This document shows positions 1-64,000 of a stretch of 64,000 nucleotides of DNA, piece by piece. This DNA is from Lachnospiraceae bacterium (lineage in GTDB: Bacteria; Bacillota; Clostridia; Lachnospirales; Lachnospiraceae): assembly GCA_021205755.1 (NCBI GenBank), contig JAJPWX010000110.1, positions 19,389 to 83,388 of the forward strand. Reading direction: 5' to 3'. The notes under the pieces were generated by a model that did not search any database, was not told the DNA's origin, and worked only from the letters and a program-made list of their open reading frames with translations. Every line of letters begins with the position of its first letter. Position 1 is the first letter of the stretch. The translations under genes and the position numbers were made by a program.

Positions 1-39
1 TGAAGGCTAAGTAAAAGCAGGCGGAAGGGAGTGATATTC

Positions 40-1170
40 TTGAGGCTGCCAAATGGATACGGAAGCGTCGTTAAACTGTCCGGAAAGCGAAGGAAGCCTT
101 ATATGGCAAGGGTGACTATCGGCTGGGAATTAGACGAAGCATCTGGGAAAGCTTCCCAGCAACGTATTTCTCTTGGGACATTTGCCACCAAAAAGGAAGC
201 TTTAGAGGCTTTGGGTGAATACAGTGCAAACCCTTATGACATTCAGAAAGAAGATATCACCCTTTCTGAATTATACCAGAAGTGGACCGAGGCATATTTC
301 CCAACTCTAAACGGAAAATCATCTGAACGCACAATTACCTCCGCATGGAAGTACTGCAAGCCTTTGCACAATATGCGGGCAAAGGACATTCGTGCGCGGC
401 ACATAAAGGGAATTATCGACGATGCCTATATAATCAAAACTTCCGGTGCCAATGCAGGCCAGAAAGTAATGGCTTCTCCGTCAACAAAAGGGCGCATCAA
501 GTCTCTATTTAATCTGATGCTGGATTTTGCTGTAGAATATGAAATCATTGATAAGAATTATGCCAGGACATTTGACCTGTCTACAGACATCATCAAAGAA
601 AAGGAAGCTGCTACCAGATGTCATATTTCATTCAGTGAAAAAGAAATGGAAATTTTATGGACAAACGTAGACGAAGTTCGATTTGTTGACTGGATTTTAA
701 TTCAGTGCTATATGGGCTGGAGGCCGCAGGAACTTGCGCTTTTAAAGTTGGAAGATGTCGATCTTGAGAAACAATGCATAACAGGTGGTATGAAGACTGA
801 TGCTGGTAGGAATCGTACAGTTCCTATACATCATCGCATAAAGAATCTAGTGGAAAAAAATTATCGAGTTGCACTCGAACTTGGAAGCGACCGTTTACTG
901 AATGACCCTGATGCTGTCAAAGGCGGAATGAAGATCACCTATGACAAATATGCAAATCGTTTTGATAAAGTTATTCACACACTCAATCTCATGGAAGACC
1001 ATAGGGCACACGATCCGAGAAAGACTTTTATCACAATGGCGAAAAAGGCTGGTGTTGACGAATACACAATAAAAAGGCTTGTCGGTCACCGCATCGTAGA
1101 TGTAACCGAAAATGTCTATACAGAGCGTGATCTTGAATGGCTAAGAAGCGAACTCGAAAAAATACAGTAG
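40..1170 (+). CDS. Tyrosine-type site-specific integrase (ICE/prophage-type)
   Basis: ORF 31..1170; likely TTG start at 40 (MRLPNGYGSVVKLSGKRRKPY) behind GGAAGGGA. C-terminal tyrosine-recombinase motifs: GWRPQELALLKLEDVD, HDPRKTFITMAKKAGVDEYTIKRLVGH, VYTERD. Confidence 0.93.
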   Translation: MRLPNGYGSVVKLSGKRRKPYMARVTIGWELDEASGKASQQRISLGTFATKKEALEALGEYSANPYDIQKEDITLSELYQKWTEAYFPTLNGKSSERTITSAWKYCKPLHNMRAKDIRARHIKGIIDDAYIIKTSGANAGQKVMASPSTKGRIKSLFNLMLDFAVEYEIIDKNYARTFDLSTDIIKEKEAATRCHISFSEKEMEILWTNVDEVRFVDWILIQCYMGWRPQELALLKLEDVDLEKQCITGGMKTDAGRNRTVPIHHRIKNLVEKNYRVALELGSDRLLNDPDAVKGGMKITYDKYANRFDKVIHTLNLMEDHRAHDPRKTFITMAKKAGVDEYTIKRLVGHRIVDVTENVYTERDLEWLRSELEKIQ

Positions 1171-1193
1171 CCCTTGTGGCTGCTGTTTTTTTT
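1165..1193 (+). terminator. Rho-independent terminator of integrase
   Basis: CAGTAGCC-CTTGT-GGCTGCTG followed by 8 T; overlaps the stop codon. Confidence 0.75.
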
Positions 1194-1216
1194 GCCAATT
1201 TATAGTATACATTTTT

Positions 1217-1263
1217 GTTACCTGCGGCTTGTTACCTGTATGTTACCTGTACGTTACCTGCGG
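1217..1263. repeat. Four GTTACCTG direct repeats downstream of integrase (possible recombinase arm sites)
   Basis: GTTACCTG at 1217, 1231, 1242 and 1253; the last three have 11-bp spacing. Confidence 0.7.
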
Positions 1264-1320
1264 AGGAAATCCCACGACATCCCACAACGTTTTCATAATT
1301 GATTCCATTCCGAAACTTCT

Positions 1321-1361
1321 AAAAGAAAAAGTGCCGCAAACCCTTGAATTTGCGGCACTTT
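1321..1361 (-). terminator. Terminator of the GGGtGRT gene
   Basis: AAAGTGCCGCAAA...TTTGCGGCACTTT, 13-bp perfect stem, followed on the minus strand by TTTTCTTTT. Confidence 0.8.
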
Positions 1362-1396
1362 CTGAGTTGTTTCTATTTTCGAAGAAAAAATATACT

Positions 1397-2407
1397 TTAG
1401 AATTTACCAGCCTGAGCTGCTTCCTCAATAGACACTGCAACCGCTACCGTCATGCCGACCATCGGGTTGTTGCCCGCGCCGATCAGACCCATCATCTCTA
1501 CGTGCGCCGGTACGGATGAAGAGCCCGCGAACTGCGCGTCAGAGTGCATACGGCCAAGGGTATCGGTGAAGCCATAGGAAGCCGGGCCTGCCGCCATGTT
1601 GTCCGGATGAAGGGTACGGCCTGTGCCGCCGCCGGATGCCACGGAGAAGTACTTCTTGCCTGCTTCGATACGCTCTTTCTTGTAGGTACCAGCTACCGGA
1701 TGCTGGAAACGGGTCGGGTTCGTAGAGTTACCGGTGATGGAAACGTCTACGTTCTCTTTCCACATGATCGCTACGCCTTCCGGAACGCTGTTCGCGCCGT
1801 AGCAGTTTACCTTGCCGCGAAGGCCATCCGAGTAGGATTTGCGGAATACTTCCTCTACCTTATTGGTGTACGGATCGTATTTTGTCTCTACATATGTAAA
1901 GCCGTTGATTCTGGAAATGATCTGTGCAGCATCCTTGCCAAGACCGTTCAGGATGACACGGAGCGGTTTCTGACGAACCTTGTTCGCTTTCTCAGCGATG
2001 CCGATGGCACCCTCTGCTGCCGCGAAGGACTCATGGCCAGCGAGGAATGCGAAGCACTCGGTATCCTCCTCCAGGAGCATCTTACCAAGGTTGCCATGGC
2101 CTAAGCCTACCTTACGGGTATCTGCTACAGAGCCCGGGATGCAGAAGGACTGCAGGCCCTCGCCGATGGCTGCCGCTGCGTCTGCTGCCTTGCGGCAATT
2201 CTTCTTGATTGCGATGGCTGCGCCTACAGTGTATGCCCAGCAGGCATTCTCAAAGCAGATCGGCTGAATGCCTTTGATCTGGTTGTAAACATCCAGTCCG
2301 GCGTCTTTTGTGATTTTCTCTGCTTCCTCAATGGAAGCGATTCCATAACTGTTCAGTACGGAATTGATCTTGTCAATTCTTCTCTCATATGATTCAAATA
2401 AAGCCAT
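1397..2407 (-). CDS. GGGtGRT family protein (function unknown)
   Basis: Contains the SGGGTGRTLHPDNMAAGPASYGFTDTLGRMHSDAQFAGSSS block that names the family; paired with a NifU-like gene. Confidence 0.88.
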   Translation of the reverse strand: MALFESYERRIDKINSVLNSYGIASIEEAEKITKDAGLDVYNQIKGIQPICFENACWAYTVGAAIAIKKNCRKAADAAAAIGEGLQSFCIPGSVADTRKVGLGHGNLGKMLLEEDTECFAFLAGHESFAAAEGAIGIAEKANKVRQKPLRVILNGLGKDAAQIISRINGFTYVETKYDPYTNKVEEVFRKSYSDGLRGKVNCYGANSVPEGVAIMWKENVDVSITGNSTNPTRFQHPVAGTYKKERIEAGKKYFSVASGGGTGRTLHPDNMAAGPASYGFTDTLGRMHSDAQFAGSSSVPAHVEMMGLIGAGNNPMVGMTVAVAVSIEEAAQAGKF

Positions 2408-2426
2408 TTTGTCACACCTCCTTTAC

Positions 2427-3119
2427 TCACTCTTTGCGCGGATCAATAATCTTCACTGCATCAGCTACACGGCCATACTGACCTTTCGCCTTTTCCCATG
2501 CAGTGTTCGGATCGTCGCCTTTTTTGATGAAATCTGTCATCTTGCCAAGGCTGACAAACTGATAACCAATGATCTCATCATCTGCGTCAAGAGCGATGCC
2601 GGTTACATAGCCTTCTGCCATCTCCAGATAACGCGGGCCTTTCTTCAGTGTGCCATACATGGTGCCGACCTGAGAGCGAAGTCCCTTTCCAAGATCCTCC
2701 AGACCAGCGCCTACCGCCAGACCGTCCTCTGAGAACGCCGACTGAGATCTGCCGTATACGATCTGTAAAAACAGCTCTCTCATAGCTGTATTAATTGCAT
2801 CACAGACAAGGTCTGTGTTCAGTGCCTCCAGAACCGTAAGTCCCGGAAGGATTTCTGCTGCCATTGCCGCAGAGTGCGTCATTCCGGAGCAGCCGATCGT
2901 CTCAACCAGAGCTTCCTGGATCACGCCATCCTTAATATTCAGGCTCAGCTTGCAGGCACCCTGCTGCGGTGCGCACCAGCCTACGCCATGTGTAAAGCCA
3001 GAGATGTCTTTGATCTCTTTTGCCTGTACCCATTTTGCTTCTTCCGGAATCGGAGCGGCGCCATGATGGACTCCCTGCGCCACTGGGCACATTTCTTCTA
3101 CTTCTCGTGAATAAATCAT
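2427..3119 (-). CDS. Iron-sulfur cluster assembly scaffold (NifU N-like) protein
   Basis: GWCAPQQGACKLSLNIKDGVIQEALVETIGCSGMTHSAAMAAEIL resembles NifU/IscU-like scaffolds; adjacent to the GGGtGRT gene. Confidence 0.8.
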   Translation of the reverse strand: MIYSREVEEMCPVAQGVHHGAAPIPEEAKWVQAKEIKDISGFTHGVGWCAPQQGACKLSLNIKDGVIQEALVETIGCSGMTHSAAMAAEILPGLTVLEALNTDLVCDAINTAMRELFLQIVYGRSQSAFSEDGLAVGAGLEDLGKGLRSQVGTMYGTLKKGPRYLEMAEGYVTGIALDADDEIIGYQFVSLGKMTDFIKKGDDPNTAWEKAKGQYGRVADAVKIIDPRKE

Positions 3120-3221
3120 TGTCTTACTCCTTTCGGTAAAAATATAAATATGAAACGATAAAATCGTTTACACGCAGCCATCACACTCTGCATACGCAAA
3201 ACTGTCATAGCTACTTTATTC

Positions 3222-3270
3222 GTAACAGTTCAGAACAGCATCGCTGTGGCCTGCTGTTCTGAGTAGTTAC
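3222..3270. repeat. 49-bp palindromic element (short form of the GTAAC...GAACAGCA family)
   Basis: GTAACAGTTCAGAACAGCA-TCGCTGTGGCC-TGCTGTTCTGAGTAGTTAC; 19-bp arms, 16/19 complementary. Confidence 0.8.
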
Positions 3271-3325
3271 ATTTATTCTCATAAAGCGGCGGATAAATCC
3301 ATCCCGCTTATAAGCATAGCAAATA

Positions 3326-4342
3326 TCAGTCATTATACCCATTCGGGTTCATCGACTGCCATCTCCAGCTGTCCGCACACATTTCATCAATGCCATACTG
3401 CGCTTCCCAGCCCAACTCCTCTTTTGCCTTCGTCGGATCCGCATAACAGGTCGCGATATCGCCCGCGCGGCGCGGCTTGATTTCATAAGGAAGTGTTTTG
3501 CCGCAGGCTTTTTCAAATGCGTGAAGCACCTGCAGAACGCTGTAGCCTTTCCCGGTGCCGAGATTGTAAATGCGAACCGCCGGCTCGTCGTCAAACTTCT
3601 TCATCGCTTTGACATGACCGTTTGCCAAATCCACCACATGGATGTAGTCGCGCACACCCGTGCCGTCCGGTGTATCATAGTCATCGCCAAATACGCCCAG
3701 CTTTTCCAGCTTGCCGACCGCCACCTGCGCGATGTATGGCACGAGATTGTTCGGAATTCCTTTCGGATCCTCACCGATGATGCCAGCCTTGTGCGCGCCA
3801 ATCGGATTAAAATAGCGCAGCAGCACCACGTTCCACTCCGGGTCGGACACATGCAGGTCCGTCAGAATCTGCTCCAGCATCCCCTTCGTCTGTCCATACG
3901 GATTTGTAATCTGTCCTTTCGGACAGTCCTCCGTGATCGGCACAAATGCCGGATCCCCGTAAACAGTAGCTGAAGAACTGAAGATAATTTTCTTTACGCC
4001 ATGGTTCCTCATAACGTCGCAGAGCGTCAGGGTACCGGTGATATTATTGTGATAGTATTCGAGCGGCTTGCGCACCGACTCGCCAACTGCCTTGTATCCG
4101 GCAAAATGTATCACGGAGTCAATCGATTCCTTTTCAAAAATCGCATTCACCGCTTCACGATCCAGCATATCCGCATTATAAAAAGAAATCTTTTTCCCTG
4201 TGATCTGTTCTACCCGTTCAATTGCCTTTTCATTGGAATTATAAAGATTGTCCATCACGACAACGTCGTATCCATTATTCAGAAGCTCCACACACGTATG
4301 GCTGCCGATATAACCGGCTCCGCCCGTTACCAATACTGCCAT
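3326..4342 (-). CDS. galE: UDP-glucose 4-epimerase
   Basis: MAVLVTGGAGYIGSHTCVELL, SSSATVYGDP, YGQTK, full-length GalE. Confidence 0.95.
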   Translation of the reverse strand: MAVLVTGGAGYIGSHTCVELLNNGYDVVVMDNLYNSNEKAIERVEQITGKKISFYNADMLDREAVNAIFEKESIDSVIHFAGYKAVGESVRKPLEYYHNNITGTLTLCDVMRNHGVKKIIFSSSATVYGDPAFVPITEDCPKGQITNPYGQTKGMLEQILTDLHVSDPEWNVVLLRYFNPIGAHKAGIIGEDPKGIPNNLVPYIAQVAVGKLEKLGVFGDDYDTPDGTGVRDYIHVVDLANGHVKAMKKFDDEPAVRIYNLGTGKGYSVLQVLHAFEKACGKTLPYEIKPRRAGDIATCYADPTKAKEELGWEAQYGIDEMCADSWRWQSMNPNGYND

Positions 4343-4582
4343 TTTCTCCTCCTTAACCAATGTCATAAGCTGCGGTTGGCCCCGCTGGTTCTATCTGGTC
4401 GTCTCCCATGATACACTTTTCTCTCTGTTTTGTAAACCGAAAAATACGTTCGTTCCGCGAAAAAAAGCAAAACTCCTGCAAAAATCCCATAGAAAACAGC
4501 TGTGCGAAACCCTGTTTCTATGATATACTGAAAACGCAGATTGCTTTCCAGATCACGTTCATCAAAATCGAAAGGAGTCCTT

Positions 4583-5653
4583 ATGTTCCAATATATATAT
4601 CTATCAGTTAAGGAAAATGCCCATTCCCCTGTACGCCGTTTACTGCCGCTGATGCTTGCGGCTGCATTGCTTCTCCCATCTCTCCCGGTCTGCGCTGAAG
4701 AGGAAAAAACTTCAGAAACAGGCTTTTTTCTGGACACGGTGATCACCATCACGCTCTATGGAGATACCGATTCCACAGCCATGAATGGATGCTTTGACCT
4801 GTTAGATGAATACGAAAATATGCTCAGCCGCACCGTTGAAGGCAGCGATGTCTGGAATGTAAACCACAGCGGCGGCGAACCCACGGAAGTCAGCGAGGAG
4901 ACCGCATATCTGATCGAGACGGCTCTGTATTATTCTGAGCTCTCCGACGGCGCCTTTGATATCACAATCACACCGCTCGTAGAGCTCTGGGATGTGCAAA
5001 GCAAAGCCAGCCAGGTTTCCGAAGGTGAGACGACAGAGGAAGCACTGGCCTCCGGCCTGATTCCTTCTGATGAGGAGATTGAAGAGGCGCTTTTGCACAT
5101 TGATTATACAACAGTCTCCTGCGAAGGCACGACGGTTACTCTCTCTGACCCCGATGCAGAAATCGACCTCGGCGGCATCGCGAAAGGGTACATCGCGGAT
5201 TGTCTGGAGGAATACCTGCTTTCCGCTGGGATTGAGAGCGCTCTGATTAATCTCGGAGGCAACGTGCAGACCGTCGGCACGAAACCGGATGGCAGCAGCT
5301 GGAAAATCGGTATCCAGAAACCCTTCGGCGGGAGTTCGGATATCATAACGGTAGTGGAATGTACCGGTGAATCGGTTGTCACCTCCGGCACCTATGAGCG
5401 ATATTTTGAGGTGGACGGGATCATTTATCATCACATTCTCGACCCGAATACCGGATATCCAGCGGACAACGGGCTTGTCAGTGTCACAATCCTGGCTGAC
5501 TCCTCGACCATCTGCGACGCCCTCAGCACGACCTGCTTCGTCCTCGGCCTGGAAGATGGCCTGGATCTGATCGAATCCATTGACGGCGTAGAAGCCCTGT
5601 TTATCACAGAAGACGAGACCATGTACCGCACAAGCGGATTCCCCGAAGATTGA
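4583..5653 (+). CDS. apbE: FAD:protein FMN transferase, exported
   Basis: ApbE motifs DLGGIAKGYIAD, INLGGNVQTVG, HHILDPNTGYPA; signal-like N-terminus; RBS AAAGGAG upstream of ATG 4583. Confidence 0.9.
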   Translation: MFQYIYLSVKENAHSPVRRLLPLMLAAALLLPSLPVCAEEEKTSETGFFLDTVITITLYGDTDSTAMNGCFDLLDEYENMLSRTVEGSDVWNVNHSGGEPTEVSEETAYLIETALYYSELSDGAFDITITPLVELWDVQSKASQVSEGETTEEALASGLIPSDEEIEEALLHIDYTTVSCEGTTVTLSDPDAEIDLGGIAKGYIADCLEEYLLSAGIESALINLGGNVQTVGTKPDGSSWKIGIQKPFGGSSDIITVVECTGESVVTSGTYERYFEVDGIIYHHILDPNTGYPADNGLVSVTILADSSTICDALSTTCFVLGLEDGLDLIESIDGVEALFITEDETMYRTSGFPED

Positions 5654-5668
5654 AAGGACGCACAAAAC

Positions 5669-6916
5669 ATGCTCCATGAAATACAGCCTTTAAATAAAGA
5701 AGAAATACAGCTGATCGAGGGAATAGAGTTCCGCTCAATCCTAATGGAAAGGATTCCATCCCAGGAGCAAGCCCCAAAAAGCGCTGCTTCTGCTCTCTTT
5801 TTTGATATTGAGACAACTGGTCTATCCGCGGACAGATCCTTTGTCTTTCTGATCGGCTGCATCTGCTGTGAAGAGGGAAAATGGAACCGCCATCAGTTCT
5901 GTATCCGCCTGGTACAAGAAGAGAGCCTCCTGCTCTCTTCCTTTTTCGAGATCACCAAAAAAGCCCGTTTCCTGGTTCATTTTAACGGCAATACCTTTGA
6001 CATCCCTTTTATTGAGAAACGAGCTGCCGCAAATGGGCTTTGTTCTTGCTTTGATGGCCTGCTCTCCATAGACCTCTATCAGCACTTCCGTCCGTTGCGC
6101 AAGATTCTGAATCTTCCACATATGAATCAGAGCTTCCTGGAAAAATACATTGGATGGGAGCGGGAAGATACGCTTAGCGGAAAAGAAGTCGTTTCCCTGT
6201 TCTGGAACTATGCGTCCTCACCAGAAACAGCCATAGAAAAGACGCTCTCCCCTGCCGCCCCCGACATCAATGACACTTCCACGGAGCAAACCGCAGAACT
6301 GCTTCTGCTTAGGCACAACCGCGATGATCTTCTTGGCATGCTGCAGATTCTGAAACTTGAAGCATACTGTATGCTTTTTTCCGGTCAAGATTCCATGTTT
6401 CAAACAATCTCTGTATCAGATTCGCATTCTGCGCTGCAGTTCCATTTTACCACAGCTCTGCCGCTGCCCCACCCGCTGCAGCTGACAAGGCCAGTTTTCA
6501 AAAAGGAAGAAAACAGCCCAGTCCTGACACTGTCCGTAAACGCCTCATCCGGAAACCTCACTGTTCCCATTTTCTGCGAAACGCTCCGTTATTACATTCC
6601 GGATTATAAAAATTATTATTACCTTCCCCTGGAGCAACAGGCGATTCACAAAAGCGTCGCCTCCTATGTTGCCAAAGAATACCGTGTTCCCGCTAAGCCT
6701 GATACCTGTTATGTAGAAAAGACAGGACTCTTTCTGCCGCTCCCGCAAAGCTTTCCGGCGTCAGATGATTTCGCTTTTCTAAAGGAAAAACTGATTTTTC
6801 GTGAAAGCTATGATGCAAAGCAGTTTTTCTTTGAATATACGGAAGGTACGGAACAACCGAAGGAGTTTTTGAGTTCCTACTGCAAAGCATGTCTTACTCT
6901 CATCTTTCGAGAATAA
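5669..6916 (+). CDS. RNase H-like domain (YprB-type) exonuclease-like protein
   Basis: FFDIETTGLSADRSFVFLIG, LVHFNGNTFDIPFIE, HNRDDLLGMLQI: DEDD-type exonuclease motifs. Confidence 0.8.
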   Translation: MLHEIQPLNKEEIQLIEGIEFRSILMERIPSQEQAPKSAASALFFDIETTGLSADRSFVFLIGCICCEEGKWNRHQFCIRLVQEESLLLSSFFEITKKARFLVHFNGNTFDIPFIEKRAAANGLCSCFDGLLSIDLYQHFRPLRKILNLPHMNQSFLEKYIGWEREDTLSGKEVVSLFWNYASSPETAIEKTLSPAAPDINDTSTEQTAELLLLRHNRDDLLGMLQILKLEAYCMLFSGQDSMFQTISVSDSHSALQFHFTTALPLPHPLQLTRPVFKKEENSPVLTLSVNASSGNLTVPIFCETLRYYIPDYKNYYYLPLEQQAIHKSVASYVAKEYRVPAKPDTCYVEKTGLFLPLPQSFPASDDFAFLKEKLIFRESYDAKQFFFEYTEGTEQPKEFLSSYCKACLTLIFRE

Positions 6917-7022
6917 TCTTTGTGCGTCAGATGCGTATTACGAAGCAATCATGTACCTATGCATCTGTGCGCAGCAATTCTATCCGAAAGGAAAGCTCGA
7001 AGGACTTTCCATTTAGAAAAAA

Positions 7023-7052
7023 AGAGGAAAGGCATCCTATGTCCCTTCCTCT
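7023..7052 (-). terminator. Terminator after rpsA
   Basis: AGAGGAA...TTCCTCT stem; on the minus strand followed by TTTTTTT. Confidence 0.7.
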
Positions 7053-7083
7053 CTTCTGCTATCATTCATTCTTTCTGAATCAA

Positions 7084-8214
7084 TTATTCCTCAGAAGTCT
7101 CAGCAACCGGTGCTTCATCCTCTACAGGAGCTTCCTCTTCTGCCGGTGCCTGTACAGGCGCCTGATTCTCGATTGCCTTCATGCTCAGGCTGATCTTGTG
7201 ATCCTCGCCGTTGAAATCGACAACCTTTGCCTCAATCATCTGACCAACCTTCAGAATATCGGACGGCTTATTCACATGATTGTGTGAGATCTGAGAAACA
7301 TGAAGCAGCGCATCTACGCCCGGCTCAAGCTCGATAAACGCGCCAAAGTCAGTCATTCTGGCAACTCTGCCCTCTACAATAGTGTCTCTCGCATACTTCT
7401 CACCAGCAGTCAGCCACGGATTCTGATCTGCAAACTTCAGGCTGAGTGCAATCTTGCTGCCATTGATATCCTTGATCAGAACAGTCAGCTTCTGTCCTAC
7501 CTTGAAGACCTTCTTCGGGTTCTCTACATGTCCCCAGGACATCTCAGAGATATGAAGCAGACCATCTGCTCCGCCCAGATCAACAAACGCACCAAAATCA
7601 GTTACGTTCTTCACAACACCATCTACCACATCGCCCGGCTGGATACGCTCGAAGAGCTCCTTCTGCATCTGCTCCTTCCGAGCTACCAGAATCTGCTTGC
7701 GATCACCAATGATGCGTCTTCTTCTTGGATTAAACTCCGTAATAATAAACTCGATTTCCTGGCCGGCATACTTCTCAAGATTCTTCTCATAAGTATCGGA
7801 AACAAGGCTCGCCGGGATAAAAACTCTCGTCCCCTCTACGACAACACTGAGTCCGCCTGTCAGCACCTGTACAACCGGTGCTGTAAGTACTTCCTGAGAG
7901 TTAAACGCTTCTTCCAGTCTCTTGTTTCCCTTCTCGGCAGCGAGACGTTTGTAGGTAAGAACAACCTGGCCGTCGCCATCGTTCACCTTCAAAACCTTCG
8001 CCTCCATTTTGTCATTCACCTGGACAAGATTTCGAAGGTCCACATTTGATTCGTTTGTGTATTCGCTTCTGGTAATAATTCCGTCTGCTTTATATCCAAT
8101 GTTAAGGATGATTTCATCTTCCTTGACATCAATCACAGTCCCTTCGACTACCTCCCCATTATGAATTGTTTTGAATGATTCATCCAGCATTTGATCAAAA
8201 CTCATTTCTGACAT
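7084..8214 (-). CDS. rpsA: 30S ribosomal protein S1 (four S1 domains)
   Basis: S1 repeats such as GDVVDGVVKNVTDFGAFVDLGGADGLLHISEMSW; start MSEMSFDQML at 8214. Confidence 0.9.
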   Translation of the reverse strand: MSEMSFDQMLDESFKTIHNGEVVEGTVIDVKEDEIILNIGYKADGIITRSEYTNESNVDLRNLVQVNDKMEAKVLKVNDGDGQVVLTYKRLAAEKGNKRLEEAFNSQEVLTAPVVQVLTGGLSVVVEGTRVFIPASLVSDTYEKNLEKYAGQEIEFIITEFNPRRRRIIGDRKQILVARKEQMQKELFERIQPGDVVDGVVKNVTDFGAFVDLGGADGLLHISEMSWGHVENPKKVFKVGQKLTVLIKDINGSKIALSLKFADQNPWLTAGEKYARDTIVEGRVARMTDFGAFIELEPGVDALLHVSQISHNHVNKPSDILKVGQMIEAKVVDFNGEDHKISLSMKAIENQAPVQAPAEEEAPVEDEAPVAETSEE

Positions 8215-9049
8215 GTTTTGATACCTCCTCAATCAATTTATTTGGGGTCGATGCCCCTGCTGTAATGCCTACGCAGCCCATGGATGGCAATAGTCGAATA
8301 TCCAAATCTTTCATAGTTTGTATATATAAAGTATTTGCACATTCCGTCTTGCATATCTCAAACAACTTACGTGTATTCGAGCTATGGGTACCTCCTATCA
8401 CGATCATACAATCCGCTCTGCTCGCTATCGTGCGGGCTTCCGACTGACGTTCCTCAGTCGCGCTGCATATCGTACACATGACATCTGTAGTATCATAACG
8501 CATTTTTAAAATAATTTCAACTAATTTATCAAATTTCTTGTAATTAAATGTCGTTTGCGAGACGACGGAAAGCGGCTTTGCTGACAGTGGACGGAATTTC
8601 TCCGCCTCTTCCTCCGTACCGATCACCGTCACCGGCCCGTCTGCCCATCCTTTGATTCCCTCAACCTCCGGATGGCCGTCATTTCCGATGATCACAATTT
8701 CACTGCCGGCCGCGCTGCGCTCCTCTACAATCCGATGAATCTTCTTGACAAATGGACAGGTCGCATCAACCATCTGCAGACCATTCTTTTCAATCAGCGT
8801 ATAAATTCTCCGCGGTACACCGTGGGAGCGAATAATGACCGTTCCTTCCTTCACCCGGCATAGTTCCTCTTCGCCGTTAATAACCTGAACGCCTTTTTCG
8901 GAAAGTTCGCGGACGACCTCTTCATTATGAATAATCGGACCATATGTATAAATAGGTTTCTGGCCTTCCTCGATCTGGCGGTACACCTGATCAACAGCGC
9001 GTTTTACCCCAAAACAGAAGCCGGCCGTTTTTGCGACAACTACTTCCAT
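8195..9049 (-). CDS. ispH: 4-hydroxy-3-methylbut-2-enyl diphosphate reductase
   Basis: AKTAGFCFGVKRAVD, YTYGPIIHNEEVV, DATCPFVKKIH, GGTHSSNTRKL, GITAGASTP. Confidence 0.95.
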   Translation of the reverse strand: MEVVVAKTAGFCFGVKRAVDQVYRQIEEGQKPIYTYGPIIHNEEVVRELSEKGVQVINGEEELCRVKEGTVIIRSHGVPRRIYTLIEKNGLQMVDATCPFVKKIHRIVEERSAAGSEIVIIGNDGHPEVEGIKGWADGPVTVIGTEEEAEKFRPLSAKPLSVVSQTTFNYKKFDKLVEIILKMRYDTTDVMCTICSATEERQSEARTIASRADCMIVIGGTHSSNTRKLFEICKTECANTLYIQTMKDLDIRLLPSMGCVGITAGASTPNKLIEEVSKHVRNEF

Positions 9050-9063
9050 ACAATTCTCCTGAC

Positions 9064-9453
9064 TCAACCGGCACATTCCGTATTTGACAGCAGCTCATCA
9101 TAAATCTCATCCGCCATCGCGTGTACATCTGCCCGCGGAATCTCTTTGCAAATGCTCTTCGCAAGCATGACAAGAAGCTGCTTACGCAGTTCTTCTTCTG
9201 TTCTCTCCCGATCTCCATTCAGCGCGATGACTGCGCCCCGTCTCCGATCAATCGACACAAAGCCCTCATCCCGCAGCACAGCATAAGCTTTATTTACCGT
9301 ATGCATATTAATACCGATATCGCCCGCCAGCTGCCGCACAGAAGGAAGCGGGTCACCTTCCCTGATCATGGATCTCGCAATTCCCAGCACGATCTGATTG
9401 CGAAGCTGCATATACAGTGCTTCTTCACTCTGGAAGTCTATCTCTATCAGCAT
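9064..9453 (-). CDS. GntR family (YtrA-like) transcriptional regulator
   Basis: ALYMQLRNQIVLGIARSMIREGDPLPSVRQLAGDIGINMHTVNKAYAVLRDEGF winged-helix motif. Confidence 0.9.
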   Translation of the reverse strand: MLIEIDFQSEEALYMQLRNQIVLGIARSMIREGDPLPSVRQLAGDIGINMHTVNKAYAVLRDEGFVSIDRRRGAVIALNGDRERTEEELRKQLLVMLAKSICKEIPRADVHAMADEIYDELLSNTECAG

Positions 9454-9556
9454 TTTTTCTCTCCTTTGTACCATTCTGCCTTCTTGGCAGGGCTTTTCGC
9501 GGTTTCCTGTACGTTCTCATACGGTCTTCGCAGCGAGTACGGAGACCTGTAGGTTA

Positions 9557-10600
9557 TTAAAGATCAATATAATCGATGTCTACCTCACCGTTTTCGCTGT
9601 TTGTTTCCTTCGGCGGCGTATAGCGCGGCTGTTCTTTCAGAGGCTCATATTCCGGCATCCGCTTTGCCTGATTTCTGGCTTTCGAAGGTTTCGGAACAGT
9701 CGCAGGATCATCTGCGTTCTGCTGTCCCCTCGTCTGAGTTTCTGACTCATAAAACGTATCGCGACCAGTACGGTCAAATACGTCCTCATCCGGCTCCTGT
9801 ACCTGCTGATGCCTGGTATCCTCCACAATTACCGGTTTTTCTTTTTTCTTTTTGCTCTTTTTCTGTTTTGCTTTTTTCTTCGGCTGCTCCTCTTCCGTAT
9901 CCTCCGGCGCCTTGCGTCCGGAATTATAATTCAGCCCCCTGTAATTTTTCAGTTCTGATTTCAAATCTTTATTTTTCAGAAGAAGATTAATCACAACAAA
10001 CAGTAGTACGACACACAGAGCAATCATGCCATACAGAATCTTCATCAGAAGGTCAACGCGGTCGCGATAAGAACTGGTTTCTGCTTTCAGAGTATCAATC
10101 GTATTTTCCGCTTCTTCAAGAGTTTCCCTCGCCACACTCACGTAGCGGGAATCCTCCGTCTCCGCTTCCGTCTCTGTCTGCACCTCAGTCTCTGTCTGCG
10201 TTTCTGTCTCCACTTCTGCTGCTTCTGCCGTCACGTAAAGATAATACGTATAAGCATCGCCGTTCTCCGCAACCACCACAATAGAAACAGTCGTTGAACC
10301 ATCTGTCAGATCTGTACCAGAAATACTGTCAATATAGGCTGCGCTGTTGGATGTTGTTGGACTTAACGACAGGGAAGTCGTCCCCGCCGGAACGGTCACT
10401 TCATACTCCGTCGTGCCATAAGCAAATTCCGGCGATACGACCGCTCCCTCAGTCGTAATGCCCAGCGATGATAAGGAATTATCCGCCGAAAGGCTGTCTG
10501 CCGCTGCGAACACACTGCACAGCCACAGCATCGTGGCAAGCAAAAGCAAGGCTGCCCGGTTTTTTTTCTTTCCTACAAGAATAGATGATACCATTTTCAT
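9557..10600 (-). CDS. Membrane-anchored protein with cadherin-like beta-sandwich domain
   Basis: Signal peptide; LSSLGITTEGAVVSPEFAYGTTEYEVTVPAGTTSLSLSPTTSNSAAYIDSISG; TM segment; Lys-rich cytoplasmic tail. Confidence 0.7.
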   Translation of the reverse strand: MKMVSSILVGKKKNRAALLLLATMLWLCSVFAAADSLSADNSLSSLGITTEGAVVSPEFAYGTTEYEVTVPAGTTSLSLSPTTSNSAAYIDSISGTDLTDGSTTVSIVVVAENGDAYTYYLYVTAEAAEVETETQTETEVQTETEAETEDSRYVSVARETLEEAENTIDTLKAETSSYRDRVDLLMKILYGMIALCVVLLFVVINLLLKNKDLKSELKNYRGLNYNSGRKAPEDTEEEQPKKKAKQKKSKKKKEKPVIVEDTRHQQVQEPDEDVFDRTGRDTFYESETQTRGQQNADDPATVPKPSKARNQAKRMPEYEPLKEQPRYTPPKETNSENGEVDIDYIDL

Positions 10601-10655
10601 TTATACTCTCCTTAACTGCCCACTGAGTTTTCTCACTCAGCGGTTTGCCTTCTGA

Positions 10656-11927
10656 CTAAGCCTCGTCTATCGCCTTCCCGATATCATGACGATAATATTT
10701 ATTTGCGAAAGAAATCCACTCTACCGCCTCATACGCGTTCGCACGGGCTGCTTTCAGATCCGTACCAGTCGCAGTCACGCCCAGCACACGTCCGCCATTC
10801 GTCACAATGTCTCCATCCTTTTTCGCGGTTCCGGCGTGGAATACATAATAGCCATCTTTTCCGCGGAAAGCATCAAGGCCTTCAATTTTCAGTCCTTTCT
10901 CATAGTGAACAGGATAGCCGTCCGATGCTAATACAACGCATACCGCTGCATTGTCTGCAAATTCCAGATCTACCTGATCAAGGGTTCCGTCGATACACGC
11001 TTCAAAAACCTCTATAATATCCGTCTTCATGCGAGGCAAAACAACCTGTGCCTCCGGATCTCCGAAACGCGCATTGTATTCCAGCACCTTCGGTCCGTCC
11101 GCCGTCAGCATCAGTCCGAAGAAAATGATCCCCTTAAATGGGCGCCCTTCCGCAGCCATAGCATCCACTGTCGGCTGATAAATATGCTCCCGGCAGTATT
11201 CGTCAATCTCTTTCGTATAGAATGGACTCGGGGAAAAAGTTCCCATGCCGCCAGTATTCAAACCAGTATCTCCGTCTCCCGCACGCTTGTGGTCCTGGGC
11301 GGAAGTCATGGGCTTAATCGTCTTTCCATCCACATAAGAAAGAACTGATACCTCACGTCCGGTCATAAACTCCTCAACCACCATACAGTTCCCGGCACTG
11401 CCGAACTTCTTATCCAGCATAATCTCTTTCACACCGGCCTTCGCCTCATCGAGCGTATTGCAAATCAGCACGCCCTTTCCAAGCGCCAGTCCGTCCGCTT
11501 TCAGCACAATTGGAAGCTTCGCGCTTTCCAGATAGTGAAGCGCCTCATCCGCGTCTGTAAAGCTCTCATATGCAGCTGTCGGAATACCATATTTCTTCAT
11601 CAGATCCTTTGAAAAAGCCTTTGAGCCTTCCAGAATAGCCGCATTCTTCCGCGGCCCGAAAACACGCAGCCCCTGCGCTTCAAACACATCCACAATACCT
11701 CCGACAAGCGGATCATCCATGCCGACAACCGTCAGATCAATCTGCTTTTCCTTTGCAAATGCTGCCAGTCTGTCAAATTCCATCGCCCCGATCGCCACAC
11801 ACTCTGCGTATTCCGCGATTCCGGCATTGCCCGGCGCGCAGTATATCTTATCCACACTCGGACTCTGCGCTACCTTCCATGCAATCGCATGCTCTCTTCC
11901 GCCGCTGCCTATGATTAAAACTCTCAT
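10656..11927 (-). CDS. purD: Phosphoribosylamine-glycine ligase
   Basis: MRVLIIGSGGREHAIAWK, full-length GARS. Confidence 0.97.
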   Translation of the reverse strand: MRVLIIGSGGREHAIAWKVAQSPSVDKIYCAPGNAGIAEYAECVAIGAMEFDRLAAFAKEKQIDLTVVGMDDPLVGGIVDVFEAQGLRVFGPRKNAAILEGSKAFSKDLMKKYGIPTAAYESFTDADEALHYLESAKLPIVLKADGLALGKGVLICNTLDEAKAGVKEIMLDKKFGSAGNCMVVEEFMTGREVSVLSYVDGKTIKPMTSAQDHKRAGDGDTGLNTGGMGTFSPSPFYTKEIDEYCREHIYQPTVDAMAAEGRPFKGIIFFGLMLTADGPKVLEYNARFGDPEAQVVLPRMKTDIIEVFEACIDGTLDQVDLEFADNAAVCVVLASDGYPVHYEKGLKIEGLDAFRGKDGYYVFHAGTAKKDGDIVTNGGRVLGVTATGTDLKAARANAYEAVEWISFANKYYRHDIGKAIDEA

Positions 11928-11987
11928 TTTATTCTTCCTCCATATGCGGTACTTTATAACTCTGACACATCAAAATCCGAAAGTTCC

Positions 11988-12614
11988 TTATTCCAGGATA
12001 GTCACGCGCCCATTTTCAACCTGTACCTTGCCGTTTGCAATCAGATGGATCGCCTGAGGCAAAATCACCCACTCTGCCTGCTCCATCACACGGCGCTGCA
12101 GCGCCTCCGGCGTATCTCCTTGTTTCACCTCGACCGCTTTCTGCAGAATAATCGGTCCTGTATCCGTGCCGCCATCCACAAAATGCACGGTCGCCCCTGT
12201 CACCTTCACGCCGCGCGCAAGTGCCTGCTCGTGCACCTTCAATCCATAATAGCCGGTACCGCAGAAGGACGGAATCAGCGCCGGATGGATATTTATAATA
12301 CGGTTTGGGAAAGCATCAACGACACACTGCGGAATCACCACCAGACAGCCGGCCAGGACAACCAGATCTGCCCCCGCCTCCTGCAAAAGAGTCAGAAGCG
12401 CCTGATCAAACTGTTCCGGATTCGGATACTGTTTTCTGGTAATACAGGCAGTCGCAATCCCAGTCTTTTTCGCGCGCTCCAGCGCATAGGCCTTCGTGCT
12501 GTTGCTGATTACTCGCACAACCTGCGCATTCGTCACCTTTCCCGCATCAATCGCGTCGAGAATCGCCTGAAGATTCGTTCCTCCGCCGGAAACCATCACT
12601 GCGAGTTTTAGCAT
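11988..12614 (-). CDS. purN: Phosphoribosylglycinamide formyltransferase
   Basis: [48 protein letters not shown]. Confidence 0.96.
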
Positions 12615-13633
12615 AAGTCTACTCCTTTTTCTCCTGCTTCCACATAACCAATCTCATACACGGTCTCACCTGCAGCCGTGATTGCAGCTTTCGCCTTTTC
12701 CACATCCGCCGGATCCACTGCCACTGCCATGCCGATACCCATGTTATATGTATTATACATCATATGTTCCTCAATTTCACCTTTTTTTGCAAGCAAATGG
12801 AAAATCGCCGGAACCGGATAACTGTCCTTTCGGATCACCGCACGCATACCTTCCGGCAGCATTCTCGGCACATTCTCATAAAATCCGCCGCCGGTGATAT
12901 GGCTGCACGCCTTCACACGAACGCCTGCTTCCTTCACTTCCCGAAGCGCTTTCACATAAATGCGCGTTGGAGTCAGAAGTGTCTCGCCAAGCGTACCGCC
13001 CAATTCCTCGTAATACGTCATAAGCGCTTCCTTTTCCATCGGGAACACCTTGCGCACGAGAGAAAAACCATTGCTGTGCACTCCGGAAGAAGCAATCCCC
13101 AGAATCACATCCCCCGCTTTCAGATCCGCGCCAGTGATCAGGTCCTTCTCATCGACCACACCTACCGCAAATCCGGCCAAATCATACTCTTCCTCCGGCA
13201 TCAGCCCCGGATGCTCTGCGGTCTCGCCGCCAATCAGCGCTGCCCCGGACTGCGCACAGCCCTCAGCTACGCCTCCCACAATCGCCGCAATCTTTTCCGG
13301 AACATTTTTCCCGCACGCGATATAATCCAGGAAAAACAGCGGTTCCCCGCCCGCGCAGGCAATATCATTCACACACATCGCAACACAGTCAATCCCGATC
13401 GTATCATGCTTATCTAAAAGAAATGCCAGTTTCAATTTCGTGCCAACTCCGTCTGTACCGGAAACCAGCACCGGATTTTCCATCTTTTTGACCGCATCCA
13501 TCGAAAACGCGCCGGAAAACCCGCCAATATTCGTCAGCACCTCCGGGCGCATCGTCTTTTTAATATGCTCTTTCATCAGCTCCACCGAGCGATACCCTGC
13601 TTCAATGTCAACCCCTGCATTTTTGTAATCCAT
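12608..13633 (-). CDS. purM: Phosphoribosylformylglycinamidine cyclo-ligase
   Basis: [41 protein letters not shown]. Confidence 0.97.
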
Positions 13634-13655
13634 GTCGTCCTCCCGTATTCATGAT

Positions 13656-13930
13656 CCAACTATGAGAACAGCAGGCCGCAGACCGCCTTCTCCGAAGGCT
13701 ATATGCCGCTTACGCGTCATATGTCTGTGGCTTGATGGGCGTCTACGTTCCACTTCGGTTGGCGCTAAACGATCGTCCACTGGACGATCAGCGCCCGCCC
13801 ATCCCGAAAAGAAAATACAGCCTTTAGCAGGTGAACCTGCCCATCTCCGCTTCGCTCCGGTCGGTGCTAAACGAGCGCCACTGGCGCTCAGCACCTGTCT
13901 TTTCTTTTCGATGCTGTTCAGAACTGTTAC
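13656..13930. repeat. ~275-bp TIR-bounded multi-hairpin element in the purE-purM gap
   Basis: Left end CCAACTATGAGAACAGCAGGCC, right end TGCTGTTCAGAACTGTTAC (related to the 3222..3270 arms). Internal hairpins at 13685-13699, 13761-13795, 13827-13840 and 13863-13895. Confidence 0.75.
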
Positions 13931-13934
13931 AATT

Positions 13935-14453
13935 TTATTTTGCGCGGCTCTCCGCATAAGCCTTATAACCCACTTCCTGCAGTTTTGCGTCCTTCGCCTC
14001 GACCTGCTCTTTTAATTCTTCTGCATAATCCTTTACTTTCTGCAAGAGTTCAGGATCAGAGGTCGCCAGAATCTTTGCTGCCAGAATTCCTGCGTTCGCA
14101 CCGCCATTGATTGCCACCGTCGCCACTGGTATCCCGGAAGGCATCTGTACAATCGAATACAGGGAATCCCGGCCGCCAAGGGACGTCGTATGCATCGGGA
14201 TTCCGATCACCGGCATCGGGAAAATCGCCGCGCACATGCCCGGCAGATGCGCCGCCATCCCCGCTCCAGCGATAATCACCTTAAAACCTTTCTCTTCCGC
14301 CGTCTTTGCGTATTCATAAAAAACATCCGGCTCTCTGTGTGCGGAAATAATCGTCATCTCATAATCAATCCCAAACTTTTCCAGCATATCCGCTGCCTTG
14401 CTCATCACTGGCATGTCCGAATCGCTGCCCATCACAATACCAACCTTTGCCAT
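13935..14453 (-). CDS. purE: 5-(carboxyamino)imidazole ribonucleotide mutase
   Basis: VGIVMGSDSDMPVM, SAHREPD, GAGMAAHLPGMCAA. Confidence 0.97.
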   Translation of the reverse strand: MAKVGIVMGSDSDMPVMSKAADMLEKFGIDYEMTIISAHREPDVFYEYAKTAEEKGFKVIIAGAGMAAHLPGMCAAIFPMPVIGIPMHTTSLGGRDSLYSIVQMPSGIPVATVAINGGANAGILAAKILATSDPELLQKVKDYAEELKEQVEAKDAKLQEVGYKAYAESRAK

Positions 14454-14492
14454 TGTTCTGCTCCTTTCCGTATTCAAATGACAACTGCTTTG

Positions 14493-14521
14493 ATTCTACC
14501 TGTTAAAAAGCGCGTTGTCAA
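14493..14521 (-). promoter_or_regulatory. Sigma-70/SigA promoter for purE
   Basis: Minus strand TTGACA-17 nt-TAGAAT. Confidence 0.75.
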
Positions 14522-14526
14522 TCATT

Positions 14527-15498
14527 TCAGTTCTTTCCTGTCTGTTTCCATTTATCCAGCTGGCTGTAGACATATTCGAAATCCGGCGTTCCCATAAGAT
14601 CATAGGGCGTCGCCTGATAGACGTAATAATTCAGCCAGTTCGTATAAAGATTGTTCGCATGAGAGCGCCACATCAAAAGTGGCTTGACTGAGGGGTCGTC
14701 ATCCTTATAATAATTTTTCGGGATCTCGATCGGCAGATTCTTATTGAGATCACGATGGTATTCTCCGTCAAGTGTCACACGATCGTATTCCGGATGCCCC
14801 ATCACAAAAATTCTGCGACCGCCGTCGGCCATCGCCAGAAACATCCCCGCCTCATCCGACTCCGCGAGAATCGTAATTTCTTTCACTTTCCGAATCTCTT
14901 CGATTGGAACCTCCGTATGGCGAGAATGCGGCGCGAGAAACATATCATCAAACCCGCGCACAAGAGGAATCTTCCGATTTTTTACACGATGCCAGAATAA
15001 TCCGAACATTTTTTTGTCCAGCAATCTTTTTTGCAGACCATAAAAATGATAAAGAGACGCCTGAGCCGCCCAGCACAGAAAAATCGTCGACGTCACATGC
15101 ATATTTGTCCAATCCATGATCTCCGTCAGCTCTTGCCAATAGTCCACTTCTTCAAATTCCATCATCTCGACCGGAGCTCCGGTAATAATCATGCCGTCAA
15201 AGCGCTGGTTTCGAATTTCAGAAAATTCCACGTAAAATTTATTCAGATGGCTCAGCGAGGTGTTTTTGGCCTCATGCGAGGTTACCTTCACAAACGTCAC
15301 TTCGACCTGCAGCGGTGTATTCGACAGCGAACGCAGAAGCTGCAGCTCCGTTTCCTCCTTAAGCGGCATTAGATTCAGAATCGCAATATGAATCGGGCGA
15401 ATGTTCTGATGCACCGCACGGCTCTCATCCATCACGAATATATTTTCCCGCTCCAGTATTTCCTTCGCTGGAAGCTCACTTTGTACCTTAATCGGCAT
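14527..15498 (-). CDS. metA: Homoserine O-acyltransferase (MetA family)
   Basis: MPIKVQSELPAKEILERENIFVM, ILNLMPLKEETE, ITGAPVEMMEFEEVDYW, GHPEYD. Confidence 0.95.
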   Translation of the reverse strand: MPIKVQSELPAKEILERENIFVMDESRAVHQNIRPIHIAILNLMPLKEETELQLLRSLSNTPLQVEVTFVKVTSHEAKNTSLSHLNKFYVEFSEIRNQRFDGMIITGAPVEMMEFEEVDYWQELTEIMDWTNMHVTSTIFLCWAAQASLYHFYGLQKRLLDKKMFGLFWHRVKNRKIPLVRGFDDMFLAPHSRHTEVPIEEIRKVKEITILAESDEAGMFLAMADGGRRIFVMGHPEYDRVTLDGEYHRDLNKNLPIEIPKNYYKDDDPSVKPLLMWRSHANNLYTNWLNYYVYQATPYDLMGTPDFEYVYSQLDKWKQTGKN

Positions 15499-15558
15499 CT
15501 ATTGATCCCTCCTGTATCCTTCATTCTTATCAATCCGGCTGGAAAAAGCTATCCTCTT

Positions 15559-17553
15559 TTAGACTGCGTTACTCTCAGCTTCGCACATTCCCAGAAAATC
15601 TGATTCCGAAAGGATCGGAATTCCCAGCTCCTTCGCCTTTTTATTCTTCGTCGAGGAAGACGTGGTATCATTATTAATCAGATAATCCGTTTTTTTCGTG
15701 ACACTTCCGGTCACCTTGCCGCCCCGCTCCTCGATAAAGGCTTTCAATTCATTGCGGTTCGCAAACTGCTCCACGCTACCGGTGATCACAAAGGTTTTGC
15801 TGGCCAGGCTTTGCTGCGAGTCATCAGCGGAAAACTCCGGTTTTTCCACATGAAGCTCCGGCAGCAGCTGGTCCAGCGCCCGCTGATTATCCCCATCCGC
15901 AAAATAATCCACCACGGAGGACGCTATCACCTCGCCGAGTCCCTCGATTTCTGCGAGGCGCTCTGCTGTCGCGGAACGCACCTGGTCCAGTTCATAGGCA
16001 AACGAACGGCAGATCAGCTTTGCGTTCGCCACGCCGATATTCGGAATGCCCAGCCCGTAAAGCAGCCGCGGCAATGTCGTCTCTCTGGCTCGCTCCGTGC
16101 TCTGAATCAGGTTGGCATAGGATTTTTCTCCAAAGCCTTCCATCTGTAAGATCTCCTCCCGATACTCAGCCAGATGAAAAATGTCAGCAAACGTATGAAT
16201 AAAACCATGCCCGATAAATTTCTCCAGCGTTGCCTCTGAAAGTCCTTCTATATTTAAAGCATCACGGCTGACGAACAGCGTGAACGATTTGATCTTTTTT
16301 GCACTGCATTTTTCATTGGTGCAGTAGAGTGTCTCAACCGCATCCATTTCCCGCAGCGAAGTACTTCGGATTTCCGTTGCACCTCCGCAGGCGGGACAGA
16401 CCCTGGGAATTTCGACATTATCGCTTTTTGTCAGGTTCTCCGCAATCTGCGGGATAATCATATTCGCCTTATAGACCGTGATCCGGTCTCCGATGCCGAG
16501 CTTCAGGGATCTTAAAATACTGATGTTGTGAACACTCGCCCGGCTGACCGTACTTCCTTCCAGCTCAACCGGTTCAAAAATCGCAACCGGATTAATCAGA
16601 CCAGTGCGCGACGGACTCCACTCAATCTCCAGCAAACGCGTCTCCATCGTCTCATCTTTCCATTTGAAAGCAATAGAATCCCGAGGAAATTTCGCCGTGC
16701 GTCCAAGCGAGCGTCCATAAGCAATGTCATCATAGAGCGCCACCAGACCATCTGAGGGCACCTCGTAATGCTGTATTTTTTCCGCAAACCACTGCACTGT
16801 CTCCGGCACCTGAGCCGCAGTCACCTTCTTATACTCTACTGCCTCAAACCCCTGGCTTCTCAGCCATTCCAGCTGTTTCCCTCTGGAATTCTGAAAATCG
16901 ACCCCCTCCGCTTTCACAAGTGCAAATGCATAAAATCGCACATGACGCTTCGCTGTTATCTCATTGTTCAGCTGACGCACCGAACCGCTGCACAGATTCC
17001 GCGGATTCTTATAGCGCGCTTCCACATCGTCGATTTCCTCATTGATCCGCTGAAACTCCGGATAAGTGATAATCGCCTCTCCGCGCAGCACCAGTTCCCC
17101 CTGATAGGGAATCCGAAGCGGAATATTCTGAAAGACCTTCGCGTTATTGGTAATCACCTCGCCGATCTCGCCATTGCCGCGCGTGACTGCTTTCACCAGC
17201 GTCCCTCCCTGATAGGTCAGCACTACCGTCAACCCATCCAGCTTCCAGGAAAGTAAAATCGCATGGTCGCCCGCGAAATCCGCCAACGCCTCGGCCGACT
17301 TTGTCTTATCAAGAGAAAGCATCGGCGTCTCGTGCCGTTCCTTTGGCAGCACATCCAGAGCCTCATACCCCACCGACACGGTTGGGCTGCCTGCAAGCAC
17401 CGTCCCAGTCTCCTTCTCCAGTGCAGCCAGTTCATCATACAGGCGGTCATATTCCAGATTGCTCATAATCTCCTCGTCCGCCTGATAATACGCTCTGGAT
17501 GCCTCTGTCAGCAGGACGGAAAGCTCCTTCATACGTTCCAGCTTCTGATTCAT
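15559..17553 (-). CDS. ligA: NAD-dependent DNA ligase
   Basis: Adenylation motif WKLDGLTV, HETPMLSLDKTK, C-terminal HhH and BRCT (SKTFVITGSVEQFANRNELKAFIEERGGKVTGSVTKKTDYLI). Confidence 0.93.
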   Translation of the reverse strand: MNQKLERMKELSVLLTEASRAYYQADEEIMSNLEYDRLYDELAALEKETGTVLAGSPTVSVGYEALDVLPKERHETPMLSLDKTKSAEALADFAGDHAILLSWKLDGLTVVLTYQGGTLVKAVTRGNGEIGEVITNNAKVFQNIPLRIPYQGELVLRGEAIITYPEFQRINEEIDDVEARYKNPRNLCSGSVRQLNNEITAKRHVRFYAFALVKAEGVDFQNSRGKQLEWLRSQGFEAVEYKKVTAAQVPETVQWFAEKIQHYEVPSDGLVALYDDIAYGRSLGRTAKFPRDSIAFKWKDETMETRLLEIEWSPSRTGLINPVAIFEPVELEGSTVSRASVHNISILRSLKLGIGDRITVYKANMIIPQIAENLTKSDNVEIPRVCPACGGATEIRSTSLREMDAVETLYCTNEKCSAKKIKSFTLFVSRDALNIEGLSEATLEKFIGHGFIHTFADIFHLAEYREEILQMEGFGEKSYANLIQSTERARETTLPRLLYGLGIPNIGVANAKLICRSFAYELDQVRSATAERLAEIEGLGEVIASSVVDYFADGDNQRALDQLLPELHVEKPEFSADDSQQSLASKTFVITGSVEQFANRNELKAFIEERGGKVTGSVTKKTDYLINNDTTSSSTKNKKAKELGIPILSESDFLGMCEAESNAV

Positions 17554-18458
17554 GTTCTTTTCCCTTTCTCGATCTTCCTATACGCTCCTGATTTTCCCGA
17601 ACCACGACTTTCTATCCTGCCCGCTCCTGGCTTTGCAGCACCAGGATTTTCTGCCCGGCCTGCTCCTGGCTTTGCAGCACCGCGATAATCTGTTTTGCCA
17701 GCTTCGGGGTTTTTCGAATCGCGCAGCAGTTCGCAGAGCCTTGCGTACTCGCTGCGGCTGGCCGGTCGATATTCCCCGGGTTTCAAATCCCCCAGTTCAA
17801 TATTCATCACGCGCACACGCACCAGCTTCGTCACCTGATACCCCAGCGACGCGCACATTCGGCGAATCTGCCGGTTCAGCCCCTGTGTGAGAATAATCCG
17901 GAAACGGTTTTTCCCCGCCAGGAACACCTGACACGGCCGCGTCGTCACATCCAACTCTTCCAGGTACACGCCCCGCGAAAGCTTTTCCAGAAAATCCGGG
18001 CGGATTTCCCGGTTCACCGTCACCACATACTCTTTCTCATGGTAATTTCCGGCGCGCATGATTTTATTCAGAATATCCCCATAATTTGTCATCAAAAGGA
18101 GGCCTTCGGAATCCTTATCCAGCCTGCCAATTGAGAAAACCCGTTTCGGGTAATCCAAAATATCGTAAACCGTCGTATCTCCCCATCGCCGGTCGGTCGT
18201 ACAGACCACTCCCGCAGGCTTATTCATCACAAGCAAAACCATCTCCCGCTCCGGCGTAATCCCTTTTCCATCCACTGCAACGCTCTGACCGGGAGAGACC
18301 TTCTGCCCCATCACAGCAGCCCGTCCGTCCACTGTCACCCGGCCTGCTTCCACCAGGCGGTCAGCCTCACGCCTCGAGCAATAGCCCGCATCGCTTAAAT
18401 ATTTATTAAGCCGAATCGGCTCTCCTCTGCTTTTTTTCATGCCTTCCCGCATATACAT
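17550..18458 (-). CDS. 23S rRNA pseudouridine synthase, RluF/RsuA-like, with basic repeat tail
   Basis: S4 domain LNKYLSDAGYCSRREADRLVEAGRV; GRLDKDSEGLLLMTN; GLNRQIRRMC. Confidence 0.88.
   Translation of the reverse strand: MYMREGMKKSRGEPIRLNKYLSDAGYCSRREADRLVEAGRVTVDGRAAVMGQKVSPGQSVAVDGKGITPEREMVLLVMNKPAGVVCTTDRRWGDTTVYDILDYPKRVFSIGRLDKDSEGLLLMTNYGDILNKIMRAGNYHEKEYVVTVNREIRPDFLEKLSRGVYLEELDVTTRPCQVFLAGKNRFRIILTQGLNRQIRRMCASLGYQVTKLVRVRVMNIELGDLKPGEYRPASRSEYARLCELLRDSKNPEAGKTDYRGAAKPGAGRAENPGAAKPGAGRIESRGSGKSGAYRKIEKGKRT
17584..17700. repeat. 39-bp imperfect tandem repeat in the 3' end of the rluF-like gene
   Basis: GCTCCTGGCTTTGCAGCACC at 17623 and 17662; a degenerate third unit encodes RGSGKSGA. 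Confidence 0.75.
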
Positions 18459-18590
18459 ACCTGCCCTTCAAAAACGTTGCACGAAGTCTACTATAACACA
18501 TCAGGACTTTTCAGACAAGGAAAAGAAAAGGGAGCAATGAAAATCTTCACCGCTCCCACTCCTGTCTACTATCAGCCTGCCGTCAGAACA

Positions 18591-19547
18591 TCACCCAACA
18601 GCCGAAAGGTATTCCGTCATAACATATCCTTCTACGGTACTCCCCGTCGAATCAATATAAGAAATTCTCGACCAGCCGCTATCCAGATTTTCTAATACCT
18701 CCACCTGTGATCCGGCAACCAGCGAACCGAGCTTCTCACTGTCAGCGGAAGCTTCGCTGCGGACGTTCACACCTGTACTCGCGCCAATCTGCATCGTACC
18801 AAGCGTTCCATCCGAACTGCTGTCTGAAGAATCGTCATCTGAATCATCATCGGAATCACTTGTCGTCGTCCTGGACTCAATGTACTGCGCCAGATCCTCA
18901 TCTGCCTCGCATCTTTCCGTCAATGTATTGCTGACATCCGCGATCAGTGCCTGCACATCTGAATCCGTCTGACGCTCCTGCACGTAAGCCGTAATCTCCG
19001 ATGTGTAATCACTGGTCTGCACCACCAGCAGCGTTCCGTCCGAATCCGGCTGCACATACAGTTCACGCAGCGTCGGCGCCTCTGTCTCAATACCGGTCAG
19101 CTTCAGTTCCATATAAACGTATACCACATAGGAGCCATCCGTCAGTCCGGACTTAGAATAGGTCATAATATCATTATAAGACTCCACAGCAGTATCCATC
19201 GCCGCTACCGTCGCACGGGCGCTGTCATCAAACGTCTTTCCGCACAGAGTCTCCAGTGTGTCATAATCCTGGTCGCCGATCGCCGTCCAGTAAGCGGTAG
19301 CGAGCTCAAGCAAATCTGCCTGATCCTTGACAAGCGCTTCCTCCGTATCATCCGCTACCGTTTCTTCCTCCGTCTGCACATCGGTCTGCTGCTCCGTCTT
19401 ATTCTGAGAACTGTTCGACGAAGAAGTACCAATATGTGTTACCAGGCGCACGGCAAAGACAGCAATAATAATCAGTAAAAGAATCGCCAGTCCCAAAAGT
19501 ATATAGCGAAGATTGTCTGATATCCACTCTCTGATGTCGTCTAACAT
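18591..19547 (-). CDS. Membrane-anchored SH3b-domain protein
   Basis: N-terminal TM YILLGLAILLLIIIAVFAV; C-terminal TGVNVRSEASADSEKLGSLVAGSQVEVLENLDSGWSRISY bacterial SH3. Confidence 0.8.
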   Translation of the reverse strand: MLDDIREWISDNLRYILLGLAILLLIIIAVFAVRLVTHIGTSSSNSSQNKTEQQTDVQTEEETVADDTEEALVKDQADLLELATAYWTAIGDQDYDTLETLCGKTFDDSARATVAAMDTAVESYNDIMTYSKSGLTDGSYVVYVYMELKLTGIETEAPTLRELYVQPDSDGTLLVVQTSDYTSEITAYVQERQTDSDVQALIADVSNTLTERCEADEDLAQYIESRTTTSDSDDDSDDDSSDSSSDGTLGTMQIGASTGVNVRSEASADSEKLGSLVAGSQVEVLENLDSGWSRISYIDSTGSTVEGYVMTEYLSAVG

Positions 19548-19790
19548 AGATTTTTACCCCTCCCTGTATTCCGTATGCCGTCACGCCCTTCATCTGCAGC
19601 ACACAGTGATTTTATTTTCCGGATGGAATCCGATCTTGTGCGCAACAATTCTGAAAAAAAGAGAAAAACCCGCTGCGTCCAATCAATTTTCAGAATAATA
19701 GCACATAAACTATATGTTAGTTTAGCATATTTGCTGAAATATGTAAACACTATTTTCTTAAGAGAATCTAAATTTTACATGAGAAAACAG

Positions 19791-19819
19791 TTGAAAAATA
19801 TGGGCGAATAAGGTAGAAT
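19791..19819 (+). promoter_or_regulatory. Promoter for efp
   Basis: TTGAAA-17 nt-TAGAAT. Confidence 0.65.
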
Positions 19820-19862
19820 AAAAAAGATATTGCTATACGAATATATGGAGGAGAACGAAAAA

Positions 19863-20420
19863 ATGATTGTAGCAGGTGATTTCAGAAATGGTATTACGAT
19901 TGAAATGGACGGCAGCATTTATCAAATTATCGAGTTCCAGCATGTAAAGCCGGGCAAAGGTGCCGCATTTGTCAGAACCAAGTTAAAAAATATTATCAGC
20001 GGCGGCGTGGTAGAGAAGTCTTTCCGTCCGACTGAGAAGTTTCCGACAGCCCGTATTGACCGCGTAGAGATGCAGTACCTCTACTCAGACGGCGATCTCT
20101 ATTATTTCATGAACACAGAGACCTACGACCAGATCGGACTGAACAGCGACGCGATTGGTGATTCTCTGAAGTTTGTTAAGGAAAACGAGATGGTGAAAGT
20201 CTGCTCCCACAACGGCAATGTTTTCGCTGTAGAGCCGCCTCTCTTCGTAGAACTTGAAGTGACCGAGACCGAGCCAGGTCTAAAGGGCGATACCGTGACA
20301 GGCGCATCCAAGCCGGCTACTGTAGAGACCGGTGCGACCGTCTATGTTCCGCTGTTTGTCAACACAGGGGACAGGCTCAAGATTGACACCCGTACAGGAG
20401 AATATCTCTCCCGCGTGTGA
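19863..20420 (+). CDS. efp: Elongation factor P
   Basis: [43 protein letters not shown]. Confidence 0.97.
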
Positions 20421-20445
20421 TCGGATTTCTTTTATAACTGTGCAT

Positions 20446-20487
20446 AACACCGCATGGTGCTTTTTCTGGCATCATGCGGTGTTTTTT
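20446..20487 (+). terminator. Terminator of efp
   Basis: AACACCGCATGGTGC...GCATCATGCGGTGTTTTTT. Confidence 0.9.
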
Positions 20488-20526
20488 ACATCTTTTTATT
20501 TTTTACATTTCTTTTTCATTTTCTAC

Positions 20527-20555
20527 TTGATTTGTGTAACCTGCTGTGATATAAT
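20527..20555 (+). promoter_or_regulatory. Promoter for DUF5688-like gene
   Basis: TTGATT-17 nt-TATAAT. Confidence 0.65.
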
Positions 20556-20601
20556 CTGCGTTGTAGCAAAACAACATTCATCAAAAGAAAGGTGGTATCG
20601 A

Positions 20602-21501
20602 TTGAATTACAGTCAGTTTTTAGAAACGATTACGAAAGAAGTCCGGGAGCGCACAGACCCGAAGGCCAGGATCTGCATCAGTTCGATTCAGAAAATAAAC
20701 CTGCCGATGATGGACGGCATGACGATCCTGCTCCCTGGAGAAAACACCGCTCCCACCATCTACCTGGATTCCTATTATCAGGAATATCTTGAAGGCGCCA
20801 GTCTTTCCGGTCTCGCTGAGAAAATACTCAGCTTCCACTCCGAGAATCAGACCATCCCAGCCTGCGACATCTCCTTCTTTACGAATTTCGAACAGGCCCG
20901 GAAGCGCATCATCTGCCGCCTGGTAAACTGTGAGATGAACCAGCAGCTTCTGAAGGAAATCCCGCATCTTTGTTTCCTTGATCTGGCGGTCGTCTATTAC
21001 TATGAGATGGAAATCAATTCCTCCGGCCACTCCGGCATCCTCGTGCGAAATACACATATGGAGATGTGGGGAATCGACCTTTGCCAGCTGCATGCCATCG
21101 CCATCCGCAATACACGCACATTGCTTCCATACCGGTTCGGAACGATGGATTTGCTAGCAGAGCTCACCGATATCCCGTTTCCCCCGCGTGACCCCGATGC
21201 ACCGCCCATGTACATCCTCACAAACGAACAACTGTGCTACGGTGCCGTCAACATCATCTTCGACGACATCCTGCACACTGTCAGTGACAAAGTCGGAGGC
21301 GACTTCTACGTCCTCCCAAGCAGCATACACGAATGTCTGATTTTGCCAATCTTCAGCTGGAACGAAAAAGATCCGGAAAAGCTCCAGAGTATCGTAAGAG
21401 AAATCAATCAAAAATACGTTTCTGTCGAGGATATTCTCGGCAACCACATTTATCGCTACAGCCGGGCTGTTCAAAAACTTGGCCTTGTTTCCTGCCTGTA
21501 A
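20602..21501 (+). CDS. DUF5688-like protein
   Basis: TTG start after AAAGGTGG; LNYSQFLETITKEVRERT...; resembles the Lachnospiraceae DUF5688 family; function unknown. Confidence 0.7.
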   Translation: MNYSQFLETITKEVRERTDPKARICISSIQKINLPMMDGMTILLPGENTAPTIYLDSYYQEYLEGASLSGLAEKILSFHSENQTIPACDISFFTNFEQARKRIICRLVNCEMNQQLLKEIPHLCFLDLAVVYYYEMEINSSGHSGILVRNTHMEMWGIDLCQLHAIAIRNTRTLLPYRFGTMDLLAELTDIPFPPRDPDAPPMYILTNEQLCYGAVNIIFDDILHTVSDKVGGDFYVLPSSIHECLILPIFSWNEKDPEKLQSIVREINQKYVSVEDILGNHIYRYSRAVQKLGLVSCL

Positions 21502-21504
21502 ACT

Positions 21505-21554
21505 GATAGAAAAATCCCGGCAGTAGACGAATCTCCTGCCGGGACTTTCTATCA
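21505..21554. terminator. Hairpin terminator between DUF5688-like gene and tRNA-Arg
   Basis: GATAGAAA-AATCCCGGCAG...CTGCCGGGACTTTCTATC. Confidence 0.65.
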
Positions 21555-21564
21555 TAAAATTTCG

Positions 21565-21637
21565 CACACCTGAAGGGATTCGAACCCCTGACACGTGGTA
21601 CCGGAAACCACTGCTCTATCCCCTGAGCTACAGGTGC
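21565..21637 (-). tRNA. tRNA-Arg(CCG)
   Basis: Minus strand GCACCTGTAGCTCAGGGGATAGAGCAGTGGTTTCCGGTACCAC...GGGGTTCGAATCCCC...CAGGTGTG; anticodon stem GTGGT/ACCAC, loop TTCCGGT; CCA not encoded. Confidence 0.93.
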
Positions 21638-21787
21638 AATCCGTGTACGGTTTCCCGCGCACGAAAGTTATCTTACCACATTTTTTTTTTATTGTAAAGG
21701 AAAAATTATTTTCCTTTCACGCTTCAGCCATGGACAATCTCTTTCTCCCGCAAAGCAAAGCCACAGTTTCGGAAATAACCGCTTTAC

Positions 21788-22819
21788 TCACCAGCGTACC
21801 AGGCACGCCGCGCTGGAAAGTCCTCCGCCAAAAGCCACCATAACAATCAGTTCTCCCTCCTGGAACTTTCCGGCACGGTTCCATTCATCCAATACCAGTG
21901 GAATGCTGGCTGCGGAAGTGTTGCCATATTTCTGAAGATTCACACAGAAGTGATCCGCGGGGACGCCCTTCAGACGCCTGGAAGCACTGTCGATGATGCG
22001 CTTATTCGCCTGATGTGGAACCACCCAGTCCAGGTCTTCTTCACGAAGCCCGGCTTTTGCCAGCACCTCATCTACCCGTTTAGGCAGATTGCTCACGGCG
22101 AATTTGTAGGTTTCCTGCCCATCCATATAGACAAGCGGAAGCTTTTCTTCCTTTTCAAACCAGGGTGAAATTCCGTTTTTCGTGGGAATCGCGATCACCT
22201 CATCGCCGCCCGCCGTGACAAAAGAGGATGCCAGATAATTTTCACCCGGCTCCAGCACCGCTGCTCCCGCTCCATCCCCAAAGAGCACCGCGGTCGAACG
22301 ATCATGCCAGTTCACAATGCGGGACATGGCTTCCGCCCCGATAATCAGCATTTTGCGAATGCCGCCACGCGCAAAAAATGCAGCCGCAGTATCCATCAGA
22401 TAAATCCAGCCTGTGCAGGCCGCGCTCAAATCCACACAGGGGCACTGCGCTCCCAAAGCCCGTTGCACCAGAGCCGCCATCGAAGGACATATGTACTCCC
22501 CGCTGATGGTCGCGCAAAGAATCATATCAATCTCATCCGGTGTAGTGTTCGCGTTTTCCAGCGCATTTTTCGCCGCTCCAATCGCCAGATCAGAAGTCGT
22601 CTCTGTCGTACAGATATGCCTCTGCTCAATCCCGCTGCGGCTCCGGATCCACTCATCACTCGTATCCAGGAATACCGTCAGATCATCATTCGTCACGACA
22701 CGGGACGGCACACAGCTCCCCGTACCAATGATCTTGAAACTCTTCGGCGCTGTGCCCACGCATTCCCTTGCATTGTTTTCGTTTTTCGTATTTTCTGCAG
22801 TCAGATTGGTTCCTGTCAT
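21788..22819 (-). CDS. fabH: 3-oxoacyl-ACP synthase III
   Basis: TSDEWIRSRSGIEQRHI, DLSAACTGWIY (Cys), VVPHQANKRIID (His), QKYGNTSAASIPLVL (Asn). Confidence 0.94.
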   Translation of the reverse strand: MTGTNLTAENTKNENNARECVGTAPKSFKIIGTGSCVPSRVVTNDDLTVFLDTSDEWIRSRSGIEQRHICTTETTSDLAIGAAKNALENANTTPDEIDMILCATISGEYICPSMAALVQRALGAQCPCVDLSAACTGWIYLMDTAAAFFARGGIRKMLIIGAEAMSRIVNWHDRSTAVLFGDGAGAAVLEPGENYLASSFVTAGGDEVIAIPTKNGISPWFEKEEKLPLVYMDGQETYKFAVSNLPKRVDEVLAKAGLREEDLDWVVPHQANKRIIDSASRRLKGVPADHFCVNLQKYGNTSAASIPLVLDEWNRAGKFQEGELIVMVAFGGGLSSAACLVRW

Positions 22820-23064
22820 ATTTTTCTTCTCCTGATTTTTCTAACCATGAGCGGTCCCCTGTCAAAAACCAAAGGGATTACGCCCACATTTTTTCAAAAA
22901 AGTCTGATTTATTGTATCTCAATATCCGAAATACCACAAGACAAAATTGCAGTTTTCATTGTAAAAAAACCCTTACTATAGTAAAATACAGAAATATTAG
23001 GGAGCGAAACACAAAGAATGATTGCTGTCATACAGCATAACGAGAAACGAATCGAGGAGATTAC

Positions 23065-26001
23065 ATGCAAAAATCAAAGCACACGCGGCCAGCTATTCCC
23101 TGTCTGCTGCTTGTCTTTCTTCTTATTATTAATGGCGTTGCCTCTTACTATTCCCCTATACTCGATCTGTATCTGGGAAATTACTCATCCTCTGCCACAG
23201 CCACCGAAAAAGAAGTCACTGCTGAAGACGCTGCCGCACTGGCGCTGGAGATACAGGCAGAATCCACAGTGCTGCTCCAAAATGAAAATGATACCCTGCC
23301 TCTGGACAATAGCATCACAAAGGTGAACGTCTTTGGCTGGGCTTCCACCCAGTGGCTGGGCGGCGGCAGCGGTTCCGGCGGCGTTTCCGAGGTCGAGGTC
23401 GACCTGCTGCAGGCGCTCTCCGATTACGGTATCTCCTACAACACCAGCCTGACCGAAATGTATCAGAATTTTGCGTCCAGCCGGGAATATACCAACTCTC
23501 TAAACGCTTCCCCCGAAGAATGCTGCCGTCTCTACGAGCCTTCCATAGATAATGCAGATTATTACAGCGAAGAGCTCCTTTCGGAAGCAAAAGACTGGTC
23601 CGATACTGCTCTCGTCGTCATCGGGCGTTTTTCCGGCGAAAGCAACGATATACCAACGGCACAATATAAAGTCACGGATCAGAGTGGCTCTGTCACCGTT
23701 GACGACTCCCGCTCGTACCTGAATCTCTCCACAGAAGAAATCCGTCTTCTGGAATATGTGGGCGCCAACTATGAAAACGTCATTGTCCTGCTCAATACCG
23801 GCAACGTCATGACCGTCGGCGAAATTGAGAGCATCCCCGGTATAGACGCCTGCCTGCTGGCTGGTCTGACCGGTTCTGCAGGTGCTTCCGTTCTGCCCGC
23901 TATTCTGTGGGGGGAAATCTCCCCTTCTGGAAAAACAGCCGATACCTGGGCCTACGACCTTACCACATCCGCCGCATATGCAAATGCCGGCGCAGACGGG
24001 GTTGGAAGCTACTTAAATGCTTCGGGATACTACCCGAACGATGGCACTGTCAATGTCAGTCTGGGAGACGACTCTGCCTACGACCAGGTCAGCTATGTAG
24101 ATTATACAGAAGGGATTTATGTCGGCTACCGCTGGTATGAAACTGCGGACGAAGAAGGCTTCTGGGATGAAACAGAAAATGAATATGGCACTGGCTATGA
24201 CAGTGTCGTACAATATCCGTTTGGATACGGCCTGAGCTATACCAGTTTTACCTGGGAAGTAATCGACGCGCCTGCGGATGGCACAGAGCTGACTGCCAAT
24301 ATGGAGCTTAGCGTTACTGTGCGCGTGACTAATACCGGTGCTGTGGCTGGAAAGGACGTCGTCCAGCTCTATTTTTCCGCCCCCTATACCACAGGCGGCA
24401 TAGAAAAATCCTCTGTGGAACTCGCCGCCTTTGCGAAAACTTCTCTGCTGGAGCCAGGAGAAAGTGAGGAGCTCACGCTGACCTTTGCAGCCGAAGATAT
24501 GGCCTCTTATGACTGCTATGATGCAAACAACAATCATTTTGCTGGATACGAGCTGGAAGCCGGTGAATACCTGCTCACGCTCCGCCGCGACGCACATACG
24601 ATTGACGACTGCGAGCAGGCCCTCATCTGCTGTGTCCTGTCCGAGGGCATCTGTTATGAGACCGACTCATCGACCGGCAATACCGTCAGCAACAAATTCA
24701 CTGGGGAAGATGCCATCGACGGCGTCAGCCTGGACGGCAGCGACTCCGGTCAGGAGATCGTCTGGCTGACACGGGCCGATTTTGAAGGAACCTTTCCGAC
24801 GGAAAACGTCGGCAGCCGCGCTATGTCTGAATCTATCGCCAATCTGAACCTATACACGGAAGAAATGGCGGAAGCATGGATGGATCCCGAAGACGAGCCC
24901 ATCACCACCGGCGCCGATAACGGCCTTCTGATCGAAGAAAACGGCGTTACCACAGAACTCGGCTACCAGCTCGGCGCGGATTACGACGATCCACTCTGGG
25001 AAGACCTGCTCGATCAGCTGACCATCGAAGAAATGACCGAACTCGTCACGCACGCCTACTCTCATACCGCCGCACTGGAAAGTGTGGGCAAAGAAGCCGC
25101 AAAAGAACTTGACGGACCTTCCCAGATCGGAAGCTTTGTCGGTTCCAATACCGGCACCGGTTTCCCCAGCGAAAGCACCCTTGCACAGTCCTGGAACACC
25201 GACCTGGCCCGTCAAATGGGCCGCGCCATCGGAACAGAAGCCCTGCAGTACGGCATCAGCGGCTGGTATGCTCCCACTGCCAACCTCCACCGCACGCCGC
25301 TCGGCGGACGCAACTACGAATACTTTTCTGAAGACAGCCTTCTGACCGGCGAATTCTGCGGCAATGTCGTCGCAGGCTCCCTGGAGGCAGGCTGTTACTG
25401 CTATATCAAGCACTTCATCTGCAACGATCAGGAATCCGGTATCTACCGCGACGGCATCTATACCTGGCTGACCGAGCAGACCTTGCGTGAGCTCTACCTG
25501 ACGCCCTACCAGATCGCCATCGAAGACTACGGCGCGACCGGAATCATGACCTCCTACAATCGTCTGGGCGCCGTCTGGAGCGGCGGCAGCGAAGCCCTGC
25601 TGACTGGAATTCTGCGCGACGAATGGAACTTCCAGGGAGCCGTCATCACCGACTACAGTGATCACCACACCTACATGAACGGCGACCAGTCTCTCCGCGC
25701 AGGCGGAGACCTCTGGATGGACGGATACGGCGGCACCTTCCGATACGAAACCGGATCCAATAGCTTCCAGCAGGCCCTGCGCCGCGCCGCAAAGCATATT
25801 CTCTACATGTACCTCAACGCCCGCGTTGTCAACCGCGACTATGCCGCAGCCATTGGTGACGAGACCGCCTTGCGCCCCATCGTACAAAAAGGGATCTCCT
25901 ACTGGCAAATCCTCATCTGGGCACTGATCGCCGTAGATGTGGCATCCATTCTGCGCTGCCTGGTTCCTGCTGCCCATCGGATCAGGAAAACCTCCTCATA
26001 A
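23065..26001 (+). CDS. Glycoside hydrolase family 3 with permuted domain order
   Basis: (alpha/beta)6 domain (ALALEIQAESTVLLQNENDTLPL) comes before the FnIII-like and (beta/alpha)8 domain (EEMTELV...VITDYSDHHTYMNGDQ). Hydrophobic segments at both ends. Confidence 0.9.
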   Translation: MQKSKHTRPAIPCLLLVFLLIINGVASYYSPILDLYLGNYSSSATATEKEVTAEDAAALALEIQAESTVLLQNENDTLPLDNSITKVNVFGWASTQWLGGGSGSGGVSEVEVDLLQALSDYGISYNTSLTEMYQNFASSREYTNSLNASPEECCRLYEPSIDNADYYSEELLSEAKDWSDTALVVIGRFSGESNDIPTAQYKVTDQSGSVTVDDSRSYLNLSTEEIRLLEYVGANYENVIVLLNTGNVMTVGEIESIPGIDACLLAGLTGSAGASVLPAILWGEISPSGKTADTWAYDLTTSAAYANAGADGVGSYLNASGYYPNDGTVNVSLGDDSAYDQVSYVDYTEGIYVGYRWYETADEEGFWDETENEYGTGYDSVVQYPFGYGLSYTSFTWEVIDAPADGTELTANMELSVTVRVTNTGAVAGKDVVQLYFSAPYTTGGIEKSSVELAAFAKTSLLEPGESEELTLTFAAEDMASYDCYDANNNHFAGYELEAGEYLLTLRRDAHTIDDCEQALICCVLSEGICYETDSSTGNTVSNKFTGEDAIDGVSLDGSDSGQEIVWLTRADFEGTFPTENVGSRAMSESIANLNLYTEEMAEAWMDPEDEPITTGADNGLLIEENGVTTELGYQLGADYDDPLWEDLLDQLTIEEMTELVTHAYSHTAALESVGKEAAKELDGPSQIGSFVGSNTGTGFPSESTLAQSWNTDLARQMGRAIGTEALQYGISGWYAPTANLHRTPLGGRNYEYFSEDSLLTGEFCGNVVAGSLEAGCYCYIKHFICNDQESGIYRDGIYTWLTEQTLRELYLTPYQIAIEDYGATGIMTSYNRLGAVWSGGSEALLTGILRDEWNFQGAVITDYSDHHTYMNGDQSLRAGGDLWMDGYGGTFRYETGSNSFQQALRRAAKHILYMYLNARVVNRDYAAAIGDETALRPIVQKGISYWQILIWALIAVDVASILRCLVPAAHRIRKTSS

Positions 26002-26101
26002 CACAGATTGCGGATTCCTCCTCCCTGGATTCAAAGTTTTCTTGATTCCTCCAGTCATTTGTGGTAAGCTTTCTGCAGTCAAATATTAAAATTTCCAAGA
26101 G

Positions 26102-26131
26102 AAAGACTGGCCGTCCTGTTTGCCAGTCTTT
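26102..26131. terminator. Inverted repeat upstream of the radical SAM gene (terminator or leader hairpin)
   Basis: AAAGACTGGC-CGTCCTGTTT-GCCAGTCTTT, extended by TTTCCAAGAG/CCTTGGAAA. Confidence 0.5.
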
Positions 26132-26159
26132 CCCTTGGAAAGAATTTCAGGAGTATTTC

Positions 26160-28025
26160 ATGCGAAAATTAGCGTTAAGTGATGAGATTTTATTATCCGT
26201 TGAAAAGCCGGCCCGCTATATCGGAGGCGAGATCAACGCAGTGATGAAAGATAGAGATCAGGTAGACATTCGCTTTGCGATGTGCTTTCCCGACGTGTAT
26301 GAGATCGGCATGTCTCACTTAGGGATCCAGATTCTCTATGATATGTTTAACAAAAGGGACGACGTCTGGTGTGAGCGTGTCTACTCCCCGTGGGTGGATC
26401 TGGACAAGATCATGCGGGAGCAGAAGCTTCCTCTCTTTGCCCTAGAATCGCAGGAGCCGATCCGGGATTTCGACTTTCTGGGCATTACGCTGCAGTACGA
26501 AATGTGCTACACCAATGTGCTGCAGATTCTGGATCTGGCACAGGTACCTCTGCATGCGTCGGAGCGCAGCGAGCATGACCCGCTCGTAATCGGCGGTGGT
26601 CCCTGCGCATACAATCCGGAGCCGCTCGCTCCGTTTTTTGAGCTGTTCTATATTGGAGAAGGAGAGACGGTCTACGACGCCCTGTTTGATTTGTATAAAC
26701 GCTGCCGGGCGAACGGGAATTCCCGGAAAGAATTCCTCCATCAGGCGGCGAAGCTTCCAGGCATCTATGTACCGGCACTTTATGAAGTGACGTATCAGGA
26801 AGATGGCACGATCGCCTCTTTTATGCCAAAGGAAGCAGACATTCCCTCTGTGATTGAGAAGCAGGTGGTAATGGATATGAGCGATGCTCCTTATCCGGAA
26901 AAACCGGTTGTCCCGTATATGAAAGTGACCCAGGACCGCGTAGTGCTGGAAATTCAGCGCGGGTGTATCCGCGGCTGCCGTTTTTGCCAGGCAGGTATGA
27001 TTTACCGTCCGCTGCGTGAGCGAAGCCTGGAGTGTCTCAAGGAGCACGCCGCGCGGATGCTGAAAACCTCCGGACAGGAAGAGATTTCCCTCAGTTCGCT
27101 CAGCTCCAGTGATTACAGTGATCTAAAAGGGATTGTGAACTATCTGATTGATGAATTTGGCAGCCAGAATATCAACATCTCTCTCCCCTCCCTGCGCATT
27201 GACGCGTTTTCGCTGGACGTGATGGGGAAGATACAGGATGTCCGCAAAAGCAGTCTTACCTTCGCTCCGGAGGCCGGTTCGCAGCGGATGCGCGATGTAA
27301 TCAACAAAGGACTGACGGAAGAAGTCATTTTGCAGGGGGCGGATGAGGCCTTTCACGGCGGCTGGAACAAAGTCAAGCTCTATTTCATGCTGGGGCTGCC
27401 TCTGGAGACGGATGAAGACCGGCAGGAGATCGCGCATCTGGCAGATAAGATTGCCCGGACATATTACGATATTCCAAAAGAAAGCCGCAACGGCAAGTGC
27501 CAGATCACGGTCAGCACCTCCTTTTTTGTGCCGAAACCTTTTACGCCCTTCCAGTGGGCTTCCATGCACCCGATGGGCGACTATCTCGGTTTCGCGAAGA
27601 CCGTGAACCATGAAATCAAAGATATGCTGAACCACAAAAGCATCCGTTATAACTGGCATCAGGCGGATGTCACGCTGTTGGAGGGCGTATTTGCGCGCGG
27701 GGACCGCAGAATCGCGGCTGTGATTGAGGATGCATATCGAAACGGCGCGCTCTATGATGCCTGGACGGAGTTTTGGAATTATGACCGCTGGCTGGCCGCA
27801 TTTGCACATACAGGAATTGATATGGACTTTTATACGCTCCGCGCGCGGTCCCTGGATGAGATCTTTCCATGGGACTTTATCCAGGTCGGCGTGACAAAAG
27901 ATTTTCTGAAAAGAGAATGGAAAAAAGCGCAGGAAGCGGCGGTGACGCCGAACTGCCGCCAGCAGTGTTCCGGCTGCGGCGCGCGCTGCTACGGAGGAGG
28001 TGTCTGTATTGAAAGTAAGGGTTAA
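26160..28025 (+). CDS. TIGR03960-type B12-binding-like radical SAM protein
   Basis: MRKLALSDEILLSVEKPARYIGGEINAV; radical SAM CxxxCxxC as RGCIRGCRFCQAG; C-terminal Cys cluster NCRQQCSGCGARCYGGGVC. Confidence 0.9.
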   Translation: MRKLALSDEILLSVEKPARYIGGEINAVMKDRDQVDIRFAMCFPDVYEIGMSHLGIQILYDMFNKRDDVWCERVYSPWVDLDKIMREQKLPLFALESQEPIRDFDFLGITLQYEMCYTNVLQILDLAQVPLHASERSEHDPLVIGGGPCAYNPEPLAPFFELFYIGEGETVYDALFDLYKRCRANGNSRKEFLHQAAKLPGIYVPALYEVTYQEDGTIASFMPKEADIPSVIEKQVVMDMSDAPYPEKPVVPYMKVTQDRVVLEIQRGCIRGCRFCQAGMIYRPLRERSLECLKEHAARMLKTSGQEEISLSSLSSSDYSDLKGIVNYLIDEFGSQNINISLPSLRIDAFSLDVMGKIQDVRKSSLTFAPEAGSQRMRDVINKGLTEEVILQGADEAFHGGWNKVKLYFMLGLPLETDEDRQEIAHLADKIARTYYDIPKESRNGKCQITVSTSFFVPKPFTPFQWASMHPMGDYLGFAKTVNHEIKDMLNHKSIRYNWHQADVTLLEGVFARGDRRIAAVIEDAYRNGALYDAWTEFWNYDRWLAAFAHTGIDMDFYTLRARSLDEIFPWDFIQVGVTKDFLKREWKKAQEAAVTPNCRQQCSGCGARCYGGGVCIESKG

Positions 28026-28713
28026 ATTTTCCAAAAAAGGAAGTATGAAGTTCATCGGGCATCTCGATGTAATGCGCTATTTTCAGAAGCTGATCCGCCG
28101 CGCCGGGATTGATGTTGCCTTTACCGAAGGCTTCAACCCTCATATGATCATGTCTTTCGCCTCACCGCTTGGCATCGGACTTACAAGCGACGCGGAATAC
28201 ATGGACATTGAACTTCTGTCGCCCATCTCTTCGACAGAAGCGATAGAAAGAATGAATCAGGCCGGGACGGACGAGATGGAGGTCACTGGTTTTGTTCAGA
28301 TACCGGAAGGCAAGGCTGACAAGGCCATGACGCTTGTCGCCGCGGCAGATTACAGAGTTCGCTTTCGCACTGGTCATGAACCGTCTGTGGACTGGCAGAG
28401 CGGCCTGGAAGATTTTCTGACCAGAGAAACGATCCTTGTCATGAAAAAGACCAAGCGTTCAGAAAAAGAAGTGGATATCCGTCCGATGATCTATGAGTGG
28501 TCGCTCCAGGACAATACCATTTTTCTGAAGCTCGCCTCCGGAAGCGTGGCAAATCTTAAACCAGAGCTGGTCATGGATACGTACCTGAAGACTCTCGGCA
28601 TCGAGCCGGATCCGTTTGCGTATGAGATCAACCGCTGCGAAATTTACGCGGATCTGGGGACGGATAGTGAAAGGAAGCTCGTCTCCTTATATGATCTTGG
28701 GAAAAAGATATAA
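28009..28713 (+). CDS. TIGR03936-type radical SAM-associated protein
   Basis: TTG start 8 nt after GGAGGAGG: KVRVKFSKKGSMKFIGHLDVMRYFQKLIRRAGI; overlaps the upstream gene. Confidence 0.88.
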   Translation: MKVRVKFSKKGSMKFIGHLDVMRYFQKLIRRAGIDVAFTEGFNPHMIMSFASPLGIGLTSDAEYMDIELLSPISSTEAIERMNQAGTDEMEVTGFVQIPEGKADKAMTLVAAADYRVRFRTGHEPSVDWQSGLEDFLTRETILVMKKTKRSEKEVDIRPMIYEWSLQDNTIFLKLASGSVANLKPELVMDTYLKTLGIEPDPFAYEINRCEIYADLGTDSERKLVSLYDLGKKI

Positions 28714-28829
28714 CCTGCAGCCAGGAAGGAACGGAACCCTTACGAACCATTTACTGTAGGTAAAGTGGTGCAGAGAAAATCTCTGTATAAGGAATACTGT
28801 GAAAGAAAGTGGAAGGCGGCCAAAATCAT

Positions 28830-30077
28830 ATGAATCAGTATATCATCTGCCGGATGCGGGACTCCATCTTTTCTTTTCTGATGAAAGATGGAAAAGCCGT
28901 TGAAATTCACTGTGACCGGGAAGAAAACGCATCCGTTCTCGGCAATATCTATGTGGGAAGAGTCCGGGATATTGCCCGCAATATAGGCGCGGCTTTTGTA
29001 GAGATCGCTCCGGATACAGTCTGCTATCTGGCTCTGGATGAGATTCAGAATCCCATTTACACCAAAAAAGGAAGTTCCCAGAAAATCCAGCTGGGGGATG
29101 AGCTTCTGGTACAGGTCTCCAGAGAAGCGATCAAAACAAAATATCCCTCTGTTACGACCAATCTGACCTTTCATGGGAAATACCTGCTGCTGACCACTGG
29201 AAGGACGCAGATCACTGCCTCTTCCAAGCTCGCGGGCGAAGAGAAGAAAAGACTGATCCATCTGGTGAATGAACTAGAGTCGGAGTCAAATGAAAAGACG
29301 TCGGATTCCCCGTCAGGCGAAATTACGACTTCAAACGACACCCAGTCTTCCCCCCGTGCTTACGGCTGGCTGCTTCGCACAAATGCGGGCGGCGCCGATG
29401 GCGATACGCTGCGGCGGGATATGGAGCTTTTGCTCACACAATATCGCAGGGTAATCGCCGATGGCGCACACCGGGTCTGCCATAGCTGTGTACTTGCCGC
29501 CCCGCATGCCTGGATTTCCCGTCTTTCCGATATCTATGAATCCTCCGCCGAGCAGTTTTTGACCGACGACGAAGGAATCTGGCAGGAAGCGAAGGAGTAT
29601 CTGTCCTCCTGCCAGCCGGAAGACCTGCCGCGCCTGGCCTTTTATCAGGATGCCCTGCAGCCGCTCTGCAAAAAGTATTCGCTGGAGCGGCAGCTGGATA
29701 ACGCTTTATCCGAAAAAGTCTGGCTAAACTGCGGCGGATACCTGGTGATTCAGCCAACGGAAGCGCTTACGGTGATTGACGTCAATTCCGGAAAATATGA
29801 GGGCAGCGCGAAGAACCGGCAAAAGGCCTTTTTCAAAATCAATCGGGAAGCCGCCCTGGAAGCGGCCTCCCAGATTCGGCTGCGCAATATCAGCGGGATT
29901 ATCATTATTGATTTCATTAATATGGAATCCGAGGAGGATAAAGAAGAGCTGCTTCATTACCTCGAAGGCCAGCTCCGCCAGGATCCGATCCGCACCGTGC
30001 TGGTCGATATGACAAAGCTGTCCCTCGTAGAAATCACCCGGATGAAGAAAGAGAAGCCGCTGCGTGCGCAGCTTTAA
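28830..30077 (+). CDS. rng: Ribonuclease E/G family protein
   Basis: VGRVRDIARNIGAAFVEI S1-like region; EALTVIDVNSGKYEG; REAALEAASQIRLRNISGIIIIDFINM. Confidence 0.9.
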   Translation: MNQYIICRMRDSIFSFLMKDGKAVEIHCDREENASVLGNIYVGRVRDIARNIGAAFVEIAPDTVCYLALDEIQNPIYTKKGSSQKIQLGDELLVQVSREAIKTKYPSVTTNLTFHGKYLLLTTGRTQITASSKLAGEEKKRLIHLVNELESESNEKTSDSPSGEITTSNDTQSSPRAYGWLLRTNAGGADGDTLRRDMELLLTQYRRVIADGAHRVCHSCVLAAPHAWISRLSDIYESSAEQFLTDDEGIWQEAKEYLSSCQPEDLPRLAFYQDALQPLCKKYSLERQLDNALSEKVWLNCGGYLVIQPTEALTVIDVNSGKYEGSAKNRQKAFFKINREAALEAASQIRLRNISGIIIIDFINMESEEDKEELLHYLEGQLRQDPIRTVLVDMTKLSLVEITRMKKEKPLRAQL

Positions 30078-33000
30078 TGTTTCTTCCGTCTCCGACAGGA
30101 TAGATTCGCAGCCATCATTCCCAGGGCGGCCAGTGCAACGGTCAACCAGAAGATGGGGCTAGACGGATCTCCTGTCTTCGGAGTTCCGCTCGTAGAAGAG
30201 GAAGTGGCAGATGTTCCATTTTCTGTCTCACTTTCTGTTTCCGTTGCCTGTTCACTTTCGGATTCACTCTGTTTCTCGCTCCCTGATTCTGTCTCTTCTT
30301 CCGTAGCGTTCTCACTCTCCGGCTCAGTCTCCGCTTCCGTAGCGTTCTCGCTTTCTTCTTCGGTCTCCGGTTCCGGCTCCGGAATATGCGTGTTAGTCAG
30401 GGTAAAACCATCTTCCGTTTCTGTTACCGCGCAGGTATATCCTTCGATCTCTGTCTCAGAGAGTGTATAGAGGATTTCTTCTCCCCCGTCCATGTACTGC
30501 GGCAAACCGGAAAAAGTATAACTCCAGTCATCACCGGCGCTCAGTGCAGCGGTATAGCTGCTGCCGTCAGAACCAGTCAGGATAACCTCTACGGTATCAG
30601 GTCGTATGCCATCCTGGTTTTCCGCGTCCTCCCATACCTTAACAACTGTGAGATCTAACGTAAAAATCTCATGTGTATTGATGAAAGTGAATGCCCCGCC
30701 ATCTTCAGAGGTTATAAGCTCTGCCTCGTAATATGCGGTCGGATCCTCTTCCACAGTATAGACGACCTTCTCTCCATGGTTATAATACACTGGGAGCTCG
30801 GTAAAGGTTCCGCTCCATCCGCCCTCTTCTGTCAGATCTGAGATATAAGTGCTGCCATCAGAGCCTCTCAGGGTCACGCGCAGGAAGTCTGCGCGGACGC
30901 CGTCTCGGTTTTCCTCATCCTCCCATACCTTATTCACAGTAATTTCTGTGATTTCCGGAATGTGTGTATTGGTGATGGTGAATCGATAGCCGCTGCTGCT
31001 TTTCTCGATCTCCGCCGTGTATCCATCCACAGCCACCTCGCTCACAGAATAGACCACGGTAGAACCATGGTTGTAGTAGACCGGCAGACCAGAAAACAGG
31101 CGGGAATATCCGTTTTCACTTGTCAGTTTAGCTTCATAGGAGCTGCCGTCGCTGCCGGTCAGCTGCACAGAAATGCTTTCCGGACGGATTCCATCCTGGT
31201 CGTCTGCGTCTTCCCAGTTTTTGATCACAACAACATCTGTCACCGCCGGAATGTGATTGTTGGTCACGGTGAAGCTGTAGCCATCTTCGCCCGCTACCAC
31301 TTCCTCGGTATATCCATTGGTCTCTTTTTCCTGCAGAGAATAGGTGATAAGGGCGCCCTCATTCCAGTATTTCGGCAGATCCTCATAGACGTAGCTCCAC
31401 GCACCTTCTCTTGTCAGTTCTGCCTCTCGTGTTGAGCCATCCGAGCCGGTCAGGATTACTGTGATGATTCCTGTGCGCAGCCCATCCTGGTCGCTGGCGT
31501 CATTCCATATTTTTTCTACGGAAATATCAACAAGTGTGATTTCGTGCGTATTTGTCACCTCAAACAGCTGTGTGCTGTCTGCATCCGCCACAACACTTTC
31601 GTAACCTTCCACGGAATCCTCCTTCAGGCTGTAAGTAATCAGAGTTCCTTCACTCCAATACACCGGCAATTCAGTAAAGGTATACTGCCAGCCTTCTTTT
31701 TCCGTCACAGATGCCGTGCGCTCGGAGCCGTCTGAGCCAAGCAGCGTCACTTCAATGCCGGACGGACGGATTCCATCACGATTGTCATCATCTTCCCATA
31801 CCTTTTTCACGGTATAAGCGGTTTCTTCCGTTTCATGCGTATTCGTAATCCGGATCGAATAACCTGATTCCCAATCTCCTTCCATAGCCGAATAAGAGGC
31901 GACATATCCCTCGACCCGCTTCTCTTCCACGGAATAAGTGATCATCTGCCCGGAGGCGCAGGTCGGCAGTCCTTCGAACACACAGCTCTGCCCGGAGGAA
32001 TCCAGGGAAATCACCGCTTCTTTCGATACTACCGTCGTTTTCGCTCCTTCTTCTGTAATTGTTCCTGTCAGAAATACGGTGACATCCGTGCGCAGGCCAT
32101 CCTGGTTGTCGTTATCTTCCCACGCTTTCTCTACCGTTACTTTTGTAAATGCCACAAAACCGGCATCGTTATGAATGCTTTCATAAAGATACGCATACAT
32201 TTCATCCACAGTCGGCAGTTCAATGCCGCTGATCCATGCATTTTCAAGAATCGTCTCTCCCGCACGGATGGTCGCGGCGGCATCGGAGTCAACCGTATCA
32301 TCGGTTCCGGTACTTTGCACAGTAAGCTCATAGGCTTCCGTTCCGGTAAACACAACGTAATATGTACCCGATTCCAGATCAGTAAAGCAGTAGCTCCCAT
32401 CCGCATTTGTCTGAACGGATTCCACACAATTTCCAAATACATCATAAGCCGTATAAAGCTCCGTATTATTCACGCTTGCAGCACATTGAGACGTATTGGC
32501 ATAGCCAGATACAGATGTCCGGTACAGAGAGACCGTCATCCCTACCATCGTGCTTTCTGCATTTTCCCGGATTCCATCTCCATCCTCATCCAGCCATGCA
32601 AGTCCGCTGACCGTCCGTTTGGCGACCTGAATATTGACGGTATTACTCTCCACCAGGGCAGCCTGTCCAGCCGCATATTCATAAAAAGAATTTGCATAAA
32701 GATCCCCTGGTTTCTGTGTTCCCCCGGAGGCGTCCCTTAAGAGGTTACCAGAGGAATCCTGCACGGTAAATGTCACTGTGATTTTTACGTATTCCTGCGC
32801 TTTTACCGTGCCGAGTGCGATCTGCAATCCAACTGCGTCACGGATGCGCAATCCACTGTAAGTAATGGATGTTCCGCTTGCGCTTCCTCCGCTTATCCCG
32901 CTCCAGGTGAAGCTGTCACTGCCGCTTAATATCGCATCTACCGCATTCTCATTGCGCGCGCCTTCCTCCGCGGTCGTCTGAATCCGGATGGTGTCTTTCC

Positions 33001-36000
33001 CCTCCGCATAGGAGTTCGCGGCGTTCGAAAAGTCCAGCTCAATGCGCTCAATTGCGTAGTCTCCGCCAAAACCACTTCCGCGTGAATCGCCATTATACGG
33101 CAGAATATCATATAAAATAACGCCATCCACATCTTCTTCAGCGCTGTTTCCATAGCGGAGGATGTAGGTCAGTTTCTCCCCTTCCTCAACAATGCTGCGC
33201 GCTACTGCCTTAGTGATGGAAGTGCTCGCCAGCCGGATAACACTGGTCGTCGTCTCGGAATAATTGCCAAAGCCGCTGGTAATCGTCCTGCCATCCTTAT
33301 CGGACGTGATTGACGCGGAAATCGTAATGGTATCGTTATTCTGAACATCGTCCGCAGTCCCTGCCGCTCCGATCAGACAGGAAAAATAAATATCCTCCAT
33401 GGCCTCGCCCACCGTCTGCGACGGAATCTCCCAGGTCACAGTACTGGTTCCGTCCGCATTTTCCTGAACCTGTGACGGTGCCAGGCTGGCACTGTCCATA
33501 ATATAGGTAAGAGCCGTCGGCAAAGTCACCCAGACTGTCACATCTGTTGTCTCTGTGGAGGAGGACACCTCGCTGTTCGCCGATACGACAGAGACCGTCG
33601 GATGAACCACGTAGGTCACTGTACGCTCCCCGATATCCAGATCATAGACCGATTTCGCCGTTGTCACTCCCGCTGTCGTAGTGGTTGTGTCGGCCACCTT
33701 GATGGATACGCCGGTCTTGCACCCTATGATCAGACAGGAATTCCCGGCAATGTATCCGCCTGTGTGCCCTGCCACAACACTTCCATCCTCATACACGATT
33801 TTTCCATAGTCTGTGTAGCAGGTATAGTCGGGAGCTCTATATCCATCCGCATAGCTTCCGCCGCTCATACCAAGCCCATATCCGCCCCCACTGCAGGAAT
33901 ACGCTGTCCATGAAACGACATCCGCATCATTTCTCCACGCACGCAGATCATTTGTGGTCTGGTAAACACTGCCGATCTTAGCGCTTTCCTTCACGTTTAA
34001 CCGCATATAGAACCCCATTGCCGCCGGGTCCTTCGAGCCTCTGTAGACCGCGCAGTTTCTTACCTCATAAAGGAAACCGACGCAGGTATACCCAGCCGCA
34101 TTCAATTCATCTATGCTTTCAAAGTAAACGAGTTCTTCTTCGCGGGTGCTGTTCATCTCTGAATCACTCTGCCACCCCGTCTTGTCCGGTTTTGCGGCAA
34201 ACAATACCCGGATCGTGCCGGCGTCACTCTTCTCATTGTAAACGCCAAATGATTCACAGAACGTTGTTCCCGCAGGCACCTCGAACGCCTCATCGTCAAT
34301 TTTCTGCAGAAGATTGATCGAGGTAAGACAGCCGTCTCCATTATAGTCTGCCACTGATCTCACCAGAATCTGTTCTCCCTGCGTGGCGTAAAAATCCCCC
34401 GCGTCCCAGGCGGAAGCCCGGTTCACATAACCGGTCGTATTGTAATAGTTTCGCTTGGAGATGTATCCATCTGGATATAGGGTAATATTCATTCCATTGC
34501 TGTTGTCGGAACGGTTTTGATCTGTCGTCGTCTGCTGGCCGGAAAGCGATGTGGCGGCAAGGTTCCCTGCCTCAGCCCAAAAATACAGGTTCGATGTACT
34601 TTCCACGCTCCTAGCAAAACTGACGACCATTTCTACGTAGCCTGCGGAAAAGCAGCCAATATTGGCGCCAAAAATATTGTCTGTCGCATTATCGCAGCCC
34701 GTCGTTGGGAATATCAGATTTTCCAGATCGAACGCATAGCCGGACACAGACACATGGTAAACATTGCCGCTTCCCGCATCCTGCGTGATACTCCAGCTGC
34801 CGCCCGCATAACAGGACCGTGTATCTGAAGCACTGCCGCCGCTGTTAAATGGCTGCACATAGATACCGTAACCGGTCGATACCACTCCTCCGGCTACCAT
34901 AGATCTGCCAAGCTTCCCAGTGGTCGTCAGAGTAGGCGTTTTATTCTCCAGGTAATCCCAGAGAACCGGCGTATAATCCTCTTTTGCAGTCACATCTGTC
35001 CCGTCCAGGGTTTCTGTAAAGGTCAGGTCAAAAGTGATTTCTCCGGCAGGCAGCTCAATTCCTTTCAAGCCTTTGTCTGCAGAAGTGTTATACAGCTGCA
35101 GAGTCAGCGCATACCCTTCCAGACGTCCGTAAACCGATCCGTCAACATCTGTGTCGCTGATCGTTCCGGACTGTGTGTCAAAATACGCAATATAATTGCA
35201 GACAGAATTCCGCGCAAGATAAACATTGTAACGCGGCGCGGCGGATACCTTCACCGGCTCTGACTGAAGGTTCTGATAAAGACTCTCCTCATTTCCCTCC
35301 ATCCAGACCGTATAGGAAGGCTGAATGCTGTCACCGTTCTTCGCCGCTTTCACGTATATCCCCACACTCAGAGTGCCTGTGCCGGGGATCGCATTCGCGT
35401 CACCGCTTTTCGACAGGTAGCGCTTTCCGGTAAGGATTTGCTTCGCAACGGTCTTTCCGCTGTCCCATTTCGTCGATGAAGTCCCATCTGCGTAAACATA
35501 GGTAATCTCCAGATCCACGCACCAGTTCAGTGTTTCCGTGTTGAACTCCGCAACGGACGGGTCGCAGGCCAGCGTGAACTCTGCCATCATATACGCCTCA
35601 TCAACCGTCTCCGTCGGATTCATCAGGGCAGTCGTATATTCCAGGGTATAATTCACATAATCAAAGGTTCGCACAATCCCATTACTCGGCCCGGAATCAT
35701 TTCCCACCTCATCGTCACCATCAAACGGAGCGGTACCATCCACCAGGCTCTTCACCACCAGGGAGGAAACATAGCTCTTGTTCTCATTCAGGCCGCTGCC
35801 TTCCTCCCCGCTGTCCGCTTCCGCTGATAAAGTCAGAAGCATGCCAGACAGATCTTCCGTAAGAGCTTCGGTTTCCTCCACGGATTCATCTGCTGTCTCT
35901 CCATCCTCTTCTTCTGCCGCAAAGGAATTGTTTTCATCCAAGGCAGAATTTTCATCACTGCTGTTGTCCGAGTGCGCTTCATCTTCTCCAGAAGAATTCG

Positions 36001-36379
36001 TATCTGGACTCACAGAATTATCATTGCCGCTATCCACATCCGTACCTTTCCCGCCTGTGGCATCCGCGGCAGAATCCGCATCTGCATCTGCGTCTGTAAC
36101 TGTGCCCGCATCCGTGCCCGCATTTGTGCCTGCATCTGTGCCCGCATCTACACCTGCATTTGTATCTGTATTCGTACTTGTATCCGTATTTACACCCTTA
36201 CTTCCATTTTCTGCAGCTGCATCCTCATTCGTTTCTATCTCAGACTCCGTACTGCTGATGGCAGAAATATCAGCAAGCAGGTCTGTACTGGCAACCGATA
36301 TTGATTCTGGTGAAGCGGACGCTGCCAAAACAGCAGCACAAAGTACCCCTGAAAGAATCCTTTTTATTCTTCTATTCAT
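30074..36379 (-). CDS. Giant sortase-anchored surface protein with six Cna-B domains
   Basis: Signal peptide MNRRIKRILSGVLCAAVLAASASPE; SdrD-B-like WLDEDGDGIRENAES; six W(E/N)D..(N/D)(Q/R)DG(I/L/V)R repeats; C-terminal TPKTGDPSSP...TM...RRRKKH. Confidence 0.88.
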   Translation of the reverse strand: MNRRIKRILSGVLCAAVLAASASPESISVASTDLLADISAISSTESEIETNEDAAAENGSKGVNTDTSTNTDTNAGVDAGTDAGTNAGTDAGTVTDADADADSAADATGGKGTDVDSGNDNSVSPDTNSSGEDEAHSDNSSDENSALDENNSFAAEEEDGETADESVEETEALTEDLSGMLLTLSAEADSGEEGSGLNENKSYVSSLVVKSLVDGTAPFDGDDEVGNDSGPSNGIVRTFDYVNYTLEYTTALMNPTETVDEAYMMAEFTLACDPSVAEFNTETLNWCVDLEITYVYADGTSSTKWDSGKTVAKQILTGKRYLSKSGDANAIPGTGTLSVGIYVKAAKNGDSIQPSYTVWMEGNEESLYQNLQSEPVKVSAAPRYNVYLARNSVCNYIAYFDTQSGTISDTDVDGSVYGRLEGYALTLQLYNTSADKGLKGIELPAGEITFDLTFTETLDGTDVTAKEDYTPVLWDYLENKTPTLTTTGKLGRSMVAGGVVSTGYGIYVQPFNSGGSASDTRSCYAGGSWSITQDAGSGNVYHVSVSGYAFDLENLIFPTTGCDNATDNIFGANIGCFSAGYVEMVVSFARSVESTSNLYFWAEAGNLAATSLSGQQTTTDQNRSDNSNGMNITLYPDGYISKRNYYNTTGYVNRASAWDAGDFYATQGEQILVRSVADYNGDGCLTSINLLQKIDDEAFEVPAGTTFCESFGVYNEKSDAGTIRVLFAAKPDKTGWQSDSEMNSTREEELVYFESIDELNAAGYTCVGFLYEVRNCAVYRGSKDPAAMGFYMRLNVKESAKIGSVYQTTNDLRAWRNDADVVSWTAYSCSGGGYGLGMSGGSYADGYRAPDYTCYTDYGKIVYEDGSVVAGHTGGYIAGNSCLIIGCKTGVSIKVADTTTTTAGVTTAKSVYDLDIGERTVTYVVHPTVSVVSANSEVSSSTETTDVTVWVTLPTALTYIMDSASLAPSQVQENADGTSTVTWEIPSQTVGEAMEDIYFSCLIGAAGTADDVQNNDTITISASITSDKDGRTITSGFGNYSETTTSVIRLASTSITKAVARSIVEEGEKLTYILRYGNSAEEDVDGVILYDILPYNGDSRGSGFGGDYAIERIELDFSNAANSYAEGKDTIRIQTTAEEGARNENAVDAILSGSDSFTWSGISGGSASGTSITYSGLRIRDAVGLQIALGTVKAQEYVKITVTFTVQDSSGNLLRDASGGTQKPGDLYANSFYEYAAGQAALVESNTVNIQVAKRTVSGLAWLDEDGDGIRENAESTMVGMTVSLYRTSVSGYANTSQCAASVNNTELYTAYDVFGNCVESVQTNADGSYCFTDLESGTYYVVFTGTEAYELTVQSTGTDDTVDSDAAATIRAGETILENAWISGIELPTVDEMYAYLYESIHNDAGFVAFTKVTVEKAWEDNDNQDGLRTDVTVFLTGTITEEGAKTTVVSKEAVISLDSSGQSCVFEGLPTCASGQMITYSVEEKRVEGYVASYSAMEGDWESGYSIRITNTHETEETAYTVKKVWEDDDNRDGIRPSGIEVTLLGSDGSERTASVTEKEGWQYTFTELPVYWSEGTLITYSLKEDSVEGYESVVADADSTQLFEVTNTHEITLVDISVEKIWNDASDQDGLRTGIITVILTGSDGSTREAELTREGAWSYVYEDLPKYWNEGALITYSLQEKETNGYTEEVVAGEDGYSFTVTNNHIPAVTDVVVIKNWEDADDQDGIRPESISVQLTGSDGSSYEAKLTSENGYSRLFSGLPVYYNHGSTVVYSVSEVAVDGYTAEIEKSSSGYRFTITNTHIPEITEITVNKVWEDEENRDGVRADFLRVTLRGSDGSTYISDLTEEGGWSGTFTELPVYYNHGEKVVYTVEEDPTAYYEAELITSEDGGAFTFINTHEIFTLDLTVVKVWEDAENQDGIRPDTVEVILTGSDGSSYTAALSAGDDWSYTFSGLPQYMDGGEEILYTLSETEIEGYTCAVTETEDGFTLTNTHIPEPEPETEEESENATEAETEPESENATEEETESGSEKQSESESEQATETESETENGTSATSSSTSGTPKTGDPSSPIFWLTVALAALGMMAANLSCRRRKKH

Positions 36380-36661
36380 ACTGTTTTCCTTTCTCTGATT
36401 CAATTGCTCACAATTTCCCCGCGCCCATCTTTTTTAGGACACGGTATTTGTTAAAAATACGATTTGTTCTGTTGGAAAATTATCTTTCGTAAGAAATCTG
36501 GATTGGAACGGCAGATTGCCGTTGTAGGAAATGCCTTTTTCAGGCGCTCAGATTATAAAAGAATGAAATCATATGAATTCATTTAAACACACGTAGTATA
36601 TCACAGCTTTTGTGAGATGTCATGCATTAAATTATTAACTTTTTATAAACAAAAAATCTAT

Positions 36662-36742
36662 CGAGTAGGGAGATTTTCTCCCTACTCGCCGCGCGGGGCG
36701 CATCCAGCGTCAGCTGGAAAACTTCCATGTGCGCCCCTGCGC
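36662..36742. repeat. Perfect 12-bp hairpin followed by compound palindrome
   Basis: CGAGTAGGGAGA-TTT-TCTCCCTACTCG at 36662-36688; GGGGCGCA/TGCGCCCC outer stem around TCCAGC-GTCA-GCTGGA and an AAACTTCCATG bulge at 36695-36737. Confidence 0.8.
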
Positions 36743-36744
36743 AT

Positions 36745-36776
36745 CAAAAAAGAGGATGAGTGAAAACCCATCCCCT
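36745..36776 (-). terminator. Terminator of the his cluster
   Basis: Minus strand GGGGATGGG-TTTTCA-CTCATCCTC-TTTTTT. Confidence 0.75.
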
Positions 36777-36796
36777 TCAAAACTCATTCAAAAAAT

Positions 36797-38170
36797 CTAA
36801 CGTTTTGCCAGTTCCTCTGTAATATCTTCCCAGGTCAGTCCTTTTTCAGACATGAGAACCATAACATGATAAAGGAAATCCGATATCTCATAGACGACCT
36901 CTTCCGAATCCGGATTCTTAGCCGCGATGATGATCTCTGATGCTTCCTCGCCTACCTTTTTCAGAATTTTATCAATGCCCTTATCAAACAGGTAGTTGGT
37001 ATAAGAACCCTCTTTCGGGTGTATCTTCCGGTCTTCAATCACAGAAAATACTTCCTCAAAGACCCGCATGGGGTTGGAAGAATCATAGTTCTTCGTGAGA
37101 ATCGGGCGATAAAAACAGCTCCGGTTCCCGGTATGGCAAGCGGCACCCACCTGCACGACCTTCGCCAGGAGAGTATCGTTATCACAGTCAATCACCAACT
37201 CGCGCACATACTGAAAATGCCCTGAGGTCAGCCCTTTGACCCACAGTTCCTGCCGGCTGCGGCTCCAGTAAGTCATGCGGCCGGTGCGGACGGTCGTGAG
37301 GTAGGCTTCCTCATTCATATAAGCCACCATCAAAACCTCCAGTGTCCGGTAATCCTGCACCACAACCGGAAGCAATCCGTCGCTGCCCGTTTTAATATCC
37401 TCCCAGGCCAGAGTGGACTCATAGGTATTGACGGCAATTCCTGCTTCCTTCAGCGCGTGCTTTACATCCATAAAGGCAAACGCCTCTTGTGCAAATTCCG
37501 CACAGCTAATGCCAGTCGCGGCACCGCTAAGCAGCGCTGCCGCCCTGCTGATGATTTCAGAATATGCAGCTGTATCGCCAGTCAAGGGAGCATCCTCATT
37601 TGCCTGCGCATCCGGCATTGCAATCATACAATAAACATTCTGGAAATCTGCTCTTCCACACAGCGCCTCATTCATTAACACAACGCCTCCAAGCAGCGCT
37701 GCGTTTGCCTGCGCCGCACCCAGTTCTTCCTCTGTTCTGACACAGGCAAGCATTTTTTCTTTCCCAAATCGGGCGGAAACCTCAGCAGTCAGCTCGACGT
37801 TTGTCTCTTTCCCATAATTTAAAAACACCTTCGAGCAGCCAGCGTAGAGCAGCTTTTTCACATCCTCCATCCGCTGGATATTGCCTCCGCCGTAGATCGG
37901 CAGATCCGTTGCACGGCTGATTTTTTTGATCGTGCCAATGGACTGTTCATGCTCCGCATCCCCCTCAGACCGGTCAAAAATCAAAAGTGCATCCGCGCCG
38001 AAATTCTCACAAGACGCGGCAAAGTCGGGTGCGTCGCTAATAAAATCATCCAGACGCGATTCAGGCATTCCTTTCCAGCCATTCTTTTTATCCGTGAAAG
38101 TGTTTTTACCATATCGCGTCACAAAGTTCCCTTTCAAGCACAAGGGGACGATCAGTTCTCTGTTTTTCAT
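36797..38170 (-). CDS. hisIE: HisI-HisE fusion with N-terminal HisA/HisF-like barrel
   Basis: C-terminal [20 protein letters not shown]...[19 protein letters not shown]...[10 protein letters not shown] (HisI) and [15 protein letters not shown] (HisE). N-terminal [16 protein letters not shown]...[29 protein letters not shown]. Confidence 0.9.
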
Positions 38171-38217
38171 GTCATTCTCTCCAGAAACACAACGGTTTTC
38201 AATCATCAAAATGTATT

Positions 38218-38805
38218 TTATAAGGTTCCTTTCGTCGAGAGCACATCCGTAATACGCGGGTCATAGCCGGTTGCCTCATCCAGTGCTTTCGCAAACGCCT
38301 TGAACATTGCCTCCGCCATATGGTGGCTGTTTCCGGCGCGAAGCATGCAAAAATGCAGGTTCATCGCCGCAGAATACGAAACCGCGTAGAAAAATTCGCG
38401 CACCATCTCGGTATCCATCTCTCCGATGCGCTCTGTCGGGAAATCTGCGTCCGAGCAAAAATAAGGACGGCCGCACAGATCAAGCGCACACAGCACCAGA
38501 ACCTCGTCCATGGGAAGTGTCTTCTCTCCATAGCGGCGAATGCCCTTTTTATCCCCGACTGCCTGGCGGATTGCCTCTCCCAGCACAATCCCCGTGTCCT
38601 CAATCGTGTGGTGGCAGTCAACCTGCAGGTCTCCGTCCACCTCTACGGTAAGGTCAAACAGGCCATGTCTGGCAAAGCCGTCCAGCATATGGTCGAAAAA
38701 CCCGATTCCCGTATGGATCTGCGCGTTGCCCGCGCCATCCAGATTCAGTTCCACACGGATGCGCGTCTCCTTTGTATTGCGTATTACTTCAGCTGTTCTG
38801 GCCAT
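38218..38805 (-). CDS. hisB: Imidazoleglycerol-phosphate dehydratase
   Basis: [42 protein letters not shown]. Confidence 0.96.
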
Positions 38806-38906
38806 GATTGTTTTTCCTCACTATCTCCTTATGAATCCCTAGTATTGCACCTGCAAATCATATGTGAAAAAGGTTCTTTCCCTCTAAATCTAATTGCCGT
38901 ATCTTT

Positions 38907-40196
38907 TCACTCAAACCGCACCCGGATGGAATTCGCGTGTGCCGTCAGCGCTTCCGCATTCGCAAAAGCAATAATATCATCCTTCACCGGCTCCAACGCC
39001 TCTCTCGAATAATAGATAATGCTGGATTTTTTCACAAAATCATCCACCGAAAGTGGGGAGAAAAACTTCGCCGTCCCGTTGGTCGGCAGAATGTGGTTCG
39101 GCCCCGCATAATAGTCGCCAAGCGGCTCACTGCTGTGCTCACCGATAAAAATAGCCCCGGCATTCTTAATCTTCATCATCACTTCAAACGCATTCTTTGT
39201 CACAATTTCCAGATGCTCCGACGCAATGGCATTCGCCGTGTCAATTGCGTCAGCCATGGAATCCGCCAGCAAAATATATCCGTAATTGTCCAGCGACTGC
39301 CGGATGATATCCGCACGGGAAAGCACTTTCAGATACTCTTCAATCTCATCTGAAACCTTCTGTGCCAGTGCCTCGCTCGTCGTCACCAGAATTGCAGAAG
39401 CCAGGCGGTCGTGCTCAGCCTGAGAAAGCAAATCCGCCGCTACATAATGCGCGTTCGCAGTCTCATCCGCCAGGACAAGAATCTCACTCGGCCCGGCAAT
39501 AGAATCAATGCCGACACTGCCATACACCGCTTTCTTTGCAAGGGCGACATAAATATTGCCCGGCCCGACAATCTTGTCCACCTTCGGAATGCTCTCCGTA
39601 CCATAAGCGAGCGCGGCAATCGCCTGCGCACCGCCCACCTTATAGACTTCATCCGCACCAGCCTCACAGGCCGCTACCAGAGACGACGCAGGCACTTTTC
39701 CATCCTTTCCGGGAGGCGTTGTCATGATAATTCTGCCCACGCCAGCAACCTTTGCCGGAACGATATTCATCAGTACAGAAGACGACAGCACCGCCGTTCC
39801 GCCCGGCACATAGACGCCCACCGTTCCAAGCGGGGTCACCTTCTGGCCCAGCATCGTGCCATTGTCCGTGCTGTCAAACCAGCTGTAACGGCGCTGTTTT
39901 TCATGGTAGCTGCGGATATTGGCCAGAGATCTGCGCAAAACCCCCAGGAACTCCGGATCAACCGCCGCATAGGCCTCATCCACCTCTTCCTTCGTCACGC
40001 GTACATTGGCGGCCGTGATCTCCACTCCGTCAAACTGCTTTGTATAACCGAAAACCGCCGCGTCACGGTTTTCCTTTACATTTCGAATGATCTCCGCCAC
40101 GCGCTCCTCATAGCCCTGGTAGCTGTCCGGGCTGCGCTTCAAAAGCTGCGTCAGAAGATCTTTTCTGGTCTCTTCTGTCAATTGAACGATACGCAT
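38907..40196 (-). CDS. hisD: Histidinol dehydrogenase
   Basis: VPGGTAVLSSSVLMNIVPAKVAGV, GPGNIYVALAKKAVYGSVGIDSIAGPSEILV. Confidence 0.97.
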   Translation of the reverse strand: MRIVQLTEETRKDLLTQLLKRSPDSYQGYEERVAEIIRNVKENRDAAVFGYTKQFDGVEITAANVRVTKEEVDEAYAAVDPEFLGVLRRSLANIRSYHEKQRRYSWFDSTDNGTMLGQKVTPLGTVGVYVPGGTAVLSSSVLMNIVPAKVAGVGRIIMTTPPGKDGKVPASSLVAACEAGADEVYKVGGAQAIAALAYGTESIPKVDKIVGPGNIYVALAKKAVYGSVGIDSIAGPSEILVLADETANAHYVAADLLSQAEHDRLASAILVTTSEALAQKVSDEIEEYLKVLSRADIIRQSLDNYGYILLADSMADAIDTANAIASEHLEIVTKNAFEVMMKIKNAGAIFIGEHSSEPLGDYYAGPNHILPTNGTAKFFSPLSVDDFVKKSSIIYYSREALEPVKDDIIAFANAEALTAHANSIRVRFE

Positions 40197-40355
40197 ATGT
40201 TAGTCAGATCCTTTCCTTCTATAATAAATATTTAGGAAACGACATACGTCATTTCGCTTTGTCTTTTTTCAATAACATAAGTCTAACGGCAAATGGGTGT
40301 AATACCGCGGATTTCTCCGCGCTCGGCCCCTGCCAGGTAAACATCCGCGGGATAT

Positions 40356-41009
40356 TCAGCACCCGCCCACACAAGAACTCAATTTTTCCAGAAGCTCCGT
40401 AATCCGCGCGTTCTCCATCCGCATGCTGACCGGATTGACCGTCACGCGCGCGGACAGCGGGCATACCTCCTCCAGCACTACCAGTCCATTTTCCCGCAGA
40501 GTCGAGCCGGTCTCCACAATATCCACAATCACTTCGGAAAGGCCAACGATCGGAGCCAGTTCAATAGAACCGTTCAGCTTAATAATCTCAACCGTCTGGT
40601 TCTTCTGGTTGTAAAAGTAATCCTTTGCAATATTCGGATACTTCGTCGCCACGCGGATGCGCTCCTGGCTGTTCAGAAGCTCCCTGGCCGACTCCGGACC
40701 GCAGACACACATCCGGCATTTGCCAAACCCGAGATCCAGCACTTCATAAATTTTACGGTTTTCTTCCAGTATCGTATCCTTTCCGACAATGCCGATGTCC
40801 GCCGCGCCGTATTCTACATAGGTCGGCACATCCGGTCCCTTTGCCAGGAAAAAACGGAGCTTCAGCTCCTCATTTACAAAAATCAGCTTGCGCGTATCCG
40901 GGTCATTGATCTCCTCACAGGTGATCCCCACCTTTTCAAAAAGCTCTAGCGTCTTTCTGGCCAGGCGTCCCTTACAGAGCGCAAACGTCAGGTACCTCTC
41001 ATCGCTCAT
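40356..41009 (-). CDS. hisG: ATP phosphoribosyltransferase, short form
   Basis: MSDERYLTFALCKGRLARKTLELFEKVGI, GAADIGIVGKDTI, DIVETGSTLRENGL. Confidence 0.94.
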   Translation of the reverse strand: MSDERYLTFALCKGRLARKTLELFEKVGITCEEINDPDTRKLIFVNEELKLRFFLAKGPDVPTYVEYGAADIGIVGKDTILEENRKIYEVLDLGFGKCRMCVCGPESARELLNSQERIRVATKYPNIAKDYFYNQKNQTVEIIKLNGSIELAPIVGLSEVIVDIVETGSTLRENGLVVLEEVCPLSARVTVNPVSMRMENARITELLEKLSSCVGGC

Positions 41010-42205
41010 TCCATCTGCTCCTTATATAATTCTACCGTCATTTCACAGGAAGTCTTCTTCGCATATTCCAGACATTCCTCCCTGGAGCGCATTCCGGTTA
41101 TCCGGCAAAGTTCTACCTCAATCCCCTTTGCCCGAAGCTCTGTCGCGCGCGCGATCGCCTCCGCCTGTTTCCCATTCTCATAAATGACCACACAGCGCGT
41201 CCCCGGAGCCTCCGGGTGAATATTCTGCCTGGAAAGTGCCGAAAGCAGCTGATCCACCACTGTGACAAAGCCAACTGCCGGTGCGTCCTTGCCGAAATGG
41301 CGCACCAGTCCGTCGTACCGCCCGCCTTTCAGGATCGGAGCGCCGGTGCCATAGGTATAGCCGCGGAACAGGATGCCCGTGTAATACATATACCGGCTGC
41401 GAAGCCCAAGGTCAAACGAAACGTATTTTTCCACGCCGTAAAGCTTTAAGATATCCAGAATCTCCCGCAGCCGCTTTACCGCCAGAAGAGCATCCGCGTT
41501 GCCGGTCAGAGCTTCCGCCCGATCTAACACCTCCACGCCGCCAAACAGCCCCGGCAGCGCCGCGAAGCATTGCTTCAATGAATCACTGAGATTTTTCCCG
41601 GAAAGGAGTTTCTCCGCCCCAAACGTATTTTTATTGGAAATCAGCTCTTTCAGCTCCGATGTGCTCGGCTCATCGAGACCTGCCTCTTTCACCAGTGCAT
41701 CGAAAAATCCGCAGTGGCCAAGGCTGATCTGAAACTCTTCCAGTCCCGAAGCAAGCAGCATCTGCACCGCCAGAGCGATCACCTCCGCATCCGCGTCCGC
41801 ACTGTCATCCCCGATCAGCTCCCCGCCGATCTGTGTCGTCTCCTTTAACCGTCCCTGATAACTGGAATTGTTGATAAACGCATTGCCCAGGTAAGTCAGA
41901 CGGAGCGGCATATTATCATTCAGATAATATTTCGAAGCCGCGCGGACCGTAGGCGGTGTAAAATCCGGCCGCAATACCAGCGTATTTCCCTCGCGATCGA
42001 AAAATTTGTAGAGCTCCCTGGAAGGGATCGTGCCGACCTCCCGGCTGAACACATCAAAAAACTCAAAGGTCGGCGTTTCAATGTCCCGGTACCCATAGGA
42101 CCGAATCACCGTGTGCAGCTTTTCCTGCAGCGCCAGCTTCTCTTCACATTCTCTGCCATATATATCCCGGACGCCTTCTGGCGTATGTAATATTTTCTGC
42201 ATCAA
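41006..42205 (-). CDS. hisZ: ATP phosphoribosyltransferase regulatory subunit
   Basis: HisRS-like: TPEGVRDIYGRECEEKLALQEKL, LRPDFTPPTVRAAS, GRYDGLVRHFGKDAPAVGF; 4-nt overlap with hisG. Confidence 0.93.
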   Translation of the reverse strand: MMQKILHTPEGVRDIYGRECEEKLALQEKLHTVIRSYGYRDIETPTFEFFDVFSREVGTIPSRELYKFFDREGNTLVLRPDFTPPTVRAASKYYLNDNMPLRLTYLGNAFINNSSYQGRLKETTQIGGELIGDDSADADAEVIALAVQMLLASGLEEFQISLGHCGFFDALVKEAGLDEPSTSELKELISNKNTFGAEKLLSGKNLSDSLKQCFAALPGLFGGVEVLDRAEALTGNADALLAVKRLREILDILKLYGVEKYVSFDLGLRSRYMYYTGILFRGYTYGTGAPILKGGRYDGLVRHFGKDAPAVGFVTVVDQLLSALSRQNIHPEAPGTRCVVIYENGKQAEAIARATELRAKGIEVELCRITGMRSREECLEYAKKTSCEMTVELYKEQME

Positions 42206-42276
42206 TTTTCTCCTGATCTATTTCATATATCTGCGGAATAGATTGGCAAATCCCAATATGCCCCGCAATCTTTCTT

Positions 42277-42305
42277 ATTGTACGCAAAAATGGCAGAGTT
42301 GTCCA
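42277..42305 (-). promoter_or_regulatory. Promoter for hisZ-hisG
   Basis: Minus strand TGGACA-17 nt-TACAAT. Confidence 0.5.
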
Positions 42306-42322
42306 GTCCTGACTTTATGATT

Positions 42323-43099
42323 TCAACCATGATTTTGAATGGAATCCAGGAACCCCCTCGCACGCTCTGTCGCCGGATGCGCAAAAAACTCCTCCGGTGT
42401 ATTTTCTTCGAGAATCTGCCCTGCATCCATAAACAGAATACGGTCTGCGACACGTCTGGCAAAATTCATCTCGTGCGTAACAACCACCATCGTCATCCCA
42501 TCTCTGGCCAGTTCTGTCATAACGGCCAGAACTTCCCCAATCATTTCCGGATCAAGCGCACTGGTTGGCTCATCAAATAAAATTGCCTTCGGATGCATGG
42601 CAAGAGAACGCGCAATAGCAACCCGCTGCTGCTGCCCTCCGGAAAGCTGTGCGGGCATTTTGTGGGCCTGACTGTCCACACCGACCCGTTTCAGCAGATT
42701 CATTGCCTCCTCCTGTGCTTCCTTTTTGGATTTATGGAGCACTTCGGTCGGACCCATCGTGACATTATCCAGTATTGTTTTATGGGCAAAAAGATTAAAG
42801 GATTGAAACACCATGCCTACCTGTGAGCGAAGCTCCGCCAGCTTTCTGCCCTCTTCGGGCATAGTGACCCCATCAATTCGAATCTCCCCTGAATCAATGC
42901 GCTCCAGACGGTTGATGGTACGGCAAAGCGTAGACTTTCCGGAGCCGGATGGGCCTATGATCACCACCACTTCTCCTTTTTTTACGGAAAGGCTGATATC
43001 CTTTAATACATGCAGTTCCCCGAAATGCTTATCTACATGCTTCAGTTCAATGACCGGAACCTGCCCGGCCGAATCCAAGTTTGTGTGTGTATTTGCCAT
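42323..43099 (-). CDS. Polar amino acid ABC transporter ATP-binding protein
   Basis: Walker [10 protein letters not shown], signature LSGGQQQR, Walker [15 protein letters not shown]; GlnQ-like. Confidence 0.94.
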
Positions 43100-43119
43100 G
43101 CTGTTTACGCCCCTTCCTT

Positions 43120-43941
43120 TCACAATTGTTGCGCATTTTTCCTGCGCTTTGACAGAGCAACTGAAATTTTATTCAGAGCATAATTGATCAGAATATAGAT
43201 CACCGCCACAACCAGATATACGGAAAGCAGTGCGTCGTAATTGCTGATCAGCACTTTGGCATTCTGCATCAGATCCGCGTAGTTCACAACGTAGGCAAAG
43301 GTAGTATCTTTCAGGACAATCACCAGTTCAGAAATCAACGCCGGAATCACATATCGCAAAGCCTGTGGAAAAACAATCTTAAAAAATACACTTCCGTCCC
43401 GCATCCCCAGAGACAAAGCAGCTTCACTCTGTCCTTTCGGCACTGCGTTTACACCAGAACGCAGAACCTCCGCAACGACTCCGGAGGCTGAAATTGCTAC
43501 GGGTGCTGTGATTTTCCAATACGAAGGAAGCTTCAACCCGAACTGCGGTGCAATCAGGAAGAAAAAATAGATAAACAGCAGTGTCGGAACACCGCGGGTA
43601 AATTCAATCAATGCCCTGCCGATTCCCCGAAGGACTTTATATTTGCTGATTCTCCCGAGCATCATACCCATCCCCAGCGCAAATGCCACTGTCCCGGCTC
43701 CCAGCGCCACCTGGAGTGTTCCAACAAGCCCTCTCCCCAGAAAACGCCATGTCGTATAGCGGGTAAACAATGTCCAATACTTTGCGTCCAACTGACCATT
43801 GACAGCAAACTGCCGGATCACCAGGGTAACGAGTACCGCAATTCCAACCAGAGAAACCGCCGTCACCGCAGTAATTATCTTCCGTGTCTTCGGCCCGGGC
43901 GGTTCATAAATTGCATCTCTTATCGAAACATTCCCACTCAT
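43120..43941 (-). CDS. Amino acid ABC transporter permease
   Basis: HisM/GlnP-like: [42 protein letters not shown]. Confidence 0.9.
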
Positions 43942-44597
43942 CGCATAATCCTCACTTTTTGATCAATTTTGTTTCCCACCAGACCTATTACAACAGCAGT
44001 TGCACAGTAAAAAAACGCAGAAATGACAAAAGCCGTAATGCCGCCGACCGTTCTTGTATTGATGTAGGATACAATGCCTGTCAGGTCGGTCGGGTTCAGC
44101 GGAACCAGAGCCGCCAGAGACGTAGTAAGCATGGTCGCAACCAGCAGATTTGTCATCTGTAAAACAGAAGACCGGAGTGCCTGCGGAAGAATCACATTTT
44201 TCACCATCTGGAAGAAAGTCATTCCCAGAGATCTGGCCGCCTCAATCTGCCCAATGTCAATGGTGTTCATGCCAGCCATCAGATATTCCGAGCAGAAAGC
44301 AGACGGAATCAGTGATGTAGCGATCAGTACGCACGTATAATAAGACCAGAGAAACCCAATGTACGGAAATGCGTACACCAGAAGGATCAGCAAAGCGGCG
44401 CCTGGTATATTACGGAATATCTGGACATAAAAATCTCCGACCAGACGCAGCGGTTTGATCGGACAAATCCGCATAACTGTAATGACTATGCCAATGACAA
44501 AGGCCAGGACAAATGCAAAAAAAGTCAGCTTCCAGGTCATCAAAAGTGCCGACAGATATTTGTCTCCATATTGTGTTAACAGGTCTGATACAGACAT
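43938..44597 (-). CDS. Amino acid ABC transporter permease
   Basis: MSVSDLLTQYGDKYLSALLMTWKLTFFAFVLAF; IGQIEAARSLGMTFFQMVKNVILPQALR EAA loop. Confidence 0.9.
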   Translation of the reverse strand: MSVSDLLTQYGDKYLSALLMTWKLTFFAFVLAFVIGIVITVMRICPIKPLRLVGDFYVQIFRNIPGAALLILLVYAFPYIGFLWSYYTCVLIATSLIPSAFCSEYLMAGMNTIDIGQIEAARSLGMTFFQMVKNVILPQALRSSVLQMTNLLVATMLTTSLAALVPLNPTDLTGIVSYINTRTVGGITAFVISAFFYCATAVVIGLVGNKIDQKVRIMR

Positions 44598-44669
44598 AAA
44601 GCCCCTCCTTTTTGATGTACGAAAGCTTTCGGACAGAAAAGCAAAAGAGGATTGCAAAACTGCGAATAA

Positions 44670-44698
44670 GGCCCTCAGGGGTACTGTCCTTGAGAGCC
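44670..44698 (-). promoter_or_regulatory. Intercistronic hairpin between binding-protein and permease genes
   Basis: Minus strand GGCTCTCAAGG-ACAGTA-CCCCTGAGGGCC. Confidence 0.5.
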
Positions 44699-44802
44699 TT
44701 TCTCCATATTGTTCCTGAACATTCAGCAGCAGAGACCTGCATCTGATGACAGGGCATAACCAATCATCCATTGCAATCCGAATCCAAAAGAATCCGTACG
44801 CT

Positions 44803-45750
44803 TTATTCTTCCCCTACAACCGGAGCATCCGGTACCGTGTCAATCCCGGTGCGGTCGCCGAGGCAAATCTGCCACAGCTCCGCCCATGTGCCGTTATCAA
44901 TGATCTCCTGCAGGAATTCATTTACAAACTCTACGCCATCCGAGTCAAGCGGAAGTCCAATACCGTAATTATCCTCTGGTCCGAACACATCTCCCGCAAT
45001 CTCATAGACATCCGGATTCTTTACAATCGCGTTCAAAAGAAGCGTGTAGTCCGTAACATAAGCGTCAACTCTCCCCTGCTCCAGCGCCGTACGAGCTTCG
45101 GTGTCGGTCTCGAACTCCTGTACAGTAGCGTCCGGCGCATACTCAGCCAGAATATCCGGGCCGGTAGAACCAGCCTGAGTTGCGACTACCTTACCTGCCA
45201 GATCATCTACGCCGGTGATCTCTGTATTGCCAGCCACCACAAGCACAGCCTGCTGGGAGGTATAATACGGACCTGCAAAAGAAATCACTTCTTTGCGGGA
45301 ATCCGTAATGGAATAGGTCGCTACTACAACATCTACCTGGTCACTCTGCAGAACTGCCTCGCGGGTGCTCGAATCTACCTGCGTCAGTTCATAAGCAGTC
45401 TCATCTCCCAGAATATACTTGGCAAGGAGCTGATAAAGACCTGCATCGAATCCGCGAAGACTGTCGTCCGTCTCATCCAGCTGGCTGAACAGGAAAGAAG
45501 TCCTCGTACCGCCGACTCTTAACACACCTGCTTCTTTAACAGCGGTCGCCCACTCACTAGAGGCAATCGTATCGTCATCCGCCACAATACCAGAGGCAAT
45601 CAACTCATCAAATGCATCCTTGTCAATCGCCACAGAATTATCTTCTGTCTCGGTTTCAGTTTCGTCCGCAAGTGCATTCGTTCCCAGCGTAAAGCTCAGA
45701 GCCATAGAAAAAGCCAGCGCATACGCCATTATCTTTTTATAAACCTTCAT
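44803..45750 (-). CDS. Amino acid ABC transporter substrate-binding protein
   Basis: Signal peptide; AGVLRVGGTRTSFLFSQLDETDDSLRGFDAGLYQLLAKYIL; VDVVVATYSITDSRKEVISFAGPYYTSQQAVLV. Confidence 0.92.
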   Translation of the reverse strand: MKVYKKIMAYALAFSMALSFTLGTNALADETETETEDNSVAIDKDAFDELIASGIVADDDTIASSEWATAVKEAGVLRVGGTRTSFLFSQLDETDDSLRGFDAGLYQLLAKYILGDETAYELTQVDSSTREAVLQSDQVDVVVATYSITDSRKEVISFAGPYYTSQQAVLVVAGNTEITGVDDLAGKVVATQAGSTGPDILAEYAPDATVQEFETDTEARTALEQGRVDAYVTDYTLLLNAIVKNPDVYEIAGDVFGPEDNYGIGLPLDSDGVEFVNEFLQEIIDNGTWAELWQICLGDRTGIDTVPDAPVVGEE

Positions 45751-45869
45751 GATTCATTTCCTCCTCATTCCCCTACTTCTTTAGTAGGAATAGTATGTTT
45801 TACACTTTCTTATCATACACCTTAATGACCAATTCGTCAAGCCCATATACCTACTGTTTTAATATTTTT

Positions 45870-46604
45870 TTATTCTCCCTTGCATCTGTCAAGGAAAAAA
45901 CGATACACCATACGCCCGTCTGCAAGTCTGTCCGTATTTTTATTTCCCGTACCTTCGGCCAGCATGGACAGCGACGATTCTTTCAGAAATCTCTGCATGG
46001 TAAAATCTTTTCCCCCTGAGATAGAAAAACCGCAGCGTTCCGGATGCCACTGGACTGCCCAGATCGGATACTTTCTGTGTGTAAACCCTTCCAGTATGCC
46101 ATCTTCCGCAAACTGATTCAGCACAATCCCGTCGCCGAGTCTGTCTACTGCCTGATGGTGGTGACTGTTGACATATACATGCTCTCCATAGAGATGCGCC
46201 AGCCAGGAGTCTTTGGATGCCACGGCTCCATGCAGGCAATCTCGGGCTCCGTCCCCATTGTGTGTGTCTCGTTCCGCAATATTCTGAACCAGGGAACCTC
46301 CAAAATAAACATTAATCAGCTGCATTCCCCGGCAAACACCCAAAACAGGCTTCTTTGCGCGAATAAACTCCTCCAGCATTTTCATCTGAAGATCATCTTC
46401 AGCATCATTTATACCCTGGCTTCCCAAATTCGGCTGTCCATACCACACAGGATTGACATCACATCCTCCCGGCAGCAAGAGGCCGTCAAAATGCTCTGCC
46501 GAGTCAAACGCTCCTATCACCAGGGGCTCTGCCCCCAGATGTTTTAACACTGCAACATAATTATCCGGTCTATAAGAAAATACCGGTATCGCAATTCTAT
46601 TCAT
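45870..46604 (-). CDS. Class I glutamine amidotransferase / gamma-Glu-GABA hydrolase family
   Basis: LLLPGGCDVNPVWYG, KPVLGVCRGMQLINVYFGGSL (nucleophile Cys), WAVQWHPE. Confidence 0.9.
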   Translation of the reverse strand: MNRIAIPVFSYRPDNYVAVLKHLGAEPLVIGAFDSAEHFDGLLLPGGCDVNPVWYGQPNLGSQGINDAEDDLQMKMLEEFIRAKKPVLGVCRGMQLINVYFGGSLVQNIAERDTHNGDGARDCLHGAVASKDSWLAHLYGEHVYVNSHHHQAVDRLGDGIVLNQFAEDGILEGFTHRKYPIWAVQWHPERCGFSISGGKDFTMQRFLKESSLSMLAEGTGNKNTDRLADGRMVYRFFLDRCKGE

Positions 46605-46701
46605 ACGATTCCTCCTGAAAATTATGTGTATCATACCACAAGTTTCTCCAGGAGACAATCAAAAGCTTACGGGTACTCTTCCAAATATATTGTCCGGTGT
46701 T

Positions 46702-46992
46702 TCTGCAAAAGTTCAGCTGAAGTGAAAAGTTTATTTCCACACCAAAATTTGTGATTTTCCGGTGGATTTCACTCTTTCAGGGATTAAAAGCACAGTCAAG
46801 GAGTAAAACTTCATTCCATTTACGCCATCATTTACCCAGTAGAATTGGGTAGGCCATATGGTGTAAGACTGATTTCCACTAGGTTTTTGCTGCGAACGCC
46901 GGAAATACAAGTGGAATTTTGAGTAAGACTGAATTCCACTTGTACCCCCGAGTTGTGGAATTTAAATTTTCATTTCACTCTGCAAAAGTTCA
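46702..46992. repeat. Intergenic block of iterated GTAARACT..ATTCCACTT motifs between 14-bp direct repeats
   Basis: TCTGCAAAAGTTCA at 46702-46715 and 46979-46992; repeat units near 46719, 46798, 46859 and 46917; perfect IR TACAAGTGGAATT/AATTCCACTTGTA at 46906-46918 and 46932-46944. Confidence 0.75.
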
Positions 46993-47117
46993 CATAAAGT
47001 TTTATCATGTTTCAATTGACATCCGTCTAAAATCACAGTAAAATAAGGAAAACAGCCCAGATAAATATCAAAATGACATACTATGGATACCATCTCCTAT
47101 TTTCAGAGAGGAACAGG

Positions 47118-48140
47118 ATGACTTCAACACGCATACATCGGATAAAAAAATATCTGCGTCTTTTCATTTTCATATTTCTATTCTCCCTGCATTTTACGGG
47201 TTTCTTTGGGTCATCCGAATACTCCAGCTTTGTTTTGAGCGCCCAGGCTGCCTCCGCGAGTGTTCCAAGCCTGAATGCCAAAATCACGCAGAATAACATA
47301 TTGAAAATTCTAAACGCATATGATACAGACGGCGCGTATCTTATCAAAAACAGGATCGAGGCTGGCGATAATATCCTGACCTGGTTCGCGGGCTGCTCTG
47401 ACATCTTAAGCGGGATCGATACCGCAGTCCATGAGGAAACCCACATCTATTCCTATGCGGCGGAGAAAAAGGGGAAGGCTGCTTATTACGTGGGCAATCA
47501 GAAAGTCATCTACGTCCCCTATACAGATGTATTTCAGACCGTGGAAATGGCTTCTTCCATCCCTTCGAGTCTCCGTACCTTCCGGTACAGCGCTTATATC
47601 GCAGATCCGAGTGAAAACCTGGCCTCAAATGTAGACGGCATTTACGGCCTGCTGAATGAATTTATGGCCTACCGCTCCGGCATGAACACCATCGTTTCCC
47701 TTTACGACTACCTGATGGATCAGGACGCCGACTGGGATACCTGGATGCTCTTTATCAACGAGTGTGAAAATGACATGCAGGCTTACGCCGAGTTTAAGTA
47801 TTACATCCTGCATTACCTTTACTATGCAAAGCAGAATTATCCTGCCGTTTACAAGGCGATCATTCAGAACACCCAGTTCTGCAAGGCCTACAAAAAACTG
47901 GAAAGCAGTTACGCGAAGCTGATCCGCCAATACCAGAAGGATCTGACAAAGCTGCAGAAGTATTACGCAAAAAAGGGCTACACGCTCACGATCAAAAACA
48001 GCACGATTTCCCTGACTACCCCCGAGAAAAAAACCATCAGTATCTCCCGCTGCTACAGCACGTATCTGAAACTTGAAAAGCAGCTGAACAAAACGCGCTA
48101 TACAAATCTGCACAATAAACTGCTCGCCGGAGTCAGCTGA
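47118..48140 (+). CDS. Uncharacterised exported protein with HExxH motif
   Basis: Signal peptide; TAVHEETHIYSYAAEKKG with downstream NEFMAYRSG; RBS AGAGAGGAAC upstream of ATG 47118. Confidence 0.65.
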   Translation: MTSTRIHRIKKYLRLFIFIFLFSLHFTGFFGSSEYSSFVLSAQAASASVPSLNAKITQNNILKILNAYDTDGAYLIKNRIEAGDNILTWFAGCSDILSGIDTAVHEETHIYSYAAEKKGKAAYYVGNQKVIYVPYTDVFQTVEMASSIPSSLRTFRYSAYIADPSENLASNVDGIYGLLNEFMAYRSGMNTIVSLYDYLMDQDADWDTWMLFINECENDMQAYAEFKYYILHYLYYAKQNYPAVYKAIIQNTQFCKAYKKLESSYAKLIRQYQKDLTKLQKYYAKKGYTLTIKNSTISLTTPEKKTISISRCYSTYLKLEKQLNKTRYTNLHNKLLAGVS

Positions 48141-48198
48141 ATGGCAGCGGCCTGTTGCTCTCACGTAATGTTTTGTTTTTCCTGAACAGCAGACACTT

Positions 48199-48759
48199 TC
48201 ATTTTGAATCAGCATTTTTCTGTATGTTTTCTCTTTCATCAAGGTCACGCTGCAGCGCGTCCAGATAGGGCACCAGAAGTCCGCCCCGCGGATGAATGTA
48301 ATAATTCTGGTCAAGCTCCACATAGCGGAAGCTCTTTCGCCCACCATTCTGTGCACGGTTCCAGAATTTCATCATGTCACGGTAGGGCAAATAAAACAGT
48401 TCGTTTCTCACACTGAAAAACAGGATCAAAAAAGAAATCCCGCCCTGCTCCTCAAAGCGGGTCATAAATTCCACCTGATGCGGATGGATATTCTGGAGTG
48501 CAAAAGTATCTATCGTACATTCCTTGGCGTCAAAGCAGACCGGGAGTCCCTGCACCACGCCGATGTAATCGACCGTACTCTTCTGTTCAAAATAGGCGAG
48601 CGTAATGTGGCGCTCATCTTTATCAATTTTCAGCGGCGTGATCGGCGTCGGTATCTTCTGAATCAGCGCAAGCTTCTTCTCCAGATAAACCTCATTGGTT
48701 CGATTGATCAGCTCCTCCAGAGTTGAACCGCGCAGGCCGCGCGTATTCCAGGTCGCCAT
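48199..48759 (-). CDS. recU: Holliday junction resolvase RecU
   Basis: MATWNTRGLRGSTLEELINRTNEVYLEKKLALIQKIPTPITP; STVDYIGV, FDAKEC nuclease residues. Confidence 0.92.
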   Translation of the reverse strand: MATWNTRGLRGSTLEELINRTNEVYLEKKLALIQKIPTPITPLKIDKDERHITLAYFEQKSTVDYIGVVQGLPVCFDAKECTIDTFALQNIHPHQVEFMTRFEEQGGISFLILFFSVRNELFYLPYRDMMKFWNRAQNGGRKSFRYVELDQNYYIHPRGGLLVPYLDALQRDLDERENIQKNADSK

Positions 48760-48791
48760 ATGATTCCTCCTGCTGTTTCCAGTACTTTTTT

Positions 48792-49946
48792 CTACAAATT
48801 CCGCTTTCGAGTCCTGTTTTCGCTCTGATCCGTCCAAGACAGATGCCGCTGAGTTATGCAAGTGTGATCGGTAACCATCAGAGTCTCAAACACTTCCGGC
48901 AGCGGAGCGCAAAAAGACTTCCCGGACAGATAAGAGAGCGCCCCCTCTATCTGCGGAAATTCCAGCCGATAGGCATGCAGCAGCTGGCTGTGTATGCCGT
49001 GGGAGTGTGCAAATGCCTTGTTTTTCACCGGATTCCCGTATTTGGGATCGCCGAGAATCGGATGTCCGACACTTGCCAGATGCGCACGGATCTGGTGGCT
49101 CCGGCCGGTAATCAGGTGAACCTCCAGAAGTGTCAGTCCATGTGCGGCGAAAAGCACATGGTACTCGGTCTCAATCGGCTTCGCCCCCTTGGATGGCGCA
49201 TTTGTCACCGTCACTGTATTTGTTCGCTCATCCTTTTGCAGATATCCGCGCAGGTGACTGTCGGCATGCAATTCCCCGCAGACAACGCAGCGGTAATATT
49301 TGCGCACCGTCCGCTCTTTCAAAAGCCGGTTCATGGTCTGAAGACCCGCGAGACTCTTTCCGGCCACAACCAGGCCGCTCGTATTGCGGTCCAGCCGATT
49401 GCAGATCGCCGGACGGACAAGTTGCATCTGCTCGCGCGTCATAGAATCGGAAGCCAGCAGATACGCGTTCAGATATTCCACCAGAGAAACATCCCCCGGC
49501 GACGCCTTCTGTGAGAGCATCCCCACGGGCTTATTAAACAAAAGAATATGCGCGTCTTCATAAACAATCTCCGGCGGCTGTACGCCTGCGACAAGGGTTG
49601 GAACCTCCGACCGGAGGTGAGACGCAGGTTTTCTGACCGAATCTGTACTTCTCAGAGAATCCGATGCCAGAGAATCGGAATGATCTGGCGCCTGTTCCCT
49701 CTCCTGGACGCCCTGTTGAATTCGTACGCCCCCAAATTTTTCGTATGTCTCCTCGGAGAGAAACAGCTTCACGAGATCATTGGGCTGAAGGATTTCCCTG
49801 CCCTCCGCCTTTTTCCCGTTCAGAGTGATATTCTTTTTTCGAAGCATTTTATAAAGAAAGCTCTTGGGCGCCTCCCGCATATAGCGCGCCAGCAGCTTAT
49901 CCAGCCGCTGGCCGGCGTCCCCCTCCTCTATCCGAATCTGTATCAT
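48792..49946 (-). CDS. RluA-family pseudouridine synthase
   Basis: MIQIRIEEGDAGQRLDKLLARYM S4-like; VRPAICNRLDRNTSGLVVAGKSL catalytic Asp; HQIRAHLASVGHPILGDPKYG. Confidence 0.93.
   Translation of the reverse strand: MIQIRIEEGDAGQRLDKLLARYMREAPKSFLYKMLRKKNITLNGKKAEGREILQPNDLVKLFLSEETYEKFGGVRIQQGVQEREQAPDHSDSLASDSLRSTDSVRKPASHLRSEVPTLVAGVQPPEIVYEDAHILLFNKPVGMLSQKASPGDVSLVEYLNAYLLASDSMTREQMQLVRPAICNRLDRNTSGLVVAGKSLAGLQTMNRLLKERTVRKYYRCVVCGELHADSHLRGYLQKDERTNTVTVTNAPSKGAKPIETEYHVLFAAHGLTLLEVHLITGRSHQIRAHLASVGHPILGDPKYGNPVKNKAFAHSHGIHSQLLHAYRLEFPQIEGALSYLSGKSFCAPLPEVFETLMVTDHTCITQRHLSWTDQSENRTRKRNL
49585..49628. repeat. Compound palindrome inside the RluA-family gene
   Basis: CCTGCG(49585-90)/CGCAGG(49623-28) outer stem around CCTCCG-AC-CGGAGG (49604-17), with unequal bulges. 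Confidence 0.7.
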
Positions 49947-49955
49947 AATGGTTTT

Positions 49956-49983
49956 CCTGCTAAAGGCTGTTCTGAATAGTTAC
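49956..49983. repeat. Solo end of the GTAAC...GAACAGC element family
   Basis: CCTGCTAAAGGCTGTTCTGAATAGTTAC; CCTGCTAAAGGCTGT occurs exactly (reverse strand) in the 13.8-kb element. Confidence 0.7.
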
Positions 49984-50025
49984 GTTTTCCTTAATTCCGC
50001 GAAAGGGAAGCCTGTCCTGCCCATT

Positions 50026-50634
50026 CTACAGCGAAATCGCCAGCAGCGTCTGATAAATCACCTCATCGCGCGACAGCCCCGGATAACGCTCATCCGGGGT
50101 AAAGGAAAGTCCCTCCCGGTATTTTTCCGGATTCTTAGCCAGAACAGAAACCCGCTGTAAATATGGCTTCAGATCCTTCATCACCTTTACCTGCGCCTCG
50201 GTAAATCCGTTCGAAGAAAGCATCTGGCGGATATGTTTTTCCAGATAAGCGATATCCGTCTTTTCATCCGCGGTAAAACAAACCACCTGATCGCCGCAGA
50301 TCACCGCCGCCTCCACCAGGCTCGTATGCTCATAGGCAGTAATCGCCAGCTCATAGCCCACGGTCAGGCTTCCAGCTGCCTGTTTGATTGCGTCATATCT
50401 ATCATCTGGCATCGGACGCTGCATCAGCATCATGATCAGCCCGACCATCGACCGGCAGGCCGGCAGACAGCCAAGAATCGCAATCACCGTAAAAAGATTC
50501 AGCCGCGATTTCACTGTGACATACCCGATGATATAGATGCCGAGCGGCAGAATAAACATCAGCAGCGTCATCAGAAATCTCTTTTTCTTTTCATAGCTGA
50601 TATAACCACGGGTTCCCTTTTTCACTTTCTTCAT
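50026..50634 (-). CDS. Conserved hypothetical membrane protein
   Basis: Two predicted TM segments near the N-terminus (FLMTLLMFILPLGIYIIGYV; FTVIAILGCLPACRSMVGLI), soluble C-terminus; consistent spacing with neighbours. Confidence 0.7.
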   Translation of the reverse strand: MKKVKKGTRGYISYEKKKRFLMTLLMFILPLGIYIIGYVTVKSRLNLFTVIAILGCLPACRSMVGLIMMLMQRPMPDDRYDAIKQAAGSLTVGYELAITAYEHTSLVEAAVICGDQVVCFTADEKTDIAYLEKHIRQMLSSNGFTEAQVKVMKDLKPYLQRVSVLAKNPEKYREGLSFTPDERYPGLSRDEVIYQTLLAISL

Positions 50635-50643
50635 GAAAAACTG

Positions 50644-52563
50644 TCATCTCCTTTTGTGCGTCTTCGTATGTTTATCCCTGTCTCTGCGCGGCCGAATCAG
50701 GCAATTCGGGCCGTAACCGATCAGATCCGTCCTGCCGGCAATCTTCAGTGCTTCCACGACCAGCTCATAATTCTCCGGATTCCGGTACTGGATCAACGCG
50801 CGCTGCAGGCGCTTGCGGTGCGGATTCTTTTCCACGTAGACCGGTTTCATGGTGCGCGGGTCAAGCCCTGTGTAATACATACAGGTCGAAATCGTGGACG
50901 GTGTCGGATAGAAATCCTGCACCTGCTCCGGCATGTACTTCAGATCACGCAGGTACTCCGCCAACTCCACGGCCTCTTTCATGGAACAGCCCGGGTGGGA
51001 CGACATCAGGTAAGGCACCAGATACTGATTCATACCGCAGGCCTTGTTCATTTTCTGATAAGCGTCCGTAAATTTCAGGTAAACGCTGTGCTTTGGCTTT
51101 CCCATCATCTCCAGCACACGGTCAGAAACATGCTCCGGCGCCACCTTAAGCTGTCCGCTGATGTGGTATTTGACCAGGTCGCGGAAAAATGCCTGCGAAC
51201 GATCCGCCATCAGATAATCAAAGCGAATACCGGAACGGATAAAGACCTTTTTCACTTTCGGGATCTCCCGCAGGCGCCGCAGCAGCTTCACATAATCGCT
51301 GTGATCCGCATCCAGGTTTTTGCACGGTTCCGGGAAAAGGCACTGTTTATTTTTGCAAACGCCTTTCTCCAGCTGTTTTTTGCAGGCCGGATGGCGGAAA
51401 TTCGCGGTTGGGCCGCCGACATCATGGATATAACCCTTAAAATCCGGGTCTTCGGTCATCTGCTCCGCCTCCCGGACGATCGAGTCATGGCTGCGCACCT
51501 GCACAATCCGTCCCTGGTGGAAGGTCAGCGCACAGAAGCTGCAGCCGCCAAAGCAGCCGCGGTTGCTGACCAGGCTGAACTTCACTTCAGCAAGCGCCGG
51601 AACCCCGCCCTGCGCGTCGTAAGACGGATGCCAGGTACGGCAGTAAGGCAGGTCATACACATCATCCATCTCCAGTGTCGTAAGCGGCTTCGCAGGAGGA
51701 TTCTGCACAACATACAGAACCCCCTCAGAATTCAATTGCGCAGGCACTTGTCCGGTTTCCGCAGAGCCCTGTCTCTCGCGCGGCAAAGCGTTTTTCCCCC
51801 TGTGATACGGCTCCACCAGCCTTTTGGCCGTGAATGGATCCGTATTGCAATACTGCGTATAAAAGCTCTCCGCATATCGGCGTTTCTCCGCTTTCAGCTC
51901 CTCAAAAGAGGGTAAAAGCTCATAATCATAGACATCTTCCAGATGTCTGGTCAGATAGCAGGTGCCCTCAATAAAAGTGATATCCTGAACAGACAGCCCG
52001 GAATCCAACGCTTCCGCGATAGCCACAATCGAGCGCTCGCCCATCCCGTAGGAAACCAGATCCGCCCCGGAATCAATCAGCACAGACGGTTTCAAAGAAT
52101 CTGACCAGTAATCATAATGCGCCAGGCGGCGCAGACTTGCCTCGATTCCGCCCACAATAATCGCCGCGTCCGGATAGGCCTGACGGATGAGCCTGCTGTA
52201 AACAGTCACCGCGTAATCCGGCCGCTTCCCCATCACCCCGCCCGGCGTATAGGCATCCGCCGAACGCCGCCGTTTCGAGACCGTATAGTGGTTTACCATG
52301 GAATCCATATTCCCAGCCGACACCAAAAAACCAAGACGCGGCCGTCCAAGCGCTATCACACTCTCTTTTTTTCTCCAGTCCGGCTGCGCAAGAATCCCGA
52401 CGCTAAACCCGTGCGCCTGCAGCAGACGGCTAATGATTGCATGACCAAACGAGGGATGATCCACATAAGCATCTCCGCAGACATAAACAAAATCCAGCTG
52501 ACTGATTCCCTGCGCTTTCATTTCTTCCGGCGTAGTCGGCAGAAATTCCATTTTCGACTCCAT
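50644..52563 (-). CDS. ygiQ: YgiQ family radical SAM protein
   Basis: FLPTTPEEMKAQGISQLDFVYVCGDAYVDHPSFGHAIISR; NRGCFGGCSFCALTFHQGR; DVGGPTANFR. Confidence 0.94.
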   Translation of the reverse strand: MESKMEFLPTTPEEMKAQGISQLDFVYVCGDAYVDHPSFGHAIISRLLQAHGFSVGILAQPDWRKKESVIALGRPRLGFLVSAGNMDSMVNHYTVSKRRRSADAYTPGGVMGKRPDYAVTVYSRLIRQAYPDAAIIVGGIEASLRRLAHYDYWSDSLKPSVLIDSGADLVSYGMGERSIVAIAEALDSGLSVQDITFIEGTCYLTRHLEDVYDYELLPSFEELKAEKRRYAESFYTQYCNTDPFTAKRLVEPYHRGKNALPRERQGSAETGQVPAQLNSEGVLYVVQNPPAKPLTTLEMDDVYDLPYCRTWHPSYDAQGGVPALAEVKFSLVSNRGCFGGCSFCALTFHQGRIVQVRSHDSIVREAEQMTEDPDFKGYIHDVGGPTANFRHPACKKQLEKGVCKNKQCLFPEPCKNLDADHSDYVKLLRRLREIPKVKKVFIRSGIRFDYLMADRSQAFFRDLVKYHISGQLKVAPEHVSDRVLEMMGKPKHSVYLKFTDAYQKMNKACGMNQYLVPYLMSSHPGCSMKEAVELAEYLRDLKYMPEQVQDFYPTPSTISTCMYYTGLDPRTMKPVYVEKNPHRKRLQRALIQYRNPENYELVVEALKIAGRTDLIGYGPNCLIRPRRDRDKHTKTHKRR

Positions 52564-52657
52564 TCCGCCGTTTATTACTCGAACGGCCTTTCATACATAA
52601 ACACGTTTATCCTGCAACGCAGGAATAGCTTCTCTTATCGTAGCTTCCGGCCTTTTC

Positions 52658-53323
52658 CTACAGAATCTCATAGCTGCCATCAAGTATCTCATCGTAGCTG
52701 CGGATATAGTAGTCCGCCAGCCGCCGCACCTCCTCTTTGCGTGCGGAAGAAAAATCATCCTCCATCGCACAGACGCGCATCCCTGCGTTTTTCCCGGCGA
52801 GCACACCCATCGGCACATCCTCAAACACCAGGCAGCGCTCCGGACGGACGCTCAGCTTTTGGGCCGCGGCGAGATAAACATCCGGCGAGGGTTTTCCTTT
52901 CGCGACCTCACAGGAGGTCACAATCGCGTCAAAACAGTCATCCACCCGGTTGTTCGCCAGCGCAGCGCGGATCAGCTCCTGGCTGTTGCTGCTCGCAATC
53001 GCGACCGGGTAGGCATTGTCCCTCAGATACCGCAGGAAAGCTGCCGCGCCAGGCTTCATCGGCACCCTTGTACCATAAACGCCAAGCGCCATCCGGTTCC
53101 ATTCTTCCTTGATCTCTTCAATCGTCAGCGGGAGGGAAAAGCGTTCCCGAAAGTAAACGGCGGTCTCTGTAAACCCCATCCCTTCAATCGCGACGGTCAG
53201 CTCCGGTGTAGGCGCATACCCGTAGCGTCCCAGAAAATCAATATCAATATCCGTCCACACCCACATGGAATCAACCAACGTCCCATCCAGGTCAAAAATC
53301 ACAGCTTCCGCCTGTTCTAACAT
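52658..53323 (-). CDS. HAD family hydrolase (beta-phosphoglucomutase-like)
   Basis: AVIFDLDGTLVDSMWVW; VAIASSNSQELI; GKPSPDVYLAAAQKL; VFEDVPMGVLAGKNAGM. Confidence 0.93.
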   Translation of the reverse strand: MLEQAEAVIFDLDGTLVDSMWVWTDIDIDFLGRYGYAPTPELTVAIEGMGFTETAVYFRERFSLPLTIEEIKEEWNRMALGVYGTRVPMKPGAAAFLRYLRDNAYPVAIASSNSQELIRAALANNRVDDCFDAIVTSCEVAKGKPSPDVYLAAAQKLSVRPERCLVFEDVPMGVLAGKNAGMRVCAMEDDFSSARKEEVRRLADYYIRSYDEILDGSYEIL

Positions 53324-53355
53324 ATGTATCATCCTTTGTCGTATTTTCCGCTCCC

Positions 53356-54738
53356 TCATTGCAATCTCCAGCCGGGATAATATTTATTTTTCAGGCTTCC
53401 ATTCCCATATTTTCCCCAGCCGAGCGCATGGCCGTCCACACAGACCAGCACCCAGCCTTCCGCCAGCCTGTCCGTCTCGGCCGTCTCAAGGGCAATTGTC
53501 TCACCTTTAAGATAGCGCAGCACCCGCTCGTCCTCCGTCTCCAGATCCAGTACCACATCAAAGCAGGAAGAATCCAGCAGCATCGCCAGCTCCTGGGATG
53601 GCTCAAAGCGGCCGCGCTTCAAAGTGCCGACCCGCACCCCCGTGCGCAGATAACGAATGCTTTTGGGCAAATCAAAGGGAGGCACCAGCAAGCACTGTTC
53701 CCCGATCTGTTCATACCGAAACTCTTCCAGCCAGGCCTCCGTGCAGGAAATCCGTGCAAAAAAATCCCGCACCTCCCCGGGAAATCGTTCCATCTTTCCG
53801 TTCCTTAGATTGTTTCGCATCGTTTCTGTACAATCATTTTCTTCCTTGGGTCTTTTCCGGAGCAGCGCCGCAAAATGTCCTTCTCCTTCCACCCGGTGCG
53901 GGTAAAGACGAACACAGTTTTCCAGTCCTCTTCCGGGCGCTGCCCCCTCTATCCTTTTTGCGGGAACCAGAGTCAGCTCTGGAAAACGCTCCAGCGCGTC
54001 CGCGACAACCGCCTCATCCTCTTCTTCGGAAAAGGTACAGGTCGAATACAGGAGCATTCCGCCCGGCTTTAGCATCCGCACCGCCCAGGAAAGAATCTCC
54101 TTTTGCAGCGGCGCGTATTCTTCCGGGCCTTTCTCCATCCAGGAAGCAATCAGACTGCTGTCCTTTCGGAACATGCCTTCCCCGGAGCAGGGGGCGTCCA
54201 CGAGAATTTTATCAAAGAAACAGCCAAACGCTTTGAAAAGGCGCTCCGGCGTCTCTGCCGTGACACAGACATTTGCCGCGCCCCACACAGCCAGATTTTT
54301 CACCAGTGCCTTTGCCCGACTCGCGCTCACATCATTCGCTACCAGAAGTCCGCTTCCCTCCAGACGGGAAGCCAGCTCTGTGGCTTTGCCCCCCGGCGCC
54401 GCGCACAGATCCAGCACCCTGTCGCCCGGCGCAATCGGAAGAAGGCTTGCCGGAAGCATGGCGCTCGGCTCCTGAATATAATAAAGCCCTGCAAAGTACC
54501 AGGGATGCCGCGAAACCGGCGCATTCTCCACATAAAAACCATTCTCTGTCCAGAGAATCGGCCGGAGGACAAACGGCAGCTTCTCTGCGGCGTCCACCGC
54601 CGATATTTTTCCAGTATTTACACGAATGCCGGAATAAGCCTCCCGCTCACAGGAGGACAAAAATGCCTCTGCCTCTTCTCCCAGCTGGCCGCGCATCCGC
54701 GCGACAAATTCCTCAGGAAGCCGTTCTCTCACAGACAT
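53356..54738 (-). CDS. rsmF: 16S rRNA m5C methyltransferase (RsmF-like)
   Basis: DLCAAPGGKATELASRL; DAPCSGEGMFRKD; LLYSTCTFSEEEDEAVV. Confidence 0.92.
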   Translation of the reverse strand: MSVRERLPEEFVARMRGQLGEEAEAFLSSCEREAYSGIRVNTGKISAVDAAEKLPFVLRPILWTENGFYVENAPVSRHPWYFAGLYYIQEPSAMLPASLLPIAPGDRVLDLCAAPGGKATELASRLEGSGLLVANDVSASRAKALVKNLAVWGAANVCVTAETPERLFKAFGCFFDKILVDAPCSGEGMFRKDSSLIASWMEKGPEEYAPLQKEILSWAVRMLKPGGMLLYSTCTFSEEEDEAVVADALERFPELTLVPAKRIEGAAPGRGLENCVRLYPHRVEGEGHFAALLRKRPKEENDCTETMRNNLRNGKMERFPGEVRDFFARISCTEAWLEEFRYEQIGEQCLLVPPFDLPKSIRYLRTGVRVGTLKRGRFEPSQELAMLLDSSCFDVVLDLETEDERVLRYLKGETIALETAETDRLAEGWVLVCVDGHALGWGKYGNGSLKNKYYPGWRLQ

Positions 54739-54742
54739 AGCT

Positions 54743-55555
54743 CTATTCTTCCTCTTCCACCGACTGGGCACGGTAGCCTTCCGCAATCAGATCCAGCTCT
54801 TTTCCAAACCGCGACAGCTGTTCAATATCATCCAGTTCGTAAATGCGGTAAAACTCATCCTGTATCTTCTGAATCTCTCTCTTGTTTGCCACACGGTAAA
54901 GGTTCTGAATGTTATTCAGGATATCCGCCACCAGCCTGGAGTGAATCTGAGAAGAATTCTGCGCATCCATAATCTCACTGCGCACCGAAGACATCTCATT
55001 GTCCAGGGAAATGATCGCGTTCGCCGCATTTGTCAGCTTCTCACGAATATGATCCGGAATGTTTTCCCGATACTTGTACTGGAGAGAATGCTCAATCGTA
55101 GACCAGAAATTCATCGCCAGCGTACGAATCTGAATCTCCGCAAGGATCCTGCGGCTGCCGGAGATGGTCTGCACCTCATAGCGGATAATCATATGATAGC
55201 TGCGGTAGCCGCTGTCCTTCATATGATGGACGTAATCCCGCTCACTGACCACTTCCATATCCGTCCGCTGCCGGATGATCTCAACGACTGTCTGAATGTC
55301 CTCCACGAACTGGCAGATAATCCGTATTCCTGCAATATCAGAAATTCGTTCTTCGACTTCCTCTAGCTTCACATTTTTTCTCTGTGCCTTTTCCAGAATA
55401 CTGGCAATTGTCTTCACGCGGCCGGTCACCTGCTCAATCGGGGAATAAAGACCCTGATTCCGGTATTCGCTTCTCAGGTGTTCAAATTTTAAAGTGAGCT
55501 CTTTCACCGCCAGATCATAGGGGCTTAAGATCTCACGCCACAATAGTATTTCCAT
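54743..55555 (-). CDS. Small alarmone synthetase (GTP pyrophosphokinase family, RelQ-like)
   Basis: RISDIAGIRIICQFVEDI; DSGYRSYHMIIRYEV; EIQIRTLAMNFWSTIEHSLQYK. Confidence 0.92.
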   Translation of the reverse strand: MEILLWREILSPYDLAVKELTLKFEHLRSEYRNQGLYSPIEQVTGRVKTIASILEKAQRKNVKLEEVEERISDIAGIRIICQFVEDIQTVVEIIRQRTDMEVVSERDYVHHMKDSGYRSYHMIIRYEVQTISGSRRILAEIQIRTLAMNFWSTIEHSLQYKYRENIPDHIREKLTNAANAIISLDNEMSSVRSEIMDAQNSSQIHSRLVADILNNIQNLYRVANKREIQKIQDEFYRIYELDDIEQLSRFGKELDLIAEGYRAQSVEEEE

Positions 55556-55708
55556 CTTTCTCTCCCTAAACGACGCAGCAGCCGCCGATTCAGGCCCGCC
55601 GCCCGAATCATATACCACAGCACCATACATGGGCAAATTCTCGAGGTTACGTTACAGCTTTCCGCCCGTTATCATAACATACAAAACCAAAAGATGCAAT
55701 GCATTCGA

Positions 55709-56530
55709 TTACATCAGCTCCGCATACCGGAGCACCCAGTAGGGATTGACGCTCTGCTCCTGTGACTGCTCGGTCCGGATGTAAATCCCCAGGTGAAGGT
55801 GCACGTCAAACATCCCCCGCGTTCCTTCCTCGCCGTACCCTGTATCCCCCATCAGGCCAAGCCGTTCCCCAGCGTATACGCTGTCCCCCACTGCGAATTC
55901 CCGCGCATAGGAATCCAGATGCGCGTAATAAAAATAGCCGCCGCTCGGGCTTCGAATCCCAATACGGTATCCTCCCTGCTCCAGCCAGCCGACCTTTTCT
56001 ACCACTCCGTCGGTCATACTGACGACCGGATAAACACCGGCCAGATTTTCCGCAGGCATCAGATCCGTTCCCTCGTGTCCGCGCAGGCCGCCATAGGTGC
56101 GTTCAAACATCCAGGTATTTTCATAAGAAACCGTTCCCGCCGCGACCGGAAAGCATTCGATATCGTCCCAGATCGCTGCGTACGCGCTCCACACAGCCTG
56201 ATAGCCGCTTCGGTTTTCTTTAAGAAGTGCGCTTCTCCAGGAAGAAAGCGCTTTGCCATCCCATTGTTTTGGCCAGGAAAACGTTCCCTTCCGGCAAAAC
56301 GGATACAATGTTGTCAGAACCTCTCCGGGTGTCAGGCCTTCATCCACTGCATTTGACAATTGGCAAAGCGAATACTCCGACAGCTTCATCTGCCGAAATG
56401 AATCCGATTCCGTCACCTGGGCTCTAAGCGCAGCAGCCGTTTCCCTCTGATACAGGAGCGCAGAAAACCACACGGAAACGCCCACAAGAAAAAACAGAAA
56501 GCAGATCCAGGAAAGCCCTCTCTTTCGCAT
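55709..56530 (-). CDS. M23 family metallopeptidase, membrane-anchored
   Basis: GHEGTDLM; GYFYYAHLDSY; FDVHLHLGIYI; N-terminal TM. Confidence 0.88.
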   Translation of the reverse strand: MRKRGLSWICFLFFLVGVSVWFSALLYQRETAAALRAQVTESDSFRQMKLSEYSLCQLSNAVDEGLTPGEVLTTLYPFCRKGTFSWPKQWDGKALSSWRSALLKENRSGYQAVWSAYAAIWDDIECFPVAAGTVSYENTWMFERTYGGLRGHEGTDLMPAENLAGVYPVVSMTDGVVEKVGWLEQGGYRIGIRSPSGGYFYYAHLDSYAREFAVGDSVYAGERLGLMGDTGYGEEGTRGMFDVHLHLGIYIRTEQSQEQSVNPYWVLRYAELM

Positions 56531-56793
56531 CCCATGCTCCTTCCGGTGCCGAACCATAGCCTGGGGCAATGGCAATCGCTTTCCGGCACGCAGGCTGTCT
56601 GCACAGTATATTCCGCCAGACCGCAAATTATGCCAAAGCATGACCACTTTTTGAATCCCCTCACTCAGAAAGAGCAGATTCTTCTCCAGCAGAAGCTAGT
56701 TCCTTCGCAGCGCGTGAGGCAGGAATTTTTCAATCATAACGAAGGAAATGTTCTCATACAATTTCATATCACAGGCTCAAAAAGGAGCACAGC

Positions 56794-57729
56794 ATGTCAA
56801 AGAAATCCCTATTCGCGATTTTCCTCTTATTTATATACCTGCTTCTTTGCCCCCAGATGGCCCTGAATTCCGCCCGGGAAGGCCTGCTGCTCTGGTATCA
56901 TTCTGTACTTCCGGTCGTCTTTCCATTTCTGTTTCTAAGCAGTCTGGCCATACGCCTCGTAAGCGCGGAGGATATGCCGAAAATACTTACCCGACCCTTT
57001 ACGCGCCTTTTCGGCTGCTCCGCATACGGAGCTTTCGTCATTCCGGCCGGTTTCCTCTGCGGCTTCCCGATGGGCGCCAAACTCACCGGGGATCTGTACC
57101 GGGATGGAAAAATCACACGGGAAGAAGCCCTGCGGCTTTTCGGCTTCGCAAACAACCTGAGTCCCGGCTTCATCGTCTCCTACCTGGCCGCCGAGCAGAT
57201 GCAGCAGCCCGCGCTGGCAGGATGCTTCCTCTTACAGATCCTGGGAGCGGCGCTCCTATATGGGTGGACGCAGGGCTGGCCGCACCATGTCCATCAGCAT
57301 CCGGCGCCTCAGCAAACGCCACGCGGCCATGAAAAAGTATCCTTCTCCCTGATTGACGACTGCATCTACGGCGCCATGGAAAGCGCCCTCCGGCTCGGCG
57401 CGTATATCCTGCTCTTCGCAATTCTCAGCGGAGCCATCACCCAGGCCGCACCTCTTTCCAATCCGGCCATACTGTTATTTGCATCCAGCATTGAAGTAAC
57501 CAACGGAATCCGGCTGCTCGCCGCTTCCGCCCTGTCCGCAGGAGAAAAATATGTCGCGGTATCCGCGCTTGCGGCATTCGGCGGATTTTCCGCTCTGGCA
57601 CAGAGCGCGGGAATCGCGCATATGGACAAAGAGATGCTCTTTTATTACATCAAAAGCAGGGTGATTATCACCCTGCTCTCCATTCTGATATCTATTGCCG
57701 TATTCCTGCTGCTGCAGGCAATGCACTGA
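56794..57729 (+). CDS. YlbJ-like nucleoside-recognition (Gate) domain membrane protein
   Basis: VLPVVFPFLFLSSLAIRL; GFLCGFPMGAKLTGDLYRDGKITREEALRLFGFANNLSPGFI; adjacent to coaD-rsmD as in the B. subtilis ylbHIJ order. Confidence 0.85.
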   Translation: MSKKSLFAIFLLFIYLLLCPQMALNSAREGLLLWYHSVLPVVFPFLFLSSLAIRLVSAEDMPKILTRPFTRLFGCSAYGAFVIPAGFLCGFPMGAKLTGDLYRDGKITREEALRLFGFANNLSPGFIVSYLAAEQMQQPALAGCFLLQILGAALLYGWTQGWPHHVHQHPAPQQTPRGHEKVSFSLIDDCIYGAMESALRLGAYILLFAILSGAITQAAPLSNPAILLFASSIEVTNGIRLLAASALSAGEKYVAVSALAAFGGFSALAQSAGIAHMDKEMLFYYIKSRVIITLLSILISIAVFLLLQAMH

Positions 57730-57753
57730 TCCGGATCAATCTCATAAAAACAA

Positions 57754-58359
57754 TCACTCATCCTGAGGCTGCTCCGGAAGCTCTTCTTCTTCCGGCTGTG
57801 TATAGCTCGAAGGCTCGACGGTCGGAGAAAGCTCGGAGCGGTTCTTGCTCACAATATCATAGCAGGACTGAAGCGAATTGATAAAATTACTGTACTTCGT
57901 CCCGGCTGTGTCAATCGTATGGCTCATGATCTTCTCCAGATTCGCCAGCATATCATCCGTGTAGCGAATCGCACTCATACGAATATTATTTGAATCCTCC
58001 GTCGCCCGATCCATAATATCCTGCGCCTGTGCATTCGTCTCGTCAATCAGCTGCTTGGACTGCTCCACAGCAATCCGCATCACTTCACTCTCGCTGACGA
58101 TCTGCTGCGCCTTCGTATTCGCCTCCGCAATAATCGCGTCTGCCTTCTGCTGCGCGTCCTCCAGGATCGCGTCCTTATTGCTGATGATCTTCTGATAACG
58201 CTTGATCTCATCCGGCGTCTTCATACGCAGCTCACGAAGAAGCTCCTCAAGCTCCTCTTTGTTCACTACGATCTTCGTCGAGGAAAGCGGCTGAAACTTA
58301 CAGCTGTCAATGTACTCCTCAATCTCCTCAATGATCTGTTCAATTCTACTGCTTGCCAT
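57754..58359 (-). CDS. Coiled-coil protein (often auto-named ATPase / V-ATPase subunit H-like)
   Basis: Long heptad region DAQQKADAIIAEANTKAQQIVSESEVMRIAVEQSKQLIDETNAQAQDIMDRATED; next to coaD. Confidence 0.75.
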   Translation of the reverse strand: MASSRIEQIIEEIEEYIDSCKFQPLSSTKIVVNKEELEELLRELRMKTPDEIKRYQKIISNKDAILEDAQQKADAIIAEANTKAQQIVSESEVMRIAVEQSKQLIDETNAQAQDIMDRATEDSNNIRMSAIRYTDDMLANLEKIMSHTIDTAGTKYSNFINSLQSCYDIVSKNRSELSPTVEPSSYTQPEEEELPEQPQDE

Positions 58360-58485
58360 GGTTCCCTTCTCCTTACTTAAAATATTTATACTCCGTTCGT
58401 TTCCAATTGCTATCAATCTCTTCCATACGCATCCAGCCTGCATCTCCGGCAGAGCGCGCCGACTCTCCTCTTGCAGTGCGAATGG

Positions 58486-58977
58486 TTATGATCTTTTTAC
58501 AGTGCCAATTTTCGCGTAAACATGCTCCGCGACCTGCGGCGGTACAAATCCTGAAATATCCCCGCCATAAAATGCAACCTCTTTTACGATCGTCGAACTA
58601 ATATAAGCATAATTCAGCTCCGTCGTAAAAAACAGCGTATCTACTCCCCGTTCAAGACTCCTGTTTGTCTGCGCCATCTGAAGCTCATATTCAAAATCGG
58701 TCACGGCTCTCAGGCCGCGGACAAGGAACGAGGCATCACACTTCTTGCAAAAATCAACAGAAAGTCCGGAAAACGCCTCCACCCGTACATTTGAAATATG
58801 GGAAGTCACATCTTTTAACATATTAACACGTTCTTCCACAGAAAACAACGGTGTTTTTTCATTATTATTTAATACACCCACCACCAGCTCATCCGCCACT
58901 GCCGCGGCCCGCTCGATGATATCCAGGTGCCCTTTTGTCACCGGGTCAAAACTGCCCGGATAAACTGCACGCCTCAT
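58486..58977 (-). CDS. coaD: Phosphopantetheine adenylyltransferase
   Basis: [57 protein letters not shown]. Confidence 0.97.
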
Positions 58978-58985
58978 AACTCCAG

Positions 58986-59558
58986 TCACTCCTCCTCATG
59001 AATCACCGGGCCGAGAAAGATATGCTTATTTGTCTTATACGTTTTCACACGAAGGATCTCATATCCGTAATCCGCCAGATGCGCCTCATCCGTCTCAAGC
59101 GCCATCTCCACGATAAACATCGTCTGCGCATCCACAAACGTCGGCCTTCTAGCCGCGATGGCCTGTAAAACCTGATCCTCCAGCCCTTTCCCATAAGGCG
59201 GATCCATGAAAACAATCTGATACGGCGGCTGTCCATTCAACCGCTCAAGCGCCATGCGCACGTCGCAATTCAGCACTTCCGCCTGCCGGTCCAGACGCGT
59301 AAAGCGAAGATTCTCCCGGATGCAATCCGCAGCCGCCCGGTTCTGATCAACAAAACAGGCAAAAGCAGCGCCGCGGCTCAAAGCCTCAATCCCAATCCCG
59401 CCGCTCCCGGCAAACAGATCCAGGAACCGGATCTCATACAGATCATTCTGTAAAATATTAAACAGTGTCTCCTTAATCCGGTCTGTCGTCGGCCGTGTGC
59501 TATCGCCCGCGATGGTCTTCAGCGGAAGTCTCCGCGCTTTTCCAGCAATCACTCTCAT
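58986..59558 (-). CDS. rsmD: 16S rRNA m2G966 methyltransferase
   Basis: [16 protein letters not shown]...[44 protein letters not shown]. Confidence 0.95.
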
Positions 59559-59747
59559 ATTCGCTCTTAGCCCATCTTTCATCTTTCCCATTTGTTCTCA
59601 CACGATTATAATTTTTTCAACCCAGACTGTCAATACAAAACACATATTCGATTTCAAAATCTCTGTTCAGTGGCAGCTGAAAACCATCAGGCTTCTTCGA
59701 AAAAAAGGACAAAATCAGGAAAGTGTGTAAAAATGGAAAAATACTGC

Positions 59748-59777
59748 TTGACAGAAAAAAAGACTTTGATGCATACT
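59748..59777 (+). promoter_or_regulatory. Promoter for the Ca/Na antiporter gene
   Basis: TTGACA-18 nt-CATACT. Confidence 0.5.
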
Positions 59778-59893
59778 TCTGAATAAGAGCAGCAACGAGA
59801 ACAGGCTTTTACCTGTTTTTGGCGATTGCTCTGCCTGATTTAATAAGGAAGACTTTGCTTACTTTAAGACTGACTTGAATGGAGGTTTCTTTT

Positions 59894-60859
59894 ATGCTGA
59901 TTCCTGTGATTTTGTTTCTGATAGGACTCTTGTTTCTGATCAAAGGGGGCGACTGGTTCGTGGACGGTGCGACCGGAATCGCCGAGCGTTTTCATCTCCC
60001 TGATTTGCTGATCGGCGCCACCGTCGTTTCCATCGGGACGACCCTGCCAGAGGTTATGGTATCCGCCACATCGGCCGTCAGCGGGCACAGCGAGATCGCC
60101 TACGGGAACGCCATCGGTTCCATCATCTGCAATACCGCTCTAATCTCTGCAATCACCATCGCCGTCCGCCCGGGCAAGGTATCCCGTAAAACGCTGACCC
60201 TGCCAATCTGCTTTTTCTTTGCAGCGGCACTTTTCTATGCGGGAGTCGCCTACACGACCGGCTCATTTACCCGGCCGGTCGGCATCCTGCTGCTGCTTTT
60301 ATTTGCAGTATACATGGTCCTCACCGTGCGGCAGATGACCACTGCCGAAACAGCAAGCACGAACGACACGAAAAACACAAAGGAATCCAGTATCACAAAA
60401 GAAATCATTCTGTTAATTGCCGGAGCCGTCCTCATCGCCATTGGAGCCGATCTCCTGGTTGACAACGGAACTCTGATCGCCGAAGCACTGGGCGTACCGG
60501 AATCCGTCATCGCACTGACCTTCGTCGCGCTGGGAACCTCCCTGCCGGAGCTGGTAACCGCCATCACATCGCTAATCAAAGGTCACAGCGCACTTTCCCT
60601 GGGAAATATCATCGGCGCAAACCTGTTCAACCTGGTCCTCGTCTGCGGTATTTCCATCACACTGAATCCGTTTCACATCCCCGTCTCATCCACACTCTTC
60701 GGATACAACGCATCCCTGGTGCTGGATCTGCCCGTGATGTTCGCGGTCATGCTGCTTCTGACCATTCCCGCCCTGGTTCGGCAAAAGCTCTCCAGAGTGC
60801 AGGGAATCCTGCTGCTGATCATTTACGCATCCTATTGTGTGATTCAGTTTACCATGTAA
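59894..60859 (+). CDS. CaCA-family calcium/sodium antiporter
   Basis: Two alpha repeats: GATVVSIGTTLPEVMVSATSAVSGHSEIAYGNAIGS and ALTFVALGTSLPELVTAITSLIKGHSALSLGNIIGAN. Confidence 0.94.
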   Translation: MLIPVILFLIGLLFLIKGGDWFVDGATGIAERFHLPDLLIGATVVSIGTTLPEVMVSATSAVSGHSEIAYGNAIGSIICNTALISAITIAVRPGKVSRKTLTLPICFFFAAALFYAGVAYTTGSFTRPVGILLLLLFAVYMVLTVRQMTTAETASTNDTKNTKESSITKEIILLIAGAVLIAIGADLLVDNGTLIAEALGVPESVIALTFVALGTSLPELVTAITSLIKGHSALSLGNIIGANLFNLVLVCGISITLNPFHIPVSSTLFGYNASLVLDLPVMFAVMLLLTIPALVRQKLSRVQGILLLIIYASYCVIQFTM

Positions 60860-60964
60860 AAAAAGCCGAACGACAGAATGATATAACAAGATATGCTGCA
60901 TACAAAAGAAAGCGCCCGGATTCGGGCTGAAAAGTCTTATTTCGCGGAATAAAGGGAGGACAAC

Positions 60965-62071
60965 ATGGGTGGAAAAAATGACAGACGACCATCGGCACGC
61001 CGCCGCAGATGCGCCCGTATACGCAGGCGGCTGGGCTCATTCCTGCTGGCCTTCTGCATGATCTTTACCATGCTGGAGGCGGCACCGGCGACAACCGTCA
61101 GCGCGGCGTCCACTCCGGTCAGCAAGCACGGCCAGCTGTCCGTCGACGGCGTAAATTTTGTAGACAGCAGCGGAAATGCTTTTCAGCTTCGCGGGATCAG
61201 CACCCATGGCATCAACTGGGATGTAGGAAGTACCTATGTCAGCAAAAAAGCCTTTAAAACCCTGCGCGATGGATGGGGCGTAAACGCCATCCGGCTTTCC
61301 ATGTATACAGAAAACTGCAATGGCTACTGCAGCGGCGGCGACCAGAGCGAATTGAAAGCGCTGGTCAGCAAAGGCGTAAAATACGCAACCGATCTGGGCA
61401 TGTATGTCATCATCGACTGGCACATTTTATCAGATGGGAATCCAAATGAACATATAACAGAAGCGAAGGCATTCTTTACCACTATGGCAAAGAAATACAA
61501 AAACTACAACAATGTGATTTACGAAATCTGCAATGAGCCCAACGGCTGCAGCTGGAAAAGCATCAAATCCTATGCCAAGAAAATCATCAAAGCGATCCGA
61601 AAATACGACAAAGACGCCGTCATCATCGTCGGCACGCCGTCCTGGTCGCAGCTCGGAGCAAGCCTCACATCCAACGAGGTCGCGGATGATCCAATCACAG
61701 GCTATGATAACATCATGTACTCCCTGCATTTTTACGCCAGCGAAGACGCCCACAGCGAATACCTGCCGGATAAGCTGAACTATGCCCTGGAAAAAGGCCT
61801 TCCCGTCATCGTCTCCGAATTTGGACTGTCCGAAGCCGACGGCAACGGCGAAATCGATAAAACGTCAGCCAATCAATGGTTTAAGCTGTTAAACAAGTAC
61901 AACATCAGCTACTTTTGCTGGAGCCTGAGCAATAAAGACGAATCCTCGTCCCTGCTGAAAGCCGGCACCGCCAAAACCAGTTCCTGGAAATCCAGCGACC
62001 TGAGCACAGCAGGCAAATACATCAAAAAGAAATATCTGGCACGGCAGGAAAAACTGGGGGCCGCGGCGTGA
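60965..62071 (+). CDS. Secreted glycoside hydrolase family 5 (endoglucanase-like)
   Basis: LSVDGVNFVDSSGNAFQLRGISTHGINW; IYEICNEPNG acid/base; PVIVSEFGLSEADG nucleophile. Confidence 0.93.
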   Translation: MGGKNDRRPSARRRRCARIRRRLGSFLLAFCMIFTMLEAAPATTVSAASTPVSKHGQLSVDGVNFVDSSGNAFQLRGISTHGINWDVGSTYVSKKAFKTLRDGWGVNAIRLSMYTENCNGYCSGGDQSELKALVSKGVKYATDLGMYVIIDWHILSDGNPNEHITEAKAFFTTMAKKYKNYNNVIYEICNEPNGCSWKSIKSYAKKIIKAIRKYDKDAVIIVGTPSWSQLGASLTSNEVADDPITGYDNIMYSLHFYASEDAHSEYLPDKLNYALEKGLPVIVSEFGLSEADGNGEIDKTSANQWFKLLNKYNISYFCWSLSNKDESSSLLKAGTAKTSSWKSSDLSTAGKYIKKKYLARQEKLGAAA

Positions 62072-62124
62072 GGCCACTTCAGCACCTCTATTGCACACGG
62101 AGCGCCCGAATTGCTGCCGAACGC

Positions 62125-62676
62125 TCAACTGGTATGATTATACTTTAGTAAATCGTATAAGCAATATTCGTCAACATGAATATATGATATTCTATGGTAT
62201 TCATTTATTGCATTTATCAGTTTATCAACATCACTAAAATAATTCATTACAAAATTGTATGTTTTTACTCTTTTCATTTTTAACACGACCTTACAATAAT
62301 CGCTCGGCTTCATTTTTGACTTTTTAAAATCATCATATCGTCCTTCACTTAGTACAATCAACATTTCGATTTCAGGAGCAGTAATAATGTTTATCACAGA
62401 TCCTACTTTATTCTCATATGCTTTCGATATTTTAAATTTTTCTCGTCTAGAATCCAATATTCTTAATATTGTAACCTTTTCAGAAAACTCACGTGATAAA
62501 TATTTCATTTCAAAATCTTTTGAATTAGTCCGCCTGATTATCTCATTGTCTAAGAGGTTTTTATTAGTGAATATTAGCTTATCTTCTTGAAGCAATCGCT
62601 CGATGACAGCACTCTCTGCACTCCCCTCACAGATACAAGCAACATATTTTGTTAGCCGGATTTCATATCTGCTCAT
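62125..62676 (-). CDS. Uncharacterised partner protein of AAA ATPase (candidate effector)
   Basis: MSRYEIRLTKYVACICEGSAESAVIERLLQEDKLIF; ATG follows the ATPase stop by 1 nt; RBS GAGGAGG lies inside the ATPase end. Confidence 0.7.
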   Translation of the reverse strand: MSRYEIRLTKYVACICEGSAESAVIERLLQEDKLIFTNKNLLDNEIIRRTNSKDFEMKYLSREFSEKVTILRILDSRREKFKISKAYENKVGSVINIITAPEIEMLIVLSEGRYDDFKKSKMKPSDYCKVVLKMKRVKTYNFVMNYFSDVDKLINAINEYHRISYIHVDEYCLYDLLKYNHTS

Positions 62677-62677
62677 T

Positions 62678-63826
62678 TTATGCCTCCTCGTTATCCAAGG
62701 AAACATTTTCTATGATTACATTCTTCAGATCAATATACAGATCATAAACAGGAGTTGTTCCACCCAAGTATCCGCTCTGATACACTTCACTCTTTTTTAT
62801 GTCATTTCGTCCAAGTATTTGTGATAGATTATTGACCGTAATACCATTATTATTTCGGACAATATATACATTGTCATTTCTATTGAAGTTATCCAGCAAC
62901 TCAGAATAATGTGTTGTAAATATCAACATTGCACCATGGGGATTAACCTTATTATTCTGGTAGAACTTAAACAATGTAGAAACTATCTCCTTATTAAAGT
63001 GATTCTCCAACTCATCAATAATCAAATATCCGCCATTTTTAAATGAAGATATTGCGTTGACAAATACGTTTATGCCTTTGATTGTTCCAGATGACAGATA
63101 TTGATTCAGCTCCTCTGGCTTGTTCAATATGATTTCATCTTGGTTATAAAACTTCAAGTAAATTGCTGTCCTGTTTCTGTTTTTCTTCGTGCGAAGGTAC
63201 TCGACCGTTGAATCAAAGTATCTTACTATCTCAAGGGGAAAATCATCAGTAATAAGTAGCTGATTTATGTTTGTACTGAACAGCATTTCAATTAGACTGA
63301 CGTTCTGACATTCTTTTTTATTAAAGGCGATAATGATACTCACATCATCCAACAGATATTGCTCTGAAACATTACGAATATTTATCGGAGCTTCATTTGA
63401 AAAATCACATATAGATTTTTTATTTTTCGCCGCCTTACACGGTTTAAGATACAACGCCTCGTCCTTGATGAAGTACTTATTGTCGTAACCAATAACAGTA
63501 CGCAAGTATCCAATCTCTTGATTGTCTGTCAGAAAATAGTTCTCAATTATTGTTTCGCCAGTACCAAGGATCTCATGATACGGAATGGAGTTAATAGGCT
63601 CATTGTTCAACAGACGCATACTAAAGACAATAACCTTCAGCATGGATGTCTTGCCGGAAGCATTGATACCTATGGCAGTGATTACATTGTTCTGGTAAAA
63701 GTTTCTAAAGAGGTTTGACATCTCATTTCTGTCAACATCGTTCACTCGCTGCATGGCAACAAAGTCAATTTCAAATGTGTCAGCAAAAAGCGGCAATCCT
63801 GTTGCTTTGATTTTTAATAATTTCAT
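62678..63826 (-). CDS. AAA family ATPase (AAA_15/OLD-like)
   Basis: Walker A AIGINASGKTSMLK; LSSGTIKGINVF signature-like; Walker B GGYLIIDELENHF; TTHYSELLD. Confidence 0.85.
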   Translation of the reverse strand: MKLLKIKATGLPLFADTFEIDFVAMQRVNDVDRNEMSNLFRNFYQNNVITAIGINASGKTSMLKVIVFSMRLLNNEPINSIPYHEILGTGETIIENYFLTDNQEIGYLRTVIGYDNKYFIKDEALYLKPCKAAKNKKSICDFSNEAPINIRNVSEQYLLDDVSIIIAFNKKECQNVSLIEMLFSTNINQLLITDDFPLEIVRYFDSTVEYLRTKKNRNRTAIYLKFYNQDEIILNKPEELNQYLSSGTIKGINVFVNAISSFKNGGYLIIDELENHFNKEIVSTLFKFYQNNKVNPHGAMLIFTTHYSELLDNFNRNDNVYIVRNNNGITVNNLSQILGRNDIKKSEVYQSGYLGGTTPVYDLYIDLKNVIIENVSLDNEEA

Positions 63827-63852
63827 GGTCTGCATCCCTCCTCATATTTTAA

Positions 63853-63881
63853 ATTGTAGCACACATTTGCCCTGTGGTCAA
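63853..63881 (-). promoter_or_regulatory. Promoter of the ATPase operon
   Basis: Minus strand TTGACC-17 nt-TACAAT, 26 nt upstream of the likely ATG. Confidence 0.7.
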
Positions 63882-64000
63882 TACTAAAAACAGAAAATCC
63901 GTTTTTAATATTAAGGCTCTCCATTTTACCGTGGGGATTCTATCTATCTTAACTTCCTCTAAATTTTAACCCTCAATGGCTTTCAAGACTCGCAAACTTC

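Follow-up and report, generated by a model that had tools for sequence, protein, structure and literature searches.

The spacer between purE and purM in the DNA of a Lachnospiraceae bacterium analyzed here (a stretch of 64 kb, called the window in its full length) is very probably filled by a composite copy of a MITE-type non-autonomous transposon, because copies of the sequence are dispersed, the family has 8-bp target-site duplications (TSDs), and relatives lack the element at purE-purM. The family is multi-copy, dispersed and below 500 bp in size, with TIRs, a TSD of fixed length, no internal transposase gene and empty orthologous sites; the TSD applies at the level of the family, and one TIR of the purE-purM copy is degenerate. 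Thereby, a large repeat family of a gut Lachnospiraceae-like lineage was identified, most probably a MITE, with a measured 8-bp TSD, a cross-genus TIR core and a nested module. Prokaryotic MITEs are described as smaller than 500 bp, with TIRs within 4-30 bp, direct repeats fading with age, intergenic location, a stem-loop transcript and no transposase gene (PMC10969869). Our element shares with them the size, TIRs, flanking repeats, intergenic setting, stem-loops and lack of a transposase gene. The MITEs of this review are typically AT-rich and mainly IS-derived, whereas no parent IS was found for the present family; also, unlike them, the present family has a mosaic build, with separate hairpin modules nested in its copies, and remnants are as short as 49 bp, or 21 bp in other genera.

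The genes at the locus were identified as purE, purM, purN and purD. An earlier note on this DNA had described a ~275-bp unit filling the purE-purM gap, and its coordinates, 13656-13930, proved right for a TIR-bounded and strongly folding sequence. It had also counted at least four hairpins in the unit, but missed two nested hairpin modules. The features at the locus and the relatives in the window are as follows:

13935..14477, minus strand: purE, upstream neighbour in transcription
13656..13930, minus strand (the strand of pur transcription): very probable composite MITE copy, 275 bp, from coordinates, copy search and fold
13913..13930, minus strand: TIR adjoining purE, GTAACAGTTCTGAACAGC
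13844..13895, plus strand: hairpin module 2, TCTCCG...GGTGCTAAACGAGCGCCACTGGCGCTCAGCACC, at the place where the 176-bp core reads GTC
13805..13910, no strand: core stem CGAAAAGAAAATACAG/CTGTCTTTTCTTTTCG, helix 6, with the strongest covariation of all helices
13742..13795, plus strand: hairpin module 1, TCTACG...GGCGCTAAACGATCGTCCACTGGACGATCAGCGCC, lying within the apical loop that the hairpin GATGGGCG/CGCCCATC forms in the 176-bp core
13734..13803, no strand: core hairpin GATGGGCG/CGCCCATC, interrupted by module 1, helix 5 of the consensus fold
13656..13673, plus strand: TIR adjoining purM, degenerate, CCAACTATGAGAACAGCA
12608..13633, minus strand: purM, downstream neighbour in transcription
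3222..3270, no strand: complete 49-bp mini-element (TIR-loop-TIR) of the same family, with a 7/8 TSD CTTTATTC/ATTTATTC (L055)
49951..49983, minus strand: remnant, a single TIR fused to a core piece (CCTGCTAAAGG), without a second TIR
3222-3239 (plus), 3253-3270 (minus), 13913-13930 (minus) and 49966-49983 (minus): TIR matches in the window

The element begins 4 bases past the purE stop codon (13935-13937), and its far end, the degenerate TIR CCAACTATGAGAACAGC, stops short of the purM ribosome-binding site. No credible gene and no transposase gene lie within the 275 bp; two ORFs of 102 and 127 aa that cover the spacer matched no NCBIfam family, in line with the earlier view that it holds no convincing ORF. 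A search of the window against Rfam gave nothing above the gathering score except one tRNA elsewhere in the window. The pur-transcribed strand of the element folds at -125.4 kcal/mol, compared to -92.4 +/- 5.0 kcal/mol for shuffled sequences (z = -6.65). At this copy itself, a TSD is not recognisable (TTCATGAT vs AATTTTAT). Because of the lacking duplication and the one degenerate end, the copy has probably decayed since insertion, and its own insertion therefore rests on homologues and empty sites. At up to three mismatches, four TIR matches are present in the window, compared to 0.12 expected. The two related sequences reported earlier at 3222..3270 and 49965..49983 differ in kind: the former is a complete 49-bp member, the latter a one-TIR remnant without partner.

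In the host genome (4.02 Mb, 136 contigs), 79 aligned segments of the family were found together with 164 TIR matches at up to two mismatches, while the reversed pattern gave none, so that the single-copy occurrence named in the earlier note as a refutation does not apply. The TIRs are ~18 bp long and of the GTAACTRTTCAGAACAGC type, and the copies bounded by them group at sizes of 49-59, 114-115, 176-177, 226-227 and ~276 bp. In the literature searched, the full TIR strings were absent, and their 12-base cores turned up only in 18 unrelated papers, where they are probably primers. The core form has 176 bp; the 227-bp form is the core plus one hairpin module in the GATGGGCG/CGCCCATC loop, and the 275/276-bp form, which includes the purE-purM copy, has a further module replacing GTC of the core. 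Partial matches covering 1-54 and 119-176, considered as ends of a longer element, were rejected as they are contig ends. No match of the family was obtained on phages or plasmids; nine TIR matches in viral contigs are about the chance level estimated for the pattern and the size of the collection.

For the analysis of TSDs, 40 TIR-bounded copies from seven genomes were compared with permuted flanks. A duplication of exactly 8 bp was perfect in 13 copies (permuted mean 0.34, maximum 2) and present with at most one mismatch in 22 (control mean 1.22); flank identity at 8 bp was 75% vs 45% in permuted flanks, and lengths of 2-7 and 9-12 bp reached control level only. The target sites are A/T-rich. 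Among 64 copies with usable flanks, 63 were intergenic as judged by gene calls from a simple script based on codon usage. The 48 copies between co-directional genes showed no orientation bias (21 same, 27 opposite), and control gaps were mostly co-directional as well (27/31). In several copies, the adjoining gene end is overlapped by a few bases (L212, L217, L218, L222, L229 and others), and here the TAA of the TIR probably supplies the stop codon of the overlapped gene.

The purE-purM spacers of the 22 congeners with data are 10-236 bp long and unrelated, and the full element was absent from all 22. As its copies are in turn dispersed, the second refutation named earlier, the same spacer at every purE-purM locus, does not apply either. 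No TIR was present at this site in the closest relative, G015 (87.6-89.6% DNA identity over the two stretches on either side of the spacer), or in 20 other congeners. In G002, a ~30-bp sequence starting with ATAACTGTTCAGAG and ending with AAGTTAC lies at the purE stop codon. Its TIR likeness alone is modest (p = 0.03 in shuffles, uncorrected for 22 spacers), and it is flanked by a perfect 8-bp repeat AAATAAAG/AAATAAAG; because of both together, this TIR remnant probably represents an independent insertion very close to that of the copy in the window. TIR matches are patchy within the genus, with 0 to 160 per genome in the 36 genomes counted. An identical 176-bp sequence occurs at different sites in three species (two in G000, three in G010, one in G047), and G000 and G010 are only ~81-85% identical around purE-purM; in our reading, the 176-bp element has spread recently.

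Two other sequences were observed in purE-purM spacers of the genus. In the spacer of G015 (L062), a 20-bp sequence of the purE 3′-end (GGAGAGYCGCGCAAAATAAA) occurs twice in nearly identical form, separated by an insert of ~48 bp; this insertion is distinct from the element but lies at the same site. The spacer of another congener (L070) is filled by a second repeat family, CTCGCGG...GCCAAATATCC...GGCTACTTGGCTCGTTGC...CGCGGGAATAA (L128, L256, L265), which seems to host the hairpin module as well.

The fold of the core was analyzed in an alignment of 67 distinct ~176-bp copies. The consensus has 55 pairs with 98.4% of cells paired, and double changes occur in 26 of the 55 pairs. Double-change cells numbered 176 compared to 42.1 +/- 4.6 in shuffles, none of the 500 shuffles matched any measure, which is not a probability since the shuffles keep relatedness in place, and the slid controls were all exceeded too. 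Wobbles comprised 17 G-U cells (plus strand) and 23 A-C cells (wobble on the minus strand), both about equally rare beside the 176 double changes and thus without strand bias. Since the wobbles show no strand preference, we infer that the core fold is kept on both DNA strands, or by arm-to-arm correction, rather than as a one-strand RNA. It may even be that the covariation stems from palindrome correction only, by template switching between the arms and without any selection on structure, the element being neutral debris; we consider this a serious possibility of somewhat less than even probability. The 176 double-change cells with only 40 wobble cells, i.e. nearly no intermediates, speak for it, whereas the persistence of bulges and internal mismatches, such as the AAAC bulge of the ~53-bp module, and the almost invariant sequence of helices 2 and 5 speak against it. 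This concerns the fold alone and is compatible with the MITE reading.

A modulation of purE versus purM-N-D expression by the element had been proposed in the earlier note. Because the genes run in the same direction, co-transcription with the pur genes is likely, and the structured spacer may affect the mRNA. A spacer acting as functional RNA or as attenuator, and thereby setting purE versus purM-N-D expression in the pur operon, would agree with the very stable fold of the transcribed strand, the position between co-directional pur genes and the compensatory changes widespread in the family. Yet such a role is very unlikely: the congeners have no homologous spacer at this site, copies of the family adjoin gene pairs that are unrelated, in either orientation, neither a promoter or terminator motif in the element nor an Rfam match in the spacer was found, and wobble changes lack a strand preference. 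With no such motif, no orientation bias and no conserved spacer, regulation of the pur genes is unsupported. For many "structured intergenic spacers" of this lineage, the MITE reading would mean that they are transposon copies and not regulators.

The hairpin module is a ~53-bp repeat in which a hairpin bearing an AAAC bulge comes after TCTCCGCTTCGCTTCGGTC. It had 30 matches in the host at up to two mismatches and 37 at up to three (reversed control: 4 at up to three). Modules lie at several positions inside TIR elements, alone and within other modules, including nesting in itself (L132, L136, L254, L263). Its outer stem had an exact partner in 50 of 62 copies, compared to 108 of 889 for stems exchanged between unlike copies. 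Within the genus, 38 of 47 genomes carried the module, compared to none of 60 genomes from outside; G024 and G003 carry 28 and 13 module matches, respectively, without any TIR element. As it also occurs alone, nested in itself and in genomes without TIR elements, it is an independent, genus-restricted repeat. Tentatively, and with rather more doubt than confidence, it may be seen as a mobile unit entering hairpin loops, its own included, and so forming nested hairpins without TSD by an undescribed mechanism; if so, the nested module would offer a testable case of loop-targeted insertion. One module lies inside an apparent phage tape-measure gene, into which it introduces stop codons (L123, G000:C16:21168-21222).

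BOX and RUP repeats of Streptococcus pneumoniae are intergenic, multi-copy mosaics of reusable hairpin modules with nested insertions, and RUP is linked to IS630. The present family resembles them by description in its modular mosaic structure, nesting, intergenic location and copy number; it differs in its unrelated host group and in GTAAC-type TIRs with 8-bp duplications.

Single-strand Y1 transposition is not known to make a TSD. For the outer element, which has TIRs, the 8-bp duplication refutes a REP/REPIN-type identity with mobilization by a Y1 (RAYT) transposase; altogether we regard such an element as extremely improbable, in spite of the palindromic, intergenic and multi-copy nature of the element, the inner module being a bulged hairpin as in REPs and the two Y1_Tnp genes of the host. 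The module was absent within ~1.1 kb on either side of both Y1 genes, so that, from these two host loci, a REP/RAYT origin of the module was rejected as well. Compared with REP/REPIN elements, the likeness consists in short bulged hairpins in high number, seen in the inner module, and the difference in the missing module near the two Y1 genes and in the target duplication of the outer element. Thus, of the "MITE/REP-like" non-autonomous dispersed intergenic repeat noted earlier, the MITE part holds by copies, 8-bp TSD and empty sites, while the REP-like part is not supported by size, TIRs, TSD and the Y1 loci.

IS66 family elements have 20-30-bp IRs starting with GTAAGCG and 8-bp direct repeats (PMC11946415). 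The ends of our element start with GTAA as well and its TSD has 8 bp, but the fifth base is C (GTAAC) instead of G (GTAAG in IS66). The GTAAC ends together with the 8-bp duplications suggest a putative IS66-like transposase. IS66 as resident partner was rejected, since the host genome gave no match to PF03050 (IS66), and the ends at 30 IS66 loci in congeners differ, with no element TIR among them. No TIR pair enclosing a transposase was found in the draft genomes searched; long TIR pairs at 0.5-3.6 kb, considered as an autonomous element, proved to be only two separate MITEs (L231) or pairs around housekeeping genes. Because all genomes are drafts, with contigs often breaking inside the element, an autonomous element, multi-copy and collapsed, may have escaped the search. 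The family points to a missing transposase.

In the mechanism that we propose, cuts at the TIRs would be made in trans by a DDE transposase, most probably an IS66-like one, and the cut element would be joined into staggered, A/T-rich and nearly always intergenic 8-bp targets. Compensatory changes on both strands of the DNA would preserve the interior palindromic fold, in better agreement with a hairpin or cruciform of DNA, or with correction between the arms, than with a strand-specific RNA. Growth from 176 to 227 and 276 bp would result from the separate ~53-bp bulged-hairpin repeat entering hairpin loops, and shrinkage to 49-59-bp TIR stem-loops probably from replication slippage across the palindrome. 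The purE-purM copy would most likely be a passive insertion, with neither the stop codon of purE nor the ribosome-binding site of purM disrupted, and would form a co-transcribed structured spacer.

A wider scan covered 150 genomes of the taxonomic family. Outside the genus, 30 TIR-like sites were detected in 13 genomes with one to seven each (control: 6), so that single matches may be due to chance. Several of them enclose unrelated interiors and have perfect 8-bp duplications: ctgtaata (L275), gcggtatt (L278), aaattatt (L280), gaaattag (L282) and catcaaat (L290). Because the same TIR core bounds unrelated interiors with such duplications, one transposase type probably served several MITE lineages. 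In addition, 21-bp palindromes of the GTAACWGTTCAGAACAGTTAC type were found in other genera (L281, L282, L283, L285, L288, L289), some with 8-bp duplications, and these are TIR-only remnants.
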